A stretch of 64,000 nucleotides of DNA from Fimbriimonas sp. Lineage in GTDB: Bacteria; Armatimonadota; Fimbriimonadia; Fimbriimonadales; Fimbriimonadaceae. Of this stretch, positions 1 through 64,000 are shown piece by piece. The notes below the pieces were generated by a model, which saw only the letters and a list, made by a program, of their open reading frames with translations, was not told the DNA's origin and made no database searches. Each line of letters opens with the position of its first letter. Within the stretch, counting starts at the first letter, position 1. Both the position numbers and the translations under genes were made by a program. The DNA lies in contig JARLGV010000025.1 of NCBI GenBank assembly GCA_031292555.1, positions 1 through 64,000 of the forward strand, given 5' to 3'.

Positions 1-35
1 CGGGGTTCCCCAGTCTGAGTGGACCGAGAACCCCG
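1..35. terminator. possible hairpin at window edge
   Basis: CGGGGTTC at 1-8 is complementary to GAACCCCG at 28-35, giving an 8-bp stem with a 19-base loop. It could terminate the CBM gene that reads leftwards, or a gene to the left of the window. There is no clear T-tract. Bases 36-254 show no convincing gene. Confidence 0.25.
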
Positions 36-254
36 ACTTCCTCTCCGGATTTCACGGCAGCGGTCCCATCCCACGACTTCAAGTCCGCTTCTCGTCATCC
101 TGGTCGGTCCAGGAATCCAGCCCTCATCCGTGAACTCATGGCTGGGATAGGCTATTTCGAAGCGCTGCACAATTTCGTTACTGGATAGAACTTCCTATGG
201 CGACGTGCGCAGGCGCCGAGCCGCAAGTGGTCATGGGGTGGAAGCACAGATCGC

Positions 255-737
255 CTACTGGGCGGTCCCTTCAAGGAGCGAGCAGTTTGAGAACCAATAT
301 GTCTGTCCGATTTTGGTGGCAAGGTCCGTGAACTGGACCTTCATTTCGGAGTCGTCGTATGGTCCGACGAAATCGTACTCGAACTTCTGCCACGTGGAAT
401 TGAGGCGAATCTCCTGCTGAGCTGCATGATGCTCCCCAGGTTCGTGGTCCTGCTGAAAATTCAGTTTGATCTGAACGTTGCTGTCCGCCCGTCCCCAGAA
501 AGACATGACATAAGAGTTGCCCTTGGTGAAGTTGATACCTTTCTGGGCAACCTGGAGGTGCCAAGCGTCGGATTCGGAGATTTCCTGAACCGTAACTTTC
601 AGGGAAGGCGTGCCATCAGGTCCTTCCCTTTCGACCGACGCGGTTCCGTGCGCGTTTCCGTTGACTTCAAATTGCCAGCCAAGTTCGCCCATGGCAAAGT
701 CGCCGTTGATCAGGCGCTCTTCAAGTAGTTGCTTCAT
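255..737 (-). CDS. carbohydrate-binding module (CBM4/9-like) protein
   Basis: 160 aa. The pattern LINGDFAMGELGWQF near the N-terminus, then VTVQEI, WHLQVAQKGI, YVMSFWGRA and a final WFSNCSLLEG strand, is that of the CBM4/9 beta-sandwich that binds glycans. The whole protein is one module; no catalytic domain is attached. No signal peptide is visible, which is odd for a glycan binder and suggests either a cytoplasmic role or non-classical export. The ATG is preceded by AAGGA, so the start is supported. It lies 100 bp downstream of the lacI-type gene on the same strand and may be co-transcribed. The fold assignment is reasonably sure; ligand and role are unknown. Confidence 0.7.
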   Translation of the reverse strand: MKQLLEERLINGDFAMGELGWQFEVNGNAHGTASVEREGPDGTPSLKVTVQEISESDAWHLQVAQKGINFTKGNSYVMSFWGRADSNVQIKLNFQQDHEPGEHHAAQQEIRLNSTWQKFEYDFVGPYDDSEMKVQFTDLATKIGQTYWFSNCSLLEGTAQ

Positions 738-837
738 TCCTTGTTTTCCCTCGTTTCAGTTGAACACCTAAGCACCGGTTCGGTGAATTCTGGGGTTCGG
801 GTTTGGATCGAGGTGGCGCCTCGATGGAGTGTCGATT

Positions 838-1923
838 CTACGCAGTCGTCCTCTGCCAAGGCATTAGCGAAGATTGGAGTGGCGGCGGACCGCTGGACTG
901 ACGCACGACGAGTCGGGTACCGAGAATCTGCCTGCTTGGGGCGGCTTCCATGGGCCGTTCGTTGATTCGGGCCAGGATCTGCTTTACGGCCGCAGAGGCT
1001 AACGCTTCGACTGACAGATCGACGGTCGTTAGTCGTGGAGTAACGTAGGTCGCGAGATCGATGTTGTCGAACCCGACAACCGTCACGTCGGCGGGAACTG
1101 AAAGGCCCCGGTCGGACAGATGCTTGAGAAGGACCGCGGCCAAAACGTCGCGATAGGCGAACAGGGCGGTTGGGCGCTCGGACATCGTGAGCCAACTCTC
1201 GACAGCACGTTCAACGTCGGCATCGGATGCCGCTTGGAAGCAAACGGTCCTCTCGGCGTCCAATCCTGCCTCCGCCAAGCCGTCGAGGAAACCAACAAGT
1301 CGGTCGTAGGGGCCTCGATGGAGGGCAGCGCCGACGATAGCGATCCGAGTGTGCCCAGCCTCGATCAAGTGCCGGGCAAGGGCACGACCGCCTATCGCGT
1401 CGTCCGCCATCACCACATCGAGGCGTTCGCATTCGTCGACCCATCCTAAGACGACGACGGGAACCCCCGCATTGAGCAAAGCTTCGGCTTGTGCCTTGGC
1501 GGGGAGCCCGCCTTGGGAAGTCACGATCAAGATGCCGTCAACCCGAGCTTCACGAAGATAGCCGAGGCAGGATGCTTCTGCCTCTTGGTAAGCCCCACTC
1601 AACTGGAGCTGAAGGTTGTAGCCGGCGGCGCGGGAAGCGTCGGCAAAACACTGGATGAGCTTCGGAAAGTAGGGGTTGCTGACTTCCGGCACCACCAGTC
1701 CCAGGGTGCGCGTCGACTTTGTTTTTAGGCTTCGCGCGATGAGATTGACCTGGTATCCGGCTTCGTCTGCAATCAGTTGGATTCGCGCCTTCGTTTTCGC
1801 GCTGATCAGGGGACTGTCGGCAAGTGCCCTTGACACCGTCGGCTGCGAGACGCCGGCCCGCCGAGCGATATCGTCGAGCGTAACGATCTCCTTTTTTCCC
1901 GTTTCAACTCCAAGCTTCTGCAT
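838..1923 (-). CDS. LacI-family transcriptional regulator
   Basis: 361 aa, the usual family length. The N-terminal helix-turn-helix reads VTLDDIARRAGVSQPTVSRAL (split here only for naming) at about residues 19-39, followed by the hinge region and RTLGLVVPEVSNPYFPKL, the start of the periplasmic-binding-protein-like sensor domain. The effector is probably a sugar or sugar derivative. The gene is divergent from the aldo/keto reductase with 71 bp between start codons; this gap contains a LacI-type dyad, so autoregulation and control of the reductase are likely. The C-terminal 20 residues, rich in Pro, Ser and Gln, extend past the usual domain end. Family call is firm; the inducer cannot be read from sequence. 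Confidence 0.93.
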   Translation of the reverse strand: MQKLGVETGKKEIVTLDDIARRAGVSQPTVSRALADSPLISAKTKARIQLIADEAGYQVNLIARSLKTKSTRTLGLVVPEVSNPYFPKLIQCFADASRAAGYNLQLQLSGAYQEAEASCLGYLREARVDGILIVTSQGGLPAKAQAEALLNAGVPVVVLGWVDECERLDVVMADDAIGGRALARHLIEAGHTRIAIVGAALHRGPYDRLVGFLDGLAEAGLDAERTVCFQAASDADVERAVESWLTMSERPTALFAYRDVLAAVLLKHLSDRGLSVPADVTVVGFDNIDLATYVTPRLTTVDLSVEALASAAVKQILARINERPMEAAPSRQILGTRLVVRQSSGPPPLQSSLMPWQRTTA

Positions 1924-1949
1924 ACGACTGCATTTAGTTTAGCAGGTTT

Positions 1950-1963
1950 TGCATTCGTATGCA
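1950..1963. promoter_or_regulatory. LacI-type operator
   Basis: TGCATTCGTATGCA is a 14-bp dyad with a central CG and two mismatched positions, the typical layout of a LacI-family operator. A further half-site-like TGCATACG overlaps the regulator's own start codon at 1917-1924. The dyad overlaps the -35 region expected for the aldo/keto reductase. Confidence 0.6.
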
Positions 1964-1982
1964 TTGGAGTGTTTGGGTGCCG

Positions 1983-1988
1983 TATACT
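1983..1988 (+). promoter_or_regulatory. -10 element, near-leaderless promoter of aldo/keto reductase
   Basis: TATACT ends 6 bases before the ATG at 1995. Initiation 6-7 bases downstream would place the transcript start on or next to the start codon, and no Shine-Dalgarno sequence is present. The -35 region would lie within or beside the LacI-type operator, so repressor binding would block the promoter. Confidence 0.4.
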
Positions 1989-1994
1989 CCACCC

Positions 1995-2975
1995 ATGCGG
2001 TATCGAAAGTTCGGGAAGCACGGCGTAGATGTTTCGGAAGTTGGTTTTGGGGCATGGGCCATCGGAGGTAGTTGGGGACCGCAATCCGATGGCGACTCGG
2101 TCGAGTCATTGGCAATGTCGTTGGACATGGGAGTCAACTTCATCGATACCGCTGCGGGGTACGGGGGCGGGAAGAGCGAGCGCATCATCGGACATGTCCT
2201 GAGAGAGCGTGGGTCACAGAATGTCTTCGTAGCCACAAAGACCCCTCCCACGGCGGGCGATTGGCCACCATCTCCGTACGACGTCGCCGACGATCGCTAT
2301 CCGGAGTCGTACTTGCGAACGAACGTCGAGGAACGGCTTCAGTGTCTTGGGGCGGAGAAGATCGATCTTCTGCAACTACACACGTGGACCCGGGCTTGGA
2401 ACCGACGTCCAACTCCGTTCGACTCGTTGCGAAAACTGCAGCAGGAGGGCAAGATCGGACTGATCGGCGTCTCCACACCCGAGCACGATCAGAATTCAGT
2501 GATCGACCTGATGCGAGGAGGTCATGTCGACGCGGTTCAAGTGATCTACAACATCTTCGAACAGGAACCGGCGGCCGAACTGCTCGATGTGGCGGGCGAG
2601 ACGGGTACGGGCGTCATTGTGCGCGTGGTATTCGACGAAGGCGCACTCACCGGCAAGTTCACAGCGGATACGCGGTTCGCAGAGGACGATTTCCGGAACA
2701 ACTATTTCGCTGGCGACCGGTTGATCCGAGTGGTGAAGCGGGTCGAAGCTATCCGCTCGGAGCTTGAGGGAAGCCGATACACGTTAGCCGAAGCGGCAGT
2801 GAAATTTGCACTCGCTCATCCGGCCGTCAGCACCGTCATTCCCGGCATGCGCAACGCTCGTCAGGCCGAACTCAATTGCAGCATCCCCGATCTTCCGGAC
2901 ATCCCTTCCGAACTACTGGCTAAGCTTCGGCGACATAACTGGCGGAGGGCTTTCTGGTACGCGGGCAAGGGCTGA
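1995..2975 (+). CDS. aldo/keto reductase
   Basis: 326 aa. NAD(P)H-dependent oxidoreductase with a TIM-barrel fold that reduces sugar or other carbonyls. The tetrad is visible: Asp and Tyr in FIDTAAGYGGG, Lys in FVATKT and His in LLQLHTW. The C-terminal nucleotide-binding loop is VSTVIPGMRNARQ. The reading frame is open from 1959, but MRYRKFGKHGVDVSEVGFG at 1995 is where family members begin. It is divergent from the LacI-type regulator, so a sugar-linked role under that repressor is likely. The substrate is unknown. Confidence 0.9.
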   Translation: MRYRKFGKHGVDVSEVGFGAWAIGGSWGPQSDGDSVESLAMSLDMGVNFIDTAAGYGGGKSERIIGHVLRERGSQNVFVATKTPPTAGDWPPSPYDVADDRYPESYLRTNVEERLQCLGAEKIDLLQLHTWTRAWNRRPTPFDSLRKLQQEGKIGLIGVSTPEHDQNSVIDLMRGGHVDAVQVIYNIFEQEPAAELLDVAGETGTGVIVRVVFDEGALTGKFTADTRFAEDDFRNNYFAGDRLIRVVKRVEAIRSELEGSRYTLAEAAVKFALAHPAVSTVIPGMRNARQAELNCSIPDLPDIPSELLAKLRRHNWRRAFWYAGKG

Positions 2976-2995
2976 TCGCGCGATCGGGTTTTCAG

Positions 2996-3658
2996 TCAAG
3001 ACCGAACCAACTGAGTTCTGATCCCCAATCTGTCCTCGGTTTCTCTTTCCAGCCGATGGATCTCGTGCTCCAGTTTGAGGCGGACTTCTTCAACTTGCTC
3101 TTCAGTTGAACCGGGCGGGACGTAGATGGGGTCTCCGAAAATCATGATGCACTTCGAGAACGGCATCGGAATCATGTAGCGGTCCCACGACTTGGCGGAG
3201 AAATGTGGATGAGACGCGATGCCGACCGGTACGAGGCCGGCTCCGCTTTTGAGCGCCATGAGCATCACCCCGCCCTGGACTACTCCGCTCGGGCCACGCG
3301 GGCCGTCGGGCGTCATCGCCATCGTGCCGCCTTCTTTGAGGGCTCGAATCGCCTCCACCGCGGCTCGGACTCCGCCGCGCCCGGTCGAGCCCCGGATGAC
3401 CCGATAGCCTAGCTTGGAGAAGATGCGGCTCTGGATTTCACCATCGTTCGAGTGGCTGATGATCACCCACCATTTACGCCTTCGGAACTGGTTGGCGAAG
3501 GTGAACGAGCGGCCGTGCCATCCGCAGAAGATCAGGTTGTGGTCGTCGGCCGGGTAGTTGACCATCCGAAAGCGCATCGTGGAGCAAACCGTGCGTACGA
3601 TGGCGAACAGGATGTCGCTGGTAAGCTCGGGACCCAGCTTGCGCCACTTGTTTTTCAT
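2996..3658 (-). CDS. DUF374 lysophospholipid acyltransferase-like protein
   Basis: 220 aa. Features of the DUF374 branch of glycerophospholipid/lipid A acyltransferases: CGWHGR, ISHSNDGE (an HxxxD-like catalytic motif), GYRVIRGSTGRGG and TPDGPRGPSGVVQ. It probably transfers an acyl chain to a lipid acceptor at the inner membrane; in Gram-negatives the relatives often act on lipid A precursors. The frame is open upstream to 3934, but the ATG at 3658 overlaps the stop of the rhomboid gene as ATGA, which fixes the start and shows translational coupling. Third gene of the yebC-rhomboid-acyltransferase operon. Confidence 0.85.
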   Translation of the reverse strand: MKNKWRKLGPELTSDILFAIVRTVCSTMRFRMVNYPADDHNLIFCGWHGRSFTFANQFRRRKWWVIISHSNDGEIQSRIFSKLGYRVIRGSTGRGGVRAAVEAIRALKEGGTMAMTPDGPRGPSGVVQGGVMLMALKSGAGLVPVGIASHPHFSAKSWDRYMIPMPFSKCIMIFGDPIYVPPGSTEEQVEEVRLKLEHEIHRLERETEDRLGIRTQLVRS

Positions 3659-4746
3659 GCCAGCCACCCTCGCTTCTGGGCCAGGTCTACCGCCGGGTGC
3701 AATGGGTAATTCTTCACCAGATCGGCAAGAAGGCCCTGAGCGACATCCGGCTGTGATTCTCGCTCGATCGACACGAAAGCAAGTATTGCATCCGGTCGCT
3801 GCGGATCGCTCACCGGCCCCTCGACTACGCTTCGAAGCAATGCCCGCTCGATGGCAGGCGCCTCGATGTGGCACCGATCGGCAATCTGCAGGCGACGAAT
3901 TGCAGGCAACAGGCTGGCGTGTCCCGACTGGCACAGTCTGCGAACAGCCTCAACCTGGTCAGATTCGGTGCTTTGCCCTACGATTTGCAGTAGCGTTTGC
4001 GCCTCCTCCCGGATCTCTCCCTGAGACTGCTGCGCGTTGGCGAGGTCCCACAGGGCCTTCAGGTCGTTGGGGTGCTTGGCGAGATGCTCCTTGGCCGCGA
4101 ATTCGGCCGCTCCCGGGCCGCGCGAGTTCATCCGATCGAGCACTTCGTGACCCAGCTTAACCTGCTCAAGATCGGGCGCACGGAAAACCACGCTCAAAAG
4201 CGCTCCGGCGGCGAAGCCACCGATATGTGCCCAAAACGCGATGCCGCCCGATTCCCCTATGCGCACGAACGCTCCGACGATCTGAAGTCCCAGCCAGATG
4301 CCGGTGACGGCGGCGACCGACATCGCCAGCTTCGGCGCCAGCGCTACGCGGAGGCGGGTGTAGCGGACGCTGTAGTAAGCCGCGCAACCGGCGATGCACC
4401 CGCTTGCGCCAATCAACGGGGACGGGTCCGCCGCATGACGTGTGATGAGGAAGTGGGTCAGAATTCCGATCAACCCGCCCGCGAAGTAGACGATCACGAA
4501 GCGCAACGAACCGGTCGCAAGCTCCACCGCCACGCCGACGGCGGCCAAGAACACCATATTTCCGAGCAAGTGGAGCACGTTCGCGTGCAAGAACAGGCTC
4601 GTAAATGCGCCGACAAGGCTCGGATGGTTTGGCCGGAAGCCCAGTTGGACCGCCAGATCCGGGTTGACCAACAGGCAGAACGCCGCGACGATGTTCGCGG
4701 CAATCAGAAGCAACGTGACGATGGGCAGGCGGGTACGGACGCTCAC
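3655..4746 (-). CDS. rhomboid intramembrane serine protease with C-terminal helical repeats
   Basis: 363 aa. Six or so membrane segments occupy residues 1-185. The catalytic dyad is Ser115 in GASG (113-116) and His174 in FWAHIGGFAAG; the HANVLHLLGN motif (54-63) stabilises the oxyanion. The remaining 180 residues are soluble and TPR-like (FAAKEHLAKHPNDLKALWDLANAQ). It cleaves membrane proteins within the bilayer; substrates are unknown. It starts with GTG overlapping the yebC stop as GTGA, and ends overlapping the acyltransferase start as ATGA. Confidence 0.9.
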   Translation of the reverse strand: MSVRTRLPIVTLLLIAANIVAAFCLLVNPDLAVQLGFRPNHPSLVGAFTSLFLHANVLHLLGNMVFLAAVGVAVELATGSLRFVIVYFAGGLIGILTHFLITRHAADPSPLIGASGCIAGCAAYYSVRYTRLRVALAPKLAMSVAAVTGIWLGLQIVGAFVRIGESGGIAFWAHIGGFAAGALLSVVFRAPDLEQVKLGHEVLDRMNSRGPGAAEFAAKEHLAKHPNDLKALWDLANAQQSQGEIREEAQTLLQIVGQSTESDQVEAVRRLCQSGHASLLPAIRRLQIADRCHIEAPAIERALLRSVVEGPVSDPQRPDAILAFVSIERESQPDVAQGLLADLVKNYPLHPAVDLAQKRGWLA

Positions 4747-5486
4747 TCCTCCTGGAGCATATCGTCTGGGATGTCGACGTTCACGTACGTCTCCTGGACG
4801 TCATCCAGATCGTCCAGTCGTTCCAGCAGGTTCAGTAGCTTGTCAACGTCGTCGCTGGACAGTTCGGCCTTGTTTGTCGGCACGAAAGTCAGGCCAACTT
4901 CGCTGGCCTTGATTCCGCTTCCTTCGAGTGCGCTGTTCACCCGGTGCAGGTCTTCGACAGCGGTATAGACGGTAAAGCCATCTTCGTCAGGTATGACGTC
5001 TTCGGCACCTGCGTCAAGCGCCTGTAGCGTGAAGTCCTCTTCGTCCAACGTGCCCTTGTCGACGAGGATCTGGCCAAGGTGCTTGAACTGCCATGAGACC
5101 GAGCCATTTTCAGCCAGGCTGCCTCCGTGCTTGCTGAATGCGTGTCTTACTTCGGCGACCGTCCGATTGCGGTTTTCGGAGTAGCACTCCAGGATGATCG
5201 CCGAGCCGCCTGGACCATACCCTTCGTATACGATTTCTTCGTAATCGGCGCCTTCGATTTCACCGGTTCCTCGTGCTATCGACCGCTTGATATTGTCGAC
5301 GGGAACCGAGTTTTCGCGTGCTTTCTCAACTGCGACGCGCAATCGGGGGTTCATGGCGGGATCGCCTCCACCCATCTTTGCCGCGACGATGATCTCGCGG
5401 CTCAACTTCGTAAAGATCTTGCCGCGTACGGCATCCTGCTTACCCTTTCGGATGCGGATGTTCTTCCATTTCGAGTGACCAGCCAT
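4743..5486 (-). CDS. yebC: YebC/PmpR-family protein
   Basis: 247 aa, the usual length. It begins MAGHSKWKNIRIRKGKQDA, the hallmark of the family, and continues with YEGYGPGGSAI and a three-domain layout. Members bind DNA as regulators or, in recent work on relatives, help ribosomes through proline-rich stretches. The frame is open upstream to 5543, but the conserved MAGHSKW start at 5486 is clear. First gene of an operon with a rhomboid protease and an acyltransferase. Confidence 0.95.
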   Translation of the reverse strand: MAGHSKWKNIRIRKGKQDAVRGKIFTKLSREIIVAAKMGGGDPAMNPRLRVAVEKARENSVPVDNIKRSIARGTGEIEGADYEEIVYEGYGPGGSAIILECYSENRNRTVAEVRHAFSKHGGSLAENGSVSWQFKHLGQILVDKGTLDEEDFTLQALDAGAEDVIPDEDGFTVYTAVEDLHRVNSALEGSGIKASEVGLTFVPTNKAELSSDDVDKLLNLLERLDDLDDVQETYVNVDIPDDMLQEE

Positions 5487-5524
5487 GGTTACGATATTGT
5501 GGCATGGCTGGGCAAGGCATGAGC

Positions 5525-6145
5525 CTATGCGCCCTGTAACCACTCGGACGCCAGGTTCAATTCGCTGCGAGTCAGACGATGGTCCGACTCGATCCAGCGT
5601 AATTCGGTTTGGGCTCCCGCCAAAACGTATTGGTGGTGGAGCATCTCCGCGTTCTCCAGCGGCACAATCGGATCGAACTTGCCCTCCAAAAGCAGGACCC
5701 GTTTGCCGGCGAGATTCAGAGCGCTTTCCGTCTCGAACGGTGTCATCGCGCGCAGTAGGATGCCGCCGGCGAGGACTTCAGGCCGTAGAAAGAGAACGCT
5801 TGAGGCGATGTTGGCGCCATTCGAATAGCCAACCGCGACAAGGGAATTCAGCGAGAAGCCGTATTCGGAGGCGCTGTCGGCGATGAAGTCGGCCAGTTCG
5901 TGAGTCCGAAACCGAAGATCGTCCAGGTCAAAGACGCCTTCGCTGAGTCGCCTGAAGAAGCGAGGAGCCCCGTTTTCCAGAACCTGGCCACGAACCGCCA
6001 AGATCCCGGCAGTTGCGTCCAGTGCGCCGGATAGAGGAATCAGGCTGTTCTCGTCCCCACCCGTGCCGTGTAGCAGAAGCAAGGTGCGCCCAGATGAGCC
6101 CTTGGGAGGTTGATAGCGGTGGACTAGTCGAGGTGGCGTCTTCAT
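5525..6145 (-). CDS. alpha/beta hydrolase, phospholipase/carboxylesterase type (MhqD-like)
   Basis: 206 aa. LLLLHGTGGDENSL is the oxyanion strand-turn, GYSNGA the nucleophile elbow (Ser), EGKFDPIVP supplies Asp and SDHRL the His. It is the single-domain carboxylesterase family that includes Bacillus MhqD. Its start overlaps the stop of the ring-cleaving dioxygenase as ATGA, so the two are one translational unit. In Bacillus such pairs detoxify hydroquinones and catechols; that role is inferred here from the pairing. Confidence 0.85.
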   Translation of the reverse strand: MKTPPRLVHRYQPPKGSSGRTLLLLHGTGGDENSLIPLSGALDATAGILAVRGQVLENGAPRFFRRLSEGVFDLDDLRFRTHELADFIADSASEYGFSLNSLVAVGYSNGANIASSVLFLRPEVLAGGILLRAMTPFETESALNLAGKRVLLLEGKFDPIVPLENAEMLHHQYVLAGAQTELRWIESDHRLTRSELNLASEWLQGA

Positions 6146-7092
6146 ATGAGGAACGTCGGCAATCGGAGGCTGGGAAGTGTACGCTCGATTCGGCCCCGAA
6201 ACAGCTCGTACTGAGGCGGGAGCTTCAGCGAATGGCCCAAGGAGTCCGGCGCCTCGTCGACGGCGAACCCCGGTGGATCGGTTGCGATCTCGAATAGCAC
6301 GCCGCCCGGTTCGCGGAAGTAGATGGATCGGAAGTACTTGCGGTCCATCACCGCGCTGACGTTCAAACCGGCTTTGACCAGTTCCAAGCGGCTGTCGACC
6401 TGGGCTTCGCCGTTGGCGATCCGAAAGGCGATGTGGTGGATGCCGCCCCGCCCTTGCCGACCGGACGGGCCAGTGGGATCCTCCTTCACGTACAGCACGC
6501 TCTCGGGCCCGCCGTCTCCGAGGTGAAATGCCTGCTTCCCGTTGGTCTGACCGACCGGCCGATACCCAAGCTGATCCTCAAGCAGCGATTTTGTGGAGCC
6601 GAGTTTGCGCTCAACGAGGGTCACGCATTCGATCCGACCAATCGCGTTTTGTTTCGGCACCGGCGAACCTTCCCAATACACGGCGGCAGCGTGGCAACGT
6701 CTCGCCACTAACTCCAGTTGGAGGCCGTCCGGCGCCCGAAATCGCAGCCTCTCCGCCCCGTCGATTGTCTGCGGACGGTCAAAATCGATCTCATGGGCCG
6801 TGAATCGGTCGATCCAAAATGGTACGGATCCGTATGGAACCGAGAGATGCACGGTAGATGCCTGACCGGCGCCCGGTCTTCCCGGGTGGCCCTCAGGATA
6901 GGGGAAGAACGTCAGGATCGTGCCCGGCGAACCTACCGCATCGCCATAATAGAGGTGGTAAGCGCTAGGATCGTCGAAATTGACGGTGAGCTTGACAAGA
7001 CGAAGCCCCAGGACTCCCACGTAAAAATCGAGATTCTCCTGGGCCGGACCGCAAATGGCGGTGACATGGTGGATTCCGAGAATGTCTCCCAT
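6142..7092 (-). CDS. ring-cleaving dioxygenase, glyoxalase fold (MhqO-like)
   Basis: 316 aa, two vicinal-oxygen-chelate repeats. The first begins GIHHVTAICGPAQENLDFY and ends LQLELV; the second includes IHHIAFRIANGEAQ and PGGVLFEIATDPPGF. Metal ligands are the His of GIHHVTA, the His of GIHHIAF and the Glu of LFEIATD. The family opens aromatic rings of hydroquinones or catechols. Coupled to the hydrolase gene downstream. No MarR regulator of the mhq type is adjacent. Confidence 0.88.
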   Translation of the reverse strand: MGDILGIHHVTAICGPAQENLDFYVGVLGLRLVKLTVNFDDPSAYHLYYGDAVGSPGTILTFFPYPEGHPGRPGAGQASTVHLSVPYGSVPFWIDRFTAHEIDFDRPQTIDGAERLRFRAPDGLQLELVARRCHAAAVYWEGSPVPKQNAIGRIECVTLVERKLGSTKSLLEDQLGYRPVGQTNGKQAFHLGDGGPESVLYVKEDPTGPSGRQGRGGIHHIAFRIANGEAQVDSRLELVKAGLNVSAVMDRKYFRSIYFREPGGVLFEIATDPPGFAVDEAPDSLGHSLKLPPQYELFRGRIERTLPSLRLPTFLI

Positions 7093-7188
7093 GACCAGAT
7101 TTCATGAAGCAACATTTATTACGTGTCCCCGATTCCTCAGATTTCACGCAATGCCGCTTGAATTCGCCGGATCTCGAGGAAATTTCCG

Positions 7189-8256
7189 GTGAACGGTTCG
7201 CCGGTACACCGCGCCCGTGAACTTGTCTTGGAATTCGGGTGGAACAGCACCTGCTTTCAGATCCTCAATCCAGGAATCGAGCTCTGGTTTTCTGCGAGTG
7301 GAAATGCGGTCGTCGGATATGTTCTCCGCAAGCGAGTGCGAGTCGTAGCGGGAGCGCCCGTTTGCTCCCAGGACGCCCTTGAGGCCGTCATTCGGGAGTG
7401 GGAAGATGCCGCAGAGGCCGCCGGGCATTCCGTATGTTATTTTGGAGCGGAGGCGCGTCTGAACGGATGCCTCATCGGGCGTCCAGGTTATTCGACGGTC
7501 AGTCTTGGCGCTCAACCGAGTTGGAACCCTCAGGATTGGGAGTCGATCTTCGAAAGGGACCGGACGCTCCGAGCGCAGCGTAGTCGGGCAGTAAACAAGC
7601 ATGTCGTCGTTCGAGAGTGGTCAAGCGCCCAAGCAATCAATAGTCCTGAGCTTCGTAGGTGTCTGACTGAGTGGCTAACGACCCGAGGATTACCGCCCAT
7701 GCACTTCCTTGTGGAACCTGAAACCCTAGGATGCCTCGATGGCCGGAGAGTCTTCGTTGCCGAACAGGGCGGCCGAGTCGTCGGGTTCCTGGTGCTGTCT
7801 CCGGTGCCCGAACGCAATGGATGGCTCACCGAGCAGTTTCCCCGAGCCCTTAACGCCCCGAACGGAACAGTGGAGATCCTAATGGACTACGCAATTCGGG
7901 CGGTGGCGGAATCAGGCGCCGAGTACGTTACGATGGGCATCGTGCCGCTGTCCTTGCACGGACTGCCCAATCCGCTTCCCAACCCACGGTGGCTCATTGC
8001 ACTCACCAATTGGGTCCGAGCCCATGGGAGGCGCTTCTACAACTTCGACGGCCTGGATTGGTTCAAGACGAAATTCCGTCCGCAGCAGTGGGAACCGATC
8101 TACGTGATCTCGAAAGAGGATCGCTTCTCGATGCGCTCCTTGCTGGCGATCGCCGCCGCATTTAGCGATCGATCACCGACGTCTGCAATCCTTAGGGGTC
8201 TTCTACGCGCCCTTCGGCAAGAGGTGCAGTGGGCAGTGACTGCGCGCCGGAGATGA
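7189..8256 (+). CDS. DUF2156 / phosphatidylglycerol lysyltransferase C-terminal-like protein
   Basis: 355 aa. The C-terminal half carries the GNAT-like pattern VFVAEQGGRVVGFLVLSP, TVEILMDYAIRAVAESGAEYVTMGIVPLS and FYNFDGLDWFKTKFRPQQWEPIYV, as in the catalytic domain of MprF. The MprF membrane flippase part is absent. It may transfer an aminoacyl group to a lipid or modify another acceptor; substrate unknown. GTG start at 7189 with GAGGA eight bases upstream. Confidence 0.75.
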   Translation: MNGSPVHRARELVLEFGWNSTCFQILNPGIELWFSASGNAVVGYVLRKRVRVVAGAPVCSQDALEAVIREWEDAAEAAGHSVCYFGAEARLNGCLIGRPGYSTVSLGAQPSWNPQDWESIFERDRTLRAQRSRAVNKHVVVREWSSAQAINSPELRRCLTEWLTTRGLPPMHFLVEPETLGCLDGRRVFVAEQGGRVVGFLVLSPVPERNGWLTEQFPRALNAPNGTVEILMDYAIRAVAESGAEYVTMGIVPLSLHGLPNPLPNPRWLIALTNWVRAHGRRFYNFDGLDWFKTKFRPQQWEPIYVISKEDRFSMRSLLAIAAAFSDRSPTSAILRGLLRALRQEVQWAVTARRR

Positions 8257-8278
8257 CGCTCCTTGCCATAATAGGAGT

Positions 8279-9157
8279 ATGTCCTCCCACATCCTTGCAC
8301 GTCGGCTCGCCTGCCTTTCCGCCTGGTGTCTCTTGGCCGTTGTGGCGATGGGGCAAGGGTTTCAACAGGCCACGGCGGTTGTGCCGCCAAGCGTAAACAT
8401 CTCCGACGTCCGTATCATTCAGCGACTTGGCAGCCAGCTACCGGGCGACGTGCCCTTCACCGACCAAGACGGGCACGCAGTGACATTTGGATCGCTGCTA
8501 AAGGGGAGGCCGGCTTTGGTGCTTGCCATCTTCTATGAATGCGCCGGAGTGTGCACACTGGAAATGGAGAACCTGGCGACGACGCTCTCGAAGATAGACG
8601 ACAAGCTCGTGGGACGAGATCTCTCGGTGATCGTCATCGGAATCAACCCAAAAGAGAAGCCTGATGAGGCGAAGGCGAGGCTCGAAGAGACGCTGGCGGG
8701 CTCCAAGAAGCTGAAGGCGACCGAAGCCGGATGGCACTTTCTGACCGGTAGCCTGGACAGCATCCACAAGATCACCAACCCATTGGGGTTCTTCTACACG
8801 TACGACCCGGCGACCGACGTCATCAACCACCCGGCGGGAGTGATGTTCGTGACGCCGTCCGGAGTGGTGTCCAGCTACATCCTCGGAGCACAGTACACGA
8901 CGTCCGGCTTCCGAAAGGCTATTGACCTTGCCAGCAAAAGCCAGATTGGCGTCAAGTCGCCCGACATCTTTTTCGGATGCATCCATGTCGACCCGCTTAC
9001 TGGCAAGCGCAGCATCGTGATCCAGAACGTGCTGAAAGTGGCCGGCGTCGTAACGATCGTCGTTCTCGCCCTAACGCTTTTGACGTTGGGCGGCAAGACT
9101 CGATTCGGCAAGAACAAGATCGGCCTCGAAGACGAGTGGGACTTACCTGACGAGTAG
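8279..9157 (+). CDS. SCO1/SenC-type copper chaperone-like protein
   Basis: 292 aa. Signal peptide at residues 1-25, then a thioredoxin fold with ECAGVC giving the CxxxC copper site (Cys88, Cys92) and the third ligand His184 in INHPAGVMFVTP. A membrane segment near residues 253-275 anchors the C-terminus, so the domain faces the periplasm. SCO proteins deliver copper to the CuA centre of cytochrome oxidase or act as thiol reductases. No oxidase genes are nearby. AGGAG precedes the ATG closely. Confidence 0.88.
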   Translation: MSSHILARRLACLSAWCLLAVVAMGQGFQQATAVVPPSVNISDVRIIQRLGSQLPGDVPFTDQDGHAVTFGSLLKGRPALVLAIFYECAGVCTLEMENLATTLSKIDDKLVGRDLSVIVIGINPKEKPDEAKARLEETLAGSKKLKATEAGWHFLTGSLDSIHKITNPLGFFYTYDPATDVINHPAGVMFVTPSGVVSSYILGAQYTTSGFRKAIDLASKSQIGVKSPDIFFGCIHVDPLTGKRSIVIQNVLKVAGVVTIVVLALTLLTLGGKTRFGKNKIGLEDEWDLPDE

Positions 9158-9163
9158 ACGAAT

Positions 9164-11764
9164 CTAGACCGGGACCATGTCGTTCCAATCGGCGCCGATC
9201 TTAGCATCGACTTCCACCGGAACGTTAAGCGGCAACGCTTGCTCCATGTCGGACCGGATCGGTACCAGAACGCCTTCCTCGCCGGTTGGGATCTCGAACA
9301 CGAGTTCATCGTGTACGTTGAGCAACATTCGGGTCGAAGATCCTCGGATTTGGGCGTCGACCTTGATCATGGCCAACTTGAGCATGTCGGCGGCGGCCCC
9401 TTGGATTGGGGCGTTCATTGCCTGGCGTTCGGCGTATTTCCGCTCCATGATTTTTGGAGCGTGGATGTCCGGGAAATATCGCCGCCGTCCGCAGAGCGTG
9501 GTCGTGAAGCCTTTGCTCCGGGCTTCGCCGACAATGCTCTTGGTGAAGTCAGCCACGGTAGGGAAGCGTTCGTTGTAGAGCCGAATCAGTTCCTTGGCCT
9601 CCGCAATGCTGAATCCTCCGCCCAACTGCTGGGCTAGACCGAATTCGGTGACGCCGTAAAGAACCGCGTAGTTCAGCATCTTCGCCATTCGGCGCTGCTC
9701 TTTCGTAGCATCGCCGTTCCCAAGTCCGAACATCTGTTGCGCAGTAACGGTATGGACATCCACATGACGGTTGAACGCGTCCACAAGCGCCGGTTCGCCG
9801 CAGAGGTGGGCAAGAACCCGGAGTTCGATCTGGGAGTAGTCGAGCGAGGCCAGTCGGTAGCCGGAGCCGGCGGTGAACGCTTTGCGGATTCCGCGTCCCA
9901 GTTCGGTGCGGATCGGAATGTTTTGCAGGTTCGGGTCGTTTGACGAGAGCCGGCCGGTCGCCGCGACCGCTTGGTTGTAGGTAGTGTGGATACGCCCATC
10001 GGCCTGAATGAGCTTCTCAAGCGAGTCGGCGTAGGTGGACTTCAGCTTGGTCAGTTCGCGCCAGTTCAGGACCTCTTGGGCAATTTCGTACTGGGGAGCG
10101 ATGAGGCTGAGCACCTCGACGCCCGTGGCATATCCAGTCTTCGTCTTCTGGGCCCCGGGGATCTGGAGCTTCTCGAAGAGGACCTCTCCGAGTTGCTTGG
10201 GCGACCCGATCGTGAAGGTCGTCCCAGCCAATTCGTAGATCTTCTGGGTGGTCAAGTCGATCGTCACTTCGAGCGACTTGCTGAACTCCTTGAGCTGAGT
10301 CCGATCAGTGCGGATGCCGAGCTTCTCCATCTCGGCCAGAATTGGCACGAGCGGGAGCTCGATTTCCTGGAGGACCCTCGTTTGAGACTCTTTCTCAATC
10401 CGCTCTGACAGCGTCTCGCCAAGTAGATAGAGGGCCGATGCGAGTTCGCCGGCGGAGGTAGGAGGCGCGACATCGAGGTATCCCTGTACAAGATCGCGAA
10501 GAGCATAGGCTGAACGTTCCGATCGAAGCACGTACCCGGCAAGAAGCGTATCGAAGCGTGGCTTGCCGATTCGCTTGTCCATTCGCCGATAGACCGGCTT
10601 GGCGTCGTGAAGGATGGCAGCTTCGGGGCGGCTCTCAAGCAAACGGATCGCCTCTTGTTCCGGAACCTCACGGACTTGACTGCCGATCGCTATAAACGCC
10701 TTGCGATTCGACTCCTCAAAGAGGTCGGTTCGGGTTGGTGGCGCCTGGAAGTAGATCGCAAACGGTTTCGCGCCGACAAATGCCTCGATAGCGGCGTAGG
10801 CTTCGATCTCGGCCAATTCGATCTCCAGCTTCTCCGCCTCAACCTCGACGACCGGGGCGTCCTTGTCGGCCTCTTTTGCGCCTTCGAGGTACCCCCCCAA
10901 GACGATGGGCGCCCTTCTGGCATGGGAGCGGAACTCGAAGCTCTCCAGCATTGCAATAGCGGCGTCCATCTGGGGTTTGGTGAGCACGAACGGTTCGAAA
11001 TCGTATTCGAGGGGGACGTCTCGAATGATCGTCGCGAGGTACTTGCTCTGGCGCATCTGATCCTCGTTCCCTTCGATCCGCTTCTGGTATTTGGCATCAA
11101 GTTCTTCGAAGCGTGCCAAAAGCTGCTCGATGGCGCCAAACCGCTGAATGATGTCGGAGGCGCCCTTCTCGCCGATTCCGGGCACACCAGGAATATTGTC
11201 GCTGGTGTCGCCTTTGAGCGCCTTATAGTCGGGGATGTACTCGGGGCCGAAGCCATATCGTTCGACGACTTGTTCAGGACCGTAAGTCACGGTGTCGGTG
11301 ACGCCTTGCTTCATGGTCAAGACTGAGACACAGGTGTCGACAAGTTGAAGGGCATCCAGGTCCCCGGTGACGATGGTCGTGTCGTACCCGTTCTCCTCTG
11401 CCTTAAGGCTGATTGTTCCGACTACGTCGTCCGCTTCGAACCCGGTCACTTCGACACTTGGGATTCCCAAGGCGGAGATGAATTGCCGGGCCGCCTTGAG
11501 CTGGACTCTCAGTTCCTCTTGGGTCTCCTTTCGCGTGCCCTTGTATGCCTCGTACTCGGCGTGCCGGAACGTCTTCCCGGGAGCATCGAGGGCGACCACG
11601 ACGGCGCTTGGCCGGACCTTCTCCAACAGCGTGAAGAGCATTGACGTGAATCCATAAAGGGCGTTCGTCGGACGACCGTCGGTGGTACTCATGTACCGGG
11701 TGGCAAAAAAAGCCCGATACAGCAGCGAATACCCATCGATGATGACAAGCCGGCGGTTTCCCAT
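9164..11764 (-). CDS. polA: DNA polymerase I
   Basis: 866 aa, family A polymerase for Okazaki fragment processing and repair. The N-terminal 5'-3' nuclease (MGNRRLVIIDGYSLLYRAFF, FEADDVVGT, GDTSDNIPGVPGIGEKGA) is intact. The polymerase motifs are intact: A, LASLDYSQIELRVLAH; B, KMLNYAVLYGVTEFG; C, NVHDELVFE. The middle proofreading domain is degenerate: FAIYFQAP replaces the DxE strand and ILHDAKP the NxxxD motif. The frame has an in-frame TTG at 11770, but the ATG at 11764 fits the family. Convergent with the SCO-like gene, 6 bp apart. Confidence 0.97.
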   Translation of the reverse strand: MGNRRLVIIDGYSLLYRAFFATRYMSTTDGRPTNALYGFTSMLFTLLEKVRPSAVVVALDAPGKTFRHAEYEAYKGTRKETQEELRVQLKAARQFISALGIPSVEVTGFEADDVVGTISLKAEENGYDTTIVTGDLDALQLVDTCVSVLTMKQGVTDTVTYGPEQVVERYGFGPEYIPDYKALKGDTSDNIPGVPGIGEKGASDIIQRFGAIEQLLARFEELDAKYQKRIEGNEDQMRQSKYLATIIRDVPLEYDFEPFVLTKPQMDAAIAMLESFEFRSHARRAPIVLGGYLEGAKEADKDAPVVEVEAEKLEIELAEIEAYAAIEAFVGAKPFAIYFQAPPTRTDLFEESNRKAFIAIGSQVREVPEQEAIRLLESRPEAAILHDAKPVYRRMDKRIGKPRFDTLLAGYVLRSERSAYALRDLVQGYLDVAPPTSAGELASALYLLGETLSERIEKESQTRVLQEIELPLVPILAEMEKLGIRTDRTQLKEFSKSLEVTIDLTTQKIYELAGTTFTIGSPKQLGEVLFEKLQIPGAQKTKTGYATGVEVLSLIAPQYEIAQEVLNWRELTKLKSTYADSLEKLIQADGRIHTTYNQAVAATGRLSSNDPNLQNIPIRTELGRGIRKAFTAGSGYRLASLDYSQIELRVLAHLCGEPALVDAFNRHVDVHTVTAQQMFGLGNGDATKEQRRMAKMLNYAVLYGVTEFGLAQQLGGGFSIAEAKELIRLYNERFPTVADFTKSIVGEARSKGFTTTLCGRRRYFPDIHAPKIMERKYAERQAMNAPIQGAAADMLKLAMIKVDAQIRGSSTRMLLNVHDELVFEIPTGEEGVLVPIRSDMEQALPLNVPVEVDAKIGADWNDMVPV

Positions 11765-12007
11765 GCGCAAAACGTTACCCGCATCGCCGGTGTTCTTGAG
11801 CCAGAGGCCATGGAGCTTCGTCAGGCCCTGGCGACGGCAAGGATTTAGTCTAGTTTTATGGCGGAAGCGGCAAGACCGCTTAGGTTCAGGCCGATATATA
11901 GTTCGAAAGCTGACGTTTCCGAAGTTTGGAGAACTCTAAGTTCTAGACATCGAACCCAACACATCCTAAAACGTTTAACTAGTTGAGGAAAAGAAAAGGA
12001 AGTCGAA

Positions 12008-12514
12008 ATGATCCACTTGAACGCACCGATGGCGTTGATCGCGAAAACAGCCCTGAGCATTACTGTCGTTGCTGGGCTCTACGCGCAGCCGTATCGGTTG
12101 GTCAAGATCTCCGGAGGATCGATGGAGCCGACCTACGAGAACCAGTCGCTGAAACTCATGGTTCCATTCAACCGGCACTCCCTACATCGAGGACAGGTGG
12201 TCGTGATCCGGATGAGCAGGGCCTCAATTGTTAAGAGAATCGCCTATTTGCCCGGCGACAAGATCAGGCAAGTGGTGTCCAGGAATCACGTTTACGACCT
12301 CGTGGACGTGCATCCGATCCAGACCGGCAGGACATCAAAAAACGTGTACCGATTCAAGACGGTGCCTGACGGCATGGTCTATGTATTGGGCGACAATCGC
12401 CCCGTTTCCCAGGACTCGAGAAGCTTCGGATACGTTCCAATAGCCTCGATTCAGACAGAATTGGTCGACCAACGCGCACGGATAACGTCTCGGCAAGTTC
12501 CTTACGTGCCCTAG
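12008..12514 (+). CDS. signal peptidase I-like protein, copy 1
   Basis: 168 aa. A single N-terminal membrane segment (about 9-26) leads to the S26 catalytic core: Ser38 in GGSMEPTY, Lys76 in IVKRIAYLPGD, and box E GDNRPVSQDSRSFGYVP. The size and layout fit a minimal type I signal peptidase acting on the outer face of the inner membrane. AGGAAG precedes the ATG. The next gene is a paralogue with catalytic residues at the same positions, so this is a tandem duplication. Confidence 0.87.
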   Translation: MIHLNAPMALIAKTALSITVVAGLYAQPYRLVKISGGSMEPTYENQSLKLMVPFNRHSLHRGQVVVIRMSRASIVKRIAYLPGDKIRQVVSRNHVYDLVDVHPIQTGRTSKNVYRFKTVPDGMVYVLGDNRPVSQDSRSFGYVPIASIQTELVDQRARITSRQVPYVP

Positions 12515-12639
12515 TAACCGCCTGCCCGTGCGGCCCTTTGAGTCACCGATCGTCGGCCCGTAATTTTGCGAGCCAGGAACTTTCGCTGTGCGGGATACGT
12601 CTTCATATATGAACATTAAGACTTAATCATTTCTTAACA

Positions 12640-13137
12640 ATGGTCCACCCCCACATCGCAACCGGTTTGATCGCCAAACTTGCCTCCGCAGTTGGCCTAG
12701 TTGCGGTGTTCTATGTGCAACCATTCCGGCCCGTAGGGATCGTTGGACGGTCGATGGAGCCGACCTACAGGAATCACTCCTTCTTGTGGACCTTGCCGAT
12801 GCAGCCCCAGGACCTGGTGCGGGGCGAAGTCGTCACTATTGACATGGGCTATGGGACAATAATCAAGCGAATCGCGTATGTCCCGGGAGATACCATTCAC
12901 CAGATTCATTCTGGAAACACCTGGATTAGTCTGGTATGGGTGCATCCCCTTCGACCTCGCGGGTACCTGTCTCCCGTCTATCGGTCGGTCACCGTTCCGC
13001 CGGGCGAGGTTTACGTTCTGGGAGATAACGCCGAGTTATCCTTCGATTCGCGGGACTTTGGATTCGTTCCTGTCACTCAGATCAAGAGACGGCTAGTCGA
13101 TCAGAGACCCCAATCGGAGTTAGTGGCCCGATACTAG
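12640..13137 (+). CDS. signal peptidase I-like protein, copy 2
   Basis: 165 aa paralogue of the preceding gene. Ser38 in GRSMEPTY and Lys76 in IIKRIAYVPGD are retained, and box E is GDNAELSFDSRDFGFVP. In box E the usual Arg or Asn after GDN is Ala and the Ser of xxSxDSR is kept, so activity is likely. No Shine-Dalgarno is visible before the ATG. Substrate preference relative to copy 1 is unknown. Confidence 0.85.
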   Translation: MVHPHIATGLIAKLASAVGLVAVFYVQPFRPVGIVGRSMEPTYRNHSFLWTLPMQPQDLVRGEVVTIDMGYGTIIKRIAYVPGDTIHQIHSGNTWISLVWVHPLRPRGYLSPVYRSVTVPPGEVYVLGDNAELSFDSRDFGFVPVTQIKRRLVDQRPQSELVARY

Positions 13138-13268
13138 GCTGATATGCTCCTGTTCGTACCGGCATGATTCCAAAAGGCAGCGCATCGTGGTAAAATCAAG
13201 CTTGTCGGCAGGACCCGCTATTGCCGATCTCGAAGCAAGATCCTCGGGGGAGTGGTTCAGCAATCGAT

Positions 13269-13607
13269 ATGGTCTATCGCCCACTTCGTTACGAACAGAT
13301 GATGAGGGCCGCAGAGGCCTACGACGTTAGAGCACGGCGCATGTTCGGTGGCATGGGCGTCTACACCGGTGAGAAGATGTTCGCCTTCCTGGTTGGAGAG
13401 GAGATCGGACTTAAGCTTTGCCCGGAAGACGTTGAAGCTGCTATGCAGTTGCCCGGCGCCGGTCCAATGAGGCCAGACAAGGACGCTGAGCCCATGAGAG
13501 AATACGTACGAATGCCTCGAGAGGTCCTCGACAATTTGGATTCGTTTATGTATTGGGTCGAGAAGAGTGCGGGATACGCTCGTCGTAAGCTATCCAGTAC
13601 CGCATAA
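13269..13607 (+). CDS. TfoX N-terminal domain protein
   Basis: 112 aa. RRMFGGMGVYTGEKMFAFLV, followed by LKLCPEDVEAAM and a final VEKSAGYARRK segment, is the TfoX-N fold. In gamma-proteobacteria this domain is part of the competence regulator; stand-alone copies have no settled function. The frame is open from a TTG at 13221, but the ATG at 13269 is the better domain start. There is no strong ribosome binding site for either. Confidence 0.8.
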   Translation: MVYRPLRYEQMMRAAEAYDVRARRMFGGMGVYTGEKMFAFLVGEEIGLKLCPEDVEAAMQLPGAGPMRPDKDAEPMREYVRMPREVLDNLDSFMYWVEKSAGYARRKLSSTA

Positions 13608-13645
13608 GAACCAAACGGCGAGGTTTCACCGTCCGCCGATAGACT

Positions 13646-15025
13646 ATGGGCCAATCATCACTGGGCCGCAATAACAAATCGATCGTCTGGTTGACGATTG
13701 CGGTTGCGGTCGTCATTTCACTGTTCGCTCTTTGGTCGAAGTCGCCATTTGGCCAGGCGCCTACCAAGCTAGAGGCTGAACTAAAGGCGGCCGCATCCGA
13801 CGGCATGCCTACTGGCCCCGACGACCTAAGGCGTTTGTCGGCGGTGCCTTCCGGTCAGAATGCGGCTCCCTCGCTTGTCATTGCATTTGCGAACCTCAAG
13901 ACATGGAGTGATAGTAAAGAGGGCAAGGCGTTCTCTAAGGACCTCAAGGCATTTCGATCGGGTGATCCGGTCGATGACGGCTTGATGGCGCGAATTCGCA
14001 AAGACGTCGGTAGCGCCTCGAAGCTACTTGGGCTGCTGTCGCAAGCGGACGCGTTTCCACGAGTTGATTTCCGCCGTGAATGGGAAAAGGGGCCGTCGCT
14101 CTTGTTGCCTCAGTTTGCCTCCGAGAAGCTGGCGTGCTCACTTTTGCTGGCTCGGGCGCGTATTCAGATGGCGGATGGAGACCTCGAAGGAGGACTCCAA
14201 TCTATGCATGCGGCGGCGCATTTGGCTGACCTGGCGGGTCAGGAGCCAATGATCATCGGGTACTTGGTGCGCAGCGCCATGGTGCACCTTGTGCTTCGAG
14301 ACTTGGCCGCCGTCATCGACAGTCATCCTAATGACCTTGGTGTGTTGGAGCGGTGTCGGACAGTCGCTCTCGCGTTGGGACCGAGTCCGGACGTTAGGCC
14401 GGCAATTGGCGCCGAACTTGTGAGCGGCCGAATTGCGATGAACATGATCGCGAAGAATCCCAGCGCGCAGCTCTTTGGCGACAACGAGCCCAAGATGCTG
14501 ATGGCGGCTCGATTTGGGCCGACACGGACGATTTTCGAGTGGCGCTACGTGCAAGTTATGCATGAGCTGTATCGCGCACTGGGCCGGCGCCCCGAATCGT
14601 TCTTGGCGATGCATAAGGCTTTCGTTGACGTCGACAACAAATTGAGCTCCAATGCCGATTGGACCTATGCCTTTGCCGAGTTGATGTCGCCTGTGTTCAC
14701 TAACATGTCCAGTGCGCTTGGCGAATGTCAGGCGATGGTCAATGTCACCCTGTGCGGCATCGATCTGCTTGAAGTACGCGCCAAGACGGGCAGTTTCCCC
14801 TTGAAACTACCTGGTCAGGTGGGCCAATGGACGGACCCGTTGACCGAGAAGCCCATGATCTATCGACCGTCCGCGAAGGGGTTCCTAATCTATAGCGTCG
14901 GTCCAAACGGCGTTGACGACGGCGGCAAACCGAGGACGGTGGACTCGCGGGACCAGGAGTACGACGTACCTTTCCAGTTTCCTGCGGCGGCTGTACCGTC
15001 AAGACCTGCCAAGAGTAAACACTAA
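13646..15025 (+). CDS. membrane-anchored protein of unknown function
   Basis: 459 aa. One membrane segment at about residues 13-30, then a long helical extracytoplasmic region. The last 100 residues carry a pattern seen at the end of many planctomycete and armatimonad proteins and of GspG-like pseudopilins: FPLKLPGQVGQWTDPLTEKP, IYRPSAKGFLIYSVGPNG and DDGG. I do not recognise the main body. The stop overlaps the stop of the VKOR-DsbA gene tail to tail by 4 bp. Confidence 0.75.
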   Translation: MGQSSLGRNNKSIVWLTIAVAVVISLFALWSKSPFGQAPTKLEAELKAAASDGMPTGPDDLRRLSAVPSGQNAAPSLVIAFANLKTWSDSKEGKAFSKDLKAFRSGDPVDDGLMARIRKDVGSASKLLGLLSQADAFPRVDFRREWEKGPSLLLPQFASEKLACSLLLARARIQMADGDLEGGLQSMHAAAHLADLAGQEPMIIGYLVRSAMVHLVLRDLAAVIDSHPNDLGVLERCRTVALALGPSPDVRPAIGAELVSGRIAMNMIAKNPSAQLFGDNEPKMLMAARFGPTRTIFEWRYVQVMHELYRALGRRPESFLAMHKAFVDVDNKLSSNADWTYAFAELMSPVFTNMSSALGECQAMVNVTLCGIDLLEVRAKTGSFPLKLPGQVGQWTDPLTEKPMIYRPSAKGFLIYSVGPNGVDDGGKPRTVDSRDQEYDVPFQFPAAAVPSRPAKSKH

Positions 15026-16122
15026 CGACCGCGGATGATAGCGGCGAACTGCGACTGGCTTAGAACCTTCGCCAGGTTTGTGCTGGTGGCTACACCGACC
15101 GGTTTGTGATCGATGAACAGGATATAGGTGGGCGTCTGACGAATTCCATATCGATTTCCCAGAGCGATGGCGTCCCTTACTGCCTTCTTCGCCTCCTCGG
15201 TCGACATCGTTCTCTTGCCCTTCAAAGACGATTCGATCTGATTCAAGTCCTCCTTGGTCGGTTTGGTCGGCGACTCATACACCTGATTCACGAAACTCCA
15301 GAAGTCGGTTTGGTCCAGGCGCTCGCTCATCTCGGCAGCTGGGATCGACAATTCGTGGCCCTCCTCGGCGGCGAGGGGGAAGTGGTGGAAAAGTAGCGAA
15401 ACCTTGGTCGGGTACTTCGAAAGGAATTTGAGGACCCGACTGTGCATATCGCGGCATGCCGGACACATTAGGTCGCCAAACTCGGCAATGACGATTGGAG
15501 CTGCCGACGAGCCGAAGGAATGGGATGTCCTCTCGACGTCGCCATAGTCGACAATATTGAGATTAACCGACGATAGGTCGACGACCGGAGTTTGCCCCCG
15601 CTCTCCCTTGATTGCGACTGTTCCGATGACCATAGCGGGAACGGCAAACCATAGGAAGAGGGGCCCTGTCCGAATTCGGTCTCCAATCTGCTCGACGTGG
15701 CGCAAAAGGTAAAGGTTAGCCAACAGTGAACCGACCATCATACACGCCGAACCCAAACACCAGGCGCATGTTGCATGGATGTGCGTCACGGCATACCAGG
15801 TCAGCCCGCCGCTAACGAGCACGCCAACAAGCGAAATGCCGGCTGCCGCAAGTACGTTGTCCTGCTTGGTCTTCAGAACCGGACGATTGAGAAGGCGGGT
15901 CGTTGCCAGTAGGATAAGCAACGCATAGCCAACCAGGCCGAATACCGACACCGGGATTCCCATAAACGCGGAACTGGGGTCGTGGGCAACCTTCTCGCAC
16001 CCACTACCTCCTCCGCACGGTAAGGGCACGTTGGACGCGTGCGAGAGAGTGAGGGCAGATGCGATCGCTAGTCCCGCAGAAGCAAAGGACAACGTCAGTC
16101 GGTTGGCAAGAGCTGCTCCCAT
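15022..16122 (-). CDS. VKOR-DsbA fusion, periplasmic disulfide formation
   Basis: 366 aa. Residues 1-170 are a vitamin K epoxide reductase-like membrane domain with four or five helices, the loop cysteine pair Cys36/Cys42 and the quinone-site CAWC (Cys119/Cys122). Residues 190-366 are a DsbA-like thioredoxin domain with CPAC (Cys220/Cys223) and the cis-Pro in RQTPTYILF. One polypeptide thus oxidises client thiols and passes electrons to quinone. It lies 12 bp downstream of the PilP-like gene, at the end of the pilus operon, which suggests that pilus proteins are its clients. Confidence 0.92.
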   Translation of the reverse strand: MGAALANRLTLSFASAGLAIASALTLSHASNVPLPCGGGSGCEKVAHDPSSAFMGIPVSVFGLVGYALLILLATTRLLNRPVLKTKQDNVLAAAGISLVGVLVSGGLTWYAVTHIHATCAWCLGSACMMVGSLLANLYLLRHVEQIGDRIRTGPLFLWFAVPAMVIGTVAIKGERGQTPVVDLSSVNLNIVDYGDVERTSHSFGSSAAPIVIAEFGDLMCPACRDMHSRVLKFLSKYPTKVSLLFHHFPLAAEEGHELSIPAAEMSERLDQTDFWSFVNQVYESPTKPTKEDLNQIESSLKGKRTMSTEEAKKAVRDAIALGNRYGIRQTPTYILFIDHKPVGVATSTNLAKVLSQSQFAAIIRGR

Positions 16123-16134
16123 GCCGGCACCAGC

Positions 16135-16872
16135 CTAATCGATGGGTACGCCGAACTTCAGCGTGTGGTAGACCATTCCCTGGCTGACGACCACGATGCT
16201 GTCAGTTGCCGAAACCAGTGTGAATCCATTCGCGAATCTGTCCCCGGTGGACACGATGTAGTCCTTTCCGGCCAGCTTGATCACAACGATCGGATGCGGT
16301 CCGGAAACGATGCCGCTTAATAGAAGCGAATCGGCCTTTGGCTGGTCGGATTCGGCAACAACCGATCCGCCCTCCGGGTTGACTGGCTTGTTCGAAGGGT
16401 TTCCGGTTCTTTCTGTAGGCGGGAGGGTTCCAGAAATAGGTGTCGGTAGTTCGGATGATTCAACAGAATCCGAGCTACTCATCGCCTTTGCTCTCTTCTT
16501 TCGTGCCTCTTCGATTGCCACCTCGTCATCCGATTTCATGCCTATTCCTAGATGAGGCTTGAACGGGTCTTTGGTCGGTGGCGTGGCAATGGAATTTAAC
16601 TTAATTGCCGTGTCTTTCTTGGGAGTTCCAATGCCCGACATGGCAACTTTGTTATCGTTCGAACCGGCACTTGCTTCTGGTACTGGCGTAGTGCCGGCCG
16701 GACCACTAGTCGAACCAGTACCTGCGACTTGGACCGTCGCATTCGTCGGTGGCGGTACCATGTCGCCTCCAAGGGCGCTCTTGACGCGCATCACAACCAA
16801 CGCGAACACGACAACGACCCCGACAACGAGGCCGATCGCCTTCGTACGATCTTCGGGACGGATCGACTTCAA
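16135..16872 (-). CDS. PilP/GspC-like type IV pilus protein
   Basis: 245 aa. One membrane segment (about 12-29) and a long low-complexity linker rich in Pro, Ser, Thr and Gly. The final beta-domain (LLSGIVSGPHPIVVIKLAGK, DYIVSTGDRFANGFTLV, GMVYHTLKFG) is the HR-type domain of PilP and GspC that links the inner-membrane platform to the secretin. TTG start 3 bp after the secretin stop, with GGAGG 11 bases upstream. Position after pilQ supports the role, although in most species pilP precedes pilQ. Confidence 0.72.
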   Translation of the reverse strand: MKSIRPEDRTKAIGLVVGVVVVFALVVMRVKSALGGDMVPPPTNATVQVAGTGSTSGPAGTTPVPEASAGSNDNKVAMSGIGTPKKDTAIKLNSIATPPTKDPFKPHLGIGMKSDDEVAIEEARKKRAKAMSSSDSVESSELPTPISGTLPPTERTGNPSNKPVNPEGGSVVAESDQPKADSLLLSGIVSGPHPIVVIKLAGKDYIVSTGDRFANGFTLVSATDSIVVVSQGMVYHTLKFGVPID

Positions 16873-16875
16873 AGT

Positions 16876-18822
16876 CTAAGAGCCCTCCGGCTTGGTGTCC
16901 TTCACGATGTGGGTAGTGATGCTCACGACGATATCCTCCCTGGACCGGCTGTAGTTCCGGCTGCGGAAGAGTTGTCCGACGATGGGCAGTTGCGAAAGGT
17001 ATGGCACGGCGGTTACCGTCGTGCGCTCTTGATCCTGAATCAAGCCGCCAAGAACCATGGTCTCGCCGTCCTTGAGGATCACCGTCGTATCCGCCTCGCG
17101 AGCGGCCGTCTGAGGAATGCCGTTTGCGTCGATCGAGCTAACAGACGAGATGACCGGATTGACGTGCATTGTCACCGTGCCGTCCGGACTGATCTTTGGG
17201 CTTACGAGGAGAATAATGCCAACAGGGAAGGAAGCGATCGACTGGCTGGTACCTCCGAGATTGCCGGTTGACGTGAGTTCAACCGAAATCGTATTGCCGA
17301 TGAATACGGATGCCTGATCGTTATCGATCACTTGCAGACTGGGTTTCGCCAAGATCTTCGCCTTTTGATGAGATACCAGAGCCGAAAGAATGGTCTGGAA
17401 GTTCATCGGCGACATGCTCACTTGGCCCACGCCAACCGGACGGGTCGCGGCTGCACCCAATTGGTATCCTCCGCCAGACAGGCTCGCAAGAGCGGTGCCC
17501 GGTGGAACTTGATAAAAACTGATCGGAGAGAACGTGTAGCCAAGGCCAAGCTGTTCTGCATCGGTCGGTGAAGTCTCCAAAACGTTGACTTCTACGACGC
17601 ACTGGCGCGGTTTGATATCCAGATCGGAAATCATCTTCAGGGCGCGATCGACGTCGGTCCGCTTTCCTTTCAGGACGATCGATTTGGCTCGCTCGCCGGG
17701 CTTAAGGCCACTTGCGCCGGACGTCGAGCCGGTTGCCGACGATCCTCCGCCTGCTGCACCTTGAGAACCACCGCCCCCACCGGAATTGCTCCCACCTCCG
17801 CCGCCTCCACCGCTAGAACCACCTCCAACGGACGAAGTCTGCGATTGCGCGATTTGGGTGGACATAGGATTGAAGTTGGCTCTTAGCGGGCTGATCTGCT
17901 CGGGGCCATAGACAGCGTCGATTTCGGGCGCTGCCTTCTTCAGAAAGTCGACTGCGCTTGGCGCGCTCAAATATTTGAGGTTGTAGACGTCATAGACGAC
18001 ATGCTCAGTAACGTCGCTCTCGGAGCCGGAATCCAGCATCTCGATCGTCTTCTTCGCTTCAGCAACGATGTCCTCAGGCCCGCTAAGGCCGATCGCTCCG
18101 TGAGAAACGGGAAGCCAGCGGGATGGATTCACGCCGGTCTGGGCCGCTCCGCCGGCGGCAGCGCCAGCACCGGCGCCTGCTCCGGCATTGTTCGCATTTT
18201 CCGTGTTCTTAGACAGAGTGTTCGAAACGATCAATGTCGGATAGAGCCCCTTGAGGAGAGGCGCAATCTCCTCAGCCGCCGCATTGTGCATCATGATCAC
18301 TTCGCGAACGGTCCGCTGAACGGCTGGAGCGTGGTAGGAACGCACGATGGCGATGGCGTCGGGAACATCCTCGTTGATGGCGGTTAAGAGGACCCGATCA
18401 CCGTTCGCTTGGGCTGTGACATATGGCATCGCCGCTTGGATTCGTTGAGCGATCGCGTCAGCCGTGCCCGGTTCCACCGCGTAAGTTGTCGTGTGGGTAT
18501 AGGGTGCCAGCGCATCCCGCATGCCGGTTGGGCTGGCAACCACATACACCGTGCCCACTTTCTTGTAAGCCAATCCGGCGGAAGCCGTAACGCTGCGAAC
18601 CGCTTCTTCGGCCGTGTTAACGGAAAGCTTTAGCGTGATTGTCGTCTTGGTCTTGTTTGCGTAGACGATGTTTGCCCCGGTTCGCATACTGATGGCCATC
18701 AGCGCCAGCGAGGCATCGGTGTCAGTGAACACCATGGAAATGCGGGGGGTAAACCCTTGTTGCGCAACTGTAGCACCGGCCAGAGCTAAGAATGCGAGAA
18801 AGGTTGTTTTGTTCATAACCAT
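16876..18822 (-). CDS. pilQ: type IV pilus secretin
   Basis: 648 aa. Signal peptide (MNKTTFLAFLALAGATVAQQ), N-terminal STN/N0-like domains, then a Gly/Ser-rich linker at roughly residues 325-370, an N3-like domain, and the secretin barrel (ILAKPSLQVIDNDQASVFIG, GIILLVSPKISPDGTVTMHV, TTVILKDGETMVLGGLIQ). It forms the outer-membrane gate for the pilus, so the cell has an outer membrane. The first ATG at 18822 or the second at 18816 could start it. The Gly/Ser linker inside the periplasmic part is unusually long. Confidence 0.95.
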   Translation of the reverse strand: MVMNKTTFLAFLALAGATVAQQGFTPRISMVFTDTDASLALMAISMRTGANIVYANKTKTTITLKLSVNTAEEAVRSVTASAGLAYKKVGTVYVVASPTGMRDALAPYTHTTTYAVEPGTADAIAQRIQAAMPYVTAQANGDRVLLTAINEDVPDAIAIVRSYHAPAVQRTVREVIMMHNAAAEEIAPLLKGLYPTLIVSNTLSKNTENANNAGAGAGAGAAAGGAAQTGVNPSRWLPVSHGAIGLSGPEDIVAEAKKTIEMLDSGSESDVTEHVVYDVYNLKYLSAPSAVDFLKKAAPEIDAVYGPEQISPLRANFNPMSTQIAQSQTSSVGGGSSGGGGGGGSNSGGGGGSQGAAGGGSSATGSTSGASGLKPGERAKSIVLKGKRTDVDRALKMISDLDIKPRQCVVEVNVLETSPTDAEQLGLGYTFSPISFYQVPPGTALASLSGGGYQLGAAATRPVGVGQVSMSPMNFQTILSALVSHQKAKILAKPSLQVIDNDQASVFIGNTISVELTSTGNLGGTSQSIASFPVGIILLVSPKISPDGTVTMHVNPVISSVSSIDANGIPQTAAREADTTVILKDGETMVLGGLIQDQERTTVTAVPYLSQLPIVGQLFRSRNYSRSREDIVVSITTHIVKDTKPEGS

Positions 18823-18976
18823 CCGTGGAAATTTCGTTTGTCGGCGCTATGTAGGCCCAAGCTAACCAATTTCCCGGAAATTGGAGCGCTAGACCATCAT
18901 GTTAAAGACGACAGTGCAATCAGAACGATTCTTGGATAGCATCTAGAGTGCTAATAAATCGTGTTTTTTGTCACGG

Positions 18977-19549
18977 TCAGGGAGTTGCTTTGTCTTCGTC
19001 CTTCCTGGTCGAAACAACGTAGCGTCCCACAGACATTGTAACCGTATTGTCGCCCACTTTGTTACGGTTCCAAATGATATTGCTAAGTGTGTAGAGCCGG
19101 TCCGACTCCTCGAGTTCACCCATGAGTTGGCGAAGTCCCGGATAGGGTCCGGATAGAGTCATAAAACTGCTGATCTTGCGTATCCCTTTGAGTAGGGCCG
19201 TAACTTGTGGGTCTTGCTTGTCAGCGTTCTTGTCTTTACCATACTCGGTGGATTGGCTTGTCCATTTGTCCAACGACACTCCGTTGGCGGTGGCCCTTTG
19301 ACGGAGGAAATTGATGAACGTCGGTTCTTCGTCGGGAGTGTCGGCAACCGCGGCGTACTTCTTCTCTTGGAGCATGGTGTCCGCCCCTTTCTTGTTCTTA
19401 GTGGCCTTTTCGACGTCTCGATTCGCCAAATCTAATGAATTGCTTGCTTCGATGAACGCCGAACGCTGAGCGAATATGACCCAAAAGGCGACCGCCATAC
19501 AGAGAATGGGGAAGCCCCAGCCGAGGATGCGCGTAGGATCGGATTTCAC
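18977..19549 (-). CDS. pilO: PilO-like pilus assembly protein
   Basis: 190 aa. One membrane segment (about 8-26), a coiled coil, then a ferredoxin-like domain (ALLKGIRKISSFMTLSGPYPGLRQLMGELEE, given here by its ends) typical of PilO. It pairs with PilN at the inner membrane to align the motor with the pore. GTG start overlapping the PilM-PilN stop as GTGA. A 154-bp gap without gene separates it from pilQ. Confidence 0.85.
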   Translation of the reverse strand: MKSDPTRILGWGFPILCMAVAFWVIFAQRSAFIEASNSLDLANRDVEKATKNKKGADTMLQEKKYAAVADTPDEEPTFINFLRQRATANGVSLDKWTSQSTEYGKDKNADKQDPQVTALLKGIRKISSFMTLSGPYPGLRQLMGELEESDRLYTLSNIIWNRNKVGDNTVTMSVGRYVVSTRKDEDKATP

Positions 19550-21210
19550 TGCTTCACATCCTCTGCGTATTCAACCCGATCAAGCGAAATAGTCTTCCCC
19601 TTGAACTGGAACGCTACGCCGTACCCTGCATCTTCAGGCTGCTGGTAGAAAGTCACCATCTGCAAATCATGGATTACAGGACATGTTTGAAGTCGACTTT
19701 GGGTTTCTAGCATCACCTTCTCATTGATCGACGACCCGTCGATCGTGACCGTCAGGTCAGTCGATACGACCAGCTGGTTCAGACTCGTCGCTCGATCGAG
19801 GTTCATCGAAATGAAGTCCATGATCGCAGTTAGCGGAACACCTTCGTGGCGCAGGGCTTTGTACTGTTCGGACTGATTGTGGCGGTGGGCAAGGGTCGTA
19901 TCCGTCTTTTTACGCAGTTCCGAAGCTACTGACTCTTTCTCGCGAGTGTCGTTTTGGAGCTGTGTAATCTGCTTGCCGTACAACGAATAGACAACCGACC
20001 CAAGGGCAATCGCAATGATGGACGTTATGATTGAGCCCTTGAAATTCCTCTTCGACTCTGCTTTCTGAACGGCGCTGCGTTCTTTTATGAACAGGTCGAC
20101 CCGAGGAACCTTTGCCATTAACTGGCCCTGAAGGGCAAGTCCGTACGCGGCAGAGTAGAGCGGTCCAGATCCAGAAACCAGTTCAGTGGTCACGTCCGGG
20201 CTATCGTTTGGACTCCCCACTGGCTGTACGAGTTCAATCGTCACCCCCAAGCGCTGGCTCAATTCGTCGGCCAAGGGCACGATACGGGAATCATCGATGC
20301 ACAGGTATAGAACGTCGCCGATTCCGATGTTTGGGAACTCGCGTTGATAATAGTCCAGCGTGCGCTGAACCTCGACCGAAAGGCTCTCGATGGCTGCACT
20401 GTTCAGCTCGATCTCGTTTGCGTCGTATTCCTGCAAGTCGTCGACGAACAGGTCTTGGCTAGGCTCGACGTAACCGTAGTCGATATGACTGGGAACCGTC
20501 ATAAGGATCGAGCGTGAACCGGTATCAATCCGGCGGTAGGCGACCAAATTGCCCCGATAGGCGATGGCAATATCGGTATTCGATGGATTGACCATCAGTC
20601 CAAATGCACTTGTGGCGTTGGCTGAAGCGGCTAGAACCGATCGATACATGGCGTACTGCGAAGGTTCAAGCGCCTCGATCCCGATATTTGCCTCGTGGGC
20701 AGTTTCTCGCAGATTCGCAATAACGTCTTCTTCCAGCGCTACGATCGTCACATTGACGGGGCGCAAGTTCTCCTGATTTGCGCTTGATGCTGAAGCAAGG
20801 GCCATCGGATCAGTGTTTCTCGGGGGAGGTGGAAAGAGCCGTAGGAACGAGTGGGTGCCGCCTTCCGTCTTAACTATCCCATAGTGCTCGACTTCGCCGG
20901 TAACGATCGTTGTCAGGTCATTGTCGGGTACCGGTGGAACGGGCAGCGTTCGAAGCAACGTGGTATCGCCGAGAATGCCAAACACCGCTCGGCTATTGGC
21001 GCCGATGTCCATCGAGTTCAGCAAGAGCCGGAGGGCGATTGCGACCGATCCCGGCTGCATAACTTTCCCACGGATAACCGCACCATGGGGCATTGATGCA
21101 CGCCCGATCTTGGAGATGATCGTCTTGTTGGCGCGCGTCTTGACCTGTACAATGCGGATCTCACCCTCATGGAGGTCGATTCCCACCGTGGATGCGTCTT
21201 TTCGGGCCAT
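19546..21210 (-). CDS. PilM-PilN fusion protein
   Basis: 554 aa. Residues 1-375 are the actin-like ATPase PilM (STVGIDLHEGEIRIVQVK, AALRLLL-type helix, EVQRTLDYYQ, YSAAYGLALQ). Then come the PilN features: LMAKVPRVDLF, a membrane segment near residues 395-415 and the periplasmic coiled coil and ferredoxin-like domain. In most bacteria PilM is a separate cytoplasmic protein that binds the N-terminal INLLP peptide of PilN; here the two are covalently joined. The PilN N-terminal motif appears as KVPRVDLF. Overlaps pilO by 4 bp. Confidence 0.88.
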   Translation of the reverse strand: MARKDASTVGIDLHEGEIRIVQVKTRANKTIISKIGRASMPHGAVIRGKVMQPGSVAIALRLLLNSMDIGANSRAVFGILGDTTLLRTLPVPPVPDNDLTTIVTGEVEHYGIVKTEGGTHSFLRLFPPPPRNTDPMALASASSANQENLRPVNVTIVALEEDVIANLRETAHEANIGIEALEPSQYAMYRSVLAASANATSAFGLMVNPSNTDIAIAYRGNLVAYRRIDTGSRSILMTVPSHIDYGYVEPSQDLFVDDLQEYDANEIELNSAAIESLSVEVQRTLDYYQREFPNIGIGDVLYLCIDDSRIVPLADELSQRLGVTIELVQPVGSPNDSPDVTTELVSGSGPLYSAAYGLALQGQLMAKVPRVDLFIKERSAVQKAESKRNFKGSIITSIIAIALGSVVYSLYGKQITQLQNDTREKESVASELRKKTDTTLAHRHNQSEQYKALRHEGVPLTAIMDFISMNLDRATSLNQLVVSTDLTVTIDGSSINEKVMLETQSRLQTCPVIHDLQMVTFYQQPEDAGYGVAFQFKGKTISLDRVEYAEDVKQ

Positions 21211-21243
21211 TGTCAGAGAAGGTGTATACCTTACGTGTATCGT

Positions 21244-21798
21244 CTACAGCCGATTTCGTAATCCGACAAACGTCGTATACGTGCTGGTGACCCCGTTGAG
21301 GGTGACGGTCGCTACAATTCCCACCGCCAATAAGTTGACGATCGTAGTGTTGGTTGGCGTGAAGGTCGTGAGCGAAGAAGTGTTGTAAGTCGTGGAATTG
21401 TAGTAGGTCAGAGCAATCGATGTGTTTGGGTAGACAGTTGTCGCAGTGCCGCTTCCTACCGTCGTTTGGAAGTTCCCAGAGTTGACAGCGTAATTGGTCT
21501 TGACGATATTCCCGCTTCCGTCTCTCGAATAGATGGTGCAACTTGTTGTGGTTGCATCCTGAGCGTTGGCGCCAACGACACAGCCGGAGTCGGTGGATGC
21601 GCAGAGGGTTGCGGCTCTAAAAGCATTTGCCAACGTGATCGTCATCTGCTGGGCTTCCTGCTGGCTTTGGGATAGACCCGTACTATAGTTGTTCGCTTTG
21701 AAAACGTTTTTGTAGATCTGGAACAAGGCTGCCATCACGATGCCGAGGATGATTACACCCACGAGCACTTCGATCAAAGCCCAGCCCCGTCGCCTCAC
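21244..21798 (-). CDS. minor pilin, PilW/GspJ-like
   Basis: 184 aa. A very short leader MRRRG is followed by WALIEVLVGVIILGIVMAAL, a class III pilin N-terminus with Glu at mature position 5. The frame is open upstream to 21861, but the GTG at 21798 overlaps the preceding stop as GTGA and has GGTGG upstream, so I prefer it. Trp rather than Phe/Met at mature position 1 is unusual. The body is Thr/Ser-rich. Third of a minor-pilin group with the PilV-like and PilX-like genes. Confidence 0.82.
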   Translation of the reverse strand: MRRRGWALIEVLVGVIILGIVMAALFQIYKNVFKANNYSTGLSQSQQEAQQMTITLANAFRAATLCASTDSGCVVGANAQDATTTSCTIYSRDGSGNIVKTNYAVNSGNFQTTVGSGTATTVYPNTSIALTYYNSTTYNTSSLTTFTPTNTTIVNLLAVGIVATVTLNGVTSTYTTFVGLRNRL

Positions 21799-22313
21799 AT
21801 TCCACCTTGGATCAGGTTCGTCGCCATACTCAAAGAGAACGAAGTCGTTAAGCTGTTGCATGTCACGACGATGGATCTCAAAGTCGCACCCTCAAGTGAG
21901 TAGGTCGTTCCAGAACCTGCAAGTACCGGCGAGTCCGTGATCGTCATCGTCACGCTGAAGTAAGCCCCGGCTGCCGAACTGGATGCCACTTGAGTTCCAT
22001 TGAGGCTATAGTAGGCAGTGCTACCGGACGTCCAACCGGTCGCCGGAATATAGGCGCCGCTCCAAGTGCCGGTCTGGGTCGATGAGCTGTAGGTGCCGGT
22101 CGGAAGATTGGCCGGTCCATATGCCTTGGCAATCTCCAAGACGGCCCGATCGATTTCCTCGGCTTCGGTGACCTGCATGGTGACGTTGCTCGAGTTGTAG
22201 GTCGTCGTCCAAGAAGAGAACATGGCTCCGATGGCGACGGCAAGAATAATCGAGGCGATGATCGCCTCGATTATTGAAAAACCGCCGCACTGAGTACGGC
22301 GTTTGGATCTCAT
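21795..22313 (-). CDS. minor pilin, PilV/GspI-like
   Basis: 172 aa. Leader MRSKRRTQCGG, then FSIIEAIIASIILAVAIGAM with Glu at mature position 5. Ser/Thr/Gly-rich body with one cysteine in IVVTCNSL near the C-terminus. The ATG at 22313 overlaps the PilX-like stop as ATGA; a GTG at 22322 is an alternative. Minor pilins of this class prime pilus assembly at the inner membrane. Confidence 0.82.
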   Translation of the reverse strand: MRSKRRTQCGGFSIIEAIIASIILAVAIGAMFSSWTTTYNSSNVTMQVTEAEEIDRAVLEIAKAYGPANLPTGTYSSSTQTGTWSGAYIPATGWTSGSTAYYSLNGTQVASSSAAGAYFSVTMTITDSPVLAGSGTTYSLEGATLRSIVVTCNSLTTSFSLSMATNLIQGGM

Positions 22314-23953
22314 TTCTTGCACCAGCTAAGAATCTGGCCGCCACCGCACGGATCGTTTCCGCAGTAGGAGGAAGCTTGATAGTTCAGAGTGCAGCTGTTC
22401 TGGCACGACAGCTTGTCGCATAGGCAGGAACCGGTGATCTTGCAGCAACCGTGAGACCGGTTGGAGTCGCAGCCACAAAGGCCGATCTTGCATCCGTGCT
22501 TGGTAGTGTCGATCGTAGTGTTGGGCGTGCATCCGCCGGTGGTGGATACCGTGGTATCCGGCTGGCGCGTGCAGGCATAGATGCCACAGTGATACTCAAA
22601 GTCACCGGTGATTGTGTTGCCTTGCCAGTCGCAGCAACCGGACGGACGATTGAACTGGCAGCAGCAGTTGTCCTTACCGTAGTAGATTCGGAACTTTCCG
22701 CAGTCAGGGGTCGATGTACCGGAGGGGCAAGTATTGGTGATAGGCAACGAGCAGGAGTCGTTGGTGGGGCTTGAACCTGGATCATTGACCCAGAACCGAA
22801 CCTGGCCCGGCGTGCATCCACTGGCGTAGCCTTCAGGATCGATTACCATCTCGCAAGAGCAGTCATAGGCAAGCTGCATGCTCGTGAAATAGTAGTCACC
22901 CGGTTCGAATATCAGCGTCTGAACGGCGTACGTCGGAGGCGAGGACCACCACCAATACCAGTATCCGCTCGAGTTATAAGTGCCTGGGTGTGTGCCGGCA
23001 TTGTTCCAGCAGGAGTTCGATAGCGACGTTCCACATCCACCGGTAAGCTGGCAGCAGTTGTGGCTGCTGACCGTATCGTCGGTCGCGCCTGACTTGTACG
23101 TATAGACGCAACTCGAATTGTTGCAGTGGTTCGAACACCAACTCCAAGCCTGTGAGTCGGAGTACTCGGTGTGACCGCACGACTTCTTGATGAGCGACGC
23201 GCATGTTGGATAGACGACGGGCGCCTGGTTCGTGCAGAGCTTTCCTCCGGACTGAATGTGGGTGGTCGTCAACTGGCCGCTCGTGTACGTGCAACCGTTG
23301 GAGTTAATCCCGGTCGGAACCGAGATTGTGCTTCCAGAGCCGGTCGTAACCGTTCCGTTCACCGTGATCGGGCCAGTAGCCACGACGCTGCCGCCGCCTC
23401 CGACCGTGATCGTCGTCGGATCTCCCGAATAAGAACCAGTAGTGGCGCTCGAGTAGATGTTGAAGACCGACGAAGACTGCGTCTTGATCTGAACGCGATT
23501 CCAAGCGCCGTTCACAAGGCCGCTCGACGTGATATAGAAAGGCGATGTGACGCCATCCCATGCAGTGCTACCGGCAGTATCGTTGCTTGCATAGACCCAG
23601 AACTGTCCGCCGGTGAAGCCGGGAACAGTGCCATTGGCGCCTTTGATCGCGAAACTCTCGCTCGGGTACTTGATCGTCGTACCCGTCGCTGCCACCGGCT
23701 GCGAGGACATCAAAGTCACGTTTGTCTGCCCGGAATTCTCGGCAATGTACTGAAGCTCCCAGTTGATCCCCGCGTCTGCCATCTGCAAGGCAGCCTCAGA
23801 TCGCTCCTGATTCCAGCCAAGTTTGCTGGACGTCATGCTGACGCACAGGCTGGCGGCAAGGAGCGTCGCCGTAATCAAGGAGATCATCAACGCCGTAATT
23901 AACGCGATACCTGCTTCGCGGCGTCTTCGAATCCTAGGTTGTAAGTGTTTCAT
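22310..23953 (-). CDS. PilX-like protein with cysteine-rich C-terminal domain
   Basis: 547 aa. The N-terminus RRREAGIALITALMISLIT, with LQMADAGINWELQYIAENSG after it, is that of PilX-N pilus assembly proteins. Residues 80-215 are Thr/Ser/Gly-rich beta structure. Residues about 215-547 hold almost all of the 38 cysteines, many adjacent (NCCQ, DNCCCQ, SGCCDW, HGCCKI), about 11% of that region. The C-terminal part also holds aromatic runs such as YWYWWWSS. It would need extensive oxidation in the periplasm, and the locus encodes a VKOR-DsbA fusion. Possibly a pilus-tip or adhesive component; that is inference. First of the minor-pilin operon. Confidence 0.85.
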   Translation of the reverse strand: MKHLQPRIRRRREAGIALITALMISLITATLLAASLCVSMTSSKLGWNQERSEAALQMADAGINWELQYIAENSGQTNVTLMSSQPVAATGTTIKYPSESFAIKGANGTVPGFTGGQFWVYASNDTAGSTAWDGVTSPFYITSSGLVNGAWNRVQIKTQSSSVFNIYSSATTGSYSGDPTTITVGGGGSVVATGPITVNGTVTTGSGSTISVPTGINSNGCTYTSGQLTTTHIQSGGKLCTNQAPVVYPTCASLIKKSCGHTEYSDSQAWSWCSNHCNNSSCVYTYKSGATDDTVSSHNCCQLTGGCGTSLSNSCWNNAGTHPGTYNSSGYWYWWWSSPPTYAVQTLIFEPGDYYFTSMQLAYDCSCEMVIDPEGYASGCTPGQVRFWVNDPGSSPTNDSCSLPITNTCPSGTSTPDCGKFRIYYGKDNCCCQFNRPSGCCDWQGNTITGDFEYHCGIYACTRQPDTTVSTTGGCTPNTTIDTTKHGCKIGLCGCDSNRSHGCCKITGSCLCDKLSCQNSCTLNYQASSYCGNDPCGGGQILSWCKK

Positions 23954-24366
23954 CTATTTTCCGTACCTTGCTTGACACATGCTAAACAATGAATGGGCGC
24001 AGATGAAGGATTTGTCCATCGGCACCTCGTAACGGGGTCAATTCGCTTTCTTTGTCGGATTCCTTCTTTGCCTCTACCAAATCGCAGCGTGTCCTGATCC
24101 CATTATTCCAACCAAAACGATTCCGAATAAGTCCCGGCTTTGTGGGTCACGCTTTTACGTGACAACCAACGCATTTTCGGGCCGCATTCCATGAATCGTA
24201 ACCCCTGTCGCGGATATTGTCGACAAAAAGCCGAGAACCCCGATACAGTCTCCCCTGAACCCCATTCTACCGCGAATCCCTGGCAGACTGTTAGCAAAAT
24301 TGCTGGAAACGCTCGCTACAAACGAAAATATAGTGCGTGCATTTAACCGCTTCAGTTTTGGACCCA
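23954..24366. other. 413-bp gap, no gene seen
   Basis: Lies between the PilX-like gene and the first minimal pilin. Short open frames on the minus strand (such as 24103-24297) lack any pilin-like or other recognisable text. It should contain the promoter of the minor-pilin operon and the end of the pilin transcript, but I see no clear hairpin or promoter box. Confidence 0.5.
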
Positions 24367-24750
24367 TTACAGGTTCACGTTGAATGGCGTGGGAGTCCAT
24401 GGTCCACAATTCCCTCCCTCCAATGCAGTCACCGTCGCCGACTTCGAAGTGGCCGTGATCACATAACCGCCAGAATTTCCTGTGCACGGATTTGTTGGCA
24501 CTGAACCGCCCATGTCGACAGCATAGTCAGCCACCACCGTATCGTAGTATCCGGTCGATGTGGCGCGGGATTGGACTGCGGATGCGAGCGCTCTAGCGTT
24601 GCTATTGGCCGATCCCTGCTGCGTTGTCTGAACCGTGCTGATATATACCGGCAGCGCAATCATCGTCAGAATGCCGAGAATCAGAATCACGACCAGGAGT
24701 TCAGTGAGGGTAAAACCCGTCGTGTTCGGCTTGGCTCTGAGGTTATTCAT
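24367..24750 (-). CDS. minimal type IV pilin A
   Basis: 127 aa. MNNLRAKPNTTG leader, then FTLTELLVVILILGILTMIA (Glu5 of the mature form present), QGSANSNARALASAVQSRA and a small C-terminal domain with one cysteine pair (NPC and GGNCGPW). The ATG at 24750 follows GGGGAGA; the frame upstream of it is non-coding in style. One of six paralogues of 127-130 aa in this window. The small size resembles the conductive or minimal pilins only in length; the globular part is present. Confidence 0.9.
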   Translation of the reverse strand: MNNLRAKPNTTGFTLTELLVVILILGILTMIALPVYISTVQTTQQGSANSNARALASAVQSRATSTGYYDTVVADYAVDMGGSVPTNPCTGNSGGYVITATSKSATVTALEGGNCGPWTPTPFNVNL

Positions 24751-24927
24751 GTCGTCTCCCCTTTCGTTTCGGTCGGACTCTGCTCCGAATTTTGGTTCGG
24801 CACCGACCGGCAATCTATCTTTCGGCGAGGCGGGTCCAGACATGAAGGTCCCAGTGATTCTTTGAGGCTTTGATCCTGGGACCGTTGGGCGTAGAGGCTA
24901 AGACAATCTGTATTGGCCAAACGCAAG

Positions 24928-24960
24928 GAAGCCCGAGATGGCAGTGCCATCTCGGGCTTC
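24928..24960 (-). terminator. hairpin after pilin B
   Basis: GAAGCCCGAGATGGCA at 24928-24943 is fully complementary to TGCCATCTCGGGCTTC at 24945-24960, a 16-bp stem around one base. It starts 20 bp after the pilin B stop. There is no strong T-tract on the minus strand, so it may attenuate or stabilise the transcript rather than end it. Confidence 0.65.
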
Positions 24961-24979
24961 TCGGGATTCGAACGTGAGC

Positions 24980-25363
24980 TTAGAGAACGAGCGAGAACGT
25001 CGTCGGGGTCCAAGTTCCGCAGTTGGAACCGGTCGAAGCAACGACGGAAGCAGTTGTCGTGGTCGAGGAGATCACATAGCCGGTCGTGCTGGCCGTGCAA
25101 GGATTGTTGGGGATCGTGCCGCCCATGTCCGTCGCGAAGTCGGCGAGGGTCGTGTCGTACGAGCCGGAAGCGATCGCATGGGCCTGAACGGCGGTGGCAA
25201 GCGCTCGAGCGTTGGTGTTGGCGGCGCCTTGGCGAGAAGTCTGGACCGAGCTGAGGTAGGACGGCAGAGCGATCGCAGTGAGGATACCGAGAATCAAAAC
25301 GACGACGAGTAGTTCGATGAGCGTGAAGCCCTTTCGGTTGCGGCGAATCCTGAGTTGTTTCAT
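24980..25363 (-). CDS. minimal type IV pilin B
   Basis: 127 aa. MKQLRIRRNRKG leader, FTLIELLVVVLILGILTAIA, RQGAANTNARALATAVQAHA, and cysteines in NPCTAS and GSNCGTW. Closest in text to pilins D, E and F at 53-55 kb, so this is likely the parent or offspring of that cluster. Start chosen at the conserved leader Met. No Shine-Dalgarno; a -10 element lies 10 bases upstream. Confidence 0.92.
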   Translation of the reverse strand: MKQLRIRRNRKGFTLIELLVVVLILGILTAIALPSYLSSVQTSRQGAANTNARALATAVQAHAIASGSYDTTLADFATDMGGTIPNNPCTASTTGYVISSTTTTASVVASTGSNCGTWTPTTFSLVL

Positions 25364-25373
25364 CACGATGTAG

Positions 25374-25402
25374 ATGATACGGACAATCGCCAACTACCGC
25401 AA
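25374..25402 (-). promoter_or_regulatory. candidate promoter of pilin B
   Basis: On the minus strand TTGCGG (25402-25397), a 17-base spacer, then TATCAT (25379-25374), ending 10 bases before the ATG. The expected transcript would have a leader of only a few bases, matching the lack of a ribosome binding site. Confidence 0.4.
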
Positions 25403-25657
25403 GTAACAGTTTTCCGTGACTGGTTTCGTGCAACTCCAGGGCCAATCGACTGGGGCGTGATCAATACAAATGTAGAATGGGCTAGGTTCGTCTAGGAGCA
25501 CACTGTCTCGTTAGGTGCCGATCCTAATCTTGACAAGTACTCGAATGCTGATTTGCGGTTTGAACCTGGAAGCGAGTCATCCGTGCCTGGCATCTTATCG
25601 AGGACCTCCGGTCCAAATTGCATGCTCTGCCTGCTAGCTATCTGTTAGGCGCATGGG

Positions 25658-26041
25658 CTACAGCTTTACTGAGTATGTGATCGGCGTCCAGAATCCACAG
25701 TTCTGTCCTTCCGTCGCGGTTACTGTAGCGTTTGTCAGACTCGCCACGATCAGATAACCGGAAGAGGTTTCCGTACACGGGTTTATGGGGACAGAGCCAC
25801 CAAAGTCGGATGCATAGTCTGCTACGTTTCGGTCGTATCGGCCAATCCGTTTCGCACGGCTCTGAACGGCTGCGGCAAGTGCCCGTGCGTTCGCATTGGC
25901 ACTGGATTGCCTTGTAGTCGTGACCGAAGAGTTGTATGCGGGGAGGGCGATCGAAGTCAGGATTCCAAAAATCACGACGACCAAGAGCAGTTCCGGCAGG
26001 GTGAACGCACTCGTCCGGAAATCGGTGGGACACGTGCGCAT
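25658..26041 (-). CDS. minimal type IV pilin C
   Basis: 127 aa. Leader MRTCPTDFRTSA, then FTLPELLLVVVIFGILTSIA: the residue before the cleavage point is Ala rather than the usual Gly, and Pro sits at mature position 4. Glu5 is kept. SANANARALAAAVQSRA and the cysteine pair (NPCTE, GQNCGFW) follow. The most diverged of the six pilins. TATATT lies 7 bases before the ATG at 26041, so its mRNA may be nearly leaderless. Confidence 0.85.
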   Translation of the reverse strand: MRTCPTDFRTSAFTLPELLLVVVIFGILTSIALPAYNSSVTTTRQSSANANARALAAAVQSRAKRIGRYDRNVADYASDFGGSVPINPCTETSSGYLIVASLTNATVTATEGQNCGFWTPITYSVKL

Positions 26042-26266
26042 ACGCGCTAATATACTGCCACCTTGTTCCAGTCGATTCCGGCAGGAAGGCCGAGTCACGG
26101 AAATGCGGTAAAGAAAGCAAGTTACACCAGGTATTTAACCGGTTAGGATGCGTCCTTGTTGACAATAACCCTGTTCTTGCTCTCGTGGAATATCCGGCGA
26201 AAGTCATCTGCGTGTCCCCGTCCGTCGCCATCGGCAAGGGCGACGGCAAACAGGGACAAGCAGTTC

Positions 26267-27493
26267 CTACTTGTGATTTAGCGCGTTGCCCAAGTTGAAC
26301 ACCGGCATATAGAGCGCGAGAAGAATGAGAAGCACAATTCCGCCGACAAGTATCGTCATCAGTGGCTCAATCATTCTCGTCAACTTGTCGACACTGTATT
26401 CGACGTCTCGATCATAGAATCGGTTGACCTCGTCCAGCATCGAATCCAAGCTGCCGCTTGACTCGCCCGCAGACAGCATGCGCGTGACCATCAAAGGGAA
26501 CTCGCCGGTCTTTTCTAACTCGCCGGCAATCGGCGAGCCCTCGCGGATCTTGGCGGTCGCTTCAACGACGGCGTCTCGAATAACCGAGTTGCCCGCCATG
26601 TTGCCGGAAATATGCAAGGCATGAAGAACGGGCACGCCGCTTCGCAAGGCTGCGCTAAGAGTCTGAACGAACCGCGCGATCGCGATTTTACGGAAAACAA
26701 TGCCCAGAACCGGGAGCTTCAGAGCAATAATGTCGAGCTTGCGGCTTCCGTCCTCGGATTCAGCGTATTTTTTGTAGCCGAACGCGAGCGCCGCAATTGA
26801 GAGCAACACGAGCCAACCATAGCCGGTGACGAAATCGCTCACCGTGATCAGCATCTGGGTTGGTCCAGGCAACTGGGACCCGAGTTGGCGATACACCTGC
26901 GAGAAAACAGGGACAACGACCACGATCATGATGGCGACCGTTCCGACACAGGCAGCAACAACGATTTTCGGATAGGTTGTCGCGGCCTTCACCTTGCGGC
27001 GAAGATTATCCTCTCGGTCCAACTGGATAGCTGCTGCTTCAAGTGTTTCTGCCAAGTTACCGGTGGCCTCGCCGGATTCGACGAACGCGACGACTAACTT
27101 GCTGAACACCTTCGGGTATCGAGACATCGCAACGGAGAGGGACTCCCCCCCGGAAACCGCCTTTTCCAGATCCCGGAATGCGACTTTGAGCGTCGGTTTG
27201 GTCACCTGTGAGGAAACAAGATTGAGGGTTTCCATCATCGGCATACCGGCACGCATCATTGTTGCAAGCTGACGAGTTGCAATGACCATGTCCTGAAGGG
27301 TCGGTTTGCGAACAAATAACCCTTGAGAGCCGGCGGCATTCGGATCTTCCTGGCCTGCGGTGCCGCGCACCTGAGTCAGAAATAGGCCGTTTGCACGAAG
27401 AATGTTGCGGAGGTCTGCCTCATCCGATGCCTGCAAATGCCCGGATGACGACTTGCCTGTTCGGTCCCTGGCGACGTATTTGTACTTGGGCAT
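26267..27493 (-). CDS. pilC: type IV pilus inner-membrane platform protein
   Basis: 408 aa, usual length. MPKYKYVARDRTGKSSSG, then two T2SSF repeats (ATRQLATMMRAGMPMMETL; FVQTLSAALRSGVPVLHAL) and membrane segments around 170-200, 220-240 and 375-400. It is the rotor-like platform on which PilB acts. It starts 5 bp after the pilB stop, so they are one operon. Confidence 0.95.
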   Translation of the reverse strand: MPKYKYVARDRTGKSSSGHLQASDEADLRNILRANGLFLTQVRGTAGQEDPNAAGSQGLFVRKPTLQDMVIATRQLATMMRAGMPMMETLNLVSSQVTKPTLKVAFRDLEKAVSGGESLSVAMSRYPKVFSKLVVAFVESGEATGNLAETLEAAAIQLDREDNLRRKVKAATTYPKIVVAACVGTVAIMIVVVVPVFSQVYRQLGSQLPGPTQMLITVSDFVTGYGWLVLLSIAALAFGYKKYAESEDGSRKLDIIALKLPVLGIVFRKIAIARFVQTLSAALRSGVPVLHALHISGNMAGNSVIRDAVVEATAKIREGSPIAGELEKTGEFPLMVTRMLSAGESSGSLDSMLDEVNRFYDRDVEYSVDKLTRMIEPLMTILVGGIVLLILLALYMPVFNLGNALNHK

Positions 27494-27498
27494 GCTTC

Positions 27499-29208
27499 CT
27501 ATTCCTCTTGCGCAAACACGCGGAGTATCTCTTCAATTGAAATCTGCAATTCGAGGGCTCTTAATATTGCACATTCCTTCATTGTCTTCATCCCTTCTGA
27601 TATTGCCTGAATGGTGATCTCTTGTCCTGTGCAGCCCTGCAGCACCATGTCACGAATCTTGTCTGTGATCGGCAGGATTTCCATGACTGCACTCCGGCCT
27701 TTCATGCCACGACCGCCACAGCGCTTACATCCCACCGGGCGCGCTACCGTCGGCGGCTTGCCCTCAACCATTGGTATTCCTGCCGTGAGCGCCATTGCCA
27801 TCGACAGTTGGTATTCCTGGCGGCAATATGGGCACAGGTTGCGGACCAGGCGTTGACCAACGACCCCGACGATCGCCGAACTGATTAGGAACGGTTCCAC
27901 GCCCATGTTCTGAAGTCGAACAACGGCGCCTGGGGCATCGTTGGTGTGCAAGGTACTAAGAACAAGGTGGCCCGTAAGAGCTGCCTGGATTGCCGTTTCG
28001 GCCGTGTCCTTGTCTCGAATTTCACCGACGAGAATAACGTCAGGGTCCTGACGCACGAGCGTACGCAAGCCTGCCGCAAACGTGACGCCGATCTTCTGGT
28101 TCACCTGCATCTGGTTGATGCCAGGCAGGCGGTATTCGACGGGATCCTCAATCGTGTTGATGTTCTTCGTTGCGTCGTTGATCGCTTGAAGGCCGGCGTA
28201 CAGAGTTGTTGATTTTCCGGAACCGGTCGGACCCGTCACGAGGATCAACCCGTGGGGTCGACGAATAAAGCGCTGGAACATTGCCCTTTGCTCGGGAAAG
28301 AAGCCGATGCGTTCGAGGCTCGCCATCGAGTTCGCCTTCTCGAGGAGTCGCATACAAGCTTTTTCGCCGTACACCGTCGGCATCAAGCTCATTCGGATGT
28401 CGTATTCGCGTCCACTGTCGTCTCGCGTGCTGAAGCGGCCGTCTTGGGGACGTCGACGCTCGGCGATGTCCAAGCCACTCATGATCTTGAGACGGGAGAC
28501 GCAGGCGGCCAAATGGTTGTTGGGCAACGTCATCTGCTCGTACATTACGCCGTCGATGCGATACCTTACGCGAACATTTCCCTCTTGGGGCTCTAAGTGG
28601 ATGTCGCTTGCTCCCGCGGCAATCGCCCCACCCACGAGGCTGTTCACCAGTTTGACGATCGGCGCCTCGTTGCTCTGATCGATCAGGTCGTCGATCGGCT
28701 CGTTCTCGGCTTCATTCGTAAACCCAATCTCATGGATCAGATTGCGGACCTTCTCTCGGGCGTCATATGATCGGCGAATCGACTCGTTCAGGTCTGCGCC
28801 GAGGGCCAAGCAGGGCTCAATCGGTTTGTTGAAAATGGCGCGATATTCGTCGATCGTCGCGATATCTAGCGGATCGGCCATCGCCACGAGAATCCGCCCG
28901 CTGACTTCCCGGAACGGCAGGGCCATTCGAGACAGAACCGTGTCTTTGGGGACGGCCGCGACCAAATCGCGATCGATTTCTTCCTCGGAGATGTCGACGA
29001 ACGGGAACCCGGTGCCCTGCTCGAGGTAGGGCTTGATATCAGACGACGCCAAGAAACCCATTGAGACCAGGATGTCTCCGAGAGATCCGCCAAACTGCTG
29101 CTGCCGCTCAAGTGCCTGGCGAAGCTGCTCTTCGGCGAGCAACCCGTCTCGAATGAGTCGCTCACCCAAACGGCCGAGCGATACCCGTTGTTCCTTTCGT
29201 GTCATCAT
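27499..29208 (-). CDS. pilB: type IV pilus extension ATPase
   Basis: 569 aa. N-terminal GSPII-E domain (ERLIRDGLLAEEQLRQAL), Walker A GPTGSGKST at about 326-334, Asp box, Walker B DVILVGEIRD, His box VLSTLHTNDAPGAV, and the zinc tetracysteine CPYC and GCKRCGGRG. All catalytic elements are intact. It powers pilus extension. Downstream of the PilT-like gene with 136 bp between, and immediately upstream of pilC. Confidence 0.96.
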   Translation of the reverse strand: MMTRKEQRVSLGRLGERLIRDGLLAEEQLRQALERQQQFGGSLGDILVSMGFLASSDIKPYLEQGTGFPFVDISEEEIDRDLVAAVPKDTVLSRMALPFREVSGRILVAMADPLDIATIDEYRAIFNKPIEPCLALGADLNESIRRSYDAREKVRNLIHEIGFTNEAENEPIDDLIDQSNEAPIVKLVNSLVGGAIAAGASDIHLEPQEGNVRVRYRIDGVMYEQMTLPNNHLAACVSRLKIMSGLDIAERRRPQDGRFSTRDDSGREYDIRMSLMPTVYGEKACMRLLEKANSMASLERIGFFPEQRAMFQRFIRRPHGLILVTGPTGSGKSTTLYAGLQAINDATKNINTIEDPVEYRLPGINQMQVNQKIGVTFAAGLRTLVRQDPDVILVGEIRDKDTAETAIQAALTGHLVLSTLHTNDAPGAVVRLQNMGVEPFLISSAIVGVVGQRLVRNLCPYCRQEYQLSMAMALTAGIPMVEGKPPTVARPVGCKRCGGRGMKGRSAVMEILPITDKIRDMVLQGCTGQEITIQAISEGMKTMKECAILRALELQISIEEILRVFAQEE

Positions 29209-29344
29209 GGCGTTTCGTTGGTCTACAGAATCTCCTTTTGGCGTCTGTAGAGGCCTCGCCGGCCGGACGCATCATTTCGTCCGAACAGATATACCAGTTT
29301 ACAATGTTCCCCAGCGAGTCCAGAGGGTCTTCGGGCAAAGTACC

Positions 29345-30373
29345 CTACTCAATCACACTTTGGTGTGACATGGCAGCGTCCCTAGAGATCGTATCTGACT
29401 GCACGAGGTCGTCGAGTGCCTGCTCGAGCGATCGGCATTCGGGGTCCGATGCCTGCAGTCGATTGAGGCCCGCGGAGTCCTCTGCGATGATTGCCTGCTT
29501 AACGGGCGGCGTCACCCTGATCCACTCGTATACCGCAATTCGACCGGGGCGATCATTCCGAGGTATTAGCCTCTGCACGGAAACCGCTTTGAGGTTCCGG
29601 GCGAGTCTCATCCGAGCGGTCATGGGGTCGAGATCGAGGGAATTTGCCAGTCGATCGATGGCCTCTGGGATCGAAGTCGCGTGCAGGTTCGCCAATACGA
29701 GGTGCCCCGTTTCGGCGAGCACCAGCGCTTGGCGCAAGGCTTCAGTCGACGAGACGTCGTCGATGGCCAGCACGTCCAAGTCGGCTTGATGAGCGATCTC
29801 CATGGCGGCCCCGTAGCTTTCGCAGTCCTCTCCCACATGGAACTGGGTCACAAGGCCCTGTTTGCTTTCGAAACGGTAGTTCGGGTGAGCTTCGATGACA
29901 AAGAGCCTCGCCGCAATCGTGGCATTGATCTCCTCGATGAGGGAACACACCGTTGTCCACTTGCCGCTGTTTACCGGGCCAGCCACGATGACGAGACCGT
30001 TGGGAAGCTTCATGATCTCCCTCCAAAACGAATCGGCGCCCTCTGAGATGTACTTCAACTCAGGCACCGCCTTCGCCAAGACACGGAAGGTCACCGCCAG
30101 GCGGTCGTCTCCTCCTCGGAACGCGATACCGGTAAAGGTCATTCCGTCGTGTACAACCGACCGCTCGACCGCCTTTCCCGACGCAACTCGGATGACCGAT
30201 TCCGGTGATAGGTACGAAGTCAGGAGTTCGTTCATCGCAGTGCCTTCGAGTCTTGGCAGGTCAAGCGCGGTCAGTACCCCGTCGATCCGAATTCTGGGGA
30301 TTTCTCCGGTGGACAAATGAATGTCCGAGGCGTGTTGTCGAATAGCTATTTCGAAGAATTCGGTTAGTTTCAT
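29345..30373 (-). CDS. PilT paralogue with degenerate nucleotide site
   Basis: 342 aa. Overall PilT layout: MKLTEFFEIAIRQHASDIHLS, RIRIDGVLT, GHLVLANLHATS, QRLIPRNDRPGRIAVYE. But Walker A (132-139) reads GPVNSGKW, with Trp in place of the Ser/Thr that coordinates Mg2+. Walker B reads DLDVLAIDD instead of DPDVILVGE, and the arginine-rich segment before it is missing. It is therefore probably not a normal retraction ATPase and may regulate the motor. The ATG at 30373 has GGAG seven bases upstream; an ATG at 30415 lacks one. Confidence 0.85.
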   Translation of the reverse strand: MKLTEFFEIAIRQHASDIHLSTGEIPRIRIDGVLTALDLPRLEGTAMNELLTSYLSPESVIRVASGKAVERSVVHDGMTFTGIAFRGGDDRLAVTFRVLAKAVPELKYISEGADSFWREIMKLPNGLVIVAGPVNSGKWTTVCSLIEEINATIAARLFVIEAHPNYRFESKQGLVTQFHVGEDCESYGAAMEIAHQADLDVLAIDDVSSTEALRQALVLAETGHLVLANLHATSIPEAIDRLANSLDLDPMTARMRLARNLKAVSVQRLIPRNDRPGRIAVYEWIRVTPPVKQAIIAEDSAGLNRLQASDPECRSLEQALDDLVQSDTISRDAAMSHQSVIE

Positions 30374-30395
30374 AGAGTCGCTCCAGGGGTTCGAT

Positions 30396-30692
30396 TTACC
30401 ATCGTCTGACGACATCGTCAGACGGGAAACTGGGAGAGTGGCGAGATCGCTCGGGCCTCATCACGTCGATTCGCAGTCGGACGATCTGCTCTCGGAGTTG
30501 GGCACTCTCGCGTCTCATTTCGAGCAATTCGGCACGCATCGAACGAATCTCGTTCAGTAACTCGCTCGCCTCCGACTGGGCCGGTACCGAACCGCCGATT
30601 CCTGCCGCAACCCGAACGGTCAGGTCGGTCGTCTGGGGGACCCACGCCTGTACGAGGGTCTCGATATCTCTTGAAGGCTCAGAGGTGTTCAT
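30396..30692 (-). CDS. small coiled-coil protein following the ECF sigma factor
   Basis: 98 aa. MNTSEPSRDIETLVQAWVP at the start, then a strongly heptad-like helix SELLNEIRSMRAELLEMRRE and onward to about residue 80. No membrane segment or HRXXXCXXC anti-sigma motif. The ATG overlaps the sigma-factor stop as ATGA, so the two are translated together. It could be a soluble regulator of that sigma factor or a motor accessory; neither can be shown from sequence. Confidence 0.7.
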   Translation of the reverse strand: MNTSEPSRDIETLVQAWVPQTTDLTVRVAAGIGGSVPAQSEASELLNEIRSMRAELLEMRRESAQLREQIVRLRIDVMRPERSRHSPSFPSDDVVRRW

Positions 30693-31243
30693 GGTTGGTT
30701 GCGGGTTTCTGCCCAGGAAGCGAGGCGCCGGCGCAATGCCGTCAGCGCATGGTTTTTTCGGCTGCCGACCGTACCCGTTGGGATGTCGAGTGATGTGGCG
30801 ATCTCGTCGTACGACAGCCCCTCGTATGTCGAAAGAATCAGAACCGCTCGCTGGTCGACCGGAAGACTCATGACGGCGTCTCTGACGGCTTGGGCAAGCG
30901 CATTGCTTTCGACGCGGGAATCGACATTCTGAGCGGAAGGTAAGTTGGGATTGAGGCAGCAATTACGTCGAGAGGATTCGATGTGATCGATGCAGAGACG
31001 AAAGGCTGCGCGAATGAGCCACGAGTAGGTCGAGCCCGCGGGGACGAACGTGCGGCGGTTCTCCCAAAGTCGGAGGAAGGCGCCTACTGCTATGTCCGAA
31101 GCGGTATCCGAGTCCCCTCCGAGCATGCGGGCGGCGAAGCGCTGCAGAGGATGCTGATAGCGGCGGACGAGCAAGTCGAATGAATCGGTGTCACCATTCG
31201 CTGCTCGCCGTATCAGTTCGTCATCGCACCTTTGTTCGCTCAT
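30689..31243 (-). CDS. ECF-type RNA polymerase sigma factor
   Basis: 184 aa. Region 2 (DSFDLLVRRYQHPLQRFAARML, ASDIAVGAFLRLWENR) and region 4 (MSLPVDQRAVLILSTYEGLS, YDEIATSLDIPTGTVGSRKN) are complete. A typical small ECF sigma factor for alternative promoters. It is the first gene of a co-directional series with a coiled-coil gene, the PilT paralogue, pilB and pilC, so it may set expression of the pilus motor or answer to it. A classical membrane anti-sigma factor is not encoded next to it. Confidence 0.92.
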   Translation of the reverse strand: MSEQRCDDELIRRAANGDTDSFDLLVRRYQHPLQRFAARMLGGDSDTASDIAVGAFLRLWENRRTFVPAGSTYSWLIRAAFRLCIDHIESSRRNCCLNPNLPSAQNVDSRVESNALAQAVRDAVMSLPVDQRAVLILSTYEGLSYDEIATSLDIPTGTVGSRKNHALTALRRRLASWAETRNQP

Positions 31244-31489
31244 GGCCCCTCTCGGTCACTAAGCTAACAGATTTGGCGGTTCGTTTCTTCACCTTTTTCG
31301 ATCCAATCGGAACCATCGCGGTCGATGGGTAAGGACAACTCTTTACGCGCCGGTTCGACGTCGCACATCTCCTTGGGGCTGGCGATCCCACCCTAAGCGC
31401 AAAGGACCCCTCCGGGGTCGAACCGGGCGTTGCAATTCATTCCGTTGCTGATACGTGTTGGGACTCGATTTTCGCTCCGGGCAGGCAGA

Positions 31490-31512
31490 GTCCCGTCCTG
31501 ACTTTACGGGAC
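31490..31512 (-). terminator. possible terminator after CoA-binding gene
   Basis: GTCCCGT (31490-31496) pairs with ACGGGAC (31506-31512), loop of 9 bases, 17 bp beyond the stop at 31529. No T-tract. The rest of 31244-31489 holds no gene I can support. Confidence 0.35.
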
Positions 31513-31528
31513 TAATCGAGCGGTAGCT

Positions 31529-32065
31529 CTATCGGAGCTTTCGACGACGTGCCGTGATGACTTCGGTGTTCATACCGGCAAAATGAAGCGCGCCGCTAAA
31601 TCGACCGTGCTCCATCTTGATGCACTTATCGACAACGGCTATGAGGCCGGCTTCGATGGCACGATCGGCCGATTTCAGGTCGACGATCTTTAGTTGCATC
31701 CAGACAGCCGTGGCGCCGATCTCAATCGCATCCTCGACGATTGCCGCAACCTCGCTTGCCGGGCGAAAAATCTGGACGATGTCCACCTTCACCGGAATCG
31801 ACTTGAGATTGGGATAGCACGGGAACCCCATGATCTCAGTGGCACGAGGGTTCACAGGGATAACTTCGAAGCCTTCGTCGTTCAAGTAGGACGCCACCAT
31901 ATTGCTCGCCTTCGTTTTCTCGGTCGACATCCCAACCACCGCGATCCTCTTGGCGGTCGCCAAGAGCTCCCGAACGGCCTCCGTGTTCTGGTATTTTTCC
32001 CGCTGCTCGGCAGACAGCGAAGTGTTCAGCCTTATATCGCAGACAGCGCTTGATCCAAATCCCAT
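31529..32065 (-). CDS. CoA-binding domain protein
   Basis: 178 aa. A Rossmann-type CoA-binding domain: KRIAVVGMSTEKTKASNMVA, FEVIPVNPRATEIMGFPCYP, VDIVQIFRPASEV and GATAVWMQL. Small stand-alone members of this family resemble the N-terminal part of succinyl-CoA synthetase alpha; their biological role is poorly known. The gene overlaps the 3' end of metY by 34 bp, so they are co-transcribed. Confidence 0.88.
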   Translation of the reverse strand: MGFGSSAVCDIRLNTSLSAEQREKYQNTEAVRELLATAKRIAVVGMSTEKTKASNMVASYLNDEGFEVIPVNPRATEIMGFPCYPNLKSIPVKVDIVQIFRPASEVAAIVEDAIEIGATAVWMQLKIVDLKSADRAIEAGLIAVVDKCIKMEHGRFSGALHFAGMNTEVITARRRKLR

Positions 32066-33321
32066 AGCAAATCCTCCAATGTCTCCAATCCGACCGATAG
32101 ACGGATCGTTCCCGGTCCGATGCCGCCTGCCTCCAACTCCTCGTCCGACAACTGCTGATGCGTAGTCGAAGCCGGGTGGATGACCAGGCTCTTCGCATCT
32201 CCCACGTTGGCGAGGTGGGAGAAAAGCTGAAGCGATTCAATGAACTTTCGTCCGGCTTCTCGCACGTCGCCCGATTTCGGTTGTATGTCGAATGCCATCA
32301 CCGCCCCTGGTCCCTTCGGCAGATACTTCTTTGCCAGTTCGTAGTGGGAGTGGCTTTCGAGCCCGGCGTATTGCACTCGTCCGACCTGGGAATGCACTTC
32401 CAAATACTTCGCTACTGCCATCGCGTTCGACACGTGGCGGTCCATTCGCAACGAAAGGGTCTCGAGTCCTTGTAGAAGCAGGAACGAGTTCATGGGCGAA
32501 ATGCAGGCTCCGGTATCCCGCAGTGTCTCCGACCTGAGTTTGACGAGAAACCCGTAATGGCCGAAGGTATCGAAGAACCGCATGCCGTGGTAGGCGGGAG
32601 ACGCGTCGGCGATCGTGGGATATGTCGAGAAATCGAAATCCCCCGAGTCAACCACAACGCCACCGATGCTAGTGCCGTGGCCGCCGATGAACTTCGTTGC
32701 GGAGTGTACGACAATAGTGGCGCCCCATTCGATCGGCCGGCAAAGGTACGGCGTGGCAAACGTGTTGTCGACGATCAGCGGTATTCGATGGCTCTTCGCC
32801 AATTCGCCAATCGCCTCAAGGTCGGCGATCGACCCGCTCGGGTTGCCGATCGTCTCGACGAAAATGGCCTTCGTGTTGGGAGAAATGGCTGCTTCCCACG
32901 CACCAAGGTCGCTTGGCTTGACGAACGACACGTCAATCGAGAGCTTCTTTAGCGTGTGGGTGAGTTGAGTCATGCTCCCACCGTAGAGCTGAGATGACGC
33001 GACCATGTGATCTCCCGGCGCAAGCAGCGTCATGATCGTCGTAAACTGGGCGGCCATACCGCTTGCCACCGCAACTGCGCCCGCGCCGCCCTCCAGTGAG
33101 GCCACACGCTCCTCAAAGACCGCGCTCGTCGGGTTGCTGATGCGAGTGTAGATGTTCCCGTACTGCTTTAGCTCGAACAAATGGGCGGCCTCGTCGGTAT
33201 CGCCGAACACATAAGAGGTCGTCTGAAATATCGGCACGGCACGGGCGCCGACGTAGGGATCCGGGATTTGCCCGGCATGCAACATGCGGGTCTCAAAGCC
33301 AAAACTGCGTGAACTCTCCAC
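32032..33321 (-). CDS. metY: O-acetylhomoserine sulfhydrylase
   Basis: 429 aa, usual length. Pyridoxal-phosphate enzyme of the Cys/Met metabolism family: FETRMLHAGQIPDP at the start, VASGMAAQFTTIMTLL, the PLP lysine in VVHSATKFIGGHGTSIGG. It makes homocysteine from O-acetylhomoserine and sulfide. The motif set separates it from MetB/MetC. Operon with the CoA-binding protein; a cupin gene lies 53 bp upstream on the same strand. Confidence 0.93.
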   Translation of the reverse strand: MESSRSFGFETRMLHAGQIPDPYVGARAVPIFQTTSYVFGDTDEAAHLFELKQYGNIYTRISNPTSAVFEERVASLEGGAGAVAVASGMAAQFTTIMTLLAPGDHMVASSQLYGGSMTQLTHTLKKLSIDVSFVKPSDLGAWEAAISPNTKAIFVETIGNPSGSIADLEAIGELAKSHRIPLIVDNTFATPYLCRPIEWGATIVVHSATKFIGGHGTSIGGVVVDSGDFDFSTYPTIADASPAYHGMRFFDTFGHYGFLVKLRSETLRDTGACISPMNSFLLLQGLETLSLRMDRHVSNAMAVAKYLEVHSQVGRVQYAGLESHSHYELAKKYLPKGPGAVMAFDIQPKSGDVREAGRKFIESLQLFSHLANVGDAKSLVIHPASTTHQQLSDEELEAGGIGPGTIRLSVGLETLEDLLWDLDQALSAI

Positions 33322-33374
33322 TGGTACCTGTTTCTACCCGTTTGATGGACTATACAGCGGCATTGCCCGGACGC

Positions 33375-33812
33375 CTAGAGGTGAATGAACGCCGCGACGT
33401 CCTCGTTCGCGTTTAGCGATTCGACATCTTCGGTGGTCGGACGCTGGGGGCGGTCCCTTTCAGGATTGACCATGCAAAGGAAACCAAGCACTTCACCTTC
33501 AGATGGCTGGAACTGGTGCCAAGTGAACGGTGGAATTTGAACTACGTCGTGAACGCCGATTCCGATGACCTTGTCGCCGATGAGGACCCGACCGCATCCT
33601 CTTATGATCGTAACAAGGTGAGCATGCTGGTGTCGCTCCAAGGTCGTATAGCCACTTATCCCCACCTCGAAGTAGCGCAACTCGACATTTAGGTCGTCTC
33701 CACCGTGAAAGAGAGTTTGGCGGGTCACGCTTTTGAAGATCGTGCCGTCTTCCTTGTAAGGATGGACATCGATGCCCTGCCATCGGTAACTGCCGTTGCT
33801 GTGTTTGACCAT
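33375..33812 (-). CDS. cupin-domain protein
   Basis: 145 aa from MVKHSNGSYRW. A single cupin barrel: RHQHAHLVTIIRGCGRVLIG provides the first metal-ligand motif (HxH), and PPFTWHQFQPSEGE the second (His). It could be a metal-dependent isomerase, dioxygenase or sugar-binding protein; no substrate can be read. The frame also opens at 33839, but the Met at 33812 is the better start. Confidence 0.82.
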   Translation of the reverse strand: MVKHSNGSYRWQGIDVHPYKEDGTIFKSVTRQTLFHGGDDLNVELRYFEVGISGYTTLERHQHAHLVTIIRGCGRVLIGDKVIGIGVHDVVQIPPFTWHQFQPSEGEVLGFLCMVNPERDRPQRPTTEDVESLNANEDVAAFIHL

Positions 33813-33906
33813 CGAGGAATCGGCTCCCGATTGCCTCAATGGTGTTGACGAACACCCGGGTAGCCAGCAGATTATACTGTGCCTTCCGGTTGAGCCCTAT
33901 TGTGAA

Positions 33907-34878
33907 TCACTTCCCAAGGAGGACGTAGAGCAGTGCGGCTAAGAAAAGCACCATGATCCATGCCACTGGGTTCTGTACAGCTTCCCACGTTCTTTGCAGT
34001 CGAGCCTGCCTTGCTTGACTCCTCATGTCAGTCAAGCGGTGCTCCCTCGGCAAGATCTTGCCCAGATTGAAAGCCCTCGGTTCGGGCCGAACCAGTTTAG
34101 GTGTATGGGAGCTGTCAATTGACTGACGTAGATGACCGCCGAGTTGTCGGTGCCGAAGCAAAGCTAACCGAGCCGAAACGTTCATAGGGCTCAGGGCGCA
34201 GACCTTCATCCACCCGTGGATGGCGGAATCACGATCGCCGGCCAGCGACGAGCAGGTAGCCCATTCGCGCCAAGCGAATTCGTTTTGGACGTCAAGCGAA
34301 CATGCCCGGCGAAATGCGCTTGCGGCGGTAGCGAACTGGCCCGAACTGCGTAGCGCGACTCCAAGGCTTTGCCAGGCGAACACGAAGTTTGGGTCCAACT
34401 GGACGGCCCGCTTGAAATCCTGGATCGCAGCCGCGCTCCGCCTGCTCTTTAAACGGCTCCAACCCCGATCGTGCCAAGCTTCTGCCCAGGTCGGATTGAG
34501 CGTCAATACCTTGTTGAAGCAATCGATCGACTCGCCCCATTGTCCCAATTCGCCGTAGGCAAAGCCCAGTTTATGCCATGCCTCCGCATGGTCTGGGACT
34601 CGGTGGACGACATGCTTGAGCAGTCGCACCGCCAGATGGTAACGACGTGCCGACAGGTAACTCTCTGCCCTCTCGTAGATGCGGTGCCACTCCACTTTCA
34701 TCTGGTCAGGGTCGAATCGCACTTCTGCAACTGCCGGTTCCTTACTGGCCGGGTCAACAGGCGACGGCAGCGGCGTCGAACTTGGCGTCGGATGACTGCT
34801 CTCGCGGCGGCGCGCGAGTCGCACCCATCGTCCGGGAGATTCCTCCAAGCCGTATCCAACCGCCTCGCACTCCGTCAA
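33907..34878 (-). CDS. TPR protein with C-terminal membrane anchor
   Basis: 323 aa. Four to five tetratricopeptide repeats between residues 60 and 230 (AEAWHKLGFAYGELGQWGES, AEAWHDRGWSRLKSRRSAAA, FAWQSLGVALRSSGQFATA). One membrane segment, WIMVLFLAALLYVLL, at the very end, so it is tail-anchored with repeats in the cytoplasm. TTG start overlapping the DUF4129 stop as TTGA. Last gene of the MoxR/DUF58 operon; TPR proteins often close such operons (BatB/BatE style). Confidence 0.85.
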   Translation of the reverse strand: MTECEAVGYGLEESPGRWVRLARRRESSHPTPSSTPLPSPVDPASKEPAVAEVRFDPDQMKVEWHRIYERAESYLSARRYHLAVRLLKHVVHRVPDHAEAWHKLGFAYGELGQWGESIDCFNKVLTLNPTWAEAWHDRGWSRLKSRRSAAAIQDFKRAVQLDPNFVFAWQSLGVALRSSGQFATAASAFRRACSLDVQNEFAWREWATCSSLAGDRDSAIHGWMKVCALSPMNVSARLALLRHRQLGGHLRQSIDSSHTPKLVRPEPRAFNLGKILPREHRLTDMRSQARQARLQRTWEAVQNPVAWIMVLFLAALLYVLLGK

Positions 34879-35237
34879 AGAGCGCCATCCTCATCGATTT
34901 CGGGACGCCTCACGCCGCAGATCTTGCAGCGCCGGGCTTGAGGCTTTTTCGATCTGCCCTCCGATCTGATCGGCTTTGGCCGATCACTTGAGGATGGCTG
35001 AGAGTACGAATCGACGAGGTTCTTTGCCTGCTCGGTTGTAAGGCACCCCTGCACCTCGCCATATCGGTTGGGATAGTAGTAGTTCCAGACAAACGTGTGA
35101 ACTCGGAGGTCGTCGGCTTTGAACTGGATGGATCGTGCAATCTCAGCCGGTGTCTGGTTCGTCGAACGAGGACCAAGGAGCCCGTGCCGGTCCAGCCTGT
35201 CTAGCAACTGTCGCCACAACTGATCGAACTCTGTCAA
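34875..35237 (-). CDS. DUF4129-like protein
   Basis: 120 aa. LLDRLDRHGLLGPRSTNQTPAEI followed by FVWNYYYPNRYGE is the pattern of the DUF4129 domain, normally the cytoplasmic tail of TgpA-type transglutaminase proteins; here it is free-standing. The C-terminus ends with a CKICG pair. TTG start overlapping the previous stop as TTGA, with AAGGAAGGG just upstream. Its separation from a transglutaminase core is noteworthy. Confidence 0.75.
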   Translation of the reverse strand: MTEFDQLWRQLLDRLDRHGLLGPRSTNQTPAEIARSIQFKADDLRVHTFVWNYYYPNRYGEVQGCLTTEQAKNLVDSYSQPSSSDRPKPIRSEGRSKKPQARRCKICGVRRPEIDEDGAL

Positions 35238-35686
35238 ATCAGTCCCTTCCTTCTTGACCCGTGAATCGAACGGATCGTACGTAACGTGGCCAAGGCAACC
35301 ACGATTGCAGCACCGCCAAGGACCATCGGCGTCATGAGAAGGTCCCACAGCGGCTCAAAGCCGTCACTGGATTCGCTAGTACGAGGTGATCGAACGGTCA
35401 AGCGACGTTCGGCATCCGGTCGTGGAGGATCCGATGGCTTGGGGTATGAAAACGGTGTCGAGGGAGGAGGCGGTGCACTCTTCGCAGCCGGGTCTGTCAC
35501 GGAAACAATGGACGATACCGCCGGGAGCGTCCGCCGGTGAAGGGCCAGTTGGTCAGCCAATCGATCGGCTGCAAGTTGCGACACCCTCATCTCGAACAGG
35601 CCCATTAGCGCAAGGCCGAGTGTGAGCGCTCCCGCAAAGGACGCGATGTACCATTTGATAGGAAGGGATGGAGCTTCAGCCGACAT
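35234..35686 (-). CDS. membrane protein with two transmembrane helices
   Basis: 150 aa. Membrane segments at about residues 11-29 and 117-136, separated by a Pro/Ser-rich periplasmic loop. It precedes the DUF4129 gene with TTGA overlap. In TgpA-type proteins the DUF4129 tail follows a final membrane helix, so this gene plus the next could be a split remnant of such a protein without the catalytic domain. Function unknown. Confidence 0.75.
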   Translation of the reverse strand: MSAEAPSLPIKWYIASFAGALTLGLALMGLFEMRVSQLAADRLADQLALHRRTLPAVSSIVSVTDPAAKSAPPPPSTPFSYPKPSDPPRPDAERRLTVRSPRTSESSDGFEPLWDLLMTPMVLGGAAIVVALATLRTIRSIHGSRRKGLI

Positions 35687-36680
35687 CTATTTTCACCGGG
35701 TGATCCCATGCATGGTCCAACGTAGGGACGAGGCACTGGGGCGAGCTTCGATAAGTGGATACAGGATAGCTCGAAAGCCTCGCTTGGGCATGACGATAGT
35801 TCGCCATCGCCAGGAGACAGAACTCCAGCAGGACGATTACAACCTGAGGAGCCACCGGATCGAGGAGGTTCCGGGTCGTGCACAGACAGCCAGACAAGTG
35901 AACCAGCATTACTGCGATGAAGACCGGAGCGAAGATGACGCGCCGGGAAAGCGCCGCATGGAGAATCCAGAGCCCCGACGCCATCGCCAGAACAACAATG
36001 AAGGACCAAGGAGCAGCAAGGAGTTTGTCAACTGCGATCCAGATCCATAGATTTCCTGCCATCGCAGACAGAACAGATATCGGTTGGTCCTCGAACGGGT
36101 CGGAGAGTCCCGACAGGATGGCCATGGCGGCCAAAACGGCTCCCACTCCGAACTTTGGCAACAAGATTCCCAATGACCCTTCGCTAGAGCTACCCATACC
36201 AATCTCGGCAATCATGGCGATGGCGCCCGCCAGATAGGCGAGTAGCCCTAGAACGGCAATGCGCCTTACCAAAAAAACGATGCCTGCCAGGAGACATGTC
36301 AGCAAGCATGCGTCGCCCCCGGCTGTTCCGCTCAAGAAACAACCCAATACTCCGAAGAGTGCGATCCCGCCAAGAATTGTGCGAGATTCGTAGTCACGGC
36401 CAAGCGATTCCAGCCTCCTTGTTCGTGGCGCCAGCGCACGGTAGGCAAAGCCGAAAACGGTAAAGCAGAAGAGTGCGGCGGGAAGTGCCCCATAGCCAAG
36501 AGCGAGGTGCCCCAGGCCGGAGGATCCGATCAGCGATGCTGCAAACGTAACGAGCACGCGGTCGCGATAGGCACCGTCCCGATCAAGCGACGCCTGGTAT
36601 CGCACCTCACCCCGATGAGGGGGCAAAGGTACCTTCAGTTGCGAAACCGCAAGGGCCTCCCTTTGCACGAATTCGTTCAT
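35676..36680 (-). CDS. polytopic membrane protein of MoxR/DUF58 operon
   Basis: 334 aa with roughly eight to ten hydrophobic segments (ALPAALFCFTVFGFAYRAL, LLTCLLAGIVFLV, LLAYLAGAIAMIAEIG, FIVVLAMASGLWILHAAL). No transglutaminase Cys-His-Asp motif. It occupies the slot where TgpA normally sits, between DUF58 and DUF4129. The ATG at 36680 overlaps the DUF58 stop as ATGA; the longer open frame upstream is only the antisense-phase shadow of the DUF58 gene. Confidence 0.78.
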   Translation of the reverse strand: MNEFVQREALAVSQLKVPLPPHRGEVRYQASLDRDGAYRDRVLVTFAASLIGSSGLGHLALGYGALPAALFCFTVFGFAYRALAPRTRRLESLGRDYESRTILGGIALFGVLGCFLSGTAGGDACLLTCLLAGIVFLVRRIAVLGLLAYLAGAIAMIAEIGMGSSSEGSLGILLPKFGVGAVLAAMAILSGLSDPFEDQPISVLSAMAGNLWIWIAVDKLLAAPWSFIVVLAMASGLWILHAALSRRVIFAPVFIAVMLVHLSGCLCTTRNLLDPVAPQVVIVLLEFCLLAMANYRHAQARLSSYPVSTYRSSPQCLVPTLDHAWDHPVKIDVG

Positions 36681-37861
36681 GAACTTTCCACTCCCGCAAC
36701 AAACGAGGCCTGCCATTCTGGGGGAATCCGCAAGGCTGCCCCCCGATACTGCCTTGTGTCGAAAGGTTCGTCGTCGAGACACACAAACAGCAGAATCGCA
36801 TCGGATACCTCGCGGCGGCGAAGGAGAATACGGTCGATCCGTTGGCGATTCTGGATGGTCGTTAACCGGGCGAGCCTCCTTTCCAGATTTGGTATATCTC
36901 GGGCAGGATTCTGGAGCCGGATATCGATCGTTTCGCCCTCGGGCTGACACGCAAGAAACCGAACGGCGTGTTTGCGCTCGCAGAGCCGCCGACAAAGGGC
37001 TATCGCGAACGAAACTGCCTTCTCCAATCGATAGAGAGCCTGTTGGCGCTTCTCGCCCGATTCTGGAATGACAAGCGTATCGAGGACGACACAAACTTCG
37101 TCGTCCTGAGTATCCGCAAACTCGCGTACGACGAGTTGCCAAGGGAAGTCGGGCATCCGAGTGGACAGGGCCAGGCAGACGTTGCGAGGATTGTCTCCGG
37201 GACGGTAGTCGCGAACGCCGACGAACTCCTCCATCGACGTAGGGCGCGCGGGCTGATGGCCCATCGCCTGACGATAACCCTGGAGTAGATGATCGACATT
37301 TGGCTTTAGCCGGTACATTGCGGGGAGAACGGCCAATCGAAGGTCGAACGGAAAAAAGAACCGCCGAACAATCAGGCTTCCGGGAAATGTGGTGGTCGCT
37401 TCGATTCCATGAATCTGGGCCTCTCCACGCTTGCGCAGAGTCACATGCCAATTGAACTCGCCGACCGACATTGACGGCAGCGTTCCGAGCAAAAGTGGCG
37501 GCGACCGTAGAAGACTCCCGTCCGACGAAACGAGAAGTTCGACCGAGAGGAACAGTATGGGCCACCGTGCGTTGGGGTTATCGAGTCGAACAGCGATTGG
37601 AATGCCCAACAGTGCATGAACCTCGCCCACGATTAGGGGTTCTTCGCATACGATGCCGGACTCGGAAGTCAGATGCCCGATCAGCGTCGCGACGAAGAAC
37701 CAGCCAAAGAGAAGGCAGCCCATAGCCATGGAAACAATGGCAAATGGGGACTTCGTGGGCGCGGCAAAGCCGGCAACGACCCAAAGAAAGGAGGCAAGAA
37801 ACGCGACAGCGTTCCCTTTGCTGATCGATACCGACGTCTGTGAAGGCGCTAGTTGGGACAA
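36677..37861 (-). CDS. DUF58 domain protein
   Basis: 394 aa. Two membrane segments within residues 15-60, then the DUF58 signature VRDYRPGDNPRNVCLAL and a vWA-like continuation VVREFADTQDDEVCVVLDTL. DUF58 proteins work with MoxR AAA+ ATPases in assembly or activation of envelope complexes. TTG start at 37861 with AGAGG upstream; no in-frame ATG or GTG is available before the membrane part. 10 bp after the moxR stop. Confidence 0.88.
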   Translation of the reverse strand: MSQLAPSQTSVSISKGNAVAFLASFLWVVAGFAAPTKSPFAIVSMAMGCLLFGWFFVATLIGHLTSESGIVCEEPLIVGEVHALLGIPIAVRLDNPNARWPILFLSVELLVSSDGSLLRSPPLLLGTLPSMSVGEFNWHVTLRKRGEAQIHGIEATTTFPGSLIVRRFFFPFDLRLAVLPAMYRLKPNVDHLLQGYRQAMGHQPARPTSMEEFVGVRDYRPGDNPRNVCLALSTRMPDFPWQLVVREFADTQDDEVCVVLDTLVIPESGEKRQQALYRLEKAVSFAIALCRRLCERKHAVRFLACQPEGETIDIRLQNPARDIPNLERRLARLTTIQNRQRIDRILLRRREVSDAILLFVCLDDEPFDTRQYRGAALRIPPEWQASFVAGVESS

Positions 37862-37871
37862 ACCTTAACCT

Positions 37872-38807
37872 CTAGCTCCCTGGGATCTTCGTCTGCTCGA
37901 TAATGCGGCGAACGATCTCCTGTTTCCACTCCGTGGTATTAAGTGTTTCGGTCGAAGACGCGTTCGGCAAGACGCGATGGGGCAACACGTGGGCCGCTAA
38001 TGTCTTGATATCGTCCGGGATCACGTATCCACGGTTCTCGAGAAGTGCATATGCCCGAGAAAGCTGCATCAATTGAAGACCGCATCGCGGGCTGGCGCCG
38101 ACATAAAGAAGCGGAGACTCCCGAGTAGCGCGTACGAGCGCTACAACGTAGTCGATCAGCGATTCGCTCATCGCGATCTTGGGGACCATACCGATCAGTT
38201 CCCGAAGCATTGCCAAGTCCATGACAGGCGAAAGCCCGTTGATCGGGTCCTGGACCTGCCGCTCACGAAGGACGCGCGCCTCTTCCGCCTCAGACGGGTA
38301 CCCCGGGGTCAGAAGGACCTGGAATCGATCGAGCTGAGCCTCCGGCAAGTCGTTCACTCCGCGATGCTCAATCGGATTTTGGGTGGCGATTACGATGAAT
38401 GGGTCCGGCAGTGAGTAGGTTTGTCCTTCGATACTGACCTCGGCCTCACCCATTGCCTGTAGGAGAGCGCTTTGGGTGCGAGGGGTCGCTCGGTTTAGCT
38501 CGTCGGCAAGCAGAATGTTCGTGAACACGGGACCGGGCCGAAACTGATTGGTGCGCGGATCGAAATAGCCGGTAATGTCGACGGGAAGCAGATCGGGCGT
38601 ACACTGAATTCGCTTGAAATCGCAATTGACCGACTTTGCGAGCGCTCTCGCCAACATGGTTTTGCCCACACCTGGTTTGTCCTCAAGGAGGACGTGGCCA
38701 CGAGAGAGCATGGAGGCGATTACGATGCGTACCGCGTCGTCCTTGCCGACGATGACGTATCCGATGTTCTTGGCGAGCGATTGGAGGGTAGTGAGGAGGT
38801 CGTTCAT
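37872..38807 (-). CDS. MoxR-family AAA+ ATPase
   Basis: 311 aa. Walker A LEDKPGVGKTMLARAL at about 41-56, Walker B FTNILLADELNRATPRTQSALL, sensor FIVIATQNPIEHRGVNDLPE, and the C-terminal lid. A chaperone-like ATPase that remodels partner proteins; partners are probably the DUF58 and membrane proteins of the same operon. Start at the Met of MNDLLTT, overlapping the upstream stop as ATGA. Confidence 0.95.
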   Translation of the reverse strand: MNDLLTTLQSLAKNIGYVIVGKDDAVRIVIASMLSRGHVLLEDKPGVGKTMLARALAKSVNCDFKRIQCTPDLLPVDITGYFDPRTNQFRPGPVFTNILLADELNRATPRTQSALLQAMGEAEVSIEGQTYSLPDPFIVIATQNPIEHRGVNDLPEAQLDRFQVLLTPGYPSEAEEARVLRERQVQDPINGLSPVMDLAMLRELIGMVPKIAMSESLIDYVVALVRATRESPLLYVGASPRCGLQLMQLSRAYALLENRGYVIPDDIKTLAAHVLPHRVLPNASSTETLNTTEWKQEIVRRIIEQTKIPGS

Positions 38808-39670
38808 TTGGGATAGGCGTGGGCACTTCGAGGAGCCACGCCGCTCGACTTCGCCAGTATAAGTGGTCGGCTCGCGAACAAGTACGGCGCCAACCATCGA
38901 CAGGCTAAGGACAATGCCGAAGAGATGAGCAGTACCGCTGCAGTATCTCTGATCGCATCTGGCCCGACCGATTGGGCCAAGCGATCGCCAATGGTCGATC
39001 CTAATAGAATCTCGAGTTGGCCGGCAACCGAATCCGATGATACGCCGCGCAGCAACAGGAACAACGAAAGGGTGACACCGACGACTCGCACGCCCGTCAG
39101 CATCGGCGATGTGTGATTCTTCGGAGGGCCAGATCTGCTGCGAACGGACGCGGTCATACGGTGGAGACTATCGCCCAGAAGGACCAAAAGGGAAAGGAAG
39201 GCAACGAGAACAAGTGCTGAGGCTCCAATCCTTTCTGGCGACGGCTTGCCTTCGACAAGTGCAGCGGCGAAGGGAAGAACCGCAAGGTCAAGCAACGCGG
39301 TCAGGGAAGCCACATCGAACGGAAGCGCGATGGCGCCGCAAGTCTGGTGTACCGCTCGGCAATGTGGGCATGTTTCACGGCCATCAAGCTTCTGCCAATC
39401 GAATCGGTGGGCGAAAAAGGCCGACATAGCTACTAGGATGCATCCGGCGCCGATCCATATGAGAACAGCTCCTCGAGATTCGCTTGGAAACGAAACGGGA
39501 GCCGTCGGAGCATCAAGTCGCAAAACCCGGCCCGGCTCTACCGGTTCGGTCGAATCCGCGACATCGCTGCTTCCGAGCCTCGAGGATCCCGTCGTGGTCT
39601 GCGCGAACGCCTGAGCACAGCATCCGGTTAGGGCAATTGCCGCAACCGCGATCAAGACCCTGAGGCTCAT
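38804..39670 (-). CDS. membrane protein heading the MoxR operon
   Basis: 288 aa. A signal-peptide-like N-terminus MSLRVLIAVAAIALTGCCAQ (possible lipobox LTGC), a membrane segment near residue 70, a CPHCRAVHQTCG zinc-like or redox-like cysteine cluster, then two to three further membrane segments. I do not recognise the family. A GTG at 39697 is an alternative start. It is divergent from blaI; the shared 139-bp gap contains both palindromic operators, so BlaI may control this operon as well. Confidence 0.75.
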   Translation of the reverse strand: MSLRVLIAVAAIALTGCCAQAFAQTTTGSSRLGSSDVADSTEPVEPGRVLRLDAPTAPVSFPSESRGAVLIWIGAGCILVAMSAFFAHRFDWQKLDGRETCPHCRAVHQTCGAIALPFDVASLTALLDLAVLPFAAALVEGKPSPERIGASALVLVAFLSLLVLLGDSLHRMTASVRSRSGPPKNHTSPMLTGVRVVGVTLSLFLLLRGVSSDSVAGQLEILLGSTIGDRLAQSVGPDAIRDTAAVLLISSALSLACRWLAPYLFASRPLILAKSSGVAPRSAHAYPK

Positions 39671-39740
39671 TGGCAGAGAGTACACCGGCCCATGCACTGT
39701 GGACAGTCACTTTTCTCTGCGACAACGACGTGCGGTGGTC

Positions 39741-39754
39741 GTTAAAATTTTAAC
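39741..39754. promoter_or_regulatory. BlaI-type operator 1
   Basis: GTTAAAATTTTAAC is a perfect 14-bp palindrome in an otherwise GC-rich intergenic region. Placed between the divergent MoxR operon and blaI. The centre is 44 bp from that of operator 2, about four helical turns, so dimers would sit on the same face. Confidence 0.65.
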
Positions 39755-39784
39755 AAAAAGACACGCGCAGGGATGGAATCGTGT

Positions 39785-39798
39785 GTTAATATTTTAAC
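39785..39798. promoter_or_regulatory. BlaI-type operator 2
   Basis: GTTAATATTTTAAC matches operator 1 except at one base, and ends 11 bases before the blaI start codon. Binding here would block the blaI promoter or early elongation, as expected for autoregulation. Confidence 0.65.
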
Positions 39799-39809
39799 GA
39801 GAAACGGAT

Positions 39810-40193
39810 ATGCGGCCTAAAGCCTATTTGAGTAAACGGGAGCAGGAGATTATGGACCTCGTCTATGAGATGGGTCAGATCACGACCATCGAGGCGATGG
39901 AACGATTGAAGGGGTCTCCATCCAATTCCACAGTGAGAACCCTACTTCGCATTCTCGAGGAGAAGGGGAATCTAAACCATCAAGAAGTCGATGGCCGTTA
40001 CGTTTATCGCCCGGTGACTCCACGGGTGACGGCGGCGCGGGAGGCCTTGACATCAGTGGTTCGAACGTTCTTCCAAGGGTCGGTCTCCGATGTCGTCGCC
40101 GCCCTCCTTACCGATTCCGACACCAATATCTCCGATGCTGAGATCGAGCGGCTGCAGGGGTTGATCGATTCGGTCCGGGACGGCGAAAGATGA
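39810..40193 (+). CDS. blaI: BlaI/MecI-family repressor
   Basis: 127 aa. Winged-helix domain: LSKREQEIMDLVYEMGQITT, STVRTLLRILEEKGNL, RYVYRPVTPR; C-terminal dimerisation helices follow. In known systems such repressors are cleaved after the partner M56 protein senses a signal. The stop overlaps the M56 start as ATGA. No beta-lactamase or penicillin-binding protein lies next to it, so the signal is probably not beta-lactam resistance in the classical sense. Confidence 0.93.
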   Translation: MRPKAYLSKREQEIMDLVYEMGQITTIEAMERLKGSPSNSTVRTLLRILEEKGNLNHQEVDGRYVYRPVTPRVTAAREALTSVVRTFFQGSVSDVVAALLTDSDTNISDAEIERLQGLIDSVRDGER

Positions 40194-41656
40194 TCAGCTT
40201 CTGGTTGGAGACCTACCTCCGATCGATAGTTTTTGGAGCGGCTGCCTTCGGTTTGCTTACTCTACTCCGCCGGCTCTCGGCGTCGAATCGGCATTTCCTG
40301 TGCCTCGCCGCACTCATCTTTCTCGCCGCAGTTCCGCTGTTCATGGCAGAATCTCCTCGGTTCGACGTGCCGATGCTGCCAAGTGGCAGCATTGCTGGCC
40401 TAACAACCCAAGAGTTCCAGCCGAAACACCTCCCGGATATCGTGTCGACGCAGGTCCCCTTGACTCGATCGGAGTCGCCTGTCGCGATCGAGGTCTTCTC
40501 TGCACTGTGGTTGATCGGTGTGCTGGTCGTGTTGGGCCGTTACGCTATCGGTTACACCGTCGTACGCCGATGGGTAAGAGACGGACAGGTTGTCGGACGT
40601 GCTGAAAACGGTTCGACGATCGTGTTGTCTGAATGTGTTGCAGTACCGATGACAATCTGGATGGGCAAGAGCCTGATCCTAGCGCCTCCAGTGTGGGCCG
40701 ATTGGGACGAGCAGAGGAAACGGTCGGCACTTGCCCATGAGATCGCTCATATACGACGAGGTGATTGGTTCACTCAAGCGGTGGCCCGGGTGGTCTGCGC
40801 CATCCTGTGGCCAAATCCGCTTTCGTGGCTGCTGTTCCGAATGGTGCGCGTCTTAGCGGAGCAGGCATCCGACGATCAGGTCCTCAGCTCGGACATCTCC
40901 CCTGTCCGGTACGCGCGAGACTTGCTGCAAATCGCCAAAGATGTAGACCGCTCTCGCGATTCGATCGCGGTCTGCTCGACGAATGGTACGGACATTTCCA
41001 GGAGGATAGAGTTGATATTGGATAACAAAATAGATCGTAGACGTGTTCATCCCGCTAACGCGGGTCTTGCAGTGCTTGCCTTAGCTTGCTTGGCCGCTCC
41101 CGCATCGGCACTTCGCCTCACACCCAAAATCGGGCAAGAAACCGCGTCGTCGGCTAGATCGACAGTGGCAGAGCCGACGCAGATCATGATTAGTTGCGTG
41201 CTTCTGAAGCTGGGAGTGCCCCTAACTAGCGTCTCCCAAATCGCGTCGAAAGAGCTTTCGAAGGGGCGGGCCGGCGCGAAATCCGAGATGCCGGGAGTCT
41301 ATGTTCTGACCGACTTGGAGGCGAAGTCGCTGGCAGATAAGTGGAAGCAGGACAGCAACATCACTAGCTCGCCTAAGGTGCGAACGATCGACAAGCAAAA
41401 GGCATCCATCGAAATTGGCTACGACGCGGCAAACTCCCTCGGGCTTCAGCTCATCCCCAGGGTCAATTCGGACCGTTCGATCACGGTGACCCTTCGCTAT
41501 GAGCGAAAGAACAGGGGCAAGGAGAGCGCCACAACCATAGTCTATCGTGCCAAAGCGGGCGCTACCGTTCTTCTCACCACAAATACGGAACCCGGAAACA
41601 AGCCGATCGTCCTGGGAATCGTCAAGACTGAATTCGTCAACACGGACGGCCCTTAG
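40190..41656 (+). CDS. M56-family (BlaR1-like) sensor protease with secretin-like C-terminal domain
   Basis: 488 aa. Membrane helices at about 10-28, 36-53 and 103-121, zinc protease motif HEIAHIRRGD at 183-192, and a fourth helix near 295-310. Instead of the penicillin-binding sensor of BlaR1, the extracytoplasmic end (about 330-488) resembles the secretin fold: ITSSPKVRTIDKQKASIEIG, GLQLIPRVNSDRSITVTLRY, TIVYRAKAGATVLLTT. These match in order the pilQ segments ILAKPSLQVIDNDQASVFIG, ILLVSPKISPDGTVTMHV and TTVILKDGETMVLGG of this window. It probably triggers proteolysis of BlaI. Confidence 0.88.
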   Translation: MISFWLETYLRSIVFGAAAFGLLTLLRRLSASNRHFLCLAALIFLAAVPLFMAESPRFDVPMLPSGSIAGLTTQEFQPKHLPDIVSTQVPLTRSESPVAIEVFSALWLIGVLVVLGRYAIGYTVVRRWVRDGQVVGRAENGSTIVLSECVAVPMTIWMGKSLILAPPVWADWDEQRKRSALAHEIAHIRRGDWFTQAVARVVCAILWPNPLSWLLFRMVRVLAEQASDDQVLSSDISPVRYARDLLQIAKDVDRSRDSIAVCSTNGTDISRRIELILDNKIDRRRVHPANAGLAVLALACLAAPASALRLTPKIGQETASSARSTVAEPTQIMISCVLLKLGVPLTSVSQIASKELSKGRAGAKSEMPGVYVLTDLEAKSLADKWKQDSNITSSPKVRTIDKQKASIEIGYDAANSLGLQLIPRVNSDRSITVTLRYERKNRGKESATTIVYRAKAGATVLLTTNTEPGNKPIVLGIVKTEFVNTDGP

Positions 41657-41679
41657 ACCGGGCCATCCGTCTTGGGCGT

Positions 41680-43266
41680 CTACTTCGCGGCTAACGCGTC
41701 GGCTTCGAACTTCTTCACGTCGTCGTGAAGCTTATGCCGCGACGATTTCTCGATATACATCATGTGACCGGCTGGATAGAACTGGAACGAGACGTGAGAC
41801 CGGGTCACCGGATCCAAGCCCATGTGGTTGACGGTGAACATCGTTGCGTTCAACGGGCAAGCTAGGTCGTAATAGCCGCAGCAGTAGAGAACGCGGAAAT
41901 GCTGGTTGCGTCCAAGCGTGTTCCTGAGATCGGTCGCGGTCTCAGCATATCCGCCTTGCGGTTCCTCCCACGGTCGTACGTTGCCTGAGTTCAAGTAAGG
42001 AATTTCAGACTTGATCTGCAGATCGCTCTCCAGGTAGTCGTTGAGCGAAGTCGTGAACGGGGCGGTGGTGGCGTCGTCGCTCGGGTCTCCGCCTGAGCCG
42101 CGATCCCCGACCGTCAACTCGTCTTTGCCCATCAGTCGACCGTCGTATCGCCCAATCGTGTATCCGTCGTCACGCATGAGTTCGCGGAAGAACTGTCGCT
42201 CGGTGATCCGAAGATTGGAGCCCAGGCAGTACTTCTTGGAGATTCCAAGATACTCCGACAGCTTGCCGGCGACGTGATCCTTCTCTTTGGCGGAGAGCCC
42301 GTCTCCGCGCTCAAGGGCTGCGGCGTACTCCTTATCGATCCACTCCTGGACCTCCTTCACCACGCCGGATACGTCGGTGAACCGGCGGCCGAGCTTGTGG
42401 TGATACCAGGCGCATGCGGCCATCGAAGGAAGGAAGCCGATGTAGGTCGCATCGTTACCGCGCATGCCGTCGAGGGTCAGGAAGTTGCTCGTCCCCGATA
42501 TGCTGACAAAGCCGTTCAGCGCAATGCCCGATCGAAAGAGACTGGCGCTGAGGCCGGAACCTCGGATGCCGCCGTAGCTTTCGCCAGCGACGAAAAGCGG
42601 GGAACTCCAGCGGTGATGGATGGTCAGCCAGTTCTTGATGAAATTGGTGAAAGCCGCGATGTCCTGTTGCACGCCGAAGTATTTGGAGGCGAGCCCCTGA
42701 TTGGCGATACGGCTATATCCCGTACCTGGCGCATCGATCACTACGACGTCAGTGAAATCCAGCCACGAGTCCATATTGTCAACCGCTTGGTAAGGCGGGG
42801 CGGGAAGAGAGCCGTCGTCGTTCATTGGGGCGCGCTTTGGTCCGAGGGCACCCATGTGAAGCCACATCGTCGCACTTCCGGGACCGCCGTTGAACGCGAA
42901 TGTCACCGGGCGTTTGTGAGAATCGGATCCGTCTTTCAAATAGGAAACGCAGAACATCCGGCACTCGACTTCGCCGGTCTCATTCTTTAGGGGCACTTGC
43001 GCGGCGACCGCCGAATACGCGACCGGTCCCGACGGCAAATCGATGGAGTGGCGCGTGGTCGACGGCGGCACTTCGATCATCGGCGCAGGCTGACCTCCCG
43101 TTGCCGCTTCCAGAGAGGCGGTCGTCGTTGGACGTCCCTGTCTTGCGCCTTGCTGGGCTCCTTGGCGGTTGCGCTGGCTCTGCTGGGCCGGGTCGGGCGG
43201 GGCTTGGGTTGGATCTTGGAGCGATGCTGTACCAAGCATCAGGGCGACGGGAACTAGAAACAGCAT
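41680..43266 (-). CDS. secreted S10-family serine carboxypeptidase-like peptidase
   Basis: 528 aa. Signal peptide, then a Gln/Arg/Pro-rich linker to about residue 50. The S10 domain has FAFNGGPGSATMW (oxyanion), VAGESYGGIRG with the catalytic Ser, CCGYYDLACP with Asp and YPAGHMMY with His. It removes C-terminal residues from peptides in the periplasm or outside. Several extra Cys (YCLGS, YCCGYYD) may form disulfides. Start supported by the signal peptide. Confidence 0.9.
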   Translation of the reverse strand: MLFLVPVALMLGTASLQDPTQAPPDPAQQSQRNRQGAQQGARQGRPTTTASLEAATGGQPAPMIEVPPSTTRHSIDLPSGPVAYSAVAAQVPLKNETGEVECRMFCVSYLKDGSDSHKRPVTFAFNGGPGSATMWLHMGALGPKRAPMNDDGSLPAPPYQAVDNMDSWLDFTDVVVIDAPGTGYSRIANQGLASKYFGVQQDIAAFTNFIKNWLTIHHRWSSPLFVAGESYGGIRGSGLSASLFRSGIALNGFVSISGTSNFLTLDGMRGNDATYIGFLPSMAACAWYHHKLGRRFTDVSGVVKEVQEWIDKEYAAALERGDGLSAKEKDHVAGKLSEYLGISKKYCLGSNLRITERQFFRELMRDDGYTIGRYDGRLMGKDELTVGDRGSGGDPSDDATTAPFTTSLNDYLESDLQIKSEIPYLNSGNVRPWEEPQGGYAETATDLRNTLGRNQHFRVLYCCGYYDLACPLNATMFTVNHMGLDPVTRSHVSFQFYPAGHMMYIEKSSRHKLHDDVKKFEADALAAK

Positions 43267-43403
43267 GCGCGCAAGATTACCGGCACCAATCGCGAAGTCT
43301 GGGAATGGAACGCCGTTTCGGCAGGTTCAGCCATGAAAAGTTAACGGCTTCTTACCTGCCGATCAGCCGAAACCTATTCCGATTTGCCATGCCGTGAACG
43401 TAG

Positions 43404-44159
43404 TCAGAGCACCTCGGATTCGATGAAGTCGACGAATTGTGCCCCTCGCTGCAACAGAATGTCGCTTACACGCTCGTCGTCCGGACCTGTTATCACGATG
43501 TCCACCGCCAAAAACGCGCCGCAACGGCACGAACAACTCGGCAATTTGTCTGGCCCTGCGAAGAGGTCAATGACCTTCTTGGCCCCATCCGACCCGCCGT
43601 TAAGGTGCGCCTCCAGTAGGATCTCTCCCAGGCTGCCTTCGCCGATCAGCAGCCCGAAACCGGCAAGCTCCATCTCGGTAAGCATTGGTTCGGCACGCTT
43701 TGAATGCGTTGCGACTTGCCAAGTAGTGCGGAAGAAGCCAGTTCTGGCGCCAATTTCGATATCTCCCGCCTCGTCTGCCTCGACGGATCGCCCTTTCGAC
43801 GGGTAGAGGATCTCCTCGGAAATGGACTCGGAGTCGTCCATCTCCTCAATAGCCGAAACGTCGTCGTCCGGGCTGGCCGTTTCGATGCCGCCTCCGATTT
43901 GAGACTCTCGGTCGGTAGCGCCTTCGCCCTGATCGAGGCTGGCAATCCGACGATTCCCGAACGGCTCGATTACGTTCTCAAGCGCATCGAAGTGATTCGC
44001 CGACTCCTGTTCACCGAACTTGACAAGGGTGAAGTCCTGCTCCGACAAGCCTTCAGACACAAGGTCGGACAGCGCGAGTTCGGCATCGCTGGTATGAGCG
44101 AAGAACGATATCAAGAGCGGTACGTCCCGTACCTGCGATATCTGCGAATGCCCATCCAT
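43404..44159 (-). CDS. hypothetical protein with acidic linker
   Basis: 251 aa from MDGHSQ, which has GGAG six bases upstream; an ATG at 44171 is an alternative. N-terminal segment VPLLISFFAHTSDAELALSDLVSEGL resembles the short alpha/beta motif of general-stress YflT-like proteins (shown here across two parts). A strongly acidic linker (SPDDDVSAIEEMDDSESISEE) follows, then a C-terminal domain with CSCRCGAFLAVDIVITG. I cannot assign a function. Confidence 0.65.
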   Translation of the reverse strand: MDGHSQISQVRDVPLLISFFAHTSDAELALSDLVSEGLSEQDFTLVKFGEQESANHFDALENVIEPFGNRRIASLDQGEGATDRESQIGGGIETASPDDDVSAIEEMDDSESISEEILYPSKGRSVEADEAGDIEIGARTGFFRTTWQVATHSKRAEPMLTEMELAGFGLLIGEGSLGEILLEAHLNGGSDGAKKVIDLFAGPDKLPSCSCRCGAFLAVDIVITGPDDERVSDILLQRGAQFVDFIESEVL

Positions 44160-44241
44160 TTTTTGCTCCATTGGTTTGCGGAAGCCCCATCGCTTGACCG
44201 CTATCCAATGGACGCCGATTTCATGATCAAGTTCCTAGGGC

Positions 44242-45246
44242 CTACGATTTGGACCTACGCCGCATCTGGTCGATACGTTCTTGAAGTTCGCGGACCTCCT
44301 TCTCTGCCTTGGCGACGGAGAAGGTCTTGAACGCAATGTCGCGAACATAGCCGATATACGGAAGCCAGTTATCGGAACGAAGTCTACGGCGCTTGTCGAC
44401 AAGCTTGAACACCGGATCCTTGGTCACGGCGTCCAAATCCTGTGCGGCGGTGTCAGTCCGGGAGCCCTCGAATCCGTTGCCGGTCGATGGGGCGAGCCCG
44501 AGGCTCGTCAGGATCGCCTTTGCCATGATCCAGTGGCCTAGATCGTTTATGTGCACTCCATCACCGCTGAGGGTGAACTTCGGGTCGGTCTTTCGGTTGG
44601 CCTCGACAAAGGTTAGGAGCGGCGTATGGACGTCGATCACTTGAACATCGGGCGCCGAAAGGGTCATCTCCCATCGACCGTACTCCGCCACAACGTCGTC
44701 GTACCGCTCATAGACGTTCATGTAGCTGAAGTCCGGGGCAGTTGCCGGTCGCAGGGAGTTTCCCGCCGCGATAGGATCGAATGGAGGTGGAGTGATCAGT
44801 ATCGTTCGAGCGCCTGCCGCCCTGTCGATTGCGATCAGCTTGTGAATTCCGTCTTTGAAAGCCTTGAATCTCTCCTCGCTTAGAGGATGGTAGATGCCAT
44901 CGTTAATTCCGTAGCACGCGAAAACGGTTTTGGGCTTCACCATGTCGAGGGCGGCCCAGAGGCGGTCATGAACGCAGGGGCGGGGAAAAGGGTGGACTGA
45001 CTCGCTCAGCCCCGAAACCGTCTCACTCGCCAAGCCGAGGCCGAATATGTCAAAGGACTCCTTGGGAAAGGCTCGATCCAGGGAGTACTCGATAAACGTG
45101 ACGTAGCCTCCGGCTTGCGTGATGCTGTCGCCCAGGAAGAGGATCCGACCCTCTGCCAATTTCGCCACAGCCGATTCGGCGGTGGGCGTATGAGCGTGCA
45201 TGGCGATCACGCTGGATAGTGCGAGAAGGAGGCGTAAGTCGTACAT
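44242..45246 (-). CDS. secreted SGNH/GDSL-type hydrolase
   Basis: 334 aa. Signal peptide MYDLRLLLALSSVIAMHAH, block I FLGDSITQAGG (nucleophile Ser), block II GLGLASETVSG, block III YGINDGIY and block V GDGVHINDLGHW (Asp-His). Members deacetylate carbohydrates or cleave esters. The C-terminal 60 residues form a charged helix. A GTG at 45258 is an alternative start. Given the other glycan enzymes here, a carbohydrate esterase role is plausible. Confidence 0.87.
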   Translation of the reverse strand: MYDLRLLLALSSVIAMHAHTPTAESAVAKLAEGRILFLGDSITQAGGYVTFIEYSLDRAFPKESFDIFGLGLASETVSGLSESVHPFPRPCVHDRLWAALDMVKPKTVFACYGINDGIYHPLSEERFKAFKDGIHKLIAIDRAAGARTILITPPPFDPIAAGNSLRPATAPDFSYMNVYERYDDVVAEYGRWEMTLSAPDVQVIDVHTPLLTFVEANRKTDPKFTLSGDGVHINDLGHWIMAKAILTSLGLAPSTGNGFEGSRTDTAAQDLDAVTKDPVFKLVDKRRRLRSDNWLPYIGYVRDIAFKTFSVAKAEKEVRELQERIDQMRRRSKS

Positions 45247-45334
45247 ATTGGTCTGCACTACTATAAGGTGTTCGGTGTCAGGTTGGCCATCGATCCGAAC
45301 CTAGGGGATTGGACGGTACTCTCCTGTTGGCCCA

Positions 45335-46213
45335 ATGACCAAACACGAATCTTCATCGACCGGCCCTGTCTTGGTCAGCACTCTGGAGACGATCGACGTT
45401 GAGACGGGAGCGAGAGCTGTCGTATATACCAACCAAGAACACATCGAAGCGCCAAATTGGACGCCCGATGGTCTGACCATCGTCTACAACGGAGGCGGGC
45501 ATCTCTTTCGCATCTCGTCGTTGGGCGGTGAAGCTGAAGTGATTGACACCGGATTTGCCGTTCGGTGCAACAACGACCACGGAATCTCCCCAGATGGCAA
45601 GACTCTGGCCATCAGCGACCATTCGCAGCCGCCCCACCAGTCGATCATCTATACGCTGCCCATCGAGGGAGGCACACCCAAGATGATCACCGAGAACTTC
45701 CCGTCGTACTGGCATGGCTGGTCGGCTGATGGGGAAACTCTGGCGTTCTGCGGCCAAAGGGACGGGAAATTCGGAATTTTCACTATTCCAGTCACTGGAG
45801 GCCCCGAGACTCGACTGACAACCGCCGACGGTCTTGACGACGGACCGGACTACTCGCCCGACGGTCGCTATCTGTATTTCAACTCGGATCGTACGGGACG
45901 CATGCAGATCTGGCGAATTCGGCCGGACGGTTCACAACTTGAGCAGACCACGAATGACGAATACAATAACTGGTTCGCTCATCCTTCGCCCGACGGACGC
46001 TGGATGGTTTTTCTCTCCTACGCGCCAGACGTGAACGGGCATCCTCCCGACAAGGACGTTGCCTTGCGCTTGATGAACCTGGAAACCGGTCAGACAAGAG
46101 TCCTCGCCCAGTTGTTCGGTGGTCAAGGCACGATCAACGTTCCGTCTTGGTCGCCGGATAGCAGTAAGTTCGCTTTCGTCAGTTACCAATACGTCCATGC
46201 ACCAAGCAAGTAG
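45335..46213 (+). CDS. TolB-like WD40/PD40 beta-propeller protein
   Basis: 292 aa. Repeated blades with the PD40 signature: [78 protein letters not shown] (by its ends), [12 protein letters not shown] and [14 protein letters not shown]. No signal peptide, so it stays in the cytoplasm, unlike TolB. Possibly a scaffold or a sugar-metabolising enzyme of the 6-phosphogluconolactonase style; function not assignable. Confidence 0.87.
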
Positions 46214-46265
46214 CAGGGAACGTGCTTGGGGTTTGCGCTAATTTCGGCTAAGGTGAACGGACCCT

Positions 46266-46673
46266 ATGAAGTCAGTCACGTGTGTTGCTCTCGGTTGTCT
46301 GTTCGGACTTGGCTTGGCGAGTTACCTTCCGACGAGACTATCGGTGATTGATGCCAAGCTGGTGAACGTCGTCCTGACGACCTCGCGTATAGAAGCGGAA
46401 GCGAAGTTCTATGAATCGAACCTTGGGTTCAAGCGATTCTTCTCCAACGCAACGTCCTGCTTCCTGAATGGTCACGGCGTCAATCTAGTGTTCGTGAAGG
46501 CCAAAAGCCGAGCGTCCGAAACGAGGAACGCTTGCCTGGACGTGAGTGTTTCAGACCTGGAAGCGGCGGCTAAAGCGCTTGCCGAAGCGGGCATTAGGTT
46601 CGACCGTAGCGATCCGAGCATCCTGACCCTACACGATCCGGACGGTACTCTCGTCGAAATCGTCCACGGCTAG
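46266..46673 (+). CDS. VOC/glyoxalase-fold protein with N-terminal signal segment
   Basis: 135 aa. Residues 1-20 form a hydrophobic leader (CVALGCLFGLGLASYLP). A single vicinal-oxygen-chelate module follows: NVVLTTSRIEAEAKFYESNL, ACLDVSVSDLEAAAKALAEA, LHDPDGTLVEIVHG. The first ligand position lacks His, and a Glu is present in VEIVHG, so metal binding is doubtful. An exported VOC protein is unusual. Confidence 0.75.
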   Translation: MKSVTCVALGCLFGLGLASYLPTRLSVIDAKLVNVVLTTSRIEAEAKFYESNLGFKRFFSNATSCFLNGHGVNLVFVKAKSRASETRNACLDVSVSDLEAAAKALAEAGIRFDRSDPSILTLHDPDGTLVEIVHG

Positions 46674-46719
46674 CCGGATACGGGCGCATTTGCCGGGATT
46701 GGTGTACGTAAGGAAAGAA

Positions 46720-47310
46720 ATGACCCCTAAATCTATGCTTTGCGCCTCTTTGCTTTTGGGGGCTGTCTCATTTGCCTGCGCTGTTCAGGACGAAGGGCCG
46801 TCGAAGTTGCCGATCGATACGCCCAAAGGTGCGACGATCAGCTTCGAAGCGGAGGGGGCAGGCAAGGACTTCATCCCGATCCTCAAACGACTCCTATCGG
46901 ACGATCCGACCGATTTTCGCAGCCATTCGAATCCAAAGGTCTCCGTGAAGACCCCACTTGGCGATTTGGATCTGTCTATCGACGATCTCGCCCCCCTCAT
47001 TGAGCAGGTTCACGATCTCCACGTGGTGATCTATAGCGGCGGGGCGAGCGAGGATCCTTTCGGCAGTCAGGAAAGGCGACTATCGGACGCCGGACTCAAG
47101 AGGCTCACGCTTGTACCGGGAGACAACGGACCACTGATCATGCGCAAGGAGGGCAAAGCCGAGGAGTACGGCATCGTGCTGAAGTCCAAGGGCACTATTA
47201 CGGTGCTTCGGACCGAAGGCGGACCCAACCTGGGGGATATCGGCAAGGTCGCCTACGAAACGTTGGCGAGGCTCGTTCAGCAGACCGCCAAAGTAAAGAA
47301 GCACGGCTGA
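46720..47310 (+). CDS. secreted hypothetical protein
   Basis: 196 aa. Signal peptide MTPKSMLCASLLLGAVSFACA; mature protein has alternating strands and helices with no motif I recognise. ATG at 46720 has AAGGAAAG nearby, which decides the start over the upstream TTG frame. Followed by a strong bidirectional hairpin. Confidence 0.7.
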   Translation: MTPKSMLCASLLLGAVSFACAVQDEGPSKLPIDTPKGATISFEAEGAGKDFIPILKRLLSDDPTDFRSHSNPKVSVKTPLGDLDLSIDDLAPLIEQVHDLHVVIYSGGASEDPFGSQERRLSDAGLKRLTLVPGDNGPLIMRKEGKAEEYGIVLKSKGTITVLRTEGGPNLGDIGKVAYETLARLVQQTAKVKKHG

Positions 47311-47318
47311 AATACAAA

Positions 47319-47353
47319 CGGGGCTCCCGAGACGCGCTGTCTGGGAAGCCCCG
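47319..47353. terminator. bidirectional terminator between convergent genes
   Basis: CGGGGCTCCCGAGAC pairs with GTCTGGGAAGCCCCG across the loop GCGCT, with two internal mismatches. It sits 8 bp after the + strand gene and 21 bp after the stop of the binding-protein gene on the other strand. Confidence 0.75.
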
Positions 47354-47374
47354 TCAACCCGGATTGGATCAGAC

Positions 47375-48451
47375 CTAGAAGTCGTACTTGTCGATGTTCG
47401 ACTTGTCGAACGTCACGAGCGGTCCTGCGCTGGCGATACCGAGTTTTTCGAACGTTCGCTTCCCAAGTTTGCCGACGTCGACCGTAGTTCCTTCGGCCGG
47501 CTTGACCTTGCCGCCGTGAAGCGCCTGACCGATGTAGGCAGCCACGTATCCACTGTCGTGAGTGTTCCAGAGTTGGAACGACGTGACCACTCCACTCTTG
47601 ACGAATGACTTGAGTTGGTTTGGAGTGCTGAGACCGGTGAGTTGAATCCCCTTGCCGGTGGCGTGCGGTCCGCCCGGATAGACGCCGGCCAGCTTGATCG
47701 TTTGGGCTGCGGCAGCCAAGCCAACGCTTGTCGGGGAGATGATGCCTCGCAAATCGGGATGGGTGGATAGCAGACCCTCACAGACCGTCGTGCTTTTCTC
47801 CGCCTGGTCGTCGCCGTAGACGGTGTCGACCAGCTTCATCTTCGCATACTTGGGCTGCTTGAGCGTGTCCTTCATGCAGGCGATCCATGTGTTCTGATTC
47901 GGCGCGTCGGTAGTGGCGCTCAGGATAGCGAAGGGTCCTTCGTAGCCGGTCATCGAGCCGAGCAGTTCCACCTGGCCCTGGCCGACCTCGGTCGCATTTG
48001 GCGACCGGATATATGCGTCCCGGTGCGTCTCATTGCCGACTAGGTCGGAATCGACTGTGATAACGGTGATGCCCTTGCCGCGAGCTTCGTCAAGGACATT
48101 GTTGAGCGCGTCCGCGCTGTTCGCCGCGATCGCGATCACGTCGACACCACGCTGGATCTGATCCTTGATGATGGGAATCTGCGAGGTCGCGTCCGCGGTC
48201 GCCGGGGCGATCGTCGTGAACTCCGCACCGATCTCGCCCGAAGCTTCCTTGAAGCCGTCGATGATCGGGTTGAAGTACACGTTGCCCGTGTTTTTGGGAA
48301 TAAAGACGATCTTCAGTTTGCCGCCGCCGGTACTAGGAGAGGCGGATCCGCCACTCGCCGAGGACGATTCCTTCGTCGCCGGTTCCTCTTTCGTACAGCC
48401 GGCCAACACGACGGACAGGGCAAGAAGCAGCAACGTTGAGAGCTTCGACAT
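47375..48451 (-). CDS. sugar ABC transporter substrate-binding lipoprotein, rhamnose type
   Basis: 358 aa. Lipoprotein signal ending LAGC (Cys19), Ser/Gly-rich tether, then a type I periplasmic binding fold: IVFIPKNTGNVYFNPIIDGF, GVDVIAIAANSADALNNVL, ITVDSDLVGNETHRDAYI, FAILSATTDAPNQNTW. The text is close to RhaS/LsrB-type binders of rhamnose or autoinducer-2. No ATPase or permease is adjacent. It is divergent from deoC and the ALDH gene, with 59 bp between start codons. Confidence 0.85.
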   Translation of the reverse strand: MSKLSTLLLLALSVVLAGCTKEEPATKESSSASGGSASPSTGGGKLKIVFIPKNTGNVYFNPIIDGFKEASGEIGAEFTTIAPATADATSQIPIIKDQIQRGVDVIAIAANSADALNNVLDEARGKGITVITVDSDLVGNETHRDAYIRSPNATEVGQGQVELLGSMTGYEGPFAILSATTDAPNQNTWIACMKDTLKQPKYAKMKLVDTVYGDDQAEKSTTVCEGLLSTHPDLRGIISPTSVGLAAAAQTIKLAGVYPGGPHATGKGIQLTGLSTPNQLKSFVKSGVVTSFQLWNTHDSGYVAAYIGQALHGGKVKPAEGTTVDVGKLGKRTFEKLGIASAGPLVTFDKSNIDKYDF

Positions 48452-48510
48452 AGTTGACTGAGTCTATTCGATTCGAGCAAGCCGGTTTCCTTTTGACGCT
48501 ACAATTACGC

Positions 48511-49494
48511 ATGTCCGTCCAGGACCTCCATGGATTGATGTCCAACATGCAGCGGAATCCCGGCATTCCGCTCGACCTCGATTGGGTTGATTCGATCAGG
48601 GTAAACCGAAGCGCGGTGGAGCGTCGAGCCGCCACTCTTCCTGCCCGGCGCACCGTCAAGAAGAAGTACCAAGCTGCCTGGCTTCTGCGATCGATCGAGT
48701 GTATCGACCTGACGACGCTTGGCGGCGACGACACGCCAGGCAATGTCCGCCGACTCTGCGCGAAGGCGAGGCAACCCGTACGGCAGGATCTCATTCATGC
48801 CTTGGGTGCCGAGTCGATCCGTCTGCGCGTGGGCGCGATTTGCGTTTATCATGCGATGGTCGGCACAGCGGTCGAAGCGCTCAAAGGAACGGGAATCCCA
48901 GTTGCCGCAGTGTCGGCTGGCTTTCCTCATGGGCTTAACCCACTTCCCCAGAGGATCGACGAGATCAAGGCGAGTGTGGCCGCCGGTGCGAGCGAGATCG
49001 ACATAGTGATCACGCGCGCCCATGTGCTGAATGGCGAGTGGCGGGCACTATACGACGAGGTTGCCGCCTTTCGCGAAGCATGTGGCGACGCCCATCTCAA
49101 GACGATCCTCGCAACCGGCGAACTGGGGACCCTCACCAACGTCGGCAAAGCAAGCGCGGTCGCGATGATGGCGGGCGCCGACTTTATAAAGACATCGACC
49201 GGCAAAGAAGCGGTGAACGCCACGTTGCCGGTAGGTCTCGTCATGGTCCGCCAAATACGGGAATATGAGGAGCGGACGGGCTATCGAGTCGGCTACAAGC
49301 CGGCAGGCGGAATCCGAACCGCCAAGCAATCGCTGGATTGGTTGATATTGATGAAGGAAGAACTGGGCGATCCCTGGGTCACGCCCGCCCTGTTCCGAAT
49401 CGGGGCCAGCAGCTTATTGTCCGACATCGAACGCCAACTCGAGCATTCCGCGACTGGCATCTATTCCGCCTACAACCGGCATCCAATGCCCTAA
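48511..49494 (+). CDS. deoC: deoxyribose-phosphate aldolase
   Basis: 327 aa, longer than the E. coli type and like the eukaryotic and actinobacterial form. TIM barrel with DADFIKTSTGKEAVNA-type Schiff-base lysine (read here as ADFIKTSTGKEAVNATLP), the proton-relay lysine in GYKPAGGIRT and the GAICVYHAMV segment. It splits 2-deoxyribose-5-phosphate into acetaldehyde and glyceraldehyde-3-phosphate. The next gene, 4 bp away, is an aldehyde dehydrogenase that could consume the acetaldehyde. Confidence 0.93.
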   Translation: MSVQDLHGLMSNMQRNPGIPLDLDWVDSIRVNRSAVERRAATLPARRTVKKKYQAAWLLRSIECIDLTTLGGDDTPGNVRRLCAKARQPVRQDLIHALGAESIRLRVGAICVYHAMVGTAVEALKGTGIPVAAVSAGFPHGLNPLPQRIDEIKASVAAGASEIDIVITRAHVLNGEWRALYDEVAAFREACGDAHLKTILATGELGTLTNVGKASAVAMMAGADFIKTSTGKEAVNATLPVGLVMVRQIREYEERTGYRVGYKPAGGIRTAKQSLDWLILMKEELGDPWVTPALFRIGASSLLSDIERQLEHSATGIYSAYNRHPMP

Positions 49495-49498
49495 AGCT

Positions 49499-51757
<2,259 letters not shown>

Positions 51758-51776
51758 CCGCATTGTCGATTCGAGT

Positions 51777-51785
51777 TGGTATAAT
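51777..51785 (+). promoter_or_regulatory. extended -10 promoter of tRNA-Gly pair
   Basis: TGGTATAAT, an extended -10 element, ends 11 bases before the mature 5' end of the first tRNA. A standard-spaced -35 box is not evident. Confidence 0.5.
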
Positions 51786-51796
51786 GCACTCCGAGC

Positions 51797-51870
51797 GCGG
51801 GTGTAGCTTAGTGGTAAAGTTCCAGCCTTCCAAGCTGGCCATGCGGGTTCGATTCCCGCCACCCGCTCCA
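51797..51870 (+). tRNA. tRNA-Gly (anticodon TCC)
   Basis: Acceptor GCGGGTG pairs with CACCCGC; anticodon arm CCAGC-CTTCCAA-GCTGG gives TCC; T arm GCGGG-TTCGATT-CCCGC; the CCA tail is encoded. All stems are complete. Confidence 0.95.
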
Positions 51871-51883
51871 TCAGATATCGCAA

Positions 51884-51958
51884 GCGGGTGTGGCCCAATG
51901 GCAGGGCAGGACCTTCCCAAGGTCAAGGTTGCGAGTTCGAGTCTCGTCACCCGCTCCA
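51884..51958 (+). tRNA. tRNA-Gly (anticodon CCC)
   Basis: Acceptor GCGGGTG/CACCCGC, anticodon loop TTCCCAA giving CCC, T loop TTCGAGT, encoded CCA. The anticodon stem has four pairs and one G-A mismatch at its top. It lies 13 bp after the first tRNA and is almost certainly co-transcribed. Confidence 0.92.
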
Positions 51959-51968
51959 GTTTCCGACG

Positions 51969-52157
51969 CTACAGCGTCGTGCCGCACTTCTCAAACCAGG
52001 GCCTTAGGTCATCGTGGGCGGCGGTTAGGAGATCGACGAATATGTAGGGGTCGCCGCTGTGGCCAGCATCGCCACTCTGAAGCCCGTATGTTTTGAATCC
52101 GAACTCTATTAGGCAACACCCCTGTTCGAACTGAAAGGCTTTTTCACAAAAATGCAT
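51969..52157 (-). CDS. possible small protein, unknown
   Basis: 62 aa with a plausible C-terminal helix (FVDLLTAAHDDLRPWFEKCG). No homologous family recognised and no ribosome binding site. It could be the tail of a decayed gene, since the flanking 1.4 kb is poor in genes. Confidence 0.3.
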   Translation of the reverse strand: MHFCEKAFQFEQGCCLIEFGFKTYGLQSGDAGHSGDPYIFVDLLTAAHDDLRPWFEKCGTTL

Positions 52158-52578
52158 AGGTCGTCTTTACCCAAGGCGATCCGTACCCTCTTCCCTGGCT
52201 CCTCCGTCGTACTTCAAGCAGGTCAATCGACCGGTTAACGCTTGTTACGGGAGCGTGACACAATGCACACTCCCGCAACGTGGCGGTTCTATCTCGGACC
52301 GCGTGGTTTGTTTGTGCCGTGACTTTGTCCGGACCTGCCTTTGGACTGGCGCTCCTGTTTTTGAGTGACTTCACGGCGAACTTTGTCTCTTTGCTTCCGC
52401 TCGGCTTCTCGGCTTTCTCGCTCGTTCACTCCGTTTTACGAGGCAAGAACTCCGCACACGAATGACCACCACTCGTTACGGCCGGGTCAGCACTACGCGG
52501 GTGCGGCCGCTATGTTGCCGGTCGACCTCAAAGGCTCTCCGGAGGGGTTTGTTTCCGGCCGCGCAGGCGGCTCGGTTC
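52158..52578. other. gap without supported gene
   Basis: A 61-codon frame on the + strand (52280-52465) encodes one hydrophobic stretch but lacks a ribosome binding site, and the overlapping frames look random. I see no hairpin or repeat that explains the region. Confidence 0.4.
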
Positions 52579-52935
52579 TCAATGCTTGATTGGCAGGCCG
52601 ATCTTCTGGATCCAATAGGCCTTCAGGGCGCCTTCACCCTGGATGGTTTCCCCTCCAGCGGTGTCAGACCAGCGCGCAAATGCCCTTTTATCCCACTCGG
52701 CGTACCACCGCACGAACTGGTCGAGAGCGGCTGCCCGGGTCTCCGGGCGGGCATCGTCGAAGTAGCTCATGATCTTGCGCTGATTGTCCAGAGACGGTTT
52801 GCCGAGGTTAGGAGAAACGGCAAGGTCCCTTAACGATTTTGACTTCAATACGATGGCGAGAACCGCATCAGGATCCACCCCGGTGAGGAGATCCAGCTGG
52901 AAAACAAAGTCTCGATCATCGTCGCGATCTCCCCA
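52579..52935 (-). pseudogene. 3' fragment of a decayed gene
   Basis: A 117-codon open frame reading DFVFQLDLLTGVDPDAVLAI near its start and YWIQKIGLPIKH at its end looks like genuine coding sequence. It begins directly after a TAG near 52936 with no ATG; only an internal GTG at 52878 could start it. Codon style and helix periodicity are protein-like, so the 5' part was probably lost or frameshifted. The family is not recognised. Confidence 0.45.
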
Positions 52936-52936
52936 C

Positions 52937-53356
52937 TATGGAGACTCCCAACGCTGTAACCAAGCGGACCACCAATTGCGGCAATCGTAAGCGGCGTGGC
53001 ATCGACCGGAGCTACGATGGGCGACATCGGAAACAAGCGGTGGTAGCCCAGCCAACGAGATGTGTAAGGGCCACATCAGCACTCTCGCAATATACCGGAA
53101 GAGTTCCTAGGGACATCGTATAATCGTCCCTTGTCGCAATCAGTTGTATTCCCTCATGGGACGTAAGCTATGCTCTGAGGCAGGTGAAAAGCCGCTCTTG
53201 TCATACGAGACTTCTGCAATAGTGCGTAATGGAATTGAGTTACCCCAGATGGACGCCCCGGAAATTGTGACTACATAGCAAATTTGGATAGATGGATGAT
53301 GATGCCACGAGCCGAAAGGAATCTCGATTTGTCTCAAGGCAAGGAAAGCATCGCTA
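52937..53356. other. gap before the pilin cluster, no gene seen
   Basis: Contains one 63-codon minus-strand frame (52845-53036) that overlaps the fragment in another phase, perhaps its frameshifted upstream part. The rest should hold the promoter of pilin D, but no convincing boxes are visible. AAGGAAAG at 53341 is the ribosome binding site. Confidence 0.4.
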
Positions 53357-53749
53357 ATGAAAATCTCTCAAATCAAGCGCAATCGAAAGGGCTTCACGCT
53401 CATCGAGCTACTCGTCGTCGTTTTGATCCTCGGGATCTTGACCGCCATCGCACTTCCGTCCTACCTGAGTTCGGTACAAGCCGGCCGGCAGGGCGCCGCT
53501 AACTCGAACGCCAGGGCGATCGCCACCGCCGTTCAGGCAAAGGCCATCTCATCTGGAACATACGACACTACTCTCGCGGACTACAACACGGATATGGGAG
53601 GAGCGATTCCCAATAACCCATGTACCGCGACTACAACCGGCTATACCATCACGTCCACTGGTACGCAATGCACCGTCGTTGCCGGCACCGGTACGAACTG
53701 CGGCACGTGGACGCCAACGACTTTCACCCTCGGTTACACAGGCGAGTAA
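53357..53749 (+). CDS. minimal type IV pilin D
   Basis: 130 aa. MKISQIKRNRKG leader, FTLIELLVVVLILGILTAIA, GRQGAANSNARAIATAVQAK, and three cysteines (NPCTAT, GTQCTVVAG, GTNCGTW), one more than pilins A-C. Ribosome binding site AAGGAAAG upstream. First of three co-directional copies, each with its own terminator, so each is probably a separate transcript. Confidence 0.92.
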   Translation: MKISQIKRNRKGFTLIELLVVVLILGILTAIALPSYLSSVQAGRQGAANSNARAIATAVQAKAISSGTYDTTLADYNTDMGGAIPNNPCTATTTGYTITSTGTQCTVVAGTGTNCGTWTPTTFTLGYTGE

Positions 53750-53763
53750 TGCGCCTCAATGAG

Positions 53764-53793
53764 AGAGGGCCGGAGCGATCCGGCCCTCTTTTT
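53764..53793 (+). terminator. rho-independent terminator of pilin D
   Basis: AGAGGGCCGGA, loop GCGA, TCCGGCCCTCT followed by TTTT: an 11-bp GC-rich stem with T-tract, 14 bp after the stop. Confidence 0.88.
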
Positions 53794-53866
53794 GCCATTA
53801 GGATGAGCGCTGGCGATTGAACCGGCGATTCTGTCCGTCCGAGAAGCCTCAGCGGCCAGAGCACCT

Positions 53867-53940
53867 CGCTTTCTCGGTACAGTTTCTAAGCGACCGAATT
53901 ATTGCGATGTTAAGTTCATTATCGGACAGGCGATAATGAA
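53867..53940 (+). promoter_or_regulatory. FliA-like promoter and inverted repeat of pilin E
   Basis: TTAAGTTC (53910-53917), 11 bases, GGCGATAA (53929-53936): 6 of 8 and 7 of 8 matches to the FliA (sigma-28) consensus TAAAGTTT-N11-GCCGATAA. Overlapping it, TTCATTATCG (53915-53924) and CGATAATGAA (53931-53940) are a perfect 10-bp inverted repeat with a 6-base spacer. Upstream blocks AGCGACCG (53889) and ATTGCGAT (53901) recur at the same spacing before pilin F. Confidence 0.55.
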
Positions 53941-53956
53941 GTTAGTTTGAGATTTG

Positions 53957-53987
53957 TGGAGGGAATGGGTTAGCCTCGAACCCATTC
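53957..53987 (+). promoter_or_regulatory. 5'-UTR: Shine-Dalgarno and hairpin of pilin E
   Basis: GGAGGG (about 53958-53963) is followed by a 9-bp hairpin, GAATGGGTT and AACCCATTC around a 7-base loop. The ATG comes 12 bases after the hairpin. When folded, the hairpin would bring the Shine-Dalgarno near a normal distance from the start; unfolded, it is about 35 bases away. Confidence 0.6.
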
Positions 53988-53998
53988 GAAGTCAGCCA

Positions 53999-54391
53999 AT
54001 GGCCATCGATCGTTTTGCAAAGAAAAGAAAGGGTTTCACGCTCATCGAGCTACTCGTCGTCGTTCTGATCCTTGGGATCTTGACCGCTATCGCACTTCCG
54101 TCCTACCTGAGTTCGGTGCAAACCGGCAGACAGGGCGCCGCCAATTCCAACGCCCGGGCACTTGCTACGGCGGTGCAAGCCAAGGCGATCGCGTCGGGTT
54201 CATATGACACGACCCTCGCGGATTTCACAACCGACATGGGCGGGGCGATCCCAAATAACCCGTGTACGGCCACAACGACCGGCTATGCCATTACGGCGTC
54301 TGGAACTACCTGCACGGTCAAGGCCAGCACGGGCACTAACTGCGGTACGTGGACGCCAACGACGTTCACCCTCGGCTATACCGGCGAGTAA
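53999..54391 (+). CDS. minimal type IV pilin E
   Basis: 130 aa. MAIDRFAKKRKG leader, FTLIELLVVVLILGILTAIA, GRQGAANSNARALATAVQAK, three cysteines (NPCTAT, GTTCTVKAS, GTNCGTW). Start chosen at the leader Met at 53999; the longer frame from a TTG at 53954 would run through the hairpin and is unlikely. The DNA differs from D and F mostly at third positions, so the copies are not recent. Confidence 0.92.
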   Translation: MAIDRFAKKRKGFTLIELLVVVLILGILTAIALPSYLSSVQTGRQGAANSNARALATAVQAKAIASGSYDTTLADFTTDMGGAIPNNPCTATTTGYAITASGTTCTVKASTGTNCGTWTPTTFTLGYTGE

Positions 54392-54396
54392 TCGGC

Positions 54397-54444
54397 CCAA
54401 ATACGAAGCAGGGCCGGAAACATTCGGCCCTGCTTCGTATTTGG
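54397..54444 (+). terminator. long hairpin after pilin E
   Basis: A perfect 20-bp stem (54397-54416 with 54425-54444) around an 8-base loop, starting 5 bp after the stop. The stem is AT-rich at its base and GC-rich near the loop. No T-tract of more than two bases follows, but the stability makes termination or 3'-end protection likely. Confidence 0.75.
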
Positions 54445-54516
54445 TGGATCCACTCCGAATCCGGTGATTTCGACCGGGAGGTCTTCCTACTTGAACCGCC
54501 GCTTTCTTGATAGTAA

Positions 54517-54590
54517 CGCTTTTCCTGTACCGTGCATTAGCGACCGGCAAATTGCGATATTCAGATCATAAATGGGCAGGCGATAATGAT
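54517..54590 (+). promoter_or_regulatory. FliA-like promoter of pilin F, duplicate of that of pilin E
   Basis: AGCGACCG at 54539, ATTGCGAT at 54551 and CAGGCGATAATGA at 54577 have exactly the spacings seen before pilin E (12 and 26 bases). The -10-like GGCGATAA (54579-54586) is kept; the -35-like box TTCAGATC matches the FliA consensus at only 4 of 8. The inverted repeat is degenerate here. Confidence 0.5.
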
Positions 54591-54605
54591 TGTATAAAGA
54601 TTTTA

Positions 54606-54631
54606 GGAGAGATGGGTTAGATTCAAACCCA
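54606..54631 (+). promoter_or_regulatory. 5'-UTR: Shine-Dalgarno and hairpin of pilin F
   Basis: GGAG (54606-54609) followed by TGGGTT (54613-54618), loop AGATTCA, AACCCA (54626-54631), then 14 bases to the ATG. The same arrangement and stem core as in pilin E, with changed loop and flanks. Confidence 0.55.
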
Positions 54632-54645
54632 GTAAAAGTTAAGAA

Positions 54646-55038
54646 ATGTCATTAAACCGATTGAACAAGAACAGGAAGGGTTTCACTCTTATTGAACTGC
54701 TGGTAGTGGTTCTGATCCTTGGGATCCTCACCGCCATTGCACTGCCGTCTTACCTGAGTTCGGTGCAATCCGCTCGGCAAGGCGCGGCGAACAGCAATGC
54801 TCGAGCGTTGGCCACCGCCGTTCAGGCGAAGGCGATTTCGGTTGGCACCTATGACTCGACCCTAGCGGACTACACGACGGACATGGGTGGCGCAATCCCG
54901 AACAACCCATGCACCGGCACCACCACCGGTTACTCGATTACTCCAACCGGCAACCAGTGCACGGTGGTTGCTTCAACTGGCACGAACTGCGGTACATGGA
55001 CGGCTAAGTCCTACCTGATCGGCTACACCGGCGAGTAA
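54646..55038 (+). CDS. minimal type IV pilin F
   Basis: 130 aa. MSLNRLNKNRKG leader, FTLIELLVVVLILGILTAIA, ARQGAANSNARALATAVQAK, three cysteines (NPCTGT, GNQCTVVAS, GTNCGTW). The C-terminus TAKSYLIGYTGE departs from the TPTTFTLGYTGE of D and E. Third copy of the tandem array. Confidence 0.92.
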   Translation: MSLNRLNKNRKGFTLIELLVVVLILGILTAIALPSYLSSVQSARQGAANSNARALATAVQAKAISVGTYDSTLADYTTDMGGAIPNNPCTGTTTGYSITPTGNQCTVVASTGTNCGTWTAKSYLIGYTGE

Positions 55039-55047
55039 TAGTTTTCC

Positions 55048-55081
55048 ATGCCCGGAGAAAGAGCCATCATTCTCCGGGCAT
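55048..55081. terminator. bidirectional terminator after pilin F
   Basis: ATGCCCGGAGAA (55048-55059) pairs with TTCTCCGGGCAT (55070-55081), 10-base loop, between the convergent pilin F and GrpB genes. Confidence 0.8.
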
Positions 55082-55098
55082 AGGCGCGTCTACTGAGC

Positions 55099-55665
55099 TT
55101 AGGCGTCGGTTGGTGCAGGAAGCCAGTCCTCTGACTTGGCCCACTGGTTCGCCCCAGCCATCAATGCGTCGAAAACGGGATCTTTGATGTCGTAATAGGC
55201 TTCTACATCGTCTGGGAAATGGCGGGCAAGTTGGCGCTTGATTTCTGCATAGGCATTCGCCGCCATCGAATTTGCACGGAGGAAATCCCGGCAGAGCAGC
55301 GGGTACCGCTGATTGAACCGGCCCGATTGGCGCATATGCAGGTTTCCCCGCCGTCCGGGATTCCCAAAGAGCCGCTTTTCGAGTTCCGCGTCCGCCAGGA
55401 TTAGGCCCGGCGGGCAGTGGTCGGAACGGTACAGGCTCATCGTAAAGCCGCCTTCGACAAGGTCTTCTTCGATCTCGGCTGAGAAGGACGAAACCGTTAT
55501 CTGCACATCGATGACGTCTTTGGCAGGCATGCCTGGCACGCTCGTCGAGCCAATGTGATGGATCGCAACCGCGCGTTCGCCCAGAATGCGCCGCAGCGCC
55601 AAACCGATCGCGGCGAATTCACCCGGCCATTCCGTCCGGTATGGGACGATCTCGATTCGTGGCAT
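55099..55665 (-). CDS. GrpB-family protein
   Basis: 188 aa. VPYRTEWPGEFAAIGLALRR, then the core IHHIGSTSVPGMPAKDVIDV, typical of the GrpB/UPF0157 nucleotidyltransferase-like fold, and GNLHMRQSG. Its biochemical role is unsettled; some members are fused to dephospho-CoA kinase. Directly downstream (13 bp) of the Doc-like gene on the same strand. Confidence 0.9.
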   Translation of the reverse strand: MPRIEIVPYRTEWPGEFAAIGLALRRILGERAVAIHHIGSTSVPGMPAKDVIDVQITVSSFSAEIEEDLVEGGFTMSLYRSDHCPPGLILADAELEKRLFGNPGRRGNLHMRQSGRFNQRYPLLCRDFLRANSMAANAYAEIKRQLARHFPDDVEAYYDIKDPVFDALMAGANQWAKSEDWLPAPTDA

Positions 55666-55678
55666 TGCCTATAGAATC

Positions 55679-56125
55679 CTATAGTCTAGTGAGTGTTTTC
55701 GAGAAGCGGTCGACAAGGTCTCGGATCGTCTTGCGAATATCTGGTTCGCTATGTCCCTCATGCGAGCTTGGCTTGGCAATCGACTTGATCGCCTCGACGA
55801 TTGCCGTGGAATCCTGACTTATCGTCTCGAACCACGGGGAGGCGTTTGCATCCGTCAGTTCGACGCTCATCCCGTTAATTGTCAAGAACGTGAGAAGGCC
55901 GATAAAGGCGGTCGGACGGCTGCCGGAATCAAGTGGCTGCATGCGACAAAACCCACGAACAAACCGCGCGGCTTGAGGGATCAGACTGTTGCTGTCACCG
56001 TACGCATACTGGTAGTAGGTCGCCTCTTCTAGCTTCGCGTAAACAAATCCGTGGTCTCGGCCGGTAACTTGCAGGTTTATCCACAGAACGTCTTGGACGG
56101 TTAGGTAGTGAAGCTGAAGGGACAT
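55679..56125 (-). CDS. Doc-like protein lacking the Fic catalytic motif
   Basis: 148 aa. The start MSLQLHYLTVQDVLWINLQV and the helix after the active loop (RPTAFIGLLTFLTINGMSVE) follow Doc/death-on-curing proteins. Where Doc has HxFx(D/N)GNKR, this protein has QPLDSGSRP: the catalytic His and the GN of the phosphate loop are missing. It is thus probably not an AMP- or phosphotransferase. No antitoxin gene is adjacent. Family assignment is moderately sure. Confidence 0.65.
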   Translation of the reverse strand: MSLQLHYLTVQDVLWINLQVTGRDHGFVYAKLEEATYYQYAYGDSNSLIPQAARFVRGFCRMQPLDSGSRPTAFIGLLTFLTINGMSVELTDANASPWFETISQDSTAIVEAIKSIAKPSSHEGHSEPDIRKTIRDLVDRFSKTLTRL

Positions 56126-56212
56126 TGTTGGGCAGTTTACCGCCCATGCGGAAACTGACCGCGGCGGTCCTGAAGCTTGTTAGCGTGTGCAGAGGGCGGG
56201 CCCAGACTGAAA

Positions 56213-56240
56213 CGGGAGGAGGCGAGGCTGCCTCCTCCCG
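56213..56240 (-). terminator. terminator of phosphofructokinase gene
   Basis: CGGGAGGAGGC (56213-56223) pairs with GCCTCCTCCCG (56230-56240) over a 6-base loop, 26 bp after the stop. Short T-stretch (TTT) on the minus strand. Confidence 0.7.
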
Positions 56241-56265
56241 ATGATCCGAATCTAACGAACTTCGA

Positions 56266-57435
56266 CTAGTAAAGGAACATCGGCTTGTCCATCATGTTCC
56301 GGACACGTGGCCGATACTCTTCGGAATCGTAGAGCTGATCGACGTCGACGCGCTTGAGTCCATCCTGGATTGAAGCGATTGGAACTGTCGTGTATCGGCC
56401 CTTCTTCAAAGCGACCATGTGCCCATGTTCGCCCTTTAGGAGCATTTCCGTGGCGAGCGTCGCATAGCTCATGGCCACCATACGATCGAGGGCATCCGGT
56501 TCGCCGCTGCGCATCAGGTAAGCGACCTGCTGGTAGATGATGTTCTGGCCAGTCCTCTGCTTAATCAGTTCGCCGGTCAAGTTGCCGACGCCTCCAAGCT
56601 TTTTGTGACCATAGGCATCTTCCGCACCGCCTTCGATGATTCCCTTGCCGATCATCTCGGCGCCTTCCGAGATAGTCATGATCGAATATCGGCTAGGATT
56701 GGACTTCTTGTCCTCAACCAGCATTGCCGCCAAACGGTCGATATCGAACGGTACCTCGGAGATGATCGCCCGGTCGACGCCGGCAAGGTAGGCCGAGATC
56801 AGCGATGTCTCGCCCGAATTCCGTCCGAACAACTCGACGACGCAAATGCGCTCGTGGGAGCCGGTCGGAGTTCGCAGCGACGTGATGAACGAGACGCAGC
56901 GCGAAACGGCAGTCGAGAAACCGATGCAATAGTCGGTTCCAAAGACGTCGTTATCCATCGTCTTCGGGATGGCCATTACGGGAAAGCCCTCTTTGTCCAG
57001 ACGATGGGCATAGCTGAGCGTATCGTCGCCACCGATGGCGATCAGCGCATCGATTCCGAGAGCGCTCAAGTTCTCCAAGACGTGCGGGGTGAAGTCGAGC
57101 TTCGATGCGTTCGGATCGATGCAGCCCTTCTTGTCCGCCAAGAACTCGGGGACCTTGTCGAGCGCCACTTTGCTCGGATTGGTACGAGATGTGTGCAAGA
57201 AGGTGCCGCCAGTGCGGTCGACGGTGCGTGTGTTGAGCTTTGTCAACGGCATCGTCCATTCTTTCTTCGATTCGGGGTCGTTGGAGTTGAAGTTAAGTAG
57301 CCCCCCCCAACCTCGTCGAATGCCGATCATTTCGTGGCCGGCGTCGGTTACCTTATGCACGGCCTCTTTGATACACGGGTTAAGACCTGGCACGTCTCCG
57401 CCGCCAGTTAAAATTCCAATTCTTTTCACTGCCAA
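56266..57435 (-). CDS. 6-phosphofructokinase, probably PPi-dependent
   Basis: 389 aa. [34 protein letters not shown] and [14 protein letters not shown]. The Asp after GGD and the Lys in PKTMDND are the residues that mark pyrophosphate-using enzymes; ATP-users have GGDGS and PGTIDND. It phosphorylates fructose-6-phosphate in glycolysis and, if PPi-dependent, is reversible. No ATG precedes the motif; TTG at 57435 with GGGAG five bases upstream is preferred, GTG at 57429 is possible. Confidence 0.9.
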
Positions 57436-57630
57436 GAGTGCTCCCTTTTCCTCCGTTGGAAGGAGGTTTGTTACTGCGGCAAAACGCACAACTGGGATTT
57501 GGAACTACGCTGTTCGGTCCGGTCTATGAAACGAGTGCCGCCCTGTTCACTGGTGATTGTATCCCGTAGGACGCTCTCAAAACCGTGCATTTCCGCAAAT
57601 GGCGATTCAATGGGTGGGTATAGCTGCTCG

Positions 57631-58935
57631 TCAGCGCCCGGTCGTCAGCGCAGAATAGACCAAGCCCGCCGACGAACCGTAATTCGGGTTGACGTACTGA
57701 CCGGTTTCAGGATGGATCCATTCATATGGAGCGCCTCCTGCCCGCTTGGCCGAGAGGCAAGCCATGAATTCGCTCAGCAGACGGTCCGATTCACGACGAT
57801 CGACCTTGCGGAGCGCCATAATCAGCCAGCCCGAAGGTGTCGCCCAATACCCACCGTTCTGATAGGATTCGGGACTGCTTTTGGCTCGCTCCCAATGCCC
57901 GCCAAACGGCCCGGACAGTGGGATGTGTCGAACTTGGCCCTCTCGAACAATTCCTCCATCGCGGGCAAGTGAAAGCAGTCCTCTTGCCACCGACACTTCG
58001 AGTTTGCTTGGCAAAATGTGAAGCCACACCGCGAACGCAGAAGCCCAGACGTCATCCTTATGTCCCAATCCGGTCGCTGAAAGGAGCATGCCAGCGTCAC
58101 GACCAACCTGCCGATAGAAGGTAGCCGGCAGACTGCGACGAATGAGAGCGGCGGTCAGACTCATGCGCTCGGCATCGTCACGGCGGCCGACCATTTCAGC
58201 CAAACGGCGCAATCTCGATGCCGCCTGCCAGCGCAGCAGTGAGGGCATAAGGCAAGAACCCGTCTTGACGATGGAATCGCAGAATCCCCAATCGACCCTG
58301 CCCTTTCCGGCAACCTCGCTGCACACCACCAACCCCGTCGCTGGGTCAGATTCGACCGAATCGAAGGCGCGAAGGCACACATCGAATACCGGGTGGACGC
58401 CCCATGCCGTCTTCACCTCTGCACGAAGGAAGTCGGGCTTGCCTGTCAGCCGAACAACCTCGTCGACCATCTGCACAAAGTAAAACGCGTCGTCTGCAGG
58501 AGGGAGGTACCCAAAGTCACCGACGCCTTGCTCGGCATAGGCGCCGGGAAACCAGCAGGCCAGGCCCTGAAGGGTGACGTGGTCGGGGATGCTGTAAGGT
58601 GGGATGTGAAGACCGTGGGTGAAATCAAGCCCGGCTTCCCCTGGCTGAGTCGCCGCAATCACCCTGACCCATCCTTCCACTTCGCCAGCCGGAACCAAGT
58701 CGGTCCCTAGCATCATCGCGGCGTCTCGAACCCAGAACGCCGGGTAGTAGGATTGGGTGCCGCCAGGCACGCGGATCGGGAATCCGGTCGAGTTGATCCC
58801 GCCGTTTTCGACCTTGCCGCCAGCCGGAACCAGCGCCGCGTCGACGACCTCATGGGCGACGCGATGCAGATAAGGCACGTCATTCGAGCGGAAACGCGCG
58901 GTAGTCATGAGAATGAACCCGGCAACGGCGAGCAT
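57631..58935 (-). CDS. secreted (alpha/alpha)6-barrel glycosidase-like protein
   Basis: 434 aa. N-terminal signal-like segment MLAVAGFILM; then YYPAFWVRDAAMMLGTDLVP, PPADDAFYFVQMVDEVVRL, GFCDSIVKTG, YQNGGYWATPSGWLIMALR and PYEWIHPETGQ. The WVRD and YWATPSGW segments resemble glycogen-debranching or GH63/GH15-type toroids. The catalytic acids cannot be fixed by eye. Divergent from the GH2 gene, 88 bp between starts. Confidence 0.72.
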   Translation of the reverse strand: MLAVAGFILMTTARFRSNDVPYLHRVAHEVVDAALVPAGGKVENGGINSTGFPIRVPGGTQSYYPAFWVRDAAMMLGTDLVPAGEVEGWVRVIAATQPGEAGLDFTHGLHIPPYSIPDHVTLQGLACWFPGAYAEQGVGDFGYLPPADDAFYFVQMVDEVVRLTGKPDFLRAEVKTAWGVHPVFDVCLRAFDSVESDPATGLVVCSEVAGKGRVDWGFCDSIVKTGSCLMPSLLRWQAASRLRRLAEMVGRRDDAERMSLTAALIRRSLPATFYRQVGRDAGMLLSATGLGHKDDVWASAFAVWLHILPSKLEVSVARGLLSLARDGGIVREGQVRHIPLSGPFGGHWERAKSSPESYQNGGYWATPSGWLIMALRKVDRRESDRLLSEFMACLSAKRAGGAPYEWIHPETGQYVNPNYGSSAGLVYSALTTGR

Positions 58936-58982
58936 GGCTGATTATAGGCTCGAAGCACCTTCTGATGGAGCTTGCCTTACCT

Positions 58983-59012
58983 TTGGTAAACGCGTTAGCA
59001 CGCGGCTATACT
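58983..59012 (+). promoter_or_regulatory. promoter of GH2 gene
   Basis: TTGGTA (58983-58988), 18-base spacer, TATACT (59007-59012). The ATG at 59024 follows 11 bases after the -10 box, leaving a leader of about 4-5 bases and no Shine-Dalgarno. Confidence 0.5.
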
Positions 59013-59023
59013 GCAATTTAACG

Positions 59024-61618
59024 ATGGTACGTTTCCTCGTTCCGGTTTCGCTTGTCGTCGCTCTCTCGGTTTTACCGGTCCTGGGGGTGGCGGGCCAGAA
59101 TTTAGGCGTCGGACAGGATGTTCCGATCGGAGGCTGGGTTCTGCAAGACGTCTCCAAGGTGCCGGACGACGGTTCGGTTGTATCGTCGGCTGGCTACTTA
59201 CCGGTGGGATGGTACAAGGCCGAGGTGCCGGGTACCGTGCTCACCTCGTTAGTGATTGACGGGGTCTACCCGGAGCCGCTTTATGGCGAGAACAATCGTC
59301 TAATTCCCGAGAGCCTTTGCCGCACTTCTTATTGGTATCGCACGGAGTTCGCCGTTCCCCCGGCGTTCGGCGCACGCGGCATCCACTCCTGGCTCCGGTT
59401 CGACGGCATCAACTACTTGGCGGAGGTCTGGCTCAACGGCCAGCGGATCGGGGATATCAGGGGGGCTTACGCCCGAGGGCTTTTCGACATAGCCCGATTA
59501 GTCAAACCCGGAAGCAAATCGGTTCTTGTGGTTAAGATTCTTCCTCCACCGCATCCGGGAAATCCGCTCGAACAAACTCAAGCTCGTGGCACCGGACCGA
59601 ACGGAGGCGCCATCGGTGCAGATGGACCGACATTCAATGCCAGTGTCGGCTGGGACTGGATACCTGGCATCCGCGATCGAGACATGGGGATATGGCAGGG
59701 AGTGCGTCTCTTTTCCACAGGGCCGGTAACGGTTTTGGACCCATACATAACGACAACGCTACCGCTTCCCAGAACCGATTCTGCCGTGTTGTCGGTCCGA
59801 ACCGACCTGCGCAACATTACGGATCGACCAGTCTCAGGAGTCGTGTCGTTTCGGGTCGCCGGTACAGGTTGGGCAACCCACGCACCGGTGACTTTGCAGC
59901 CGGGCGAGACAAAGACCGTGTCGGCGCCGGATATTCACGCCATGCATCCTCGGCTGTGGTGGCCGAACGGATACGGGCAACCCAATACCTATCGGCTAGA
60001 GACGACTTTTAGAGTGGGCCGTTCGGAAAGCGACGTCAAGGAAGTGACATTCGGAATTCGATCGATCGATTACTTCACCCCCGGAGGCAAGAACTTGACG
60101 CTGATCGTGAACGGCGTGCCGGTGTTTGCAAAGGGTGGCAACTGGGGGATGGACGAAGCGATGAAGCGAAGCCCACTCAGCCGGCTGGATGCCCAAATGC
60201 GACTGCACCGCGATGCAAACTTCACGATCATTCGCAACTGGGTCGGGATGGCCACCCAGGAGGACTTCTACGCCATGTGCGACAAGTACGGGATCATGGT
60301 GTGGGACGATTTCTGGCTCGCGAATCCGGCCGACGGCCCAATACCGCTCGATCCTGATCTATTTCTCGCCAACGCCAGGGAGAAGATCGTCCGCTTCCGT
60401 AACCACCCTTCGATCGCCGTCTGGTGCGGCCGAAACGAAGGATTCCCGCCCGCCAAGATCAATTCTGGACTTGCCCAGATGGTGGCGGATTTGGACGGAA
60501 GGCGGTTCTATCAGCCGCATTCGTCGGCCACCAATGGTGTCGGCGGAGGCGGTCCGTATGCGTACCGGAAACCTGCCGACTACTTCCAGTTCCGAGACGC
60601 CTTCCACACCGAGGTAGGCGGGCCTTCGATTCCAACTGTCGAGGCGATCGAAAACATGATGCCGCGCAGGGACTGGTGGCCGATAAACGACGACTGGGCG
60701 GAGCATGACTTTTGCCGCGGCGCCCAACAAGGTGACCGCTACTTGAGCGTGATCGGCAAGCGGTTTGGTCCGGTGACTGGCTTGGAGGATTTCGTCCGAA
60801 AAGGGCACTTGGCGACGTACGAGTCGTATCGAGCGATCTACGAGGGGAGGGAAGAGAAAGCATTCGATCCGGCGACCGGGGTCATGATCTGGATGAGCAA
60901 CCCGTCGCAACCGAGCTTTGTGTGGCAGCTCTATTCCTACGACCTTGATCCGACCGCCGCCGAGTTTGCAGCTCGAAAGGGGTGCGAGCCGATCCACGTG
61001 ATGCTGGATCCGCGCGACGATCGCGTCTCCATAGTGAACAACACGCCGCAGCCGTTAGGCAAGCTCGTTGTAGTCGCTTCGACCTTTGCCTTGAACGGTG
61101 CGAAGATCGGAACTCAGACTGGTGAGGTCGATGGCAAGCCCTCGGCCGCTTCGGAGGTGTTCGCGCTCATTCGAGCTGCCTCCAAGGAGAGTAGCGTGAC
61201 GTTTGTGAAGCTTGAGCTTCGTGATGCGCGGCACCGGCTCCTTAGCGACAACTTCTACTGGCTCTCGCCTCCTGCTCGCGAGGGCGAGTCGCCTTCGGAC
61301 GATTTTACAGATCTGCAATCCATGCCGGCAGCCGATCTCGAAGTGGAGACTCAGAGGCAGGACATGGGAGGCGCGGTGACCCGACTTTCGGTCACGGTCC
61401 GCAATCGAAACAAAGGAATTGCCTTGATGGTTCACTTCCATCTCGTTAAGGGTGATTCGAAGACCCGAGTGCTGCCTGCCTACTTCAGCGACAATTTCTT
61501 CAGTCTGGTCCCCGGCGAGATCAAGCGCCTGACCGTAGAAGCCGCGACTGCCGATCTCGGCGGCGAAGCGCCCGTGGCGATAGTGGACGGCTGGAACGTG
61601 CGAGGCGCTTCGAATTAG
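59024..61618 (+). CDS. secreted GH2-family glycosidase, mannosidase/glucosaminidase branch
   Basis: 864 aa. Signal peptide (MVRFLVPVSLVVALSVLPVLG), GH2 sugar-binding domain (YWYRTEFAVPP, WLRFDGINYLAEVWLNGQRIG), immunoglobulin-like domain, catalytic barrel with acid/base Glu in VWCGRNEGFPP and nucleophile Glu in FHTEVGGPS, and C-terminal beta domains. The WNPNGYGQP-like turn (WWPNGYGQPNTY) and FAKGGNWGMDEA match beta-mannosidase and exo-glucosaminidase relatives. The frame opens at 58907, but the leader begins at 59024. Confidence 0.88.
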   Translation: MVRFLVPVSLVVALSVLPVLGVAGQNLGVGQDVPIGGWVLQDVSKVPDDGSVVSSAGYLPVGWYKAEVPGTVLTSLVIDGVYPEPLYGENNRLIPESLCRTSYWYRTEFAVPPAFGARGIHSWLRFDGINYLAEVWLNGQRIGDIRGAYARGLFDIARLVKPGSKSVLVVKILPPPHPGNPLEQTQARGTGPNGGAIGADGPTFNASVGWDWIPGIRDRDMGIWQGVRLFSTGPVTVLDPYITTTLPLPRTDSAVLSVRTDLRNITDRPVSGVVSFRVAGTGWATHAPVTLQPGETKTVSAPDIHAMHPRLWWPNGYGQPNTYRLETTFRVGRSESDVKEVTFGIRSIDYFTPGGKNLTLIVNGVPVFAKGGNWGMDEAMKRSPLSRLDAQMRLHRDANFTIIRNWVGMATQEDFYAMCDKYGIMVWDDFWLANPADGPIPLDPDLFLANAREKIVRFRNHPSIAVWCGRNEGFPPAKINSGLAQMVADLDGRRFYQPHSSATNGVGGGGPYAYRKPADYFQFRDAFHTEVGGPSIPTVEAIENMMPRRDWWPINDDWAEHDFCRGAQQGDRYLSVIGKRFGPVTGLEDFVRKGHLATYESYRAIYEGREEKAFDPATGVMIWMSNPSQPSFVWQLYSYDLDPTAAEFAARKGCEPIHVMLDPRDDRVSIVNNTPQPLGKLVVVASTFALNGAKIGTQTGEVDGKPSAASEVFALIRAASKESSVTFVKLELRDARHRLLSDNFYWLSPPAREGESPSDDFTDLQSMPAADLEVETQRQDMGGAVTRLSVTVRNRNKGIALMVHFHLVKGDSKTRVLPAYFSDNFFSLVPGEIKRLTVEAATADLGGEAPVAIVDGWNVRGASN

Positions 61619-62011
61619 GCGATTTGGTGAAGAGGCGGATGGCAGCCCCAAGGGGGCGAGGCTCTGCCAGCCCAGTGGCGTCAGCCCTGGGATCGTGACG
61701 CAGGGAACAACCCCGCCCTGAAGGGGCGGCCTCAACGGGCGGGAAAGGGTCATCTTCGCGCGGCGCGATCCCCTGCTACCCAAAGACCGACCCCAATATC
61801 GGCGGCAACGCGATGGGCCGATCCGTAGCCTACTTAGGACTACGGATTCGGGTATTCGACTCGTGGGCGCCCTATGTCTGCGGCCAACCCATCGCTTACG
61901 CCCGACCACGCTGCTGCTCGAACCTACTGGGATCCAACCGGTTACGAACGAAACGTCGATACGTACCCTCCGTCGGCTGCATTGGGCACCTCGGACACTC
62001 CCCTGCCCTTG
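61619..62011. repeat. 393-bp intergenic, dyad-rich element
   Basis: No supportable gene. 61641-61745 is built of nested inverted repeats: GGCAG/CTGCC, GCCCC/GGGGGC, CCCAG/CTGGG, GCGTCA (61678-61683)/TGACGC (61696-61701) and CCGCCC/GGGCGG around TGAA. The remainder (61800-61990) has a different, less structured text. The style is that of interspersed extragenic repeats of planctomycete-like genomes; whether it recurs cannot be tested in one window. It also lies between two convergent genes, so it may include the terminators. Confidence 0.5.
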
Positions 62012-63985
62012 TCACCGCGAAATGGCAAGGACGGAGTCGGGAGCGAGGGATTGGGTGGTGAAGCGGCCTCGGTGTAATTGAATGGTCCGTTGGGAGGTTT
62101 CGCCGGTTTCGGCATCGAAGGCGGTAGCGGAGTAAGTGCCGTCGCCTAGGCGCAGGCCGCTCACGGTTACTTCCGATGTGTCGGTTCCAAAGATCCTGAC
62201 GAGTGCCCAGTTGCGATCTTCCATGCCGTGCCCATAGGCGGTGGCGCCGATCCCGGGGACCACGATCGAATTGAGCTGAACCCAATCCTCTCCGTGGTTC
62301 TCGATTCGGACGGTGACCCGACCGGCTGGGAATCCAACCAACACCGGTTGACGGGAACCGCGACTTGGTGATCCCCCTCGGGCCAAGTCGGACTGCTCGA
62401 AGTTCTGCTCAAGGACCTTCCGGTTGTTGACGTAAACCGTTAATGCGCCTCCGCTCGTCGACACTTGGCCCACGTTGAGCTGCATGCGTCCCGGCTCGGT
62501 GGAACGAAATTTGACTACGAGAGGTTTGGCCCACGACTTCTGGCGGCCATTCATGCTCTGGAAGTATTGAGACCAACCGCCCAGCGAACGAATATCCACA
62601 CGGGGAAGGTCCAACTCGGTGAGTGTCGACTTTGACCATCCTCCACCAGCGGCAAGCGTGAGGTCTGCTTTGCCGGGCGTGTCGACCCAGACTGCGGTTG
62701 GCTTGGCGTCCTCGTGCTCCAATAACCCGGATTCGTCGATAACCTTCCGCGCGGCGGCGTAGTTCGGGCCCAGCCCGGCTCGATCAATCTGGTCCCAAAA
62801 CCAGAACTCGCCAGCGCCGGCGTGTCCGGCCAAAATGCCGGCGTAGATTCCGTCGCGGACCAGTTTCCTGTATGGCGCGGCTGACGCACCTGGCCGCGCA
62901 TAGCCGGGAGGGCCGAATTCGCCAAAGAAGCCCGGCTTCTTCTTGAAGTCGTACCCGCCGATGGACGCCAGCACATTGGCCGGATAAGTGTGCGGTTGCA
63001 TATAGTCCATCGCATCGAATACGCCAGAGTCGAGCGTCTCCGAACTGCTGCTCGTAACCAGGTGGTGATATGGATCGAGCGAGCGGACGTATGCGGCCAT
63101 CTCCCGATGCCAGGCGGCCACGTCGTCCACGCGCTTTGGGTTTTTCTTGGCCGCATCCACCCACTGAACTTCGTTGAAGAGCTCCCAGGCCATGATCGAA
63201 GGCGAATGAGCGTAACGCGCAACTGCGTAACGCAACCAAATCTTGGTCCTGCGCTTGGCTTCCGGATCGACGAAGAAGTCGGTAGGGTCCTTCAGGAAGC
63301 CGCCGTTCGCCGTATTCCATGGGTGGTCGCGCCAATTCGAATCGGTGGTCGTGCTGTATGGTCCGTGATGGAAGAGCACGAACTGGAAACTCACTCCCGC
63401 GTGCTCGGCCGCCTGTACGATTTCGTCCCAGGTCTGCAGAGGCTCCTGACGCAAAAGCCTGCCCGGAATCCTCTCCTTGGCACGGGGCCAGAACGGGTTT
63501 TTGTCGTCCCAATGGCTGGCCCAAATTCTAGACCAGTTTCCTCCCTCACGCCCGAGCTTGGTCATGCCTTGAGCAACGGATTCGTTGGGAAGAGACTTCC
63601 ATCCGTAGTCGTATCCGATCGGAAAGTACGGGGTTCCGTCCGTCCACTCGAAGTGGCGCCCTTTCAGTCCGATGAAGCCATGCGGTAGCGGACGCTGGAC
63701 ATCGACCGGCGAAACGGTGAAAGCCCGGCGACCGTTCAATGTGAACTCCGCTGTGAACCGGCCGGGGAATGGTGAGACGAGCGTCGCGGCGAACTTGCCA
63801 TCGCCGGTGAAGTATGCGAGGCGGTGCAGCTTCTGGCCGTCTTCGGCGGTGAAGTCCACGGTCACGTCGTTTTCGTCTGGATCGTAAGGGTTGCCGATCA
63901 CAGAGATTGGGGCAACGACCGTTACAGGACCATACCATGCGGGGGGCGTCTTGCCCACGACGAAGGCGGCGAGAAGGCACAGCAT
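62012..63985 (-). CDS. secreted GH5-like glycosidase with DUF5060-type N-terminus
   Basis: 657 aa. Short signal peptide MLCLLAAFVVGK. An N-terminal beta domain (VTVDFTAEDGQKLHRLAYF, FTAEFTLNGRRAF) precedes a TIM barrel with acid/base Glu in WELFNEVQWVD and nucleophile Glu in PGFFGEFGPPGYARPG, followed by a C-terminal beta-sandwich with CBM-like text (VLVGFPAGRVTVRIENHG). A beta-glycanase such as a mannanase is likely. TTG at 63991 is an alternative; an in-frame TAG at 63998-64000 shows that the gene is complete. Confidence 0.87.
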   Translation of the reverse strand: MLCLLAAFVVGKTPPAWYGPVTVVAPISVIGNPYDPDENDVTVDFTAEDGQKLHRLAYFTGDGKFAATLVSPFPGRFTAEFTLNGRRAFTVSPVDVQRPLPHGFIGLKGRHFEWTDGTPYFPIGYDYGWKSLPNESVAQGMTKLGREGGNWSRIWASHWDDKNPFWPRAKERIPGRLLRQEPLQTWDEIVQAAEHAGVSFQFVLFHHGPYSTTTDSNWRDHPWNTANGGFLKDPTDFFVDPEAKRRTKIWLRYAVARYAHSPSIMAWELFNEVQWVDAAKKNPKRVDDVAAWHREMAAYVRSLDPYHHLVTSSSSETLDSGVFDAMDYMQPHTYPANVLASIGGYDFKKKPGFFGEFGPPGYARPGASAAPYRKLVRDGIYAGILAGHAGAGEFWFWDQIDRAGLGPNYAAARKVIDESGLLEHEDAKPTAVWVDTPGKADLTLAAGGGWSKSTLTELDLPRVDIRSLGGWSQYFQSMNGRQKSWAKPLVVKFRSTEPGRMQLNVGQVSTSGGALTVYVNNRKVLEQNFEQSDLARGGSPSRGSRQPVLVGFPAGRVTVRIENHGEDWVQLNSIVVPGIGATAYGHGMEDRNWALVRIFGTDTSEVTVSGLRLGDGTYSATAFDAETGETSQRTIQLHRGRFTTQSLAPDSVLAISR

Positions 63986-64000
63986 CGTCAAACGATGCTA

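Follow-up and report, generated by a model that had tools for sequence, protein, structure and literature searches.

A gene of a type IV pilus operon in Fimbriimonas sp. encodes a protein of 547 amino acids with 38 cysteines (positions 22310-23953, reverse strand, of the window, i.e. the whole stretch of 64,000 nucleotides that was analysed). Judging from its modelled structure and its sequence, this protein is a modular minor pilin of the GspK/ComZ type. With moderate confidence, we favour the reading that it is a tip pilin whose clade-specific, cysteine-bearing solenoid is braced by disulfides through an older VKOR-DsbA oxidation system.

The cysteine-rich minor pilin and its operon

All but one of the cysteines (37 of 38) lie within residues 215-547, and some of them adjoin each other (CC at 300, 440 and 503; CCC at 430), in agreement with the earlier note, which had counted about 36 cysteines, many of them adjacent, in the last 330 residues. 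The background was a sample of 381 ORFs, spanning 485 kb of the source genome, in which the median cysteine content is 1.2%; against this background, 38 cysteines in 547 residues have a binomial probability of about 1e-17, and the ORF ranks first in the sample in both cysteine count and cysteine fraction. Genome-wide cysteine richness was rejected as a cause, given this median, the solitary standing of the ORF and the ordinary cysteine content of the other operon proteins. A search of the genome_contigs collection with the single cysteine-rich protein confirmed no relative. Syntenic orthologues with identities of 63, 50 and 51% are present in three other Fimbriimonas genomes, and the ORF is therefore a real gene.

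The pilus genes of the window all lie on the reverse strand. In the direction of reading, they encode the PilB extension ATPase (27499-29208, with T2SSE and MshEN domains), the PilC platform protein (26267-27493, assigned from sequence and synteny), three PilA-type pilins (25658-26098, assigned from similarity to its two PilA-type neighbours; 24980-25393, with two cysteines; and 24367-24843, with two cysteines in the mature chain) and the cysteine-rich pilin. The next two genes encode a PilV/GspI-like minor pilin of 175 amino acids (21795-22322), which is syntenic and has N_methyl and PilV matches below the cut-off, and a PilW/GspJ-like minor pilin of 205 amino acids (21244-21861). They are followed by the genes for a PilM(-N) protein (19546-21210; PilM_2, 2.3e-9), a PilO-like protein (18977-19549; position and synteny), the PilQ secretin (16876-18822; Secretin, 3.1e-42) and a PilP-like protein (16135-16872), which has no family match and was assigned from position and synteny. 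The last gene of the operon, 12 bp past the pilP-like gene, encodes a VKOR-DsbA fusion of 366 amino acids (15022-16122) with VKOR (6.5e-19) and Thioredoxin_4 (9e-17) domains and all six catalytic cysteines conserved, so that the previous description of a co-directional locus closed by such a fusion holds.

An AlphaFold model of the cysteine-rich pilin, built with 14 homologues, has a pLDDT of 81 and a pTM of 0.75, with values mostly of 80-95 in the cysteine-dense blocks. The predicted layout comprises an N-terminal pilin helix (residues 10-72), a pilin sheet, a beta-solenoid (about 161-530) and a last pilin strand (536-546); the cysteines sit on the beta-solenoid, which has the fold of ice-binding proteins and is inserted before the last strand. 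The top Foldseek match of the model is ComZ of Thermus thermophilus (E 1e-5), and ComZ (PDB 6qvi) is also its best match among solved structures in VIA-align (Z 15.8 over 255 residues), which also aligned ice-binding-fold solenoids (Z about 15) and, across residues 16-546, the type II secretion tip pseudopilin XcpK (Z 8.1). The model of a cysteine-poor orthologue from another genome (G002, three cysteines) matches ComZ likewise, with a Z of 15.8, and the fold thus does not need the cysteines. In the solenoid of this orthologue, some 75 residues (346-420; L060, about 10200-10510) are inserted, and they are predicted with low confidence.

Profile matches are less pronounced than the fold match. 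The PilX_N match of the cysteine-rich pilin (22.8 bits, 9.3e-5) falls below the gathering cut-off of 25.5 bits, which makes "PilX" only a loose label; of the former designation as a PilX-like pilus protein, the assignment as a pilin is upheld by the fold, and the family name is better replaced by a GspK/ComZ type. The GspK and PilV profile matches are weak, and the DUF7305 profile (PF23981) finds 7 of the 15 family homologues but not the cysteine-rich pilin itself. At its predicted mature N-terminus, after Gly15, the protein has threonine in place of glutamate at position 5; GspK-type tip subunits typically lack Glu5. Since the cysteine-rich pilin adjoins the GspI- and GspJ-like minor pilins, the three proteins likely form a tip complex. 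The PilV/GspI-like protein, whose gene order is kept in all genomes with an operon-linked VKOR, is a probable partner in this complex. Of the earlier proposal of a disulfide-hardened pilus tip, the placement at the tip is thus supported by the strong match to the ComZ/GspK fold in the model and by the neighbouring minor pilins.

Cysteine enrichment and the linked oxidase across genomes

The pilin family is carried by 51 of the 291 genomes of the phylum, and cysteines were counted in those homologues whose loci were retrieved. Cysteine-rich orthologues were found in four genomes only, namely the source genome (G000, 38 cysteines), G019 (26), G005 (29) and G004 (36); the ectodomains contain 37 cysteines in the source genome and 25, 28 and 36 in the other three. 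The orthologues of G002 and G079 have three cysteines and those of G016 and G008 have five, and more distant homologues in the class and phylum have 1-9. The four cysteine-rich members constitute one clade both in the tree of PilB/C/M/O/Q (support 100) and in the tip-pilin tree (support 97, or 70 with all cysteine columns removed). A paralogue with six cysteines in G005 is sister to this clade and therefore offers a glimpse of the pilin before its enrichment; the 20 kb retrieved around it contain no other pilus gene (L015, G005:C20:12588-14153; region L059).

The oxidase has a wider distribution. Of the 85 genomes of the family, 80 have VKOR, usually at other genomic sites, which is what the earlier note had itself named as speaking against its proposed co-occurrence of VKOR-DsbA with the cysteine-rich protein. 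An operon-linked VKOR-DsbA was found in the four cysteine-rich genomes and also in G002 and G016, next to orthologues with three and five cysteines, and an enzyme dedicated to the cysteine-rich protein is hence not supported; the orthologous operons of G079, G092, G094, G013, G014, G008 and G083 have no linked VKOR. In the enzyme tree, the operon-linked copies group together (support 77), in a branching order that agrees with the operon tree; all of them have kept the catalytic cysteines. Because it is linked in the cysteine-poor G002 and G016, the enzyme came first and did not originate as an accessory to the cysteines. The simplest history suggested by the trees would be that the operon captured the enzyme, that cysteine enrichment occurred later in one clade and that the enzyme was lost in G079. 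Each of these events would have happened about once, so that co-occurrence alone gives the functional link no statistical support.

The operon VKOR-DsbA could instead serve other pilus proteins, such as the two-cysteine major pilins or the GspJ-like pilin, with other VKOR proteins doing the work on the cysteine-rich pilin and the linkage being incidental. We give this alternative tentative weight, as the linked enzyme stands beside cysteine-poor orthologues in G002 and G016 and the source genome encodes two further VKOR-DsbA fusions; however, the linked enzyme is kept in all four cysteine-rich genomes. The major pilins keep their two cysteines with or without a linked VKOR, which leaves other substrates possible; for the same reason, a linked VKOR that tracks the two-cysteine pilins was rejected, and these pilins also fail to account for the linkage.

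Two side observations concern other members of the enzyme family. In the source genome, a third, divergent VKOR-DsbA with 13 cysteines (G000:C84, L064:2866-3804) lies near a membrane/DsbA-like protein with 14 cysteines (L064:7287-8387), which is perhaps a further relative of VKOR-DsbA. Another lineage within the genus has a VKOR gene some 3 kb away from a different secretin gene (G007:C29:3737-8030), possibly an independent link between an oxidase and a secretin.

Cysteine turnover and the probable fate of the cysteines

As a rule, the structural disulfides of a protein are its best-conserved part. Among the four cysteine-rich orthologues, only 9 of 65 cysteine columns are common to all, and the conservation of cysteine (56%) is below that of Phe, Tyr, Pro and Gly (70-72%), which is unusual for structural disulfides or a fixed disulfide fold. 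By parsimony, with counts that depend on the alignment, about 61 cysteines were gained and 11 lost within the clade; each of its branches shows gains, whereas no branch outside it gained more than 4.

This turnover argues against one conserved metal site. The earlier note had considered a metal-binding pattern as the finding that would speak against pairing; none was found. We regard it as improbable that the cysteines are unpaired and bind metal at the tip in thiolate clusters (e.g. of copper or zinc). The CC and CCC runs of the source-genome protein, together with its CxC and CxxxC arrangements, would suit such clusters, but a conserved site should be the best-kept part of the protein, few cysteine columns are shared, histidine is the least conserved of all residues (10%), and an operon that contains an oxidase favours disulfides.

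Most likely, the cysteines end up in disulfides that the VKOR-DsbA system forms. The positions that they occupy are hydrophobic in relatives in 35-47% of cases, vs 27.5% of ectodomain columns generally, as would be expected for buried half-cystines. The ectodomains of the four orthologues show no preference for even cysteine numbers (two of the four are odd), and cysteines gained together lie no closer in sequence than expected by chance (P 0.49).

The odd counts and the positional turnover would also fit cysteines that act by number and not by position, forming surface or inter-subunit disulfides that link the tip protein with its partner pilins, with further tips or with thiols from outside. 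The GspJ-like pilin adds to the case for such cross-links: besides two old cysteines it has an extra one at mature position 81, which among the nine genomes aligned occurs only in the four cysteine-rich ones and possibly forms an inter-subunit disulfide. Nevertheless, the cysteines of the tip pilin and the GspJ-like pilin do not consistently sum to an even number, many of the cysteines are at hydrophobic, probably buried positions, and we consider this reading unlikely.

It is similarly doubtful that the cysteines accumulated without benefit, each new periplasmic cysteine being paired by the local oxidase, tolerated and only slowly lost. An oxidase that is older than the enrichment in the trees, and cysteines gained along all branches of the clade at no fixed positions, are compatible with such a process. 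However, so large an excess of gains over losses, confined to a single protein, is strongly directional; the products of neighbouring operon genes, with equal access to the oxidase, did not become cysteine-rich; and in G002 and G016 cysteines did not build up although the oxidase was present.

Under the reading that we prefer, a tip pilin with a disulfide-braced solenoid, the ComZ/GspK-type pilin and its GspI- and GspJ-like neighbours would prime or cap the type IV pilus and place the beta-solenoid at its tip. In the one four-species Fimbriimonas clade, the solenoid accumulated 25-37 cysteines. These would be oxidized to disulfides in the periplasm before assembly by quinone-linked VKOR-DsbA fusions, for which the operon-linked enzyme is the natural candidate. 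According to the trees and parsimony, the oxidase would have resided in the operon first and the cysteines would have followed, with drifting positions and a number that was kept high. The likely effect would be covalent bracing of the solenoid, making it resistant to force and proteolysis outside the cell. A more speculative extension, to which we attach clearly less belief, is that the prior presence of a co-operonic oxidase opened a one-way path, on which, in the tip solenoid of this one clade, a drifting disulfide network replaced residues of the hydrophobic core and the surface, and selection acts on the number of cysteines, not on their positions.

Related pilus systems and significance

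ComZ of T. thermophilus was proposed to be a DNA receptor at the pilus tip, and both its tip position and its DNA binding were argued (PMC6561018). Like the cysteine-rich pilin, ComZ has a helix, a sheet and a large ice-binding-fold solenoid before the last strand, and its gene adjoins those of minor pilins. In contrast to ComZ, the Fimbriimonas pilin has 37 ectodomain cysteines, the word "disulfide" is absent from the ComZ paper, and a profile of the cysteine-rich pilin family has no sequence match to ComZ (6qvi) at E <= 1; the likeness is one of predicted fold. ComEC is encoded in the source genome, which only permits competence. GspK/XcpK of type II secretion shares with the pilin a weak profile match, the XcpK structural match and the GspI- and GspJ-like neighbours, but the GspK insert is alpha-helical, whereas the Fimbriimonas pilin has a beta-solenoid and lies in a type IV pilus operon. 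In myxobacteria, the PilY1 tip adhesins likewise show lineage-specific cysteine enrichment, with clade medians of up to 41, which the authors read as disulfides (PMC13190605); PilY1 is, however, a beta-propeller protein of unrelated fold and not a pilin. Dependence of pilus assembly on a quinone-linked disulfide system (MdbA) was described in Actinomyces oris (PMC5478893), a Gram-positive organism with sortase pili, in contrast to the type IV pilus operon of Fimbriimonas.

ComZ-like and other modular pilins were already known (PMC6561018, PMC8179133), and our literature search found no ComZ-type pilin whose cysteines are as dense and turn over as much and which is encoded beside an older oxidase of the same operon. 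The present case extends ComZ-like modular tip pilins to the Armatimonadota, where pili are little studied. Orthologues of one predicted fold span 3 to 38 cysteines, with positions that turn over and an oxidase that preceded the rise, so that one protein family allows a direct test of the sequence of steps by which disulfides evolve. If the reading as a drifting disulfide network is true, this family would be an experiment of nature in how disulfides accrue during evolution.

Follow-up and report, generated by a model that had tools for sequence, protein, structure and literature searches.

Bacterial gene expression changes when pili touch surfaces, and there are to our knowledge few direct links between the pilus machine and RNA polymerase. 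The closest described systems are the PilT/PilU ATPases (TIGR01420; 2ewv, 3jvv, 6ojx, 9n32), the pairs of an ECF sigma factor with a soluble zinc-binding class I anti-sigma factor (ASDI), and proteins with the MshEN domain, the N-terminal domain of PilB, MshE and GspE, which in some cases binds c-di-GMP. According to excerpts of PMC7406223, the motif Hx3Cx2C is the signature of zinc-binding class I anti-sigma factors, about 35% of whose members are soluble. RmdB of Streptomyces, which acts on RsiG-sigma WhiG, belongs to unrelated families, being a c-di-GMP phosphodiesterase and not a homologue of the pilus motor in the passages of PMC13232838 that describe it. For Fimbriimonas ginsengisoli Gsoil 348, sections of PMC4072686 list a genome of 5.23 Mb with six pilT genes and 30 rpoE-type sigma genes. 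While PilT, ECF sigma factors and soluble anti-sigma factors are known kinds of protein, the combination of PilT and an ECF sigma factor in one operon was not found in the open-licence PMC literature as represented by titles, the starts of abstracts and passages, and the words PilT, pilus, pili and ATPase are all missing from the ECF sigma review PMC8103513.

In this study, we analysed a window of 64,000 nucleotides from Fimbriimonas sp. (contig JARLGV010000025.1 of assembly GCA_031292555.1), in which a PilT-like protein is encoded as the third gene of an operon, behind an ECF sigma factor and a small coiled-coil protein (Table 1). The alignment of this protein to P. aeruginosa PilT, from which the numbers of the canonical PilT residues are taken, runs end to end, and its AlphaFold2 monomer (pLDDT 93.9) has the full-length PilT/PilU fold in Foldseek, with a TM of 0.90 to 2ewv and 9n32. 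Pfam T2SSE is matched at 57.9 bits (cut-off 24.9), and the best NCBIfam match is the PilT/PilU family TIGR01420 at 193.7 bits, which is below the curated cut-off of 319.1, as is the 208.4 of the corresponding protein in G008, one of the comparison genomes to which we refer by G numbers. We lean towards reading the window protein as a PilT-derived regulator of the ECF sigma/anti-sigma pair, probably binding nucleotide without hydrolysing it, that would act as a cytoplasmic switch and not as a motor subunit.

Table 1. Features of the sigma factor operon in the window (positions counted from the first letter of the window).
Feature	Positions	Strand	Remarks
ECF sigma factor, first module gene	30689..31243	(-)	Pfam Sigma70_r2 40.3 bits; Sigma70_r4 and r4_2 above cut-off
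Middle protein, 98 aa, coiled coil	30396..30692	(-)	first 4 bp shared with the end of the sigma gene
PilT-like protein, catalytic motifs lost; third module gene	29345..30373	(-)	342 aa; intact ORF; orthologues
Walker A GPVNSGKWTT	29951..29980	(-)	W139 codon = 29957-29959
Asp box IEAHPN (canonical IEDPIE)	29879..29896	(-)	
Walker B DLDVLAIDD (canonical DPDVILVGE)	29756..29782	(-)	

A first-pass annotation of the locus had described a PilT paralogue with Trp at the Walker A Ser/Thr position, an eroded Walker B and lost arginines within an otherwise intact PilT frame, and most of this description is borne out. Like PilT/PilU ATPases, the window protein has the fold, the domain order, the Walker A lysine and the His-box histidines (H224 and H231), together with the QRL segment. 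Unlike them, it has GKW (W139) in place of the Walker A GKS/T of PilT, Asn for the Asp-box Glu, Asp for the catalytic Glu of Walker B, F, E, Q and S in place of the arginine network R176, R190, R194 and R206, and PVKQAIIA in place of AIRNLIRE, a motif of PilT and not of PilU; it also differs in being encoded with a sigma factor. The AIDD of Walker B was read correctly, but "replaced" suits it better than "eroded", since D205-D206 are invariant in the four closest members of the family. In the portions of PMC6858323 that deal with these residues, P. aeruginosa carrying E204A or H229A does not twitch, and R206S is given as a natural PilT defect of V. cholerae MO10 in part of PMC6762196. The window protein carries D at the E204 position, H at that of H229 and S at that of R206; ATP hydrolysis has therefore probably been lost in the window clade, and the missing Mg-coordinating Ser/Thr, Asp-box Glu and arginine network, with Asp for the catalytic Glu, make this loss most likely; the first-pass argument against normal hydrolysis thus carries over to a conserved, probably hydrolysis-deficient protein. 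The retained P-loop lysine suggests that the protein may still bind nucleotide or phosphate, and together with the new hhhhDD this invariant lysine could permit slow hydrolysis. With a score short of the curated cut-off and several defining motifs missing, the protein should not be filed as PilT; we prefer to class it as a PilT-derived part of an ECF sigma module of Armatimonadota. A second, canonical PilT, which the first-pass annotation had suggested looking for, lies elsewhere in the window genome on contig C118, beside another pilB; three tandem PilT-type paralogues with GKS/T Walker A motifs are found on contig C77 (L144:6780-10300).

Full-length orthologues with 42-50% identity and similar losses are present in three of the 19 other same-genus genomes (G008, G017 and G005). 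These and the window protein score 608-627 bits across the 20 genus genomes, the next match having 209. A first scan of the genome contigs with the single protein gave no match. Among the candidates scored in 291 phylum genomes, none further lies near these four and the next has 249 bits; the phylum searches scored at most seven (A1, A3) or eleven (A2) candidates per genome, so that a missed member is possible. Conservation of W139 in orthologues holds in part, the Walker A motifs of the four being GKWTT three times and GKVTT once. The exception is G005, the sole close member with Val after the P-loop lysine, where the PilT-like gene (L142:1259-2281) is an orphan lacking the module sigma and middle genes; a gene upstream of it, encoded on the opposite strand, carries a MOSC domain.

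Across the wider family we compared ten module members with 22 canonical PilTs. The P-loop lysine is universal (10/10 and 22/22), whereas the remaining catalytic positions are complete or nearly so in the canonical panel and reduced in the module: Walker A Ser/Thr (4/10 against 22/22), Asp-box Glu (1/10 against 22/22), R176 (2/10 against 22/22), R190 (1/10 against 19/22), R194 (3/10 against 22/22), the Walker B catalytic Glu (3/10 against 22/22), R206 (2/10 against 22/22) and H229 (5/9 against 22/22). AIRNLIRE is found in none of the eight readable module members (an alignment gap covers it in G077 and it is off the contig in G076), and it is also missing or varied in some of the canonical panel. 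The PilT-like protein of G081 is nearest to canonical; it keeps GKSTT, IEDPIE and IGEL and passes TIGR01420 (332.6 against 319.1), and it is without the His-box histidine and one arginine. Because of these motifs and this score, an active ATPase may be at work in some modules. The catalytic residues are eroded to differing degrees, in what by motif content is a graded series from a near-canonical ATPase in G081 to a probable pseudo-ATPase in the window clade, and such a family offers natural material on what the motor fold does once ATP is no longer burned.

That the gene is decaying and has no current function would agree with the motif losses, with its patchy presence (four of 20 genus genomes) and with the orphan copy in G005, but we find this hardly credible: the reading frame is intact in 10/10 members despite their deep divergence (in G076 up to where the contig stops), the orthologues share new residues at 42-50% identity, and the operon is kept over four families. 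Decay is already largely refuted by the intact orthologues. One-off decay of the window copy, which the first-pass annotation had named as the contrary case, is ruled out by the three same-genus orthologues that keep the losses (GKWTT, GKWTT and GKVTT, all with DD). Alternatively, the protein could be an active ATPase of altered chemistry, in which the Asp pair forms a more classical Walker B and which mechanically pulls the anti-sigma off the sigma factor. The universal lysine, the invariant D205-D206 and the near-canonical Walker motifs of G081 and G083 all agree with this; however, the window clade has Trp or Val at the Mg-coordinating place and is without the Asp-box Glu and the arginine network, and R206S alone was linked to the V. 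cholerae PilT defect in the relevant passages of PMC6762196, so we consider active chemistry in this protein unlikely.

The first-pass annotation placed the gene between the ECF sigma gene and pilB, which is correct for pilB, but the gene of the middle protein separates it from sigma; it also proposed that the protein modulates PilB. Downstream of the PilT-like gene on the same strand, the window indeed carries pilB, pilC, prepilins, pilX, pilM and a secretin. Among the four genomes with a close orthologue, this adjacency to pilB occurs in the window genome only, and in G008, G017 and G005 the gene lies away from any pil operon: beyond ATPase homology, none of the window pil proteins was found within 38 kb around the G008 gene, on the whole 44.9 kb G017 contig or in 14 kb of G005. 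PilB of the window kind (57-100% identity) occurs in nine genus genomes, three with the PilT-like gene (G000, G005 and G008) and six without it, and G017 has the PilT-like gene without such a PilB; the two genes are about 55 kb apart in G008 and on different contigs in G005. In G019, the genes for TPR, 33375, the Cys/Met enzyme, the CoA-binding protein and pilB stand in the window order (PilB 88% identical), and the site between the CoA-binding gene and pilB consists of about 285 bases, the trio being missing. From this distribution, these distances and the empty G019 site we conclude that the pilB neighbourhood is local and not conserved. Similarity between the CoA-binding/pilB intergenic DNA of the window and that of G019 was not above shuffles and no insertion junction was seen, so the trio may have been inserted in the window lineage or lost in G019.

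Neither the neighbourhoods nor presence across the genus support the PilB partnership. The first-pass reading in its wider form, a pseudo-ATPase that acts on the neighbouring type IV pilus machine by joining PilB, PilT or PilC and so damps or tunes the motor, could point to the same-strand pil genes downstream, to the complete PilT fold that is retained and to PilU, a PilT paralogue able to work through PilT in the account given in parts of PMC6762196. We nevertheless regard it as improbable, given the single adjacency to pilB, the absence of pil proteins around the G008, G017 and G005 copies, the G019 pilB region with its empty site, and the loss of AIRNLIRE. The directly following pil genes may still be meaningful in the window lineage.

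The conserved neighbours lie upstream, namely the ECF sigma factor and the small middle gene. The window sigma has Sigma70 regions 2 and 4 with no other domain, and it exceeds the cut-off of the NCBIfam sigma70-ECF superfamily. The order ECF sigma, small coiled-coil protein, PilT-like protein is conserved in at least nine of the 291 Armatimonadota genomes, from four families (f1, f10, f11 and f13). The PilT-like gene of G008 and that of G017 also stand behind counterparts of the small gene and of the sigma gene, the latter with 55% and 53% identity. In G103, G079 and G081, from three other families and reached via the next-best PilT-like matches of the phylum search, the PilT-like gene is preceded by an ECF sigma gene from the same group, with a gene for a zinc finger and coiled-coil tail between them. 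When the 291 genomes were searched with the sigma alignment, nine scored above 179 bits, after which scores dropped to 159 and less, and a same-strand PilT-like gene lies downstream in all nine, including G083, G076 and G077, which are outside the model. By comparison with these three outside loci, all with a PilT-like gene, a PilT was found within the 1.5 kb flanks of none of 30 lower-scoring sigma loci (Fisher p 0.0002); for the lower-scoring loci of G064, G063 and G190, longer stretches look by reading like ordinary sigma loci. Among 80 loci picked by N-terminal patterns, many with short flanks, none of the 78 not titled Armatimonadetes had a module sigma near a PilT at E 1e-4.

The sigma and middle genes overlap at all nine loci (by 4 bp at seven), and the middle and PilT-like genes are at most 26 bp apart or overlapping at eight. 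The ninth locus, in G083, has a distance of 1,385 bp, which is accounted for by a TnpB-like gene on the opposite strand between the anti-sigma and PilT-like genes (L264:2004-3167, minus strand, with a Cas12f1-like TNB domain above cut-off). The sigma factors of the module have a common origin, and so have its PilT-like proteins: in an unrooted tree of 32 PilT proteins with long branches (10 module, 22 canonical) the module lies on one side of a 100/100 branch, and in an unrooted tree of 39 sigma factors, likewise with long branches and with rows cut to the matched stretches, the nine module sigmas group together as a clade (97/92). Upstream of the module sigma genes of the window, G008 and G017, a simple search for shared 7-mers and spaced pairs gave no common promoter, so autoregulation is unsupported.

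The surroundings of the trio differ in each genome examined, and G005 keeps the PilT-like gene alone, as one might expect if the three genes travelled as a genomic cassette in which the job of the PilT-like protein is unrelated to sigma. We judge this very unlikely, because the sigma and middle genes overlap at every locus, the window clade and the pairing of G076 with G077 appear in both trees, and the domains of the middle proteins fit both neighbours, namely an anti-sigma zinc finger and a PilB-type MshEN. The middle proteins of G103, G079, G081 and G083 exceed the cut-off of Pfam zf-HC2 and are the four of nine with Hx3Cx2C, so that in these genomes the gene overlapping sigma resembles a soluble class I anti-sigma gene; a membrane-like stretch is found in none of the nine. 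Unlike an ECF/ASDI pair, the module has a third, PilT-derived gene, the window, G008 and G017 have lost the zinc-finger part, and in G076 and G077 MshEN stands in its place, above the Pfam cut-off; neither a class I anti-sigma domain nor Hx3Cx2C was found in these five middle proteins. The MshEN also differs from that which binds c-di-GMP, as an RLGxxL-type motif, as given in sections of PMC12943098, was found in none of the nine middle proteins. As far as predicted domains go, the module unites an anti-sigma-type protein with PilB/PilT-type parts, some middle proteins having a zinc finger and others MshEN, and the third gene always being of PilT type. The middle protein of G076 (L265:666-1751, minus strand) has sigma-70 regions 1.2 and 2, MshEN and a coiled coil in one chain, a fusion of part of a sigma factor with a PilB-type domain.

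The middle protein of the window matches no Pfam family above cut-off and has no recognisable anti-sigma domain, and its structural model is confident for the helix 42-78 and of low confidence for the rest. In alignment A7, however, all nine middle proteins share a W/D/V/I segment (with exceptions at the Trp), the coiled coil and a proline-containing tail. The window protein is on this alignment the C-terminal part alone, homologous to that of the zinc-finger anti-sigma proteins in distant modules; as coiled coils align easily, gene position and the flanking segment are needed as further support for the homology of the short forms.

Taken with the domains of the middle proteins, the conserved operon suggests that a motor protein has been reused to regulate transcription in some bacteria. 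For the switch that we favour, the ancestral module would have combined a PilT-type ATPase with an ECF sigma factor and a soluble zinc-finger anti-sigma that had a coiled-coil tail, all encoded in a tightly packed operon. The sigma factor would be held by the middle protein, whose conserved coiled coil would dock onto the PilT-like protein, and nucleotide at the PilT-like P-loop, self-binding or contact with the pilus machine would alter the grip of the middle protein, so that sigma is freed or trapped. In the window clade, where the P-loop lysine persists although ATP hydrolysis has most likely gone, the PilT-like protein would serve as a scaffold for binding or as a sensor of nucleotide. Loss of hydrolysis is inferred, as are contact between the three proteins, the direction in which control runs, its signal and its targets, whereas the conserved operon, the shared origin of its sigma factors and of its PilT-like proteins, the middle-protein domains and the eroded residues are observed. 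The pilus machine is a possible input, further PilTs and PilBs being present in genus genomes. That a pilus-motor ring has become a signalling subunit, with nucleotide or pilus sensing passed to the ECF sigma factor via a coiled-coil adaptor, seems rather unlikely to us; if true, transcription would be wired directly to pilus activity or surface contact, with neither a membrane anti-sigma factor nor a chemosensory pathway. With a sigma factor, an anti-sigma-like protein and a homologue of the pilus motor encoded together in a conserved operon, a link from pilus to RNA polymerase becomes testable.

Some further features of the pil region deserve mention. Three related prepilin genes (N_methyl) stand in a row at 24367-26098 of the window, and as three similar copies occur at the same place in G019, the duplication is common to both. 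No Pfam match was obtained for three ORFs that lie within the pil operon or close to it (13646-15022, 16138-16872 and 18980-19549). Downstream of the secretin end of the operon, a gene at 15022-16122 encodes VKOR and DsbA/thioredoxin domains, and it possibly serves disulfide formation in pilus parts.
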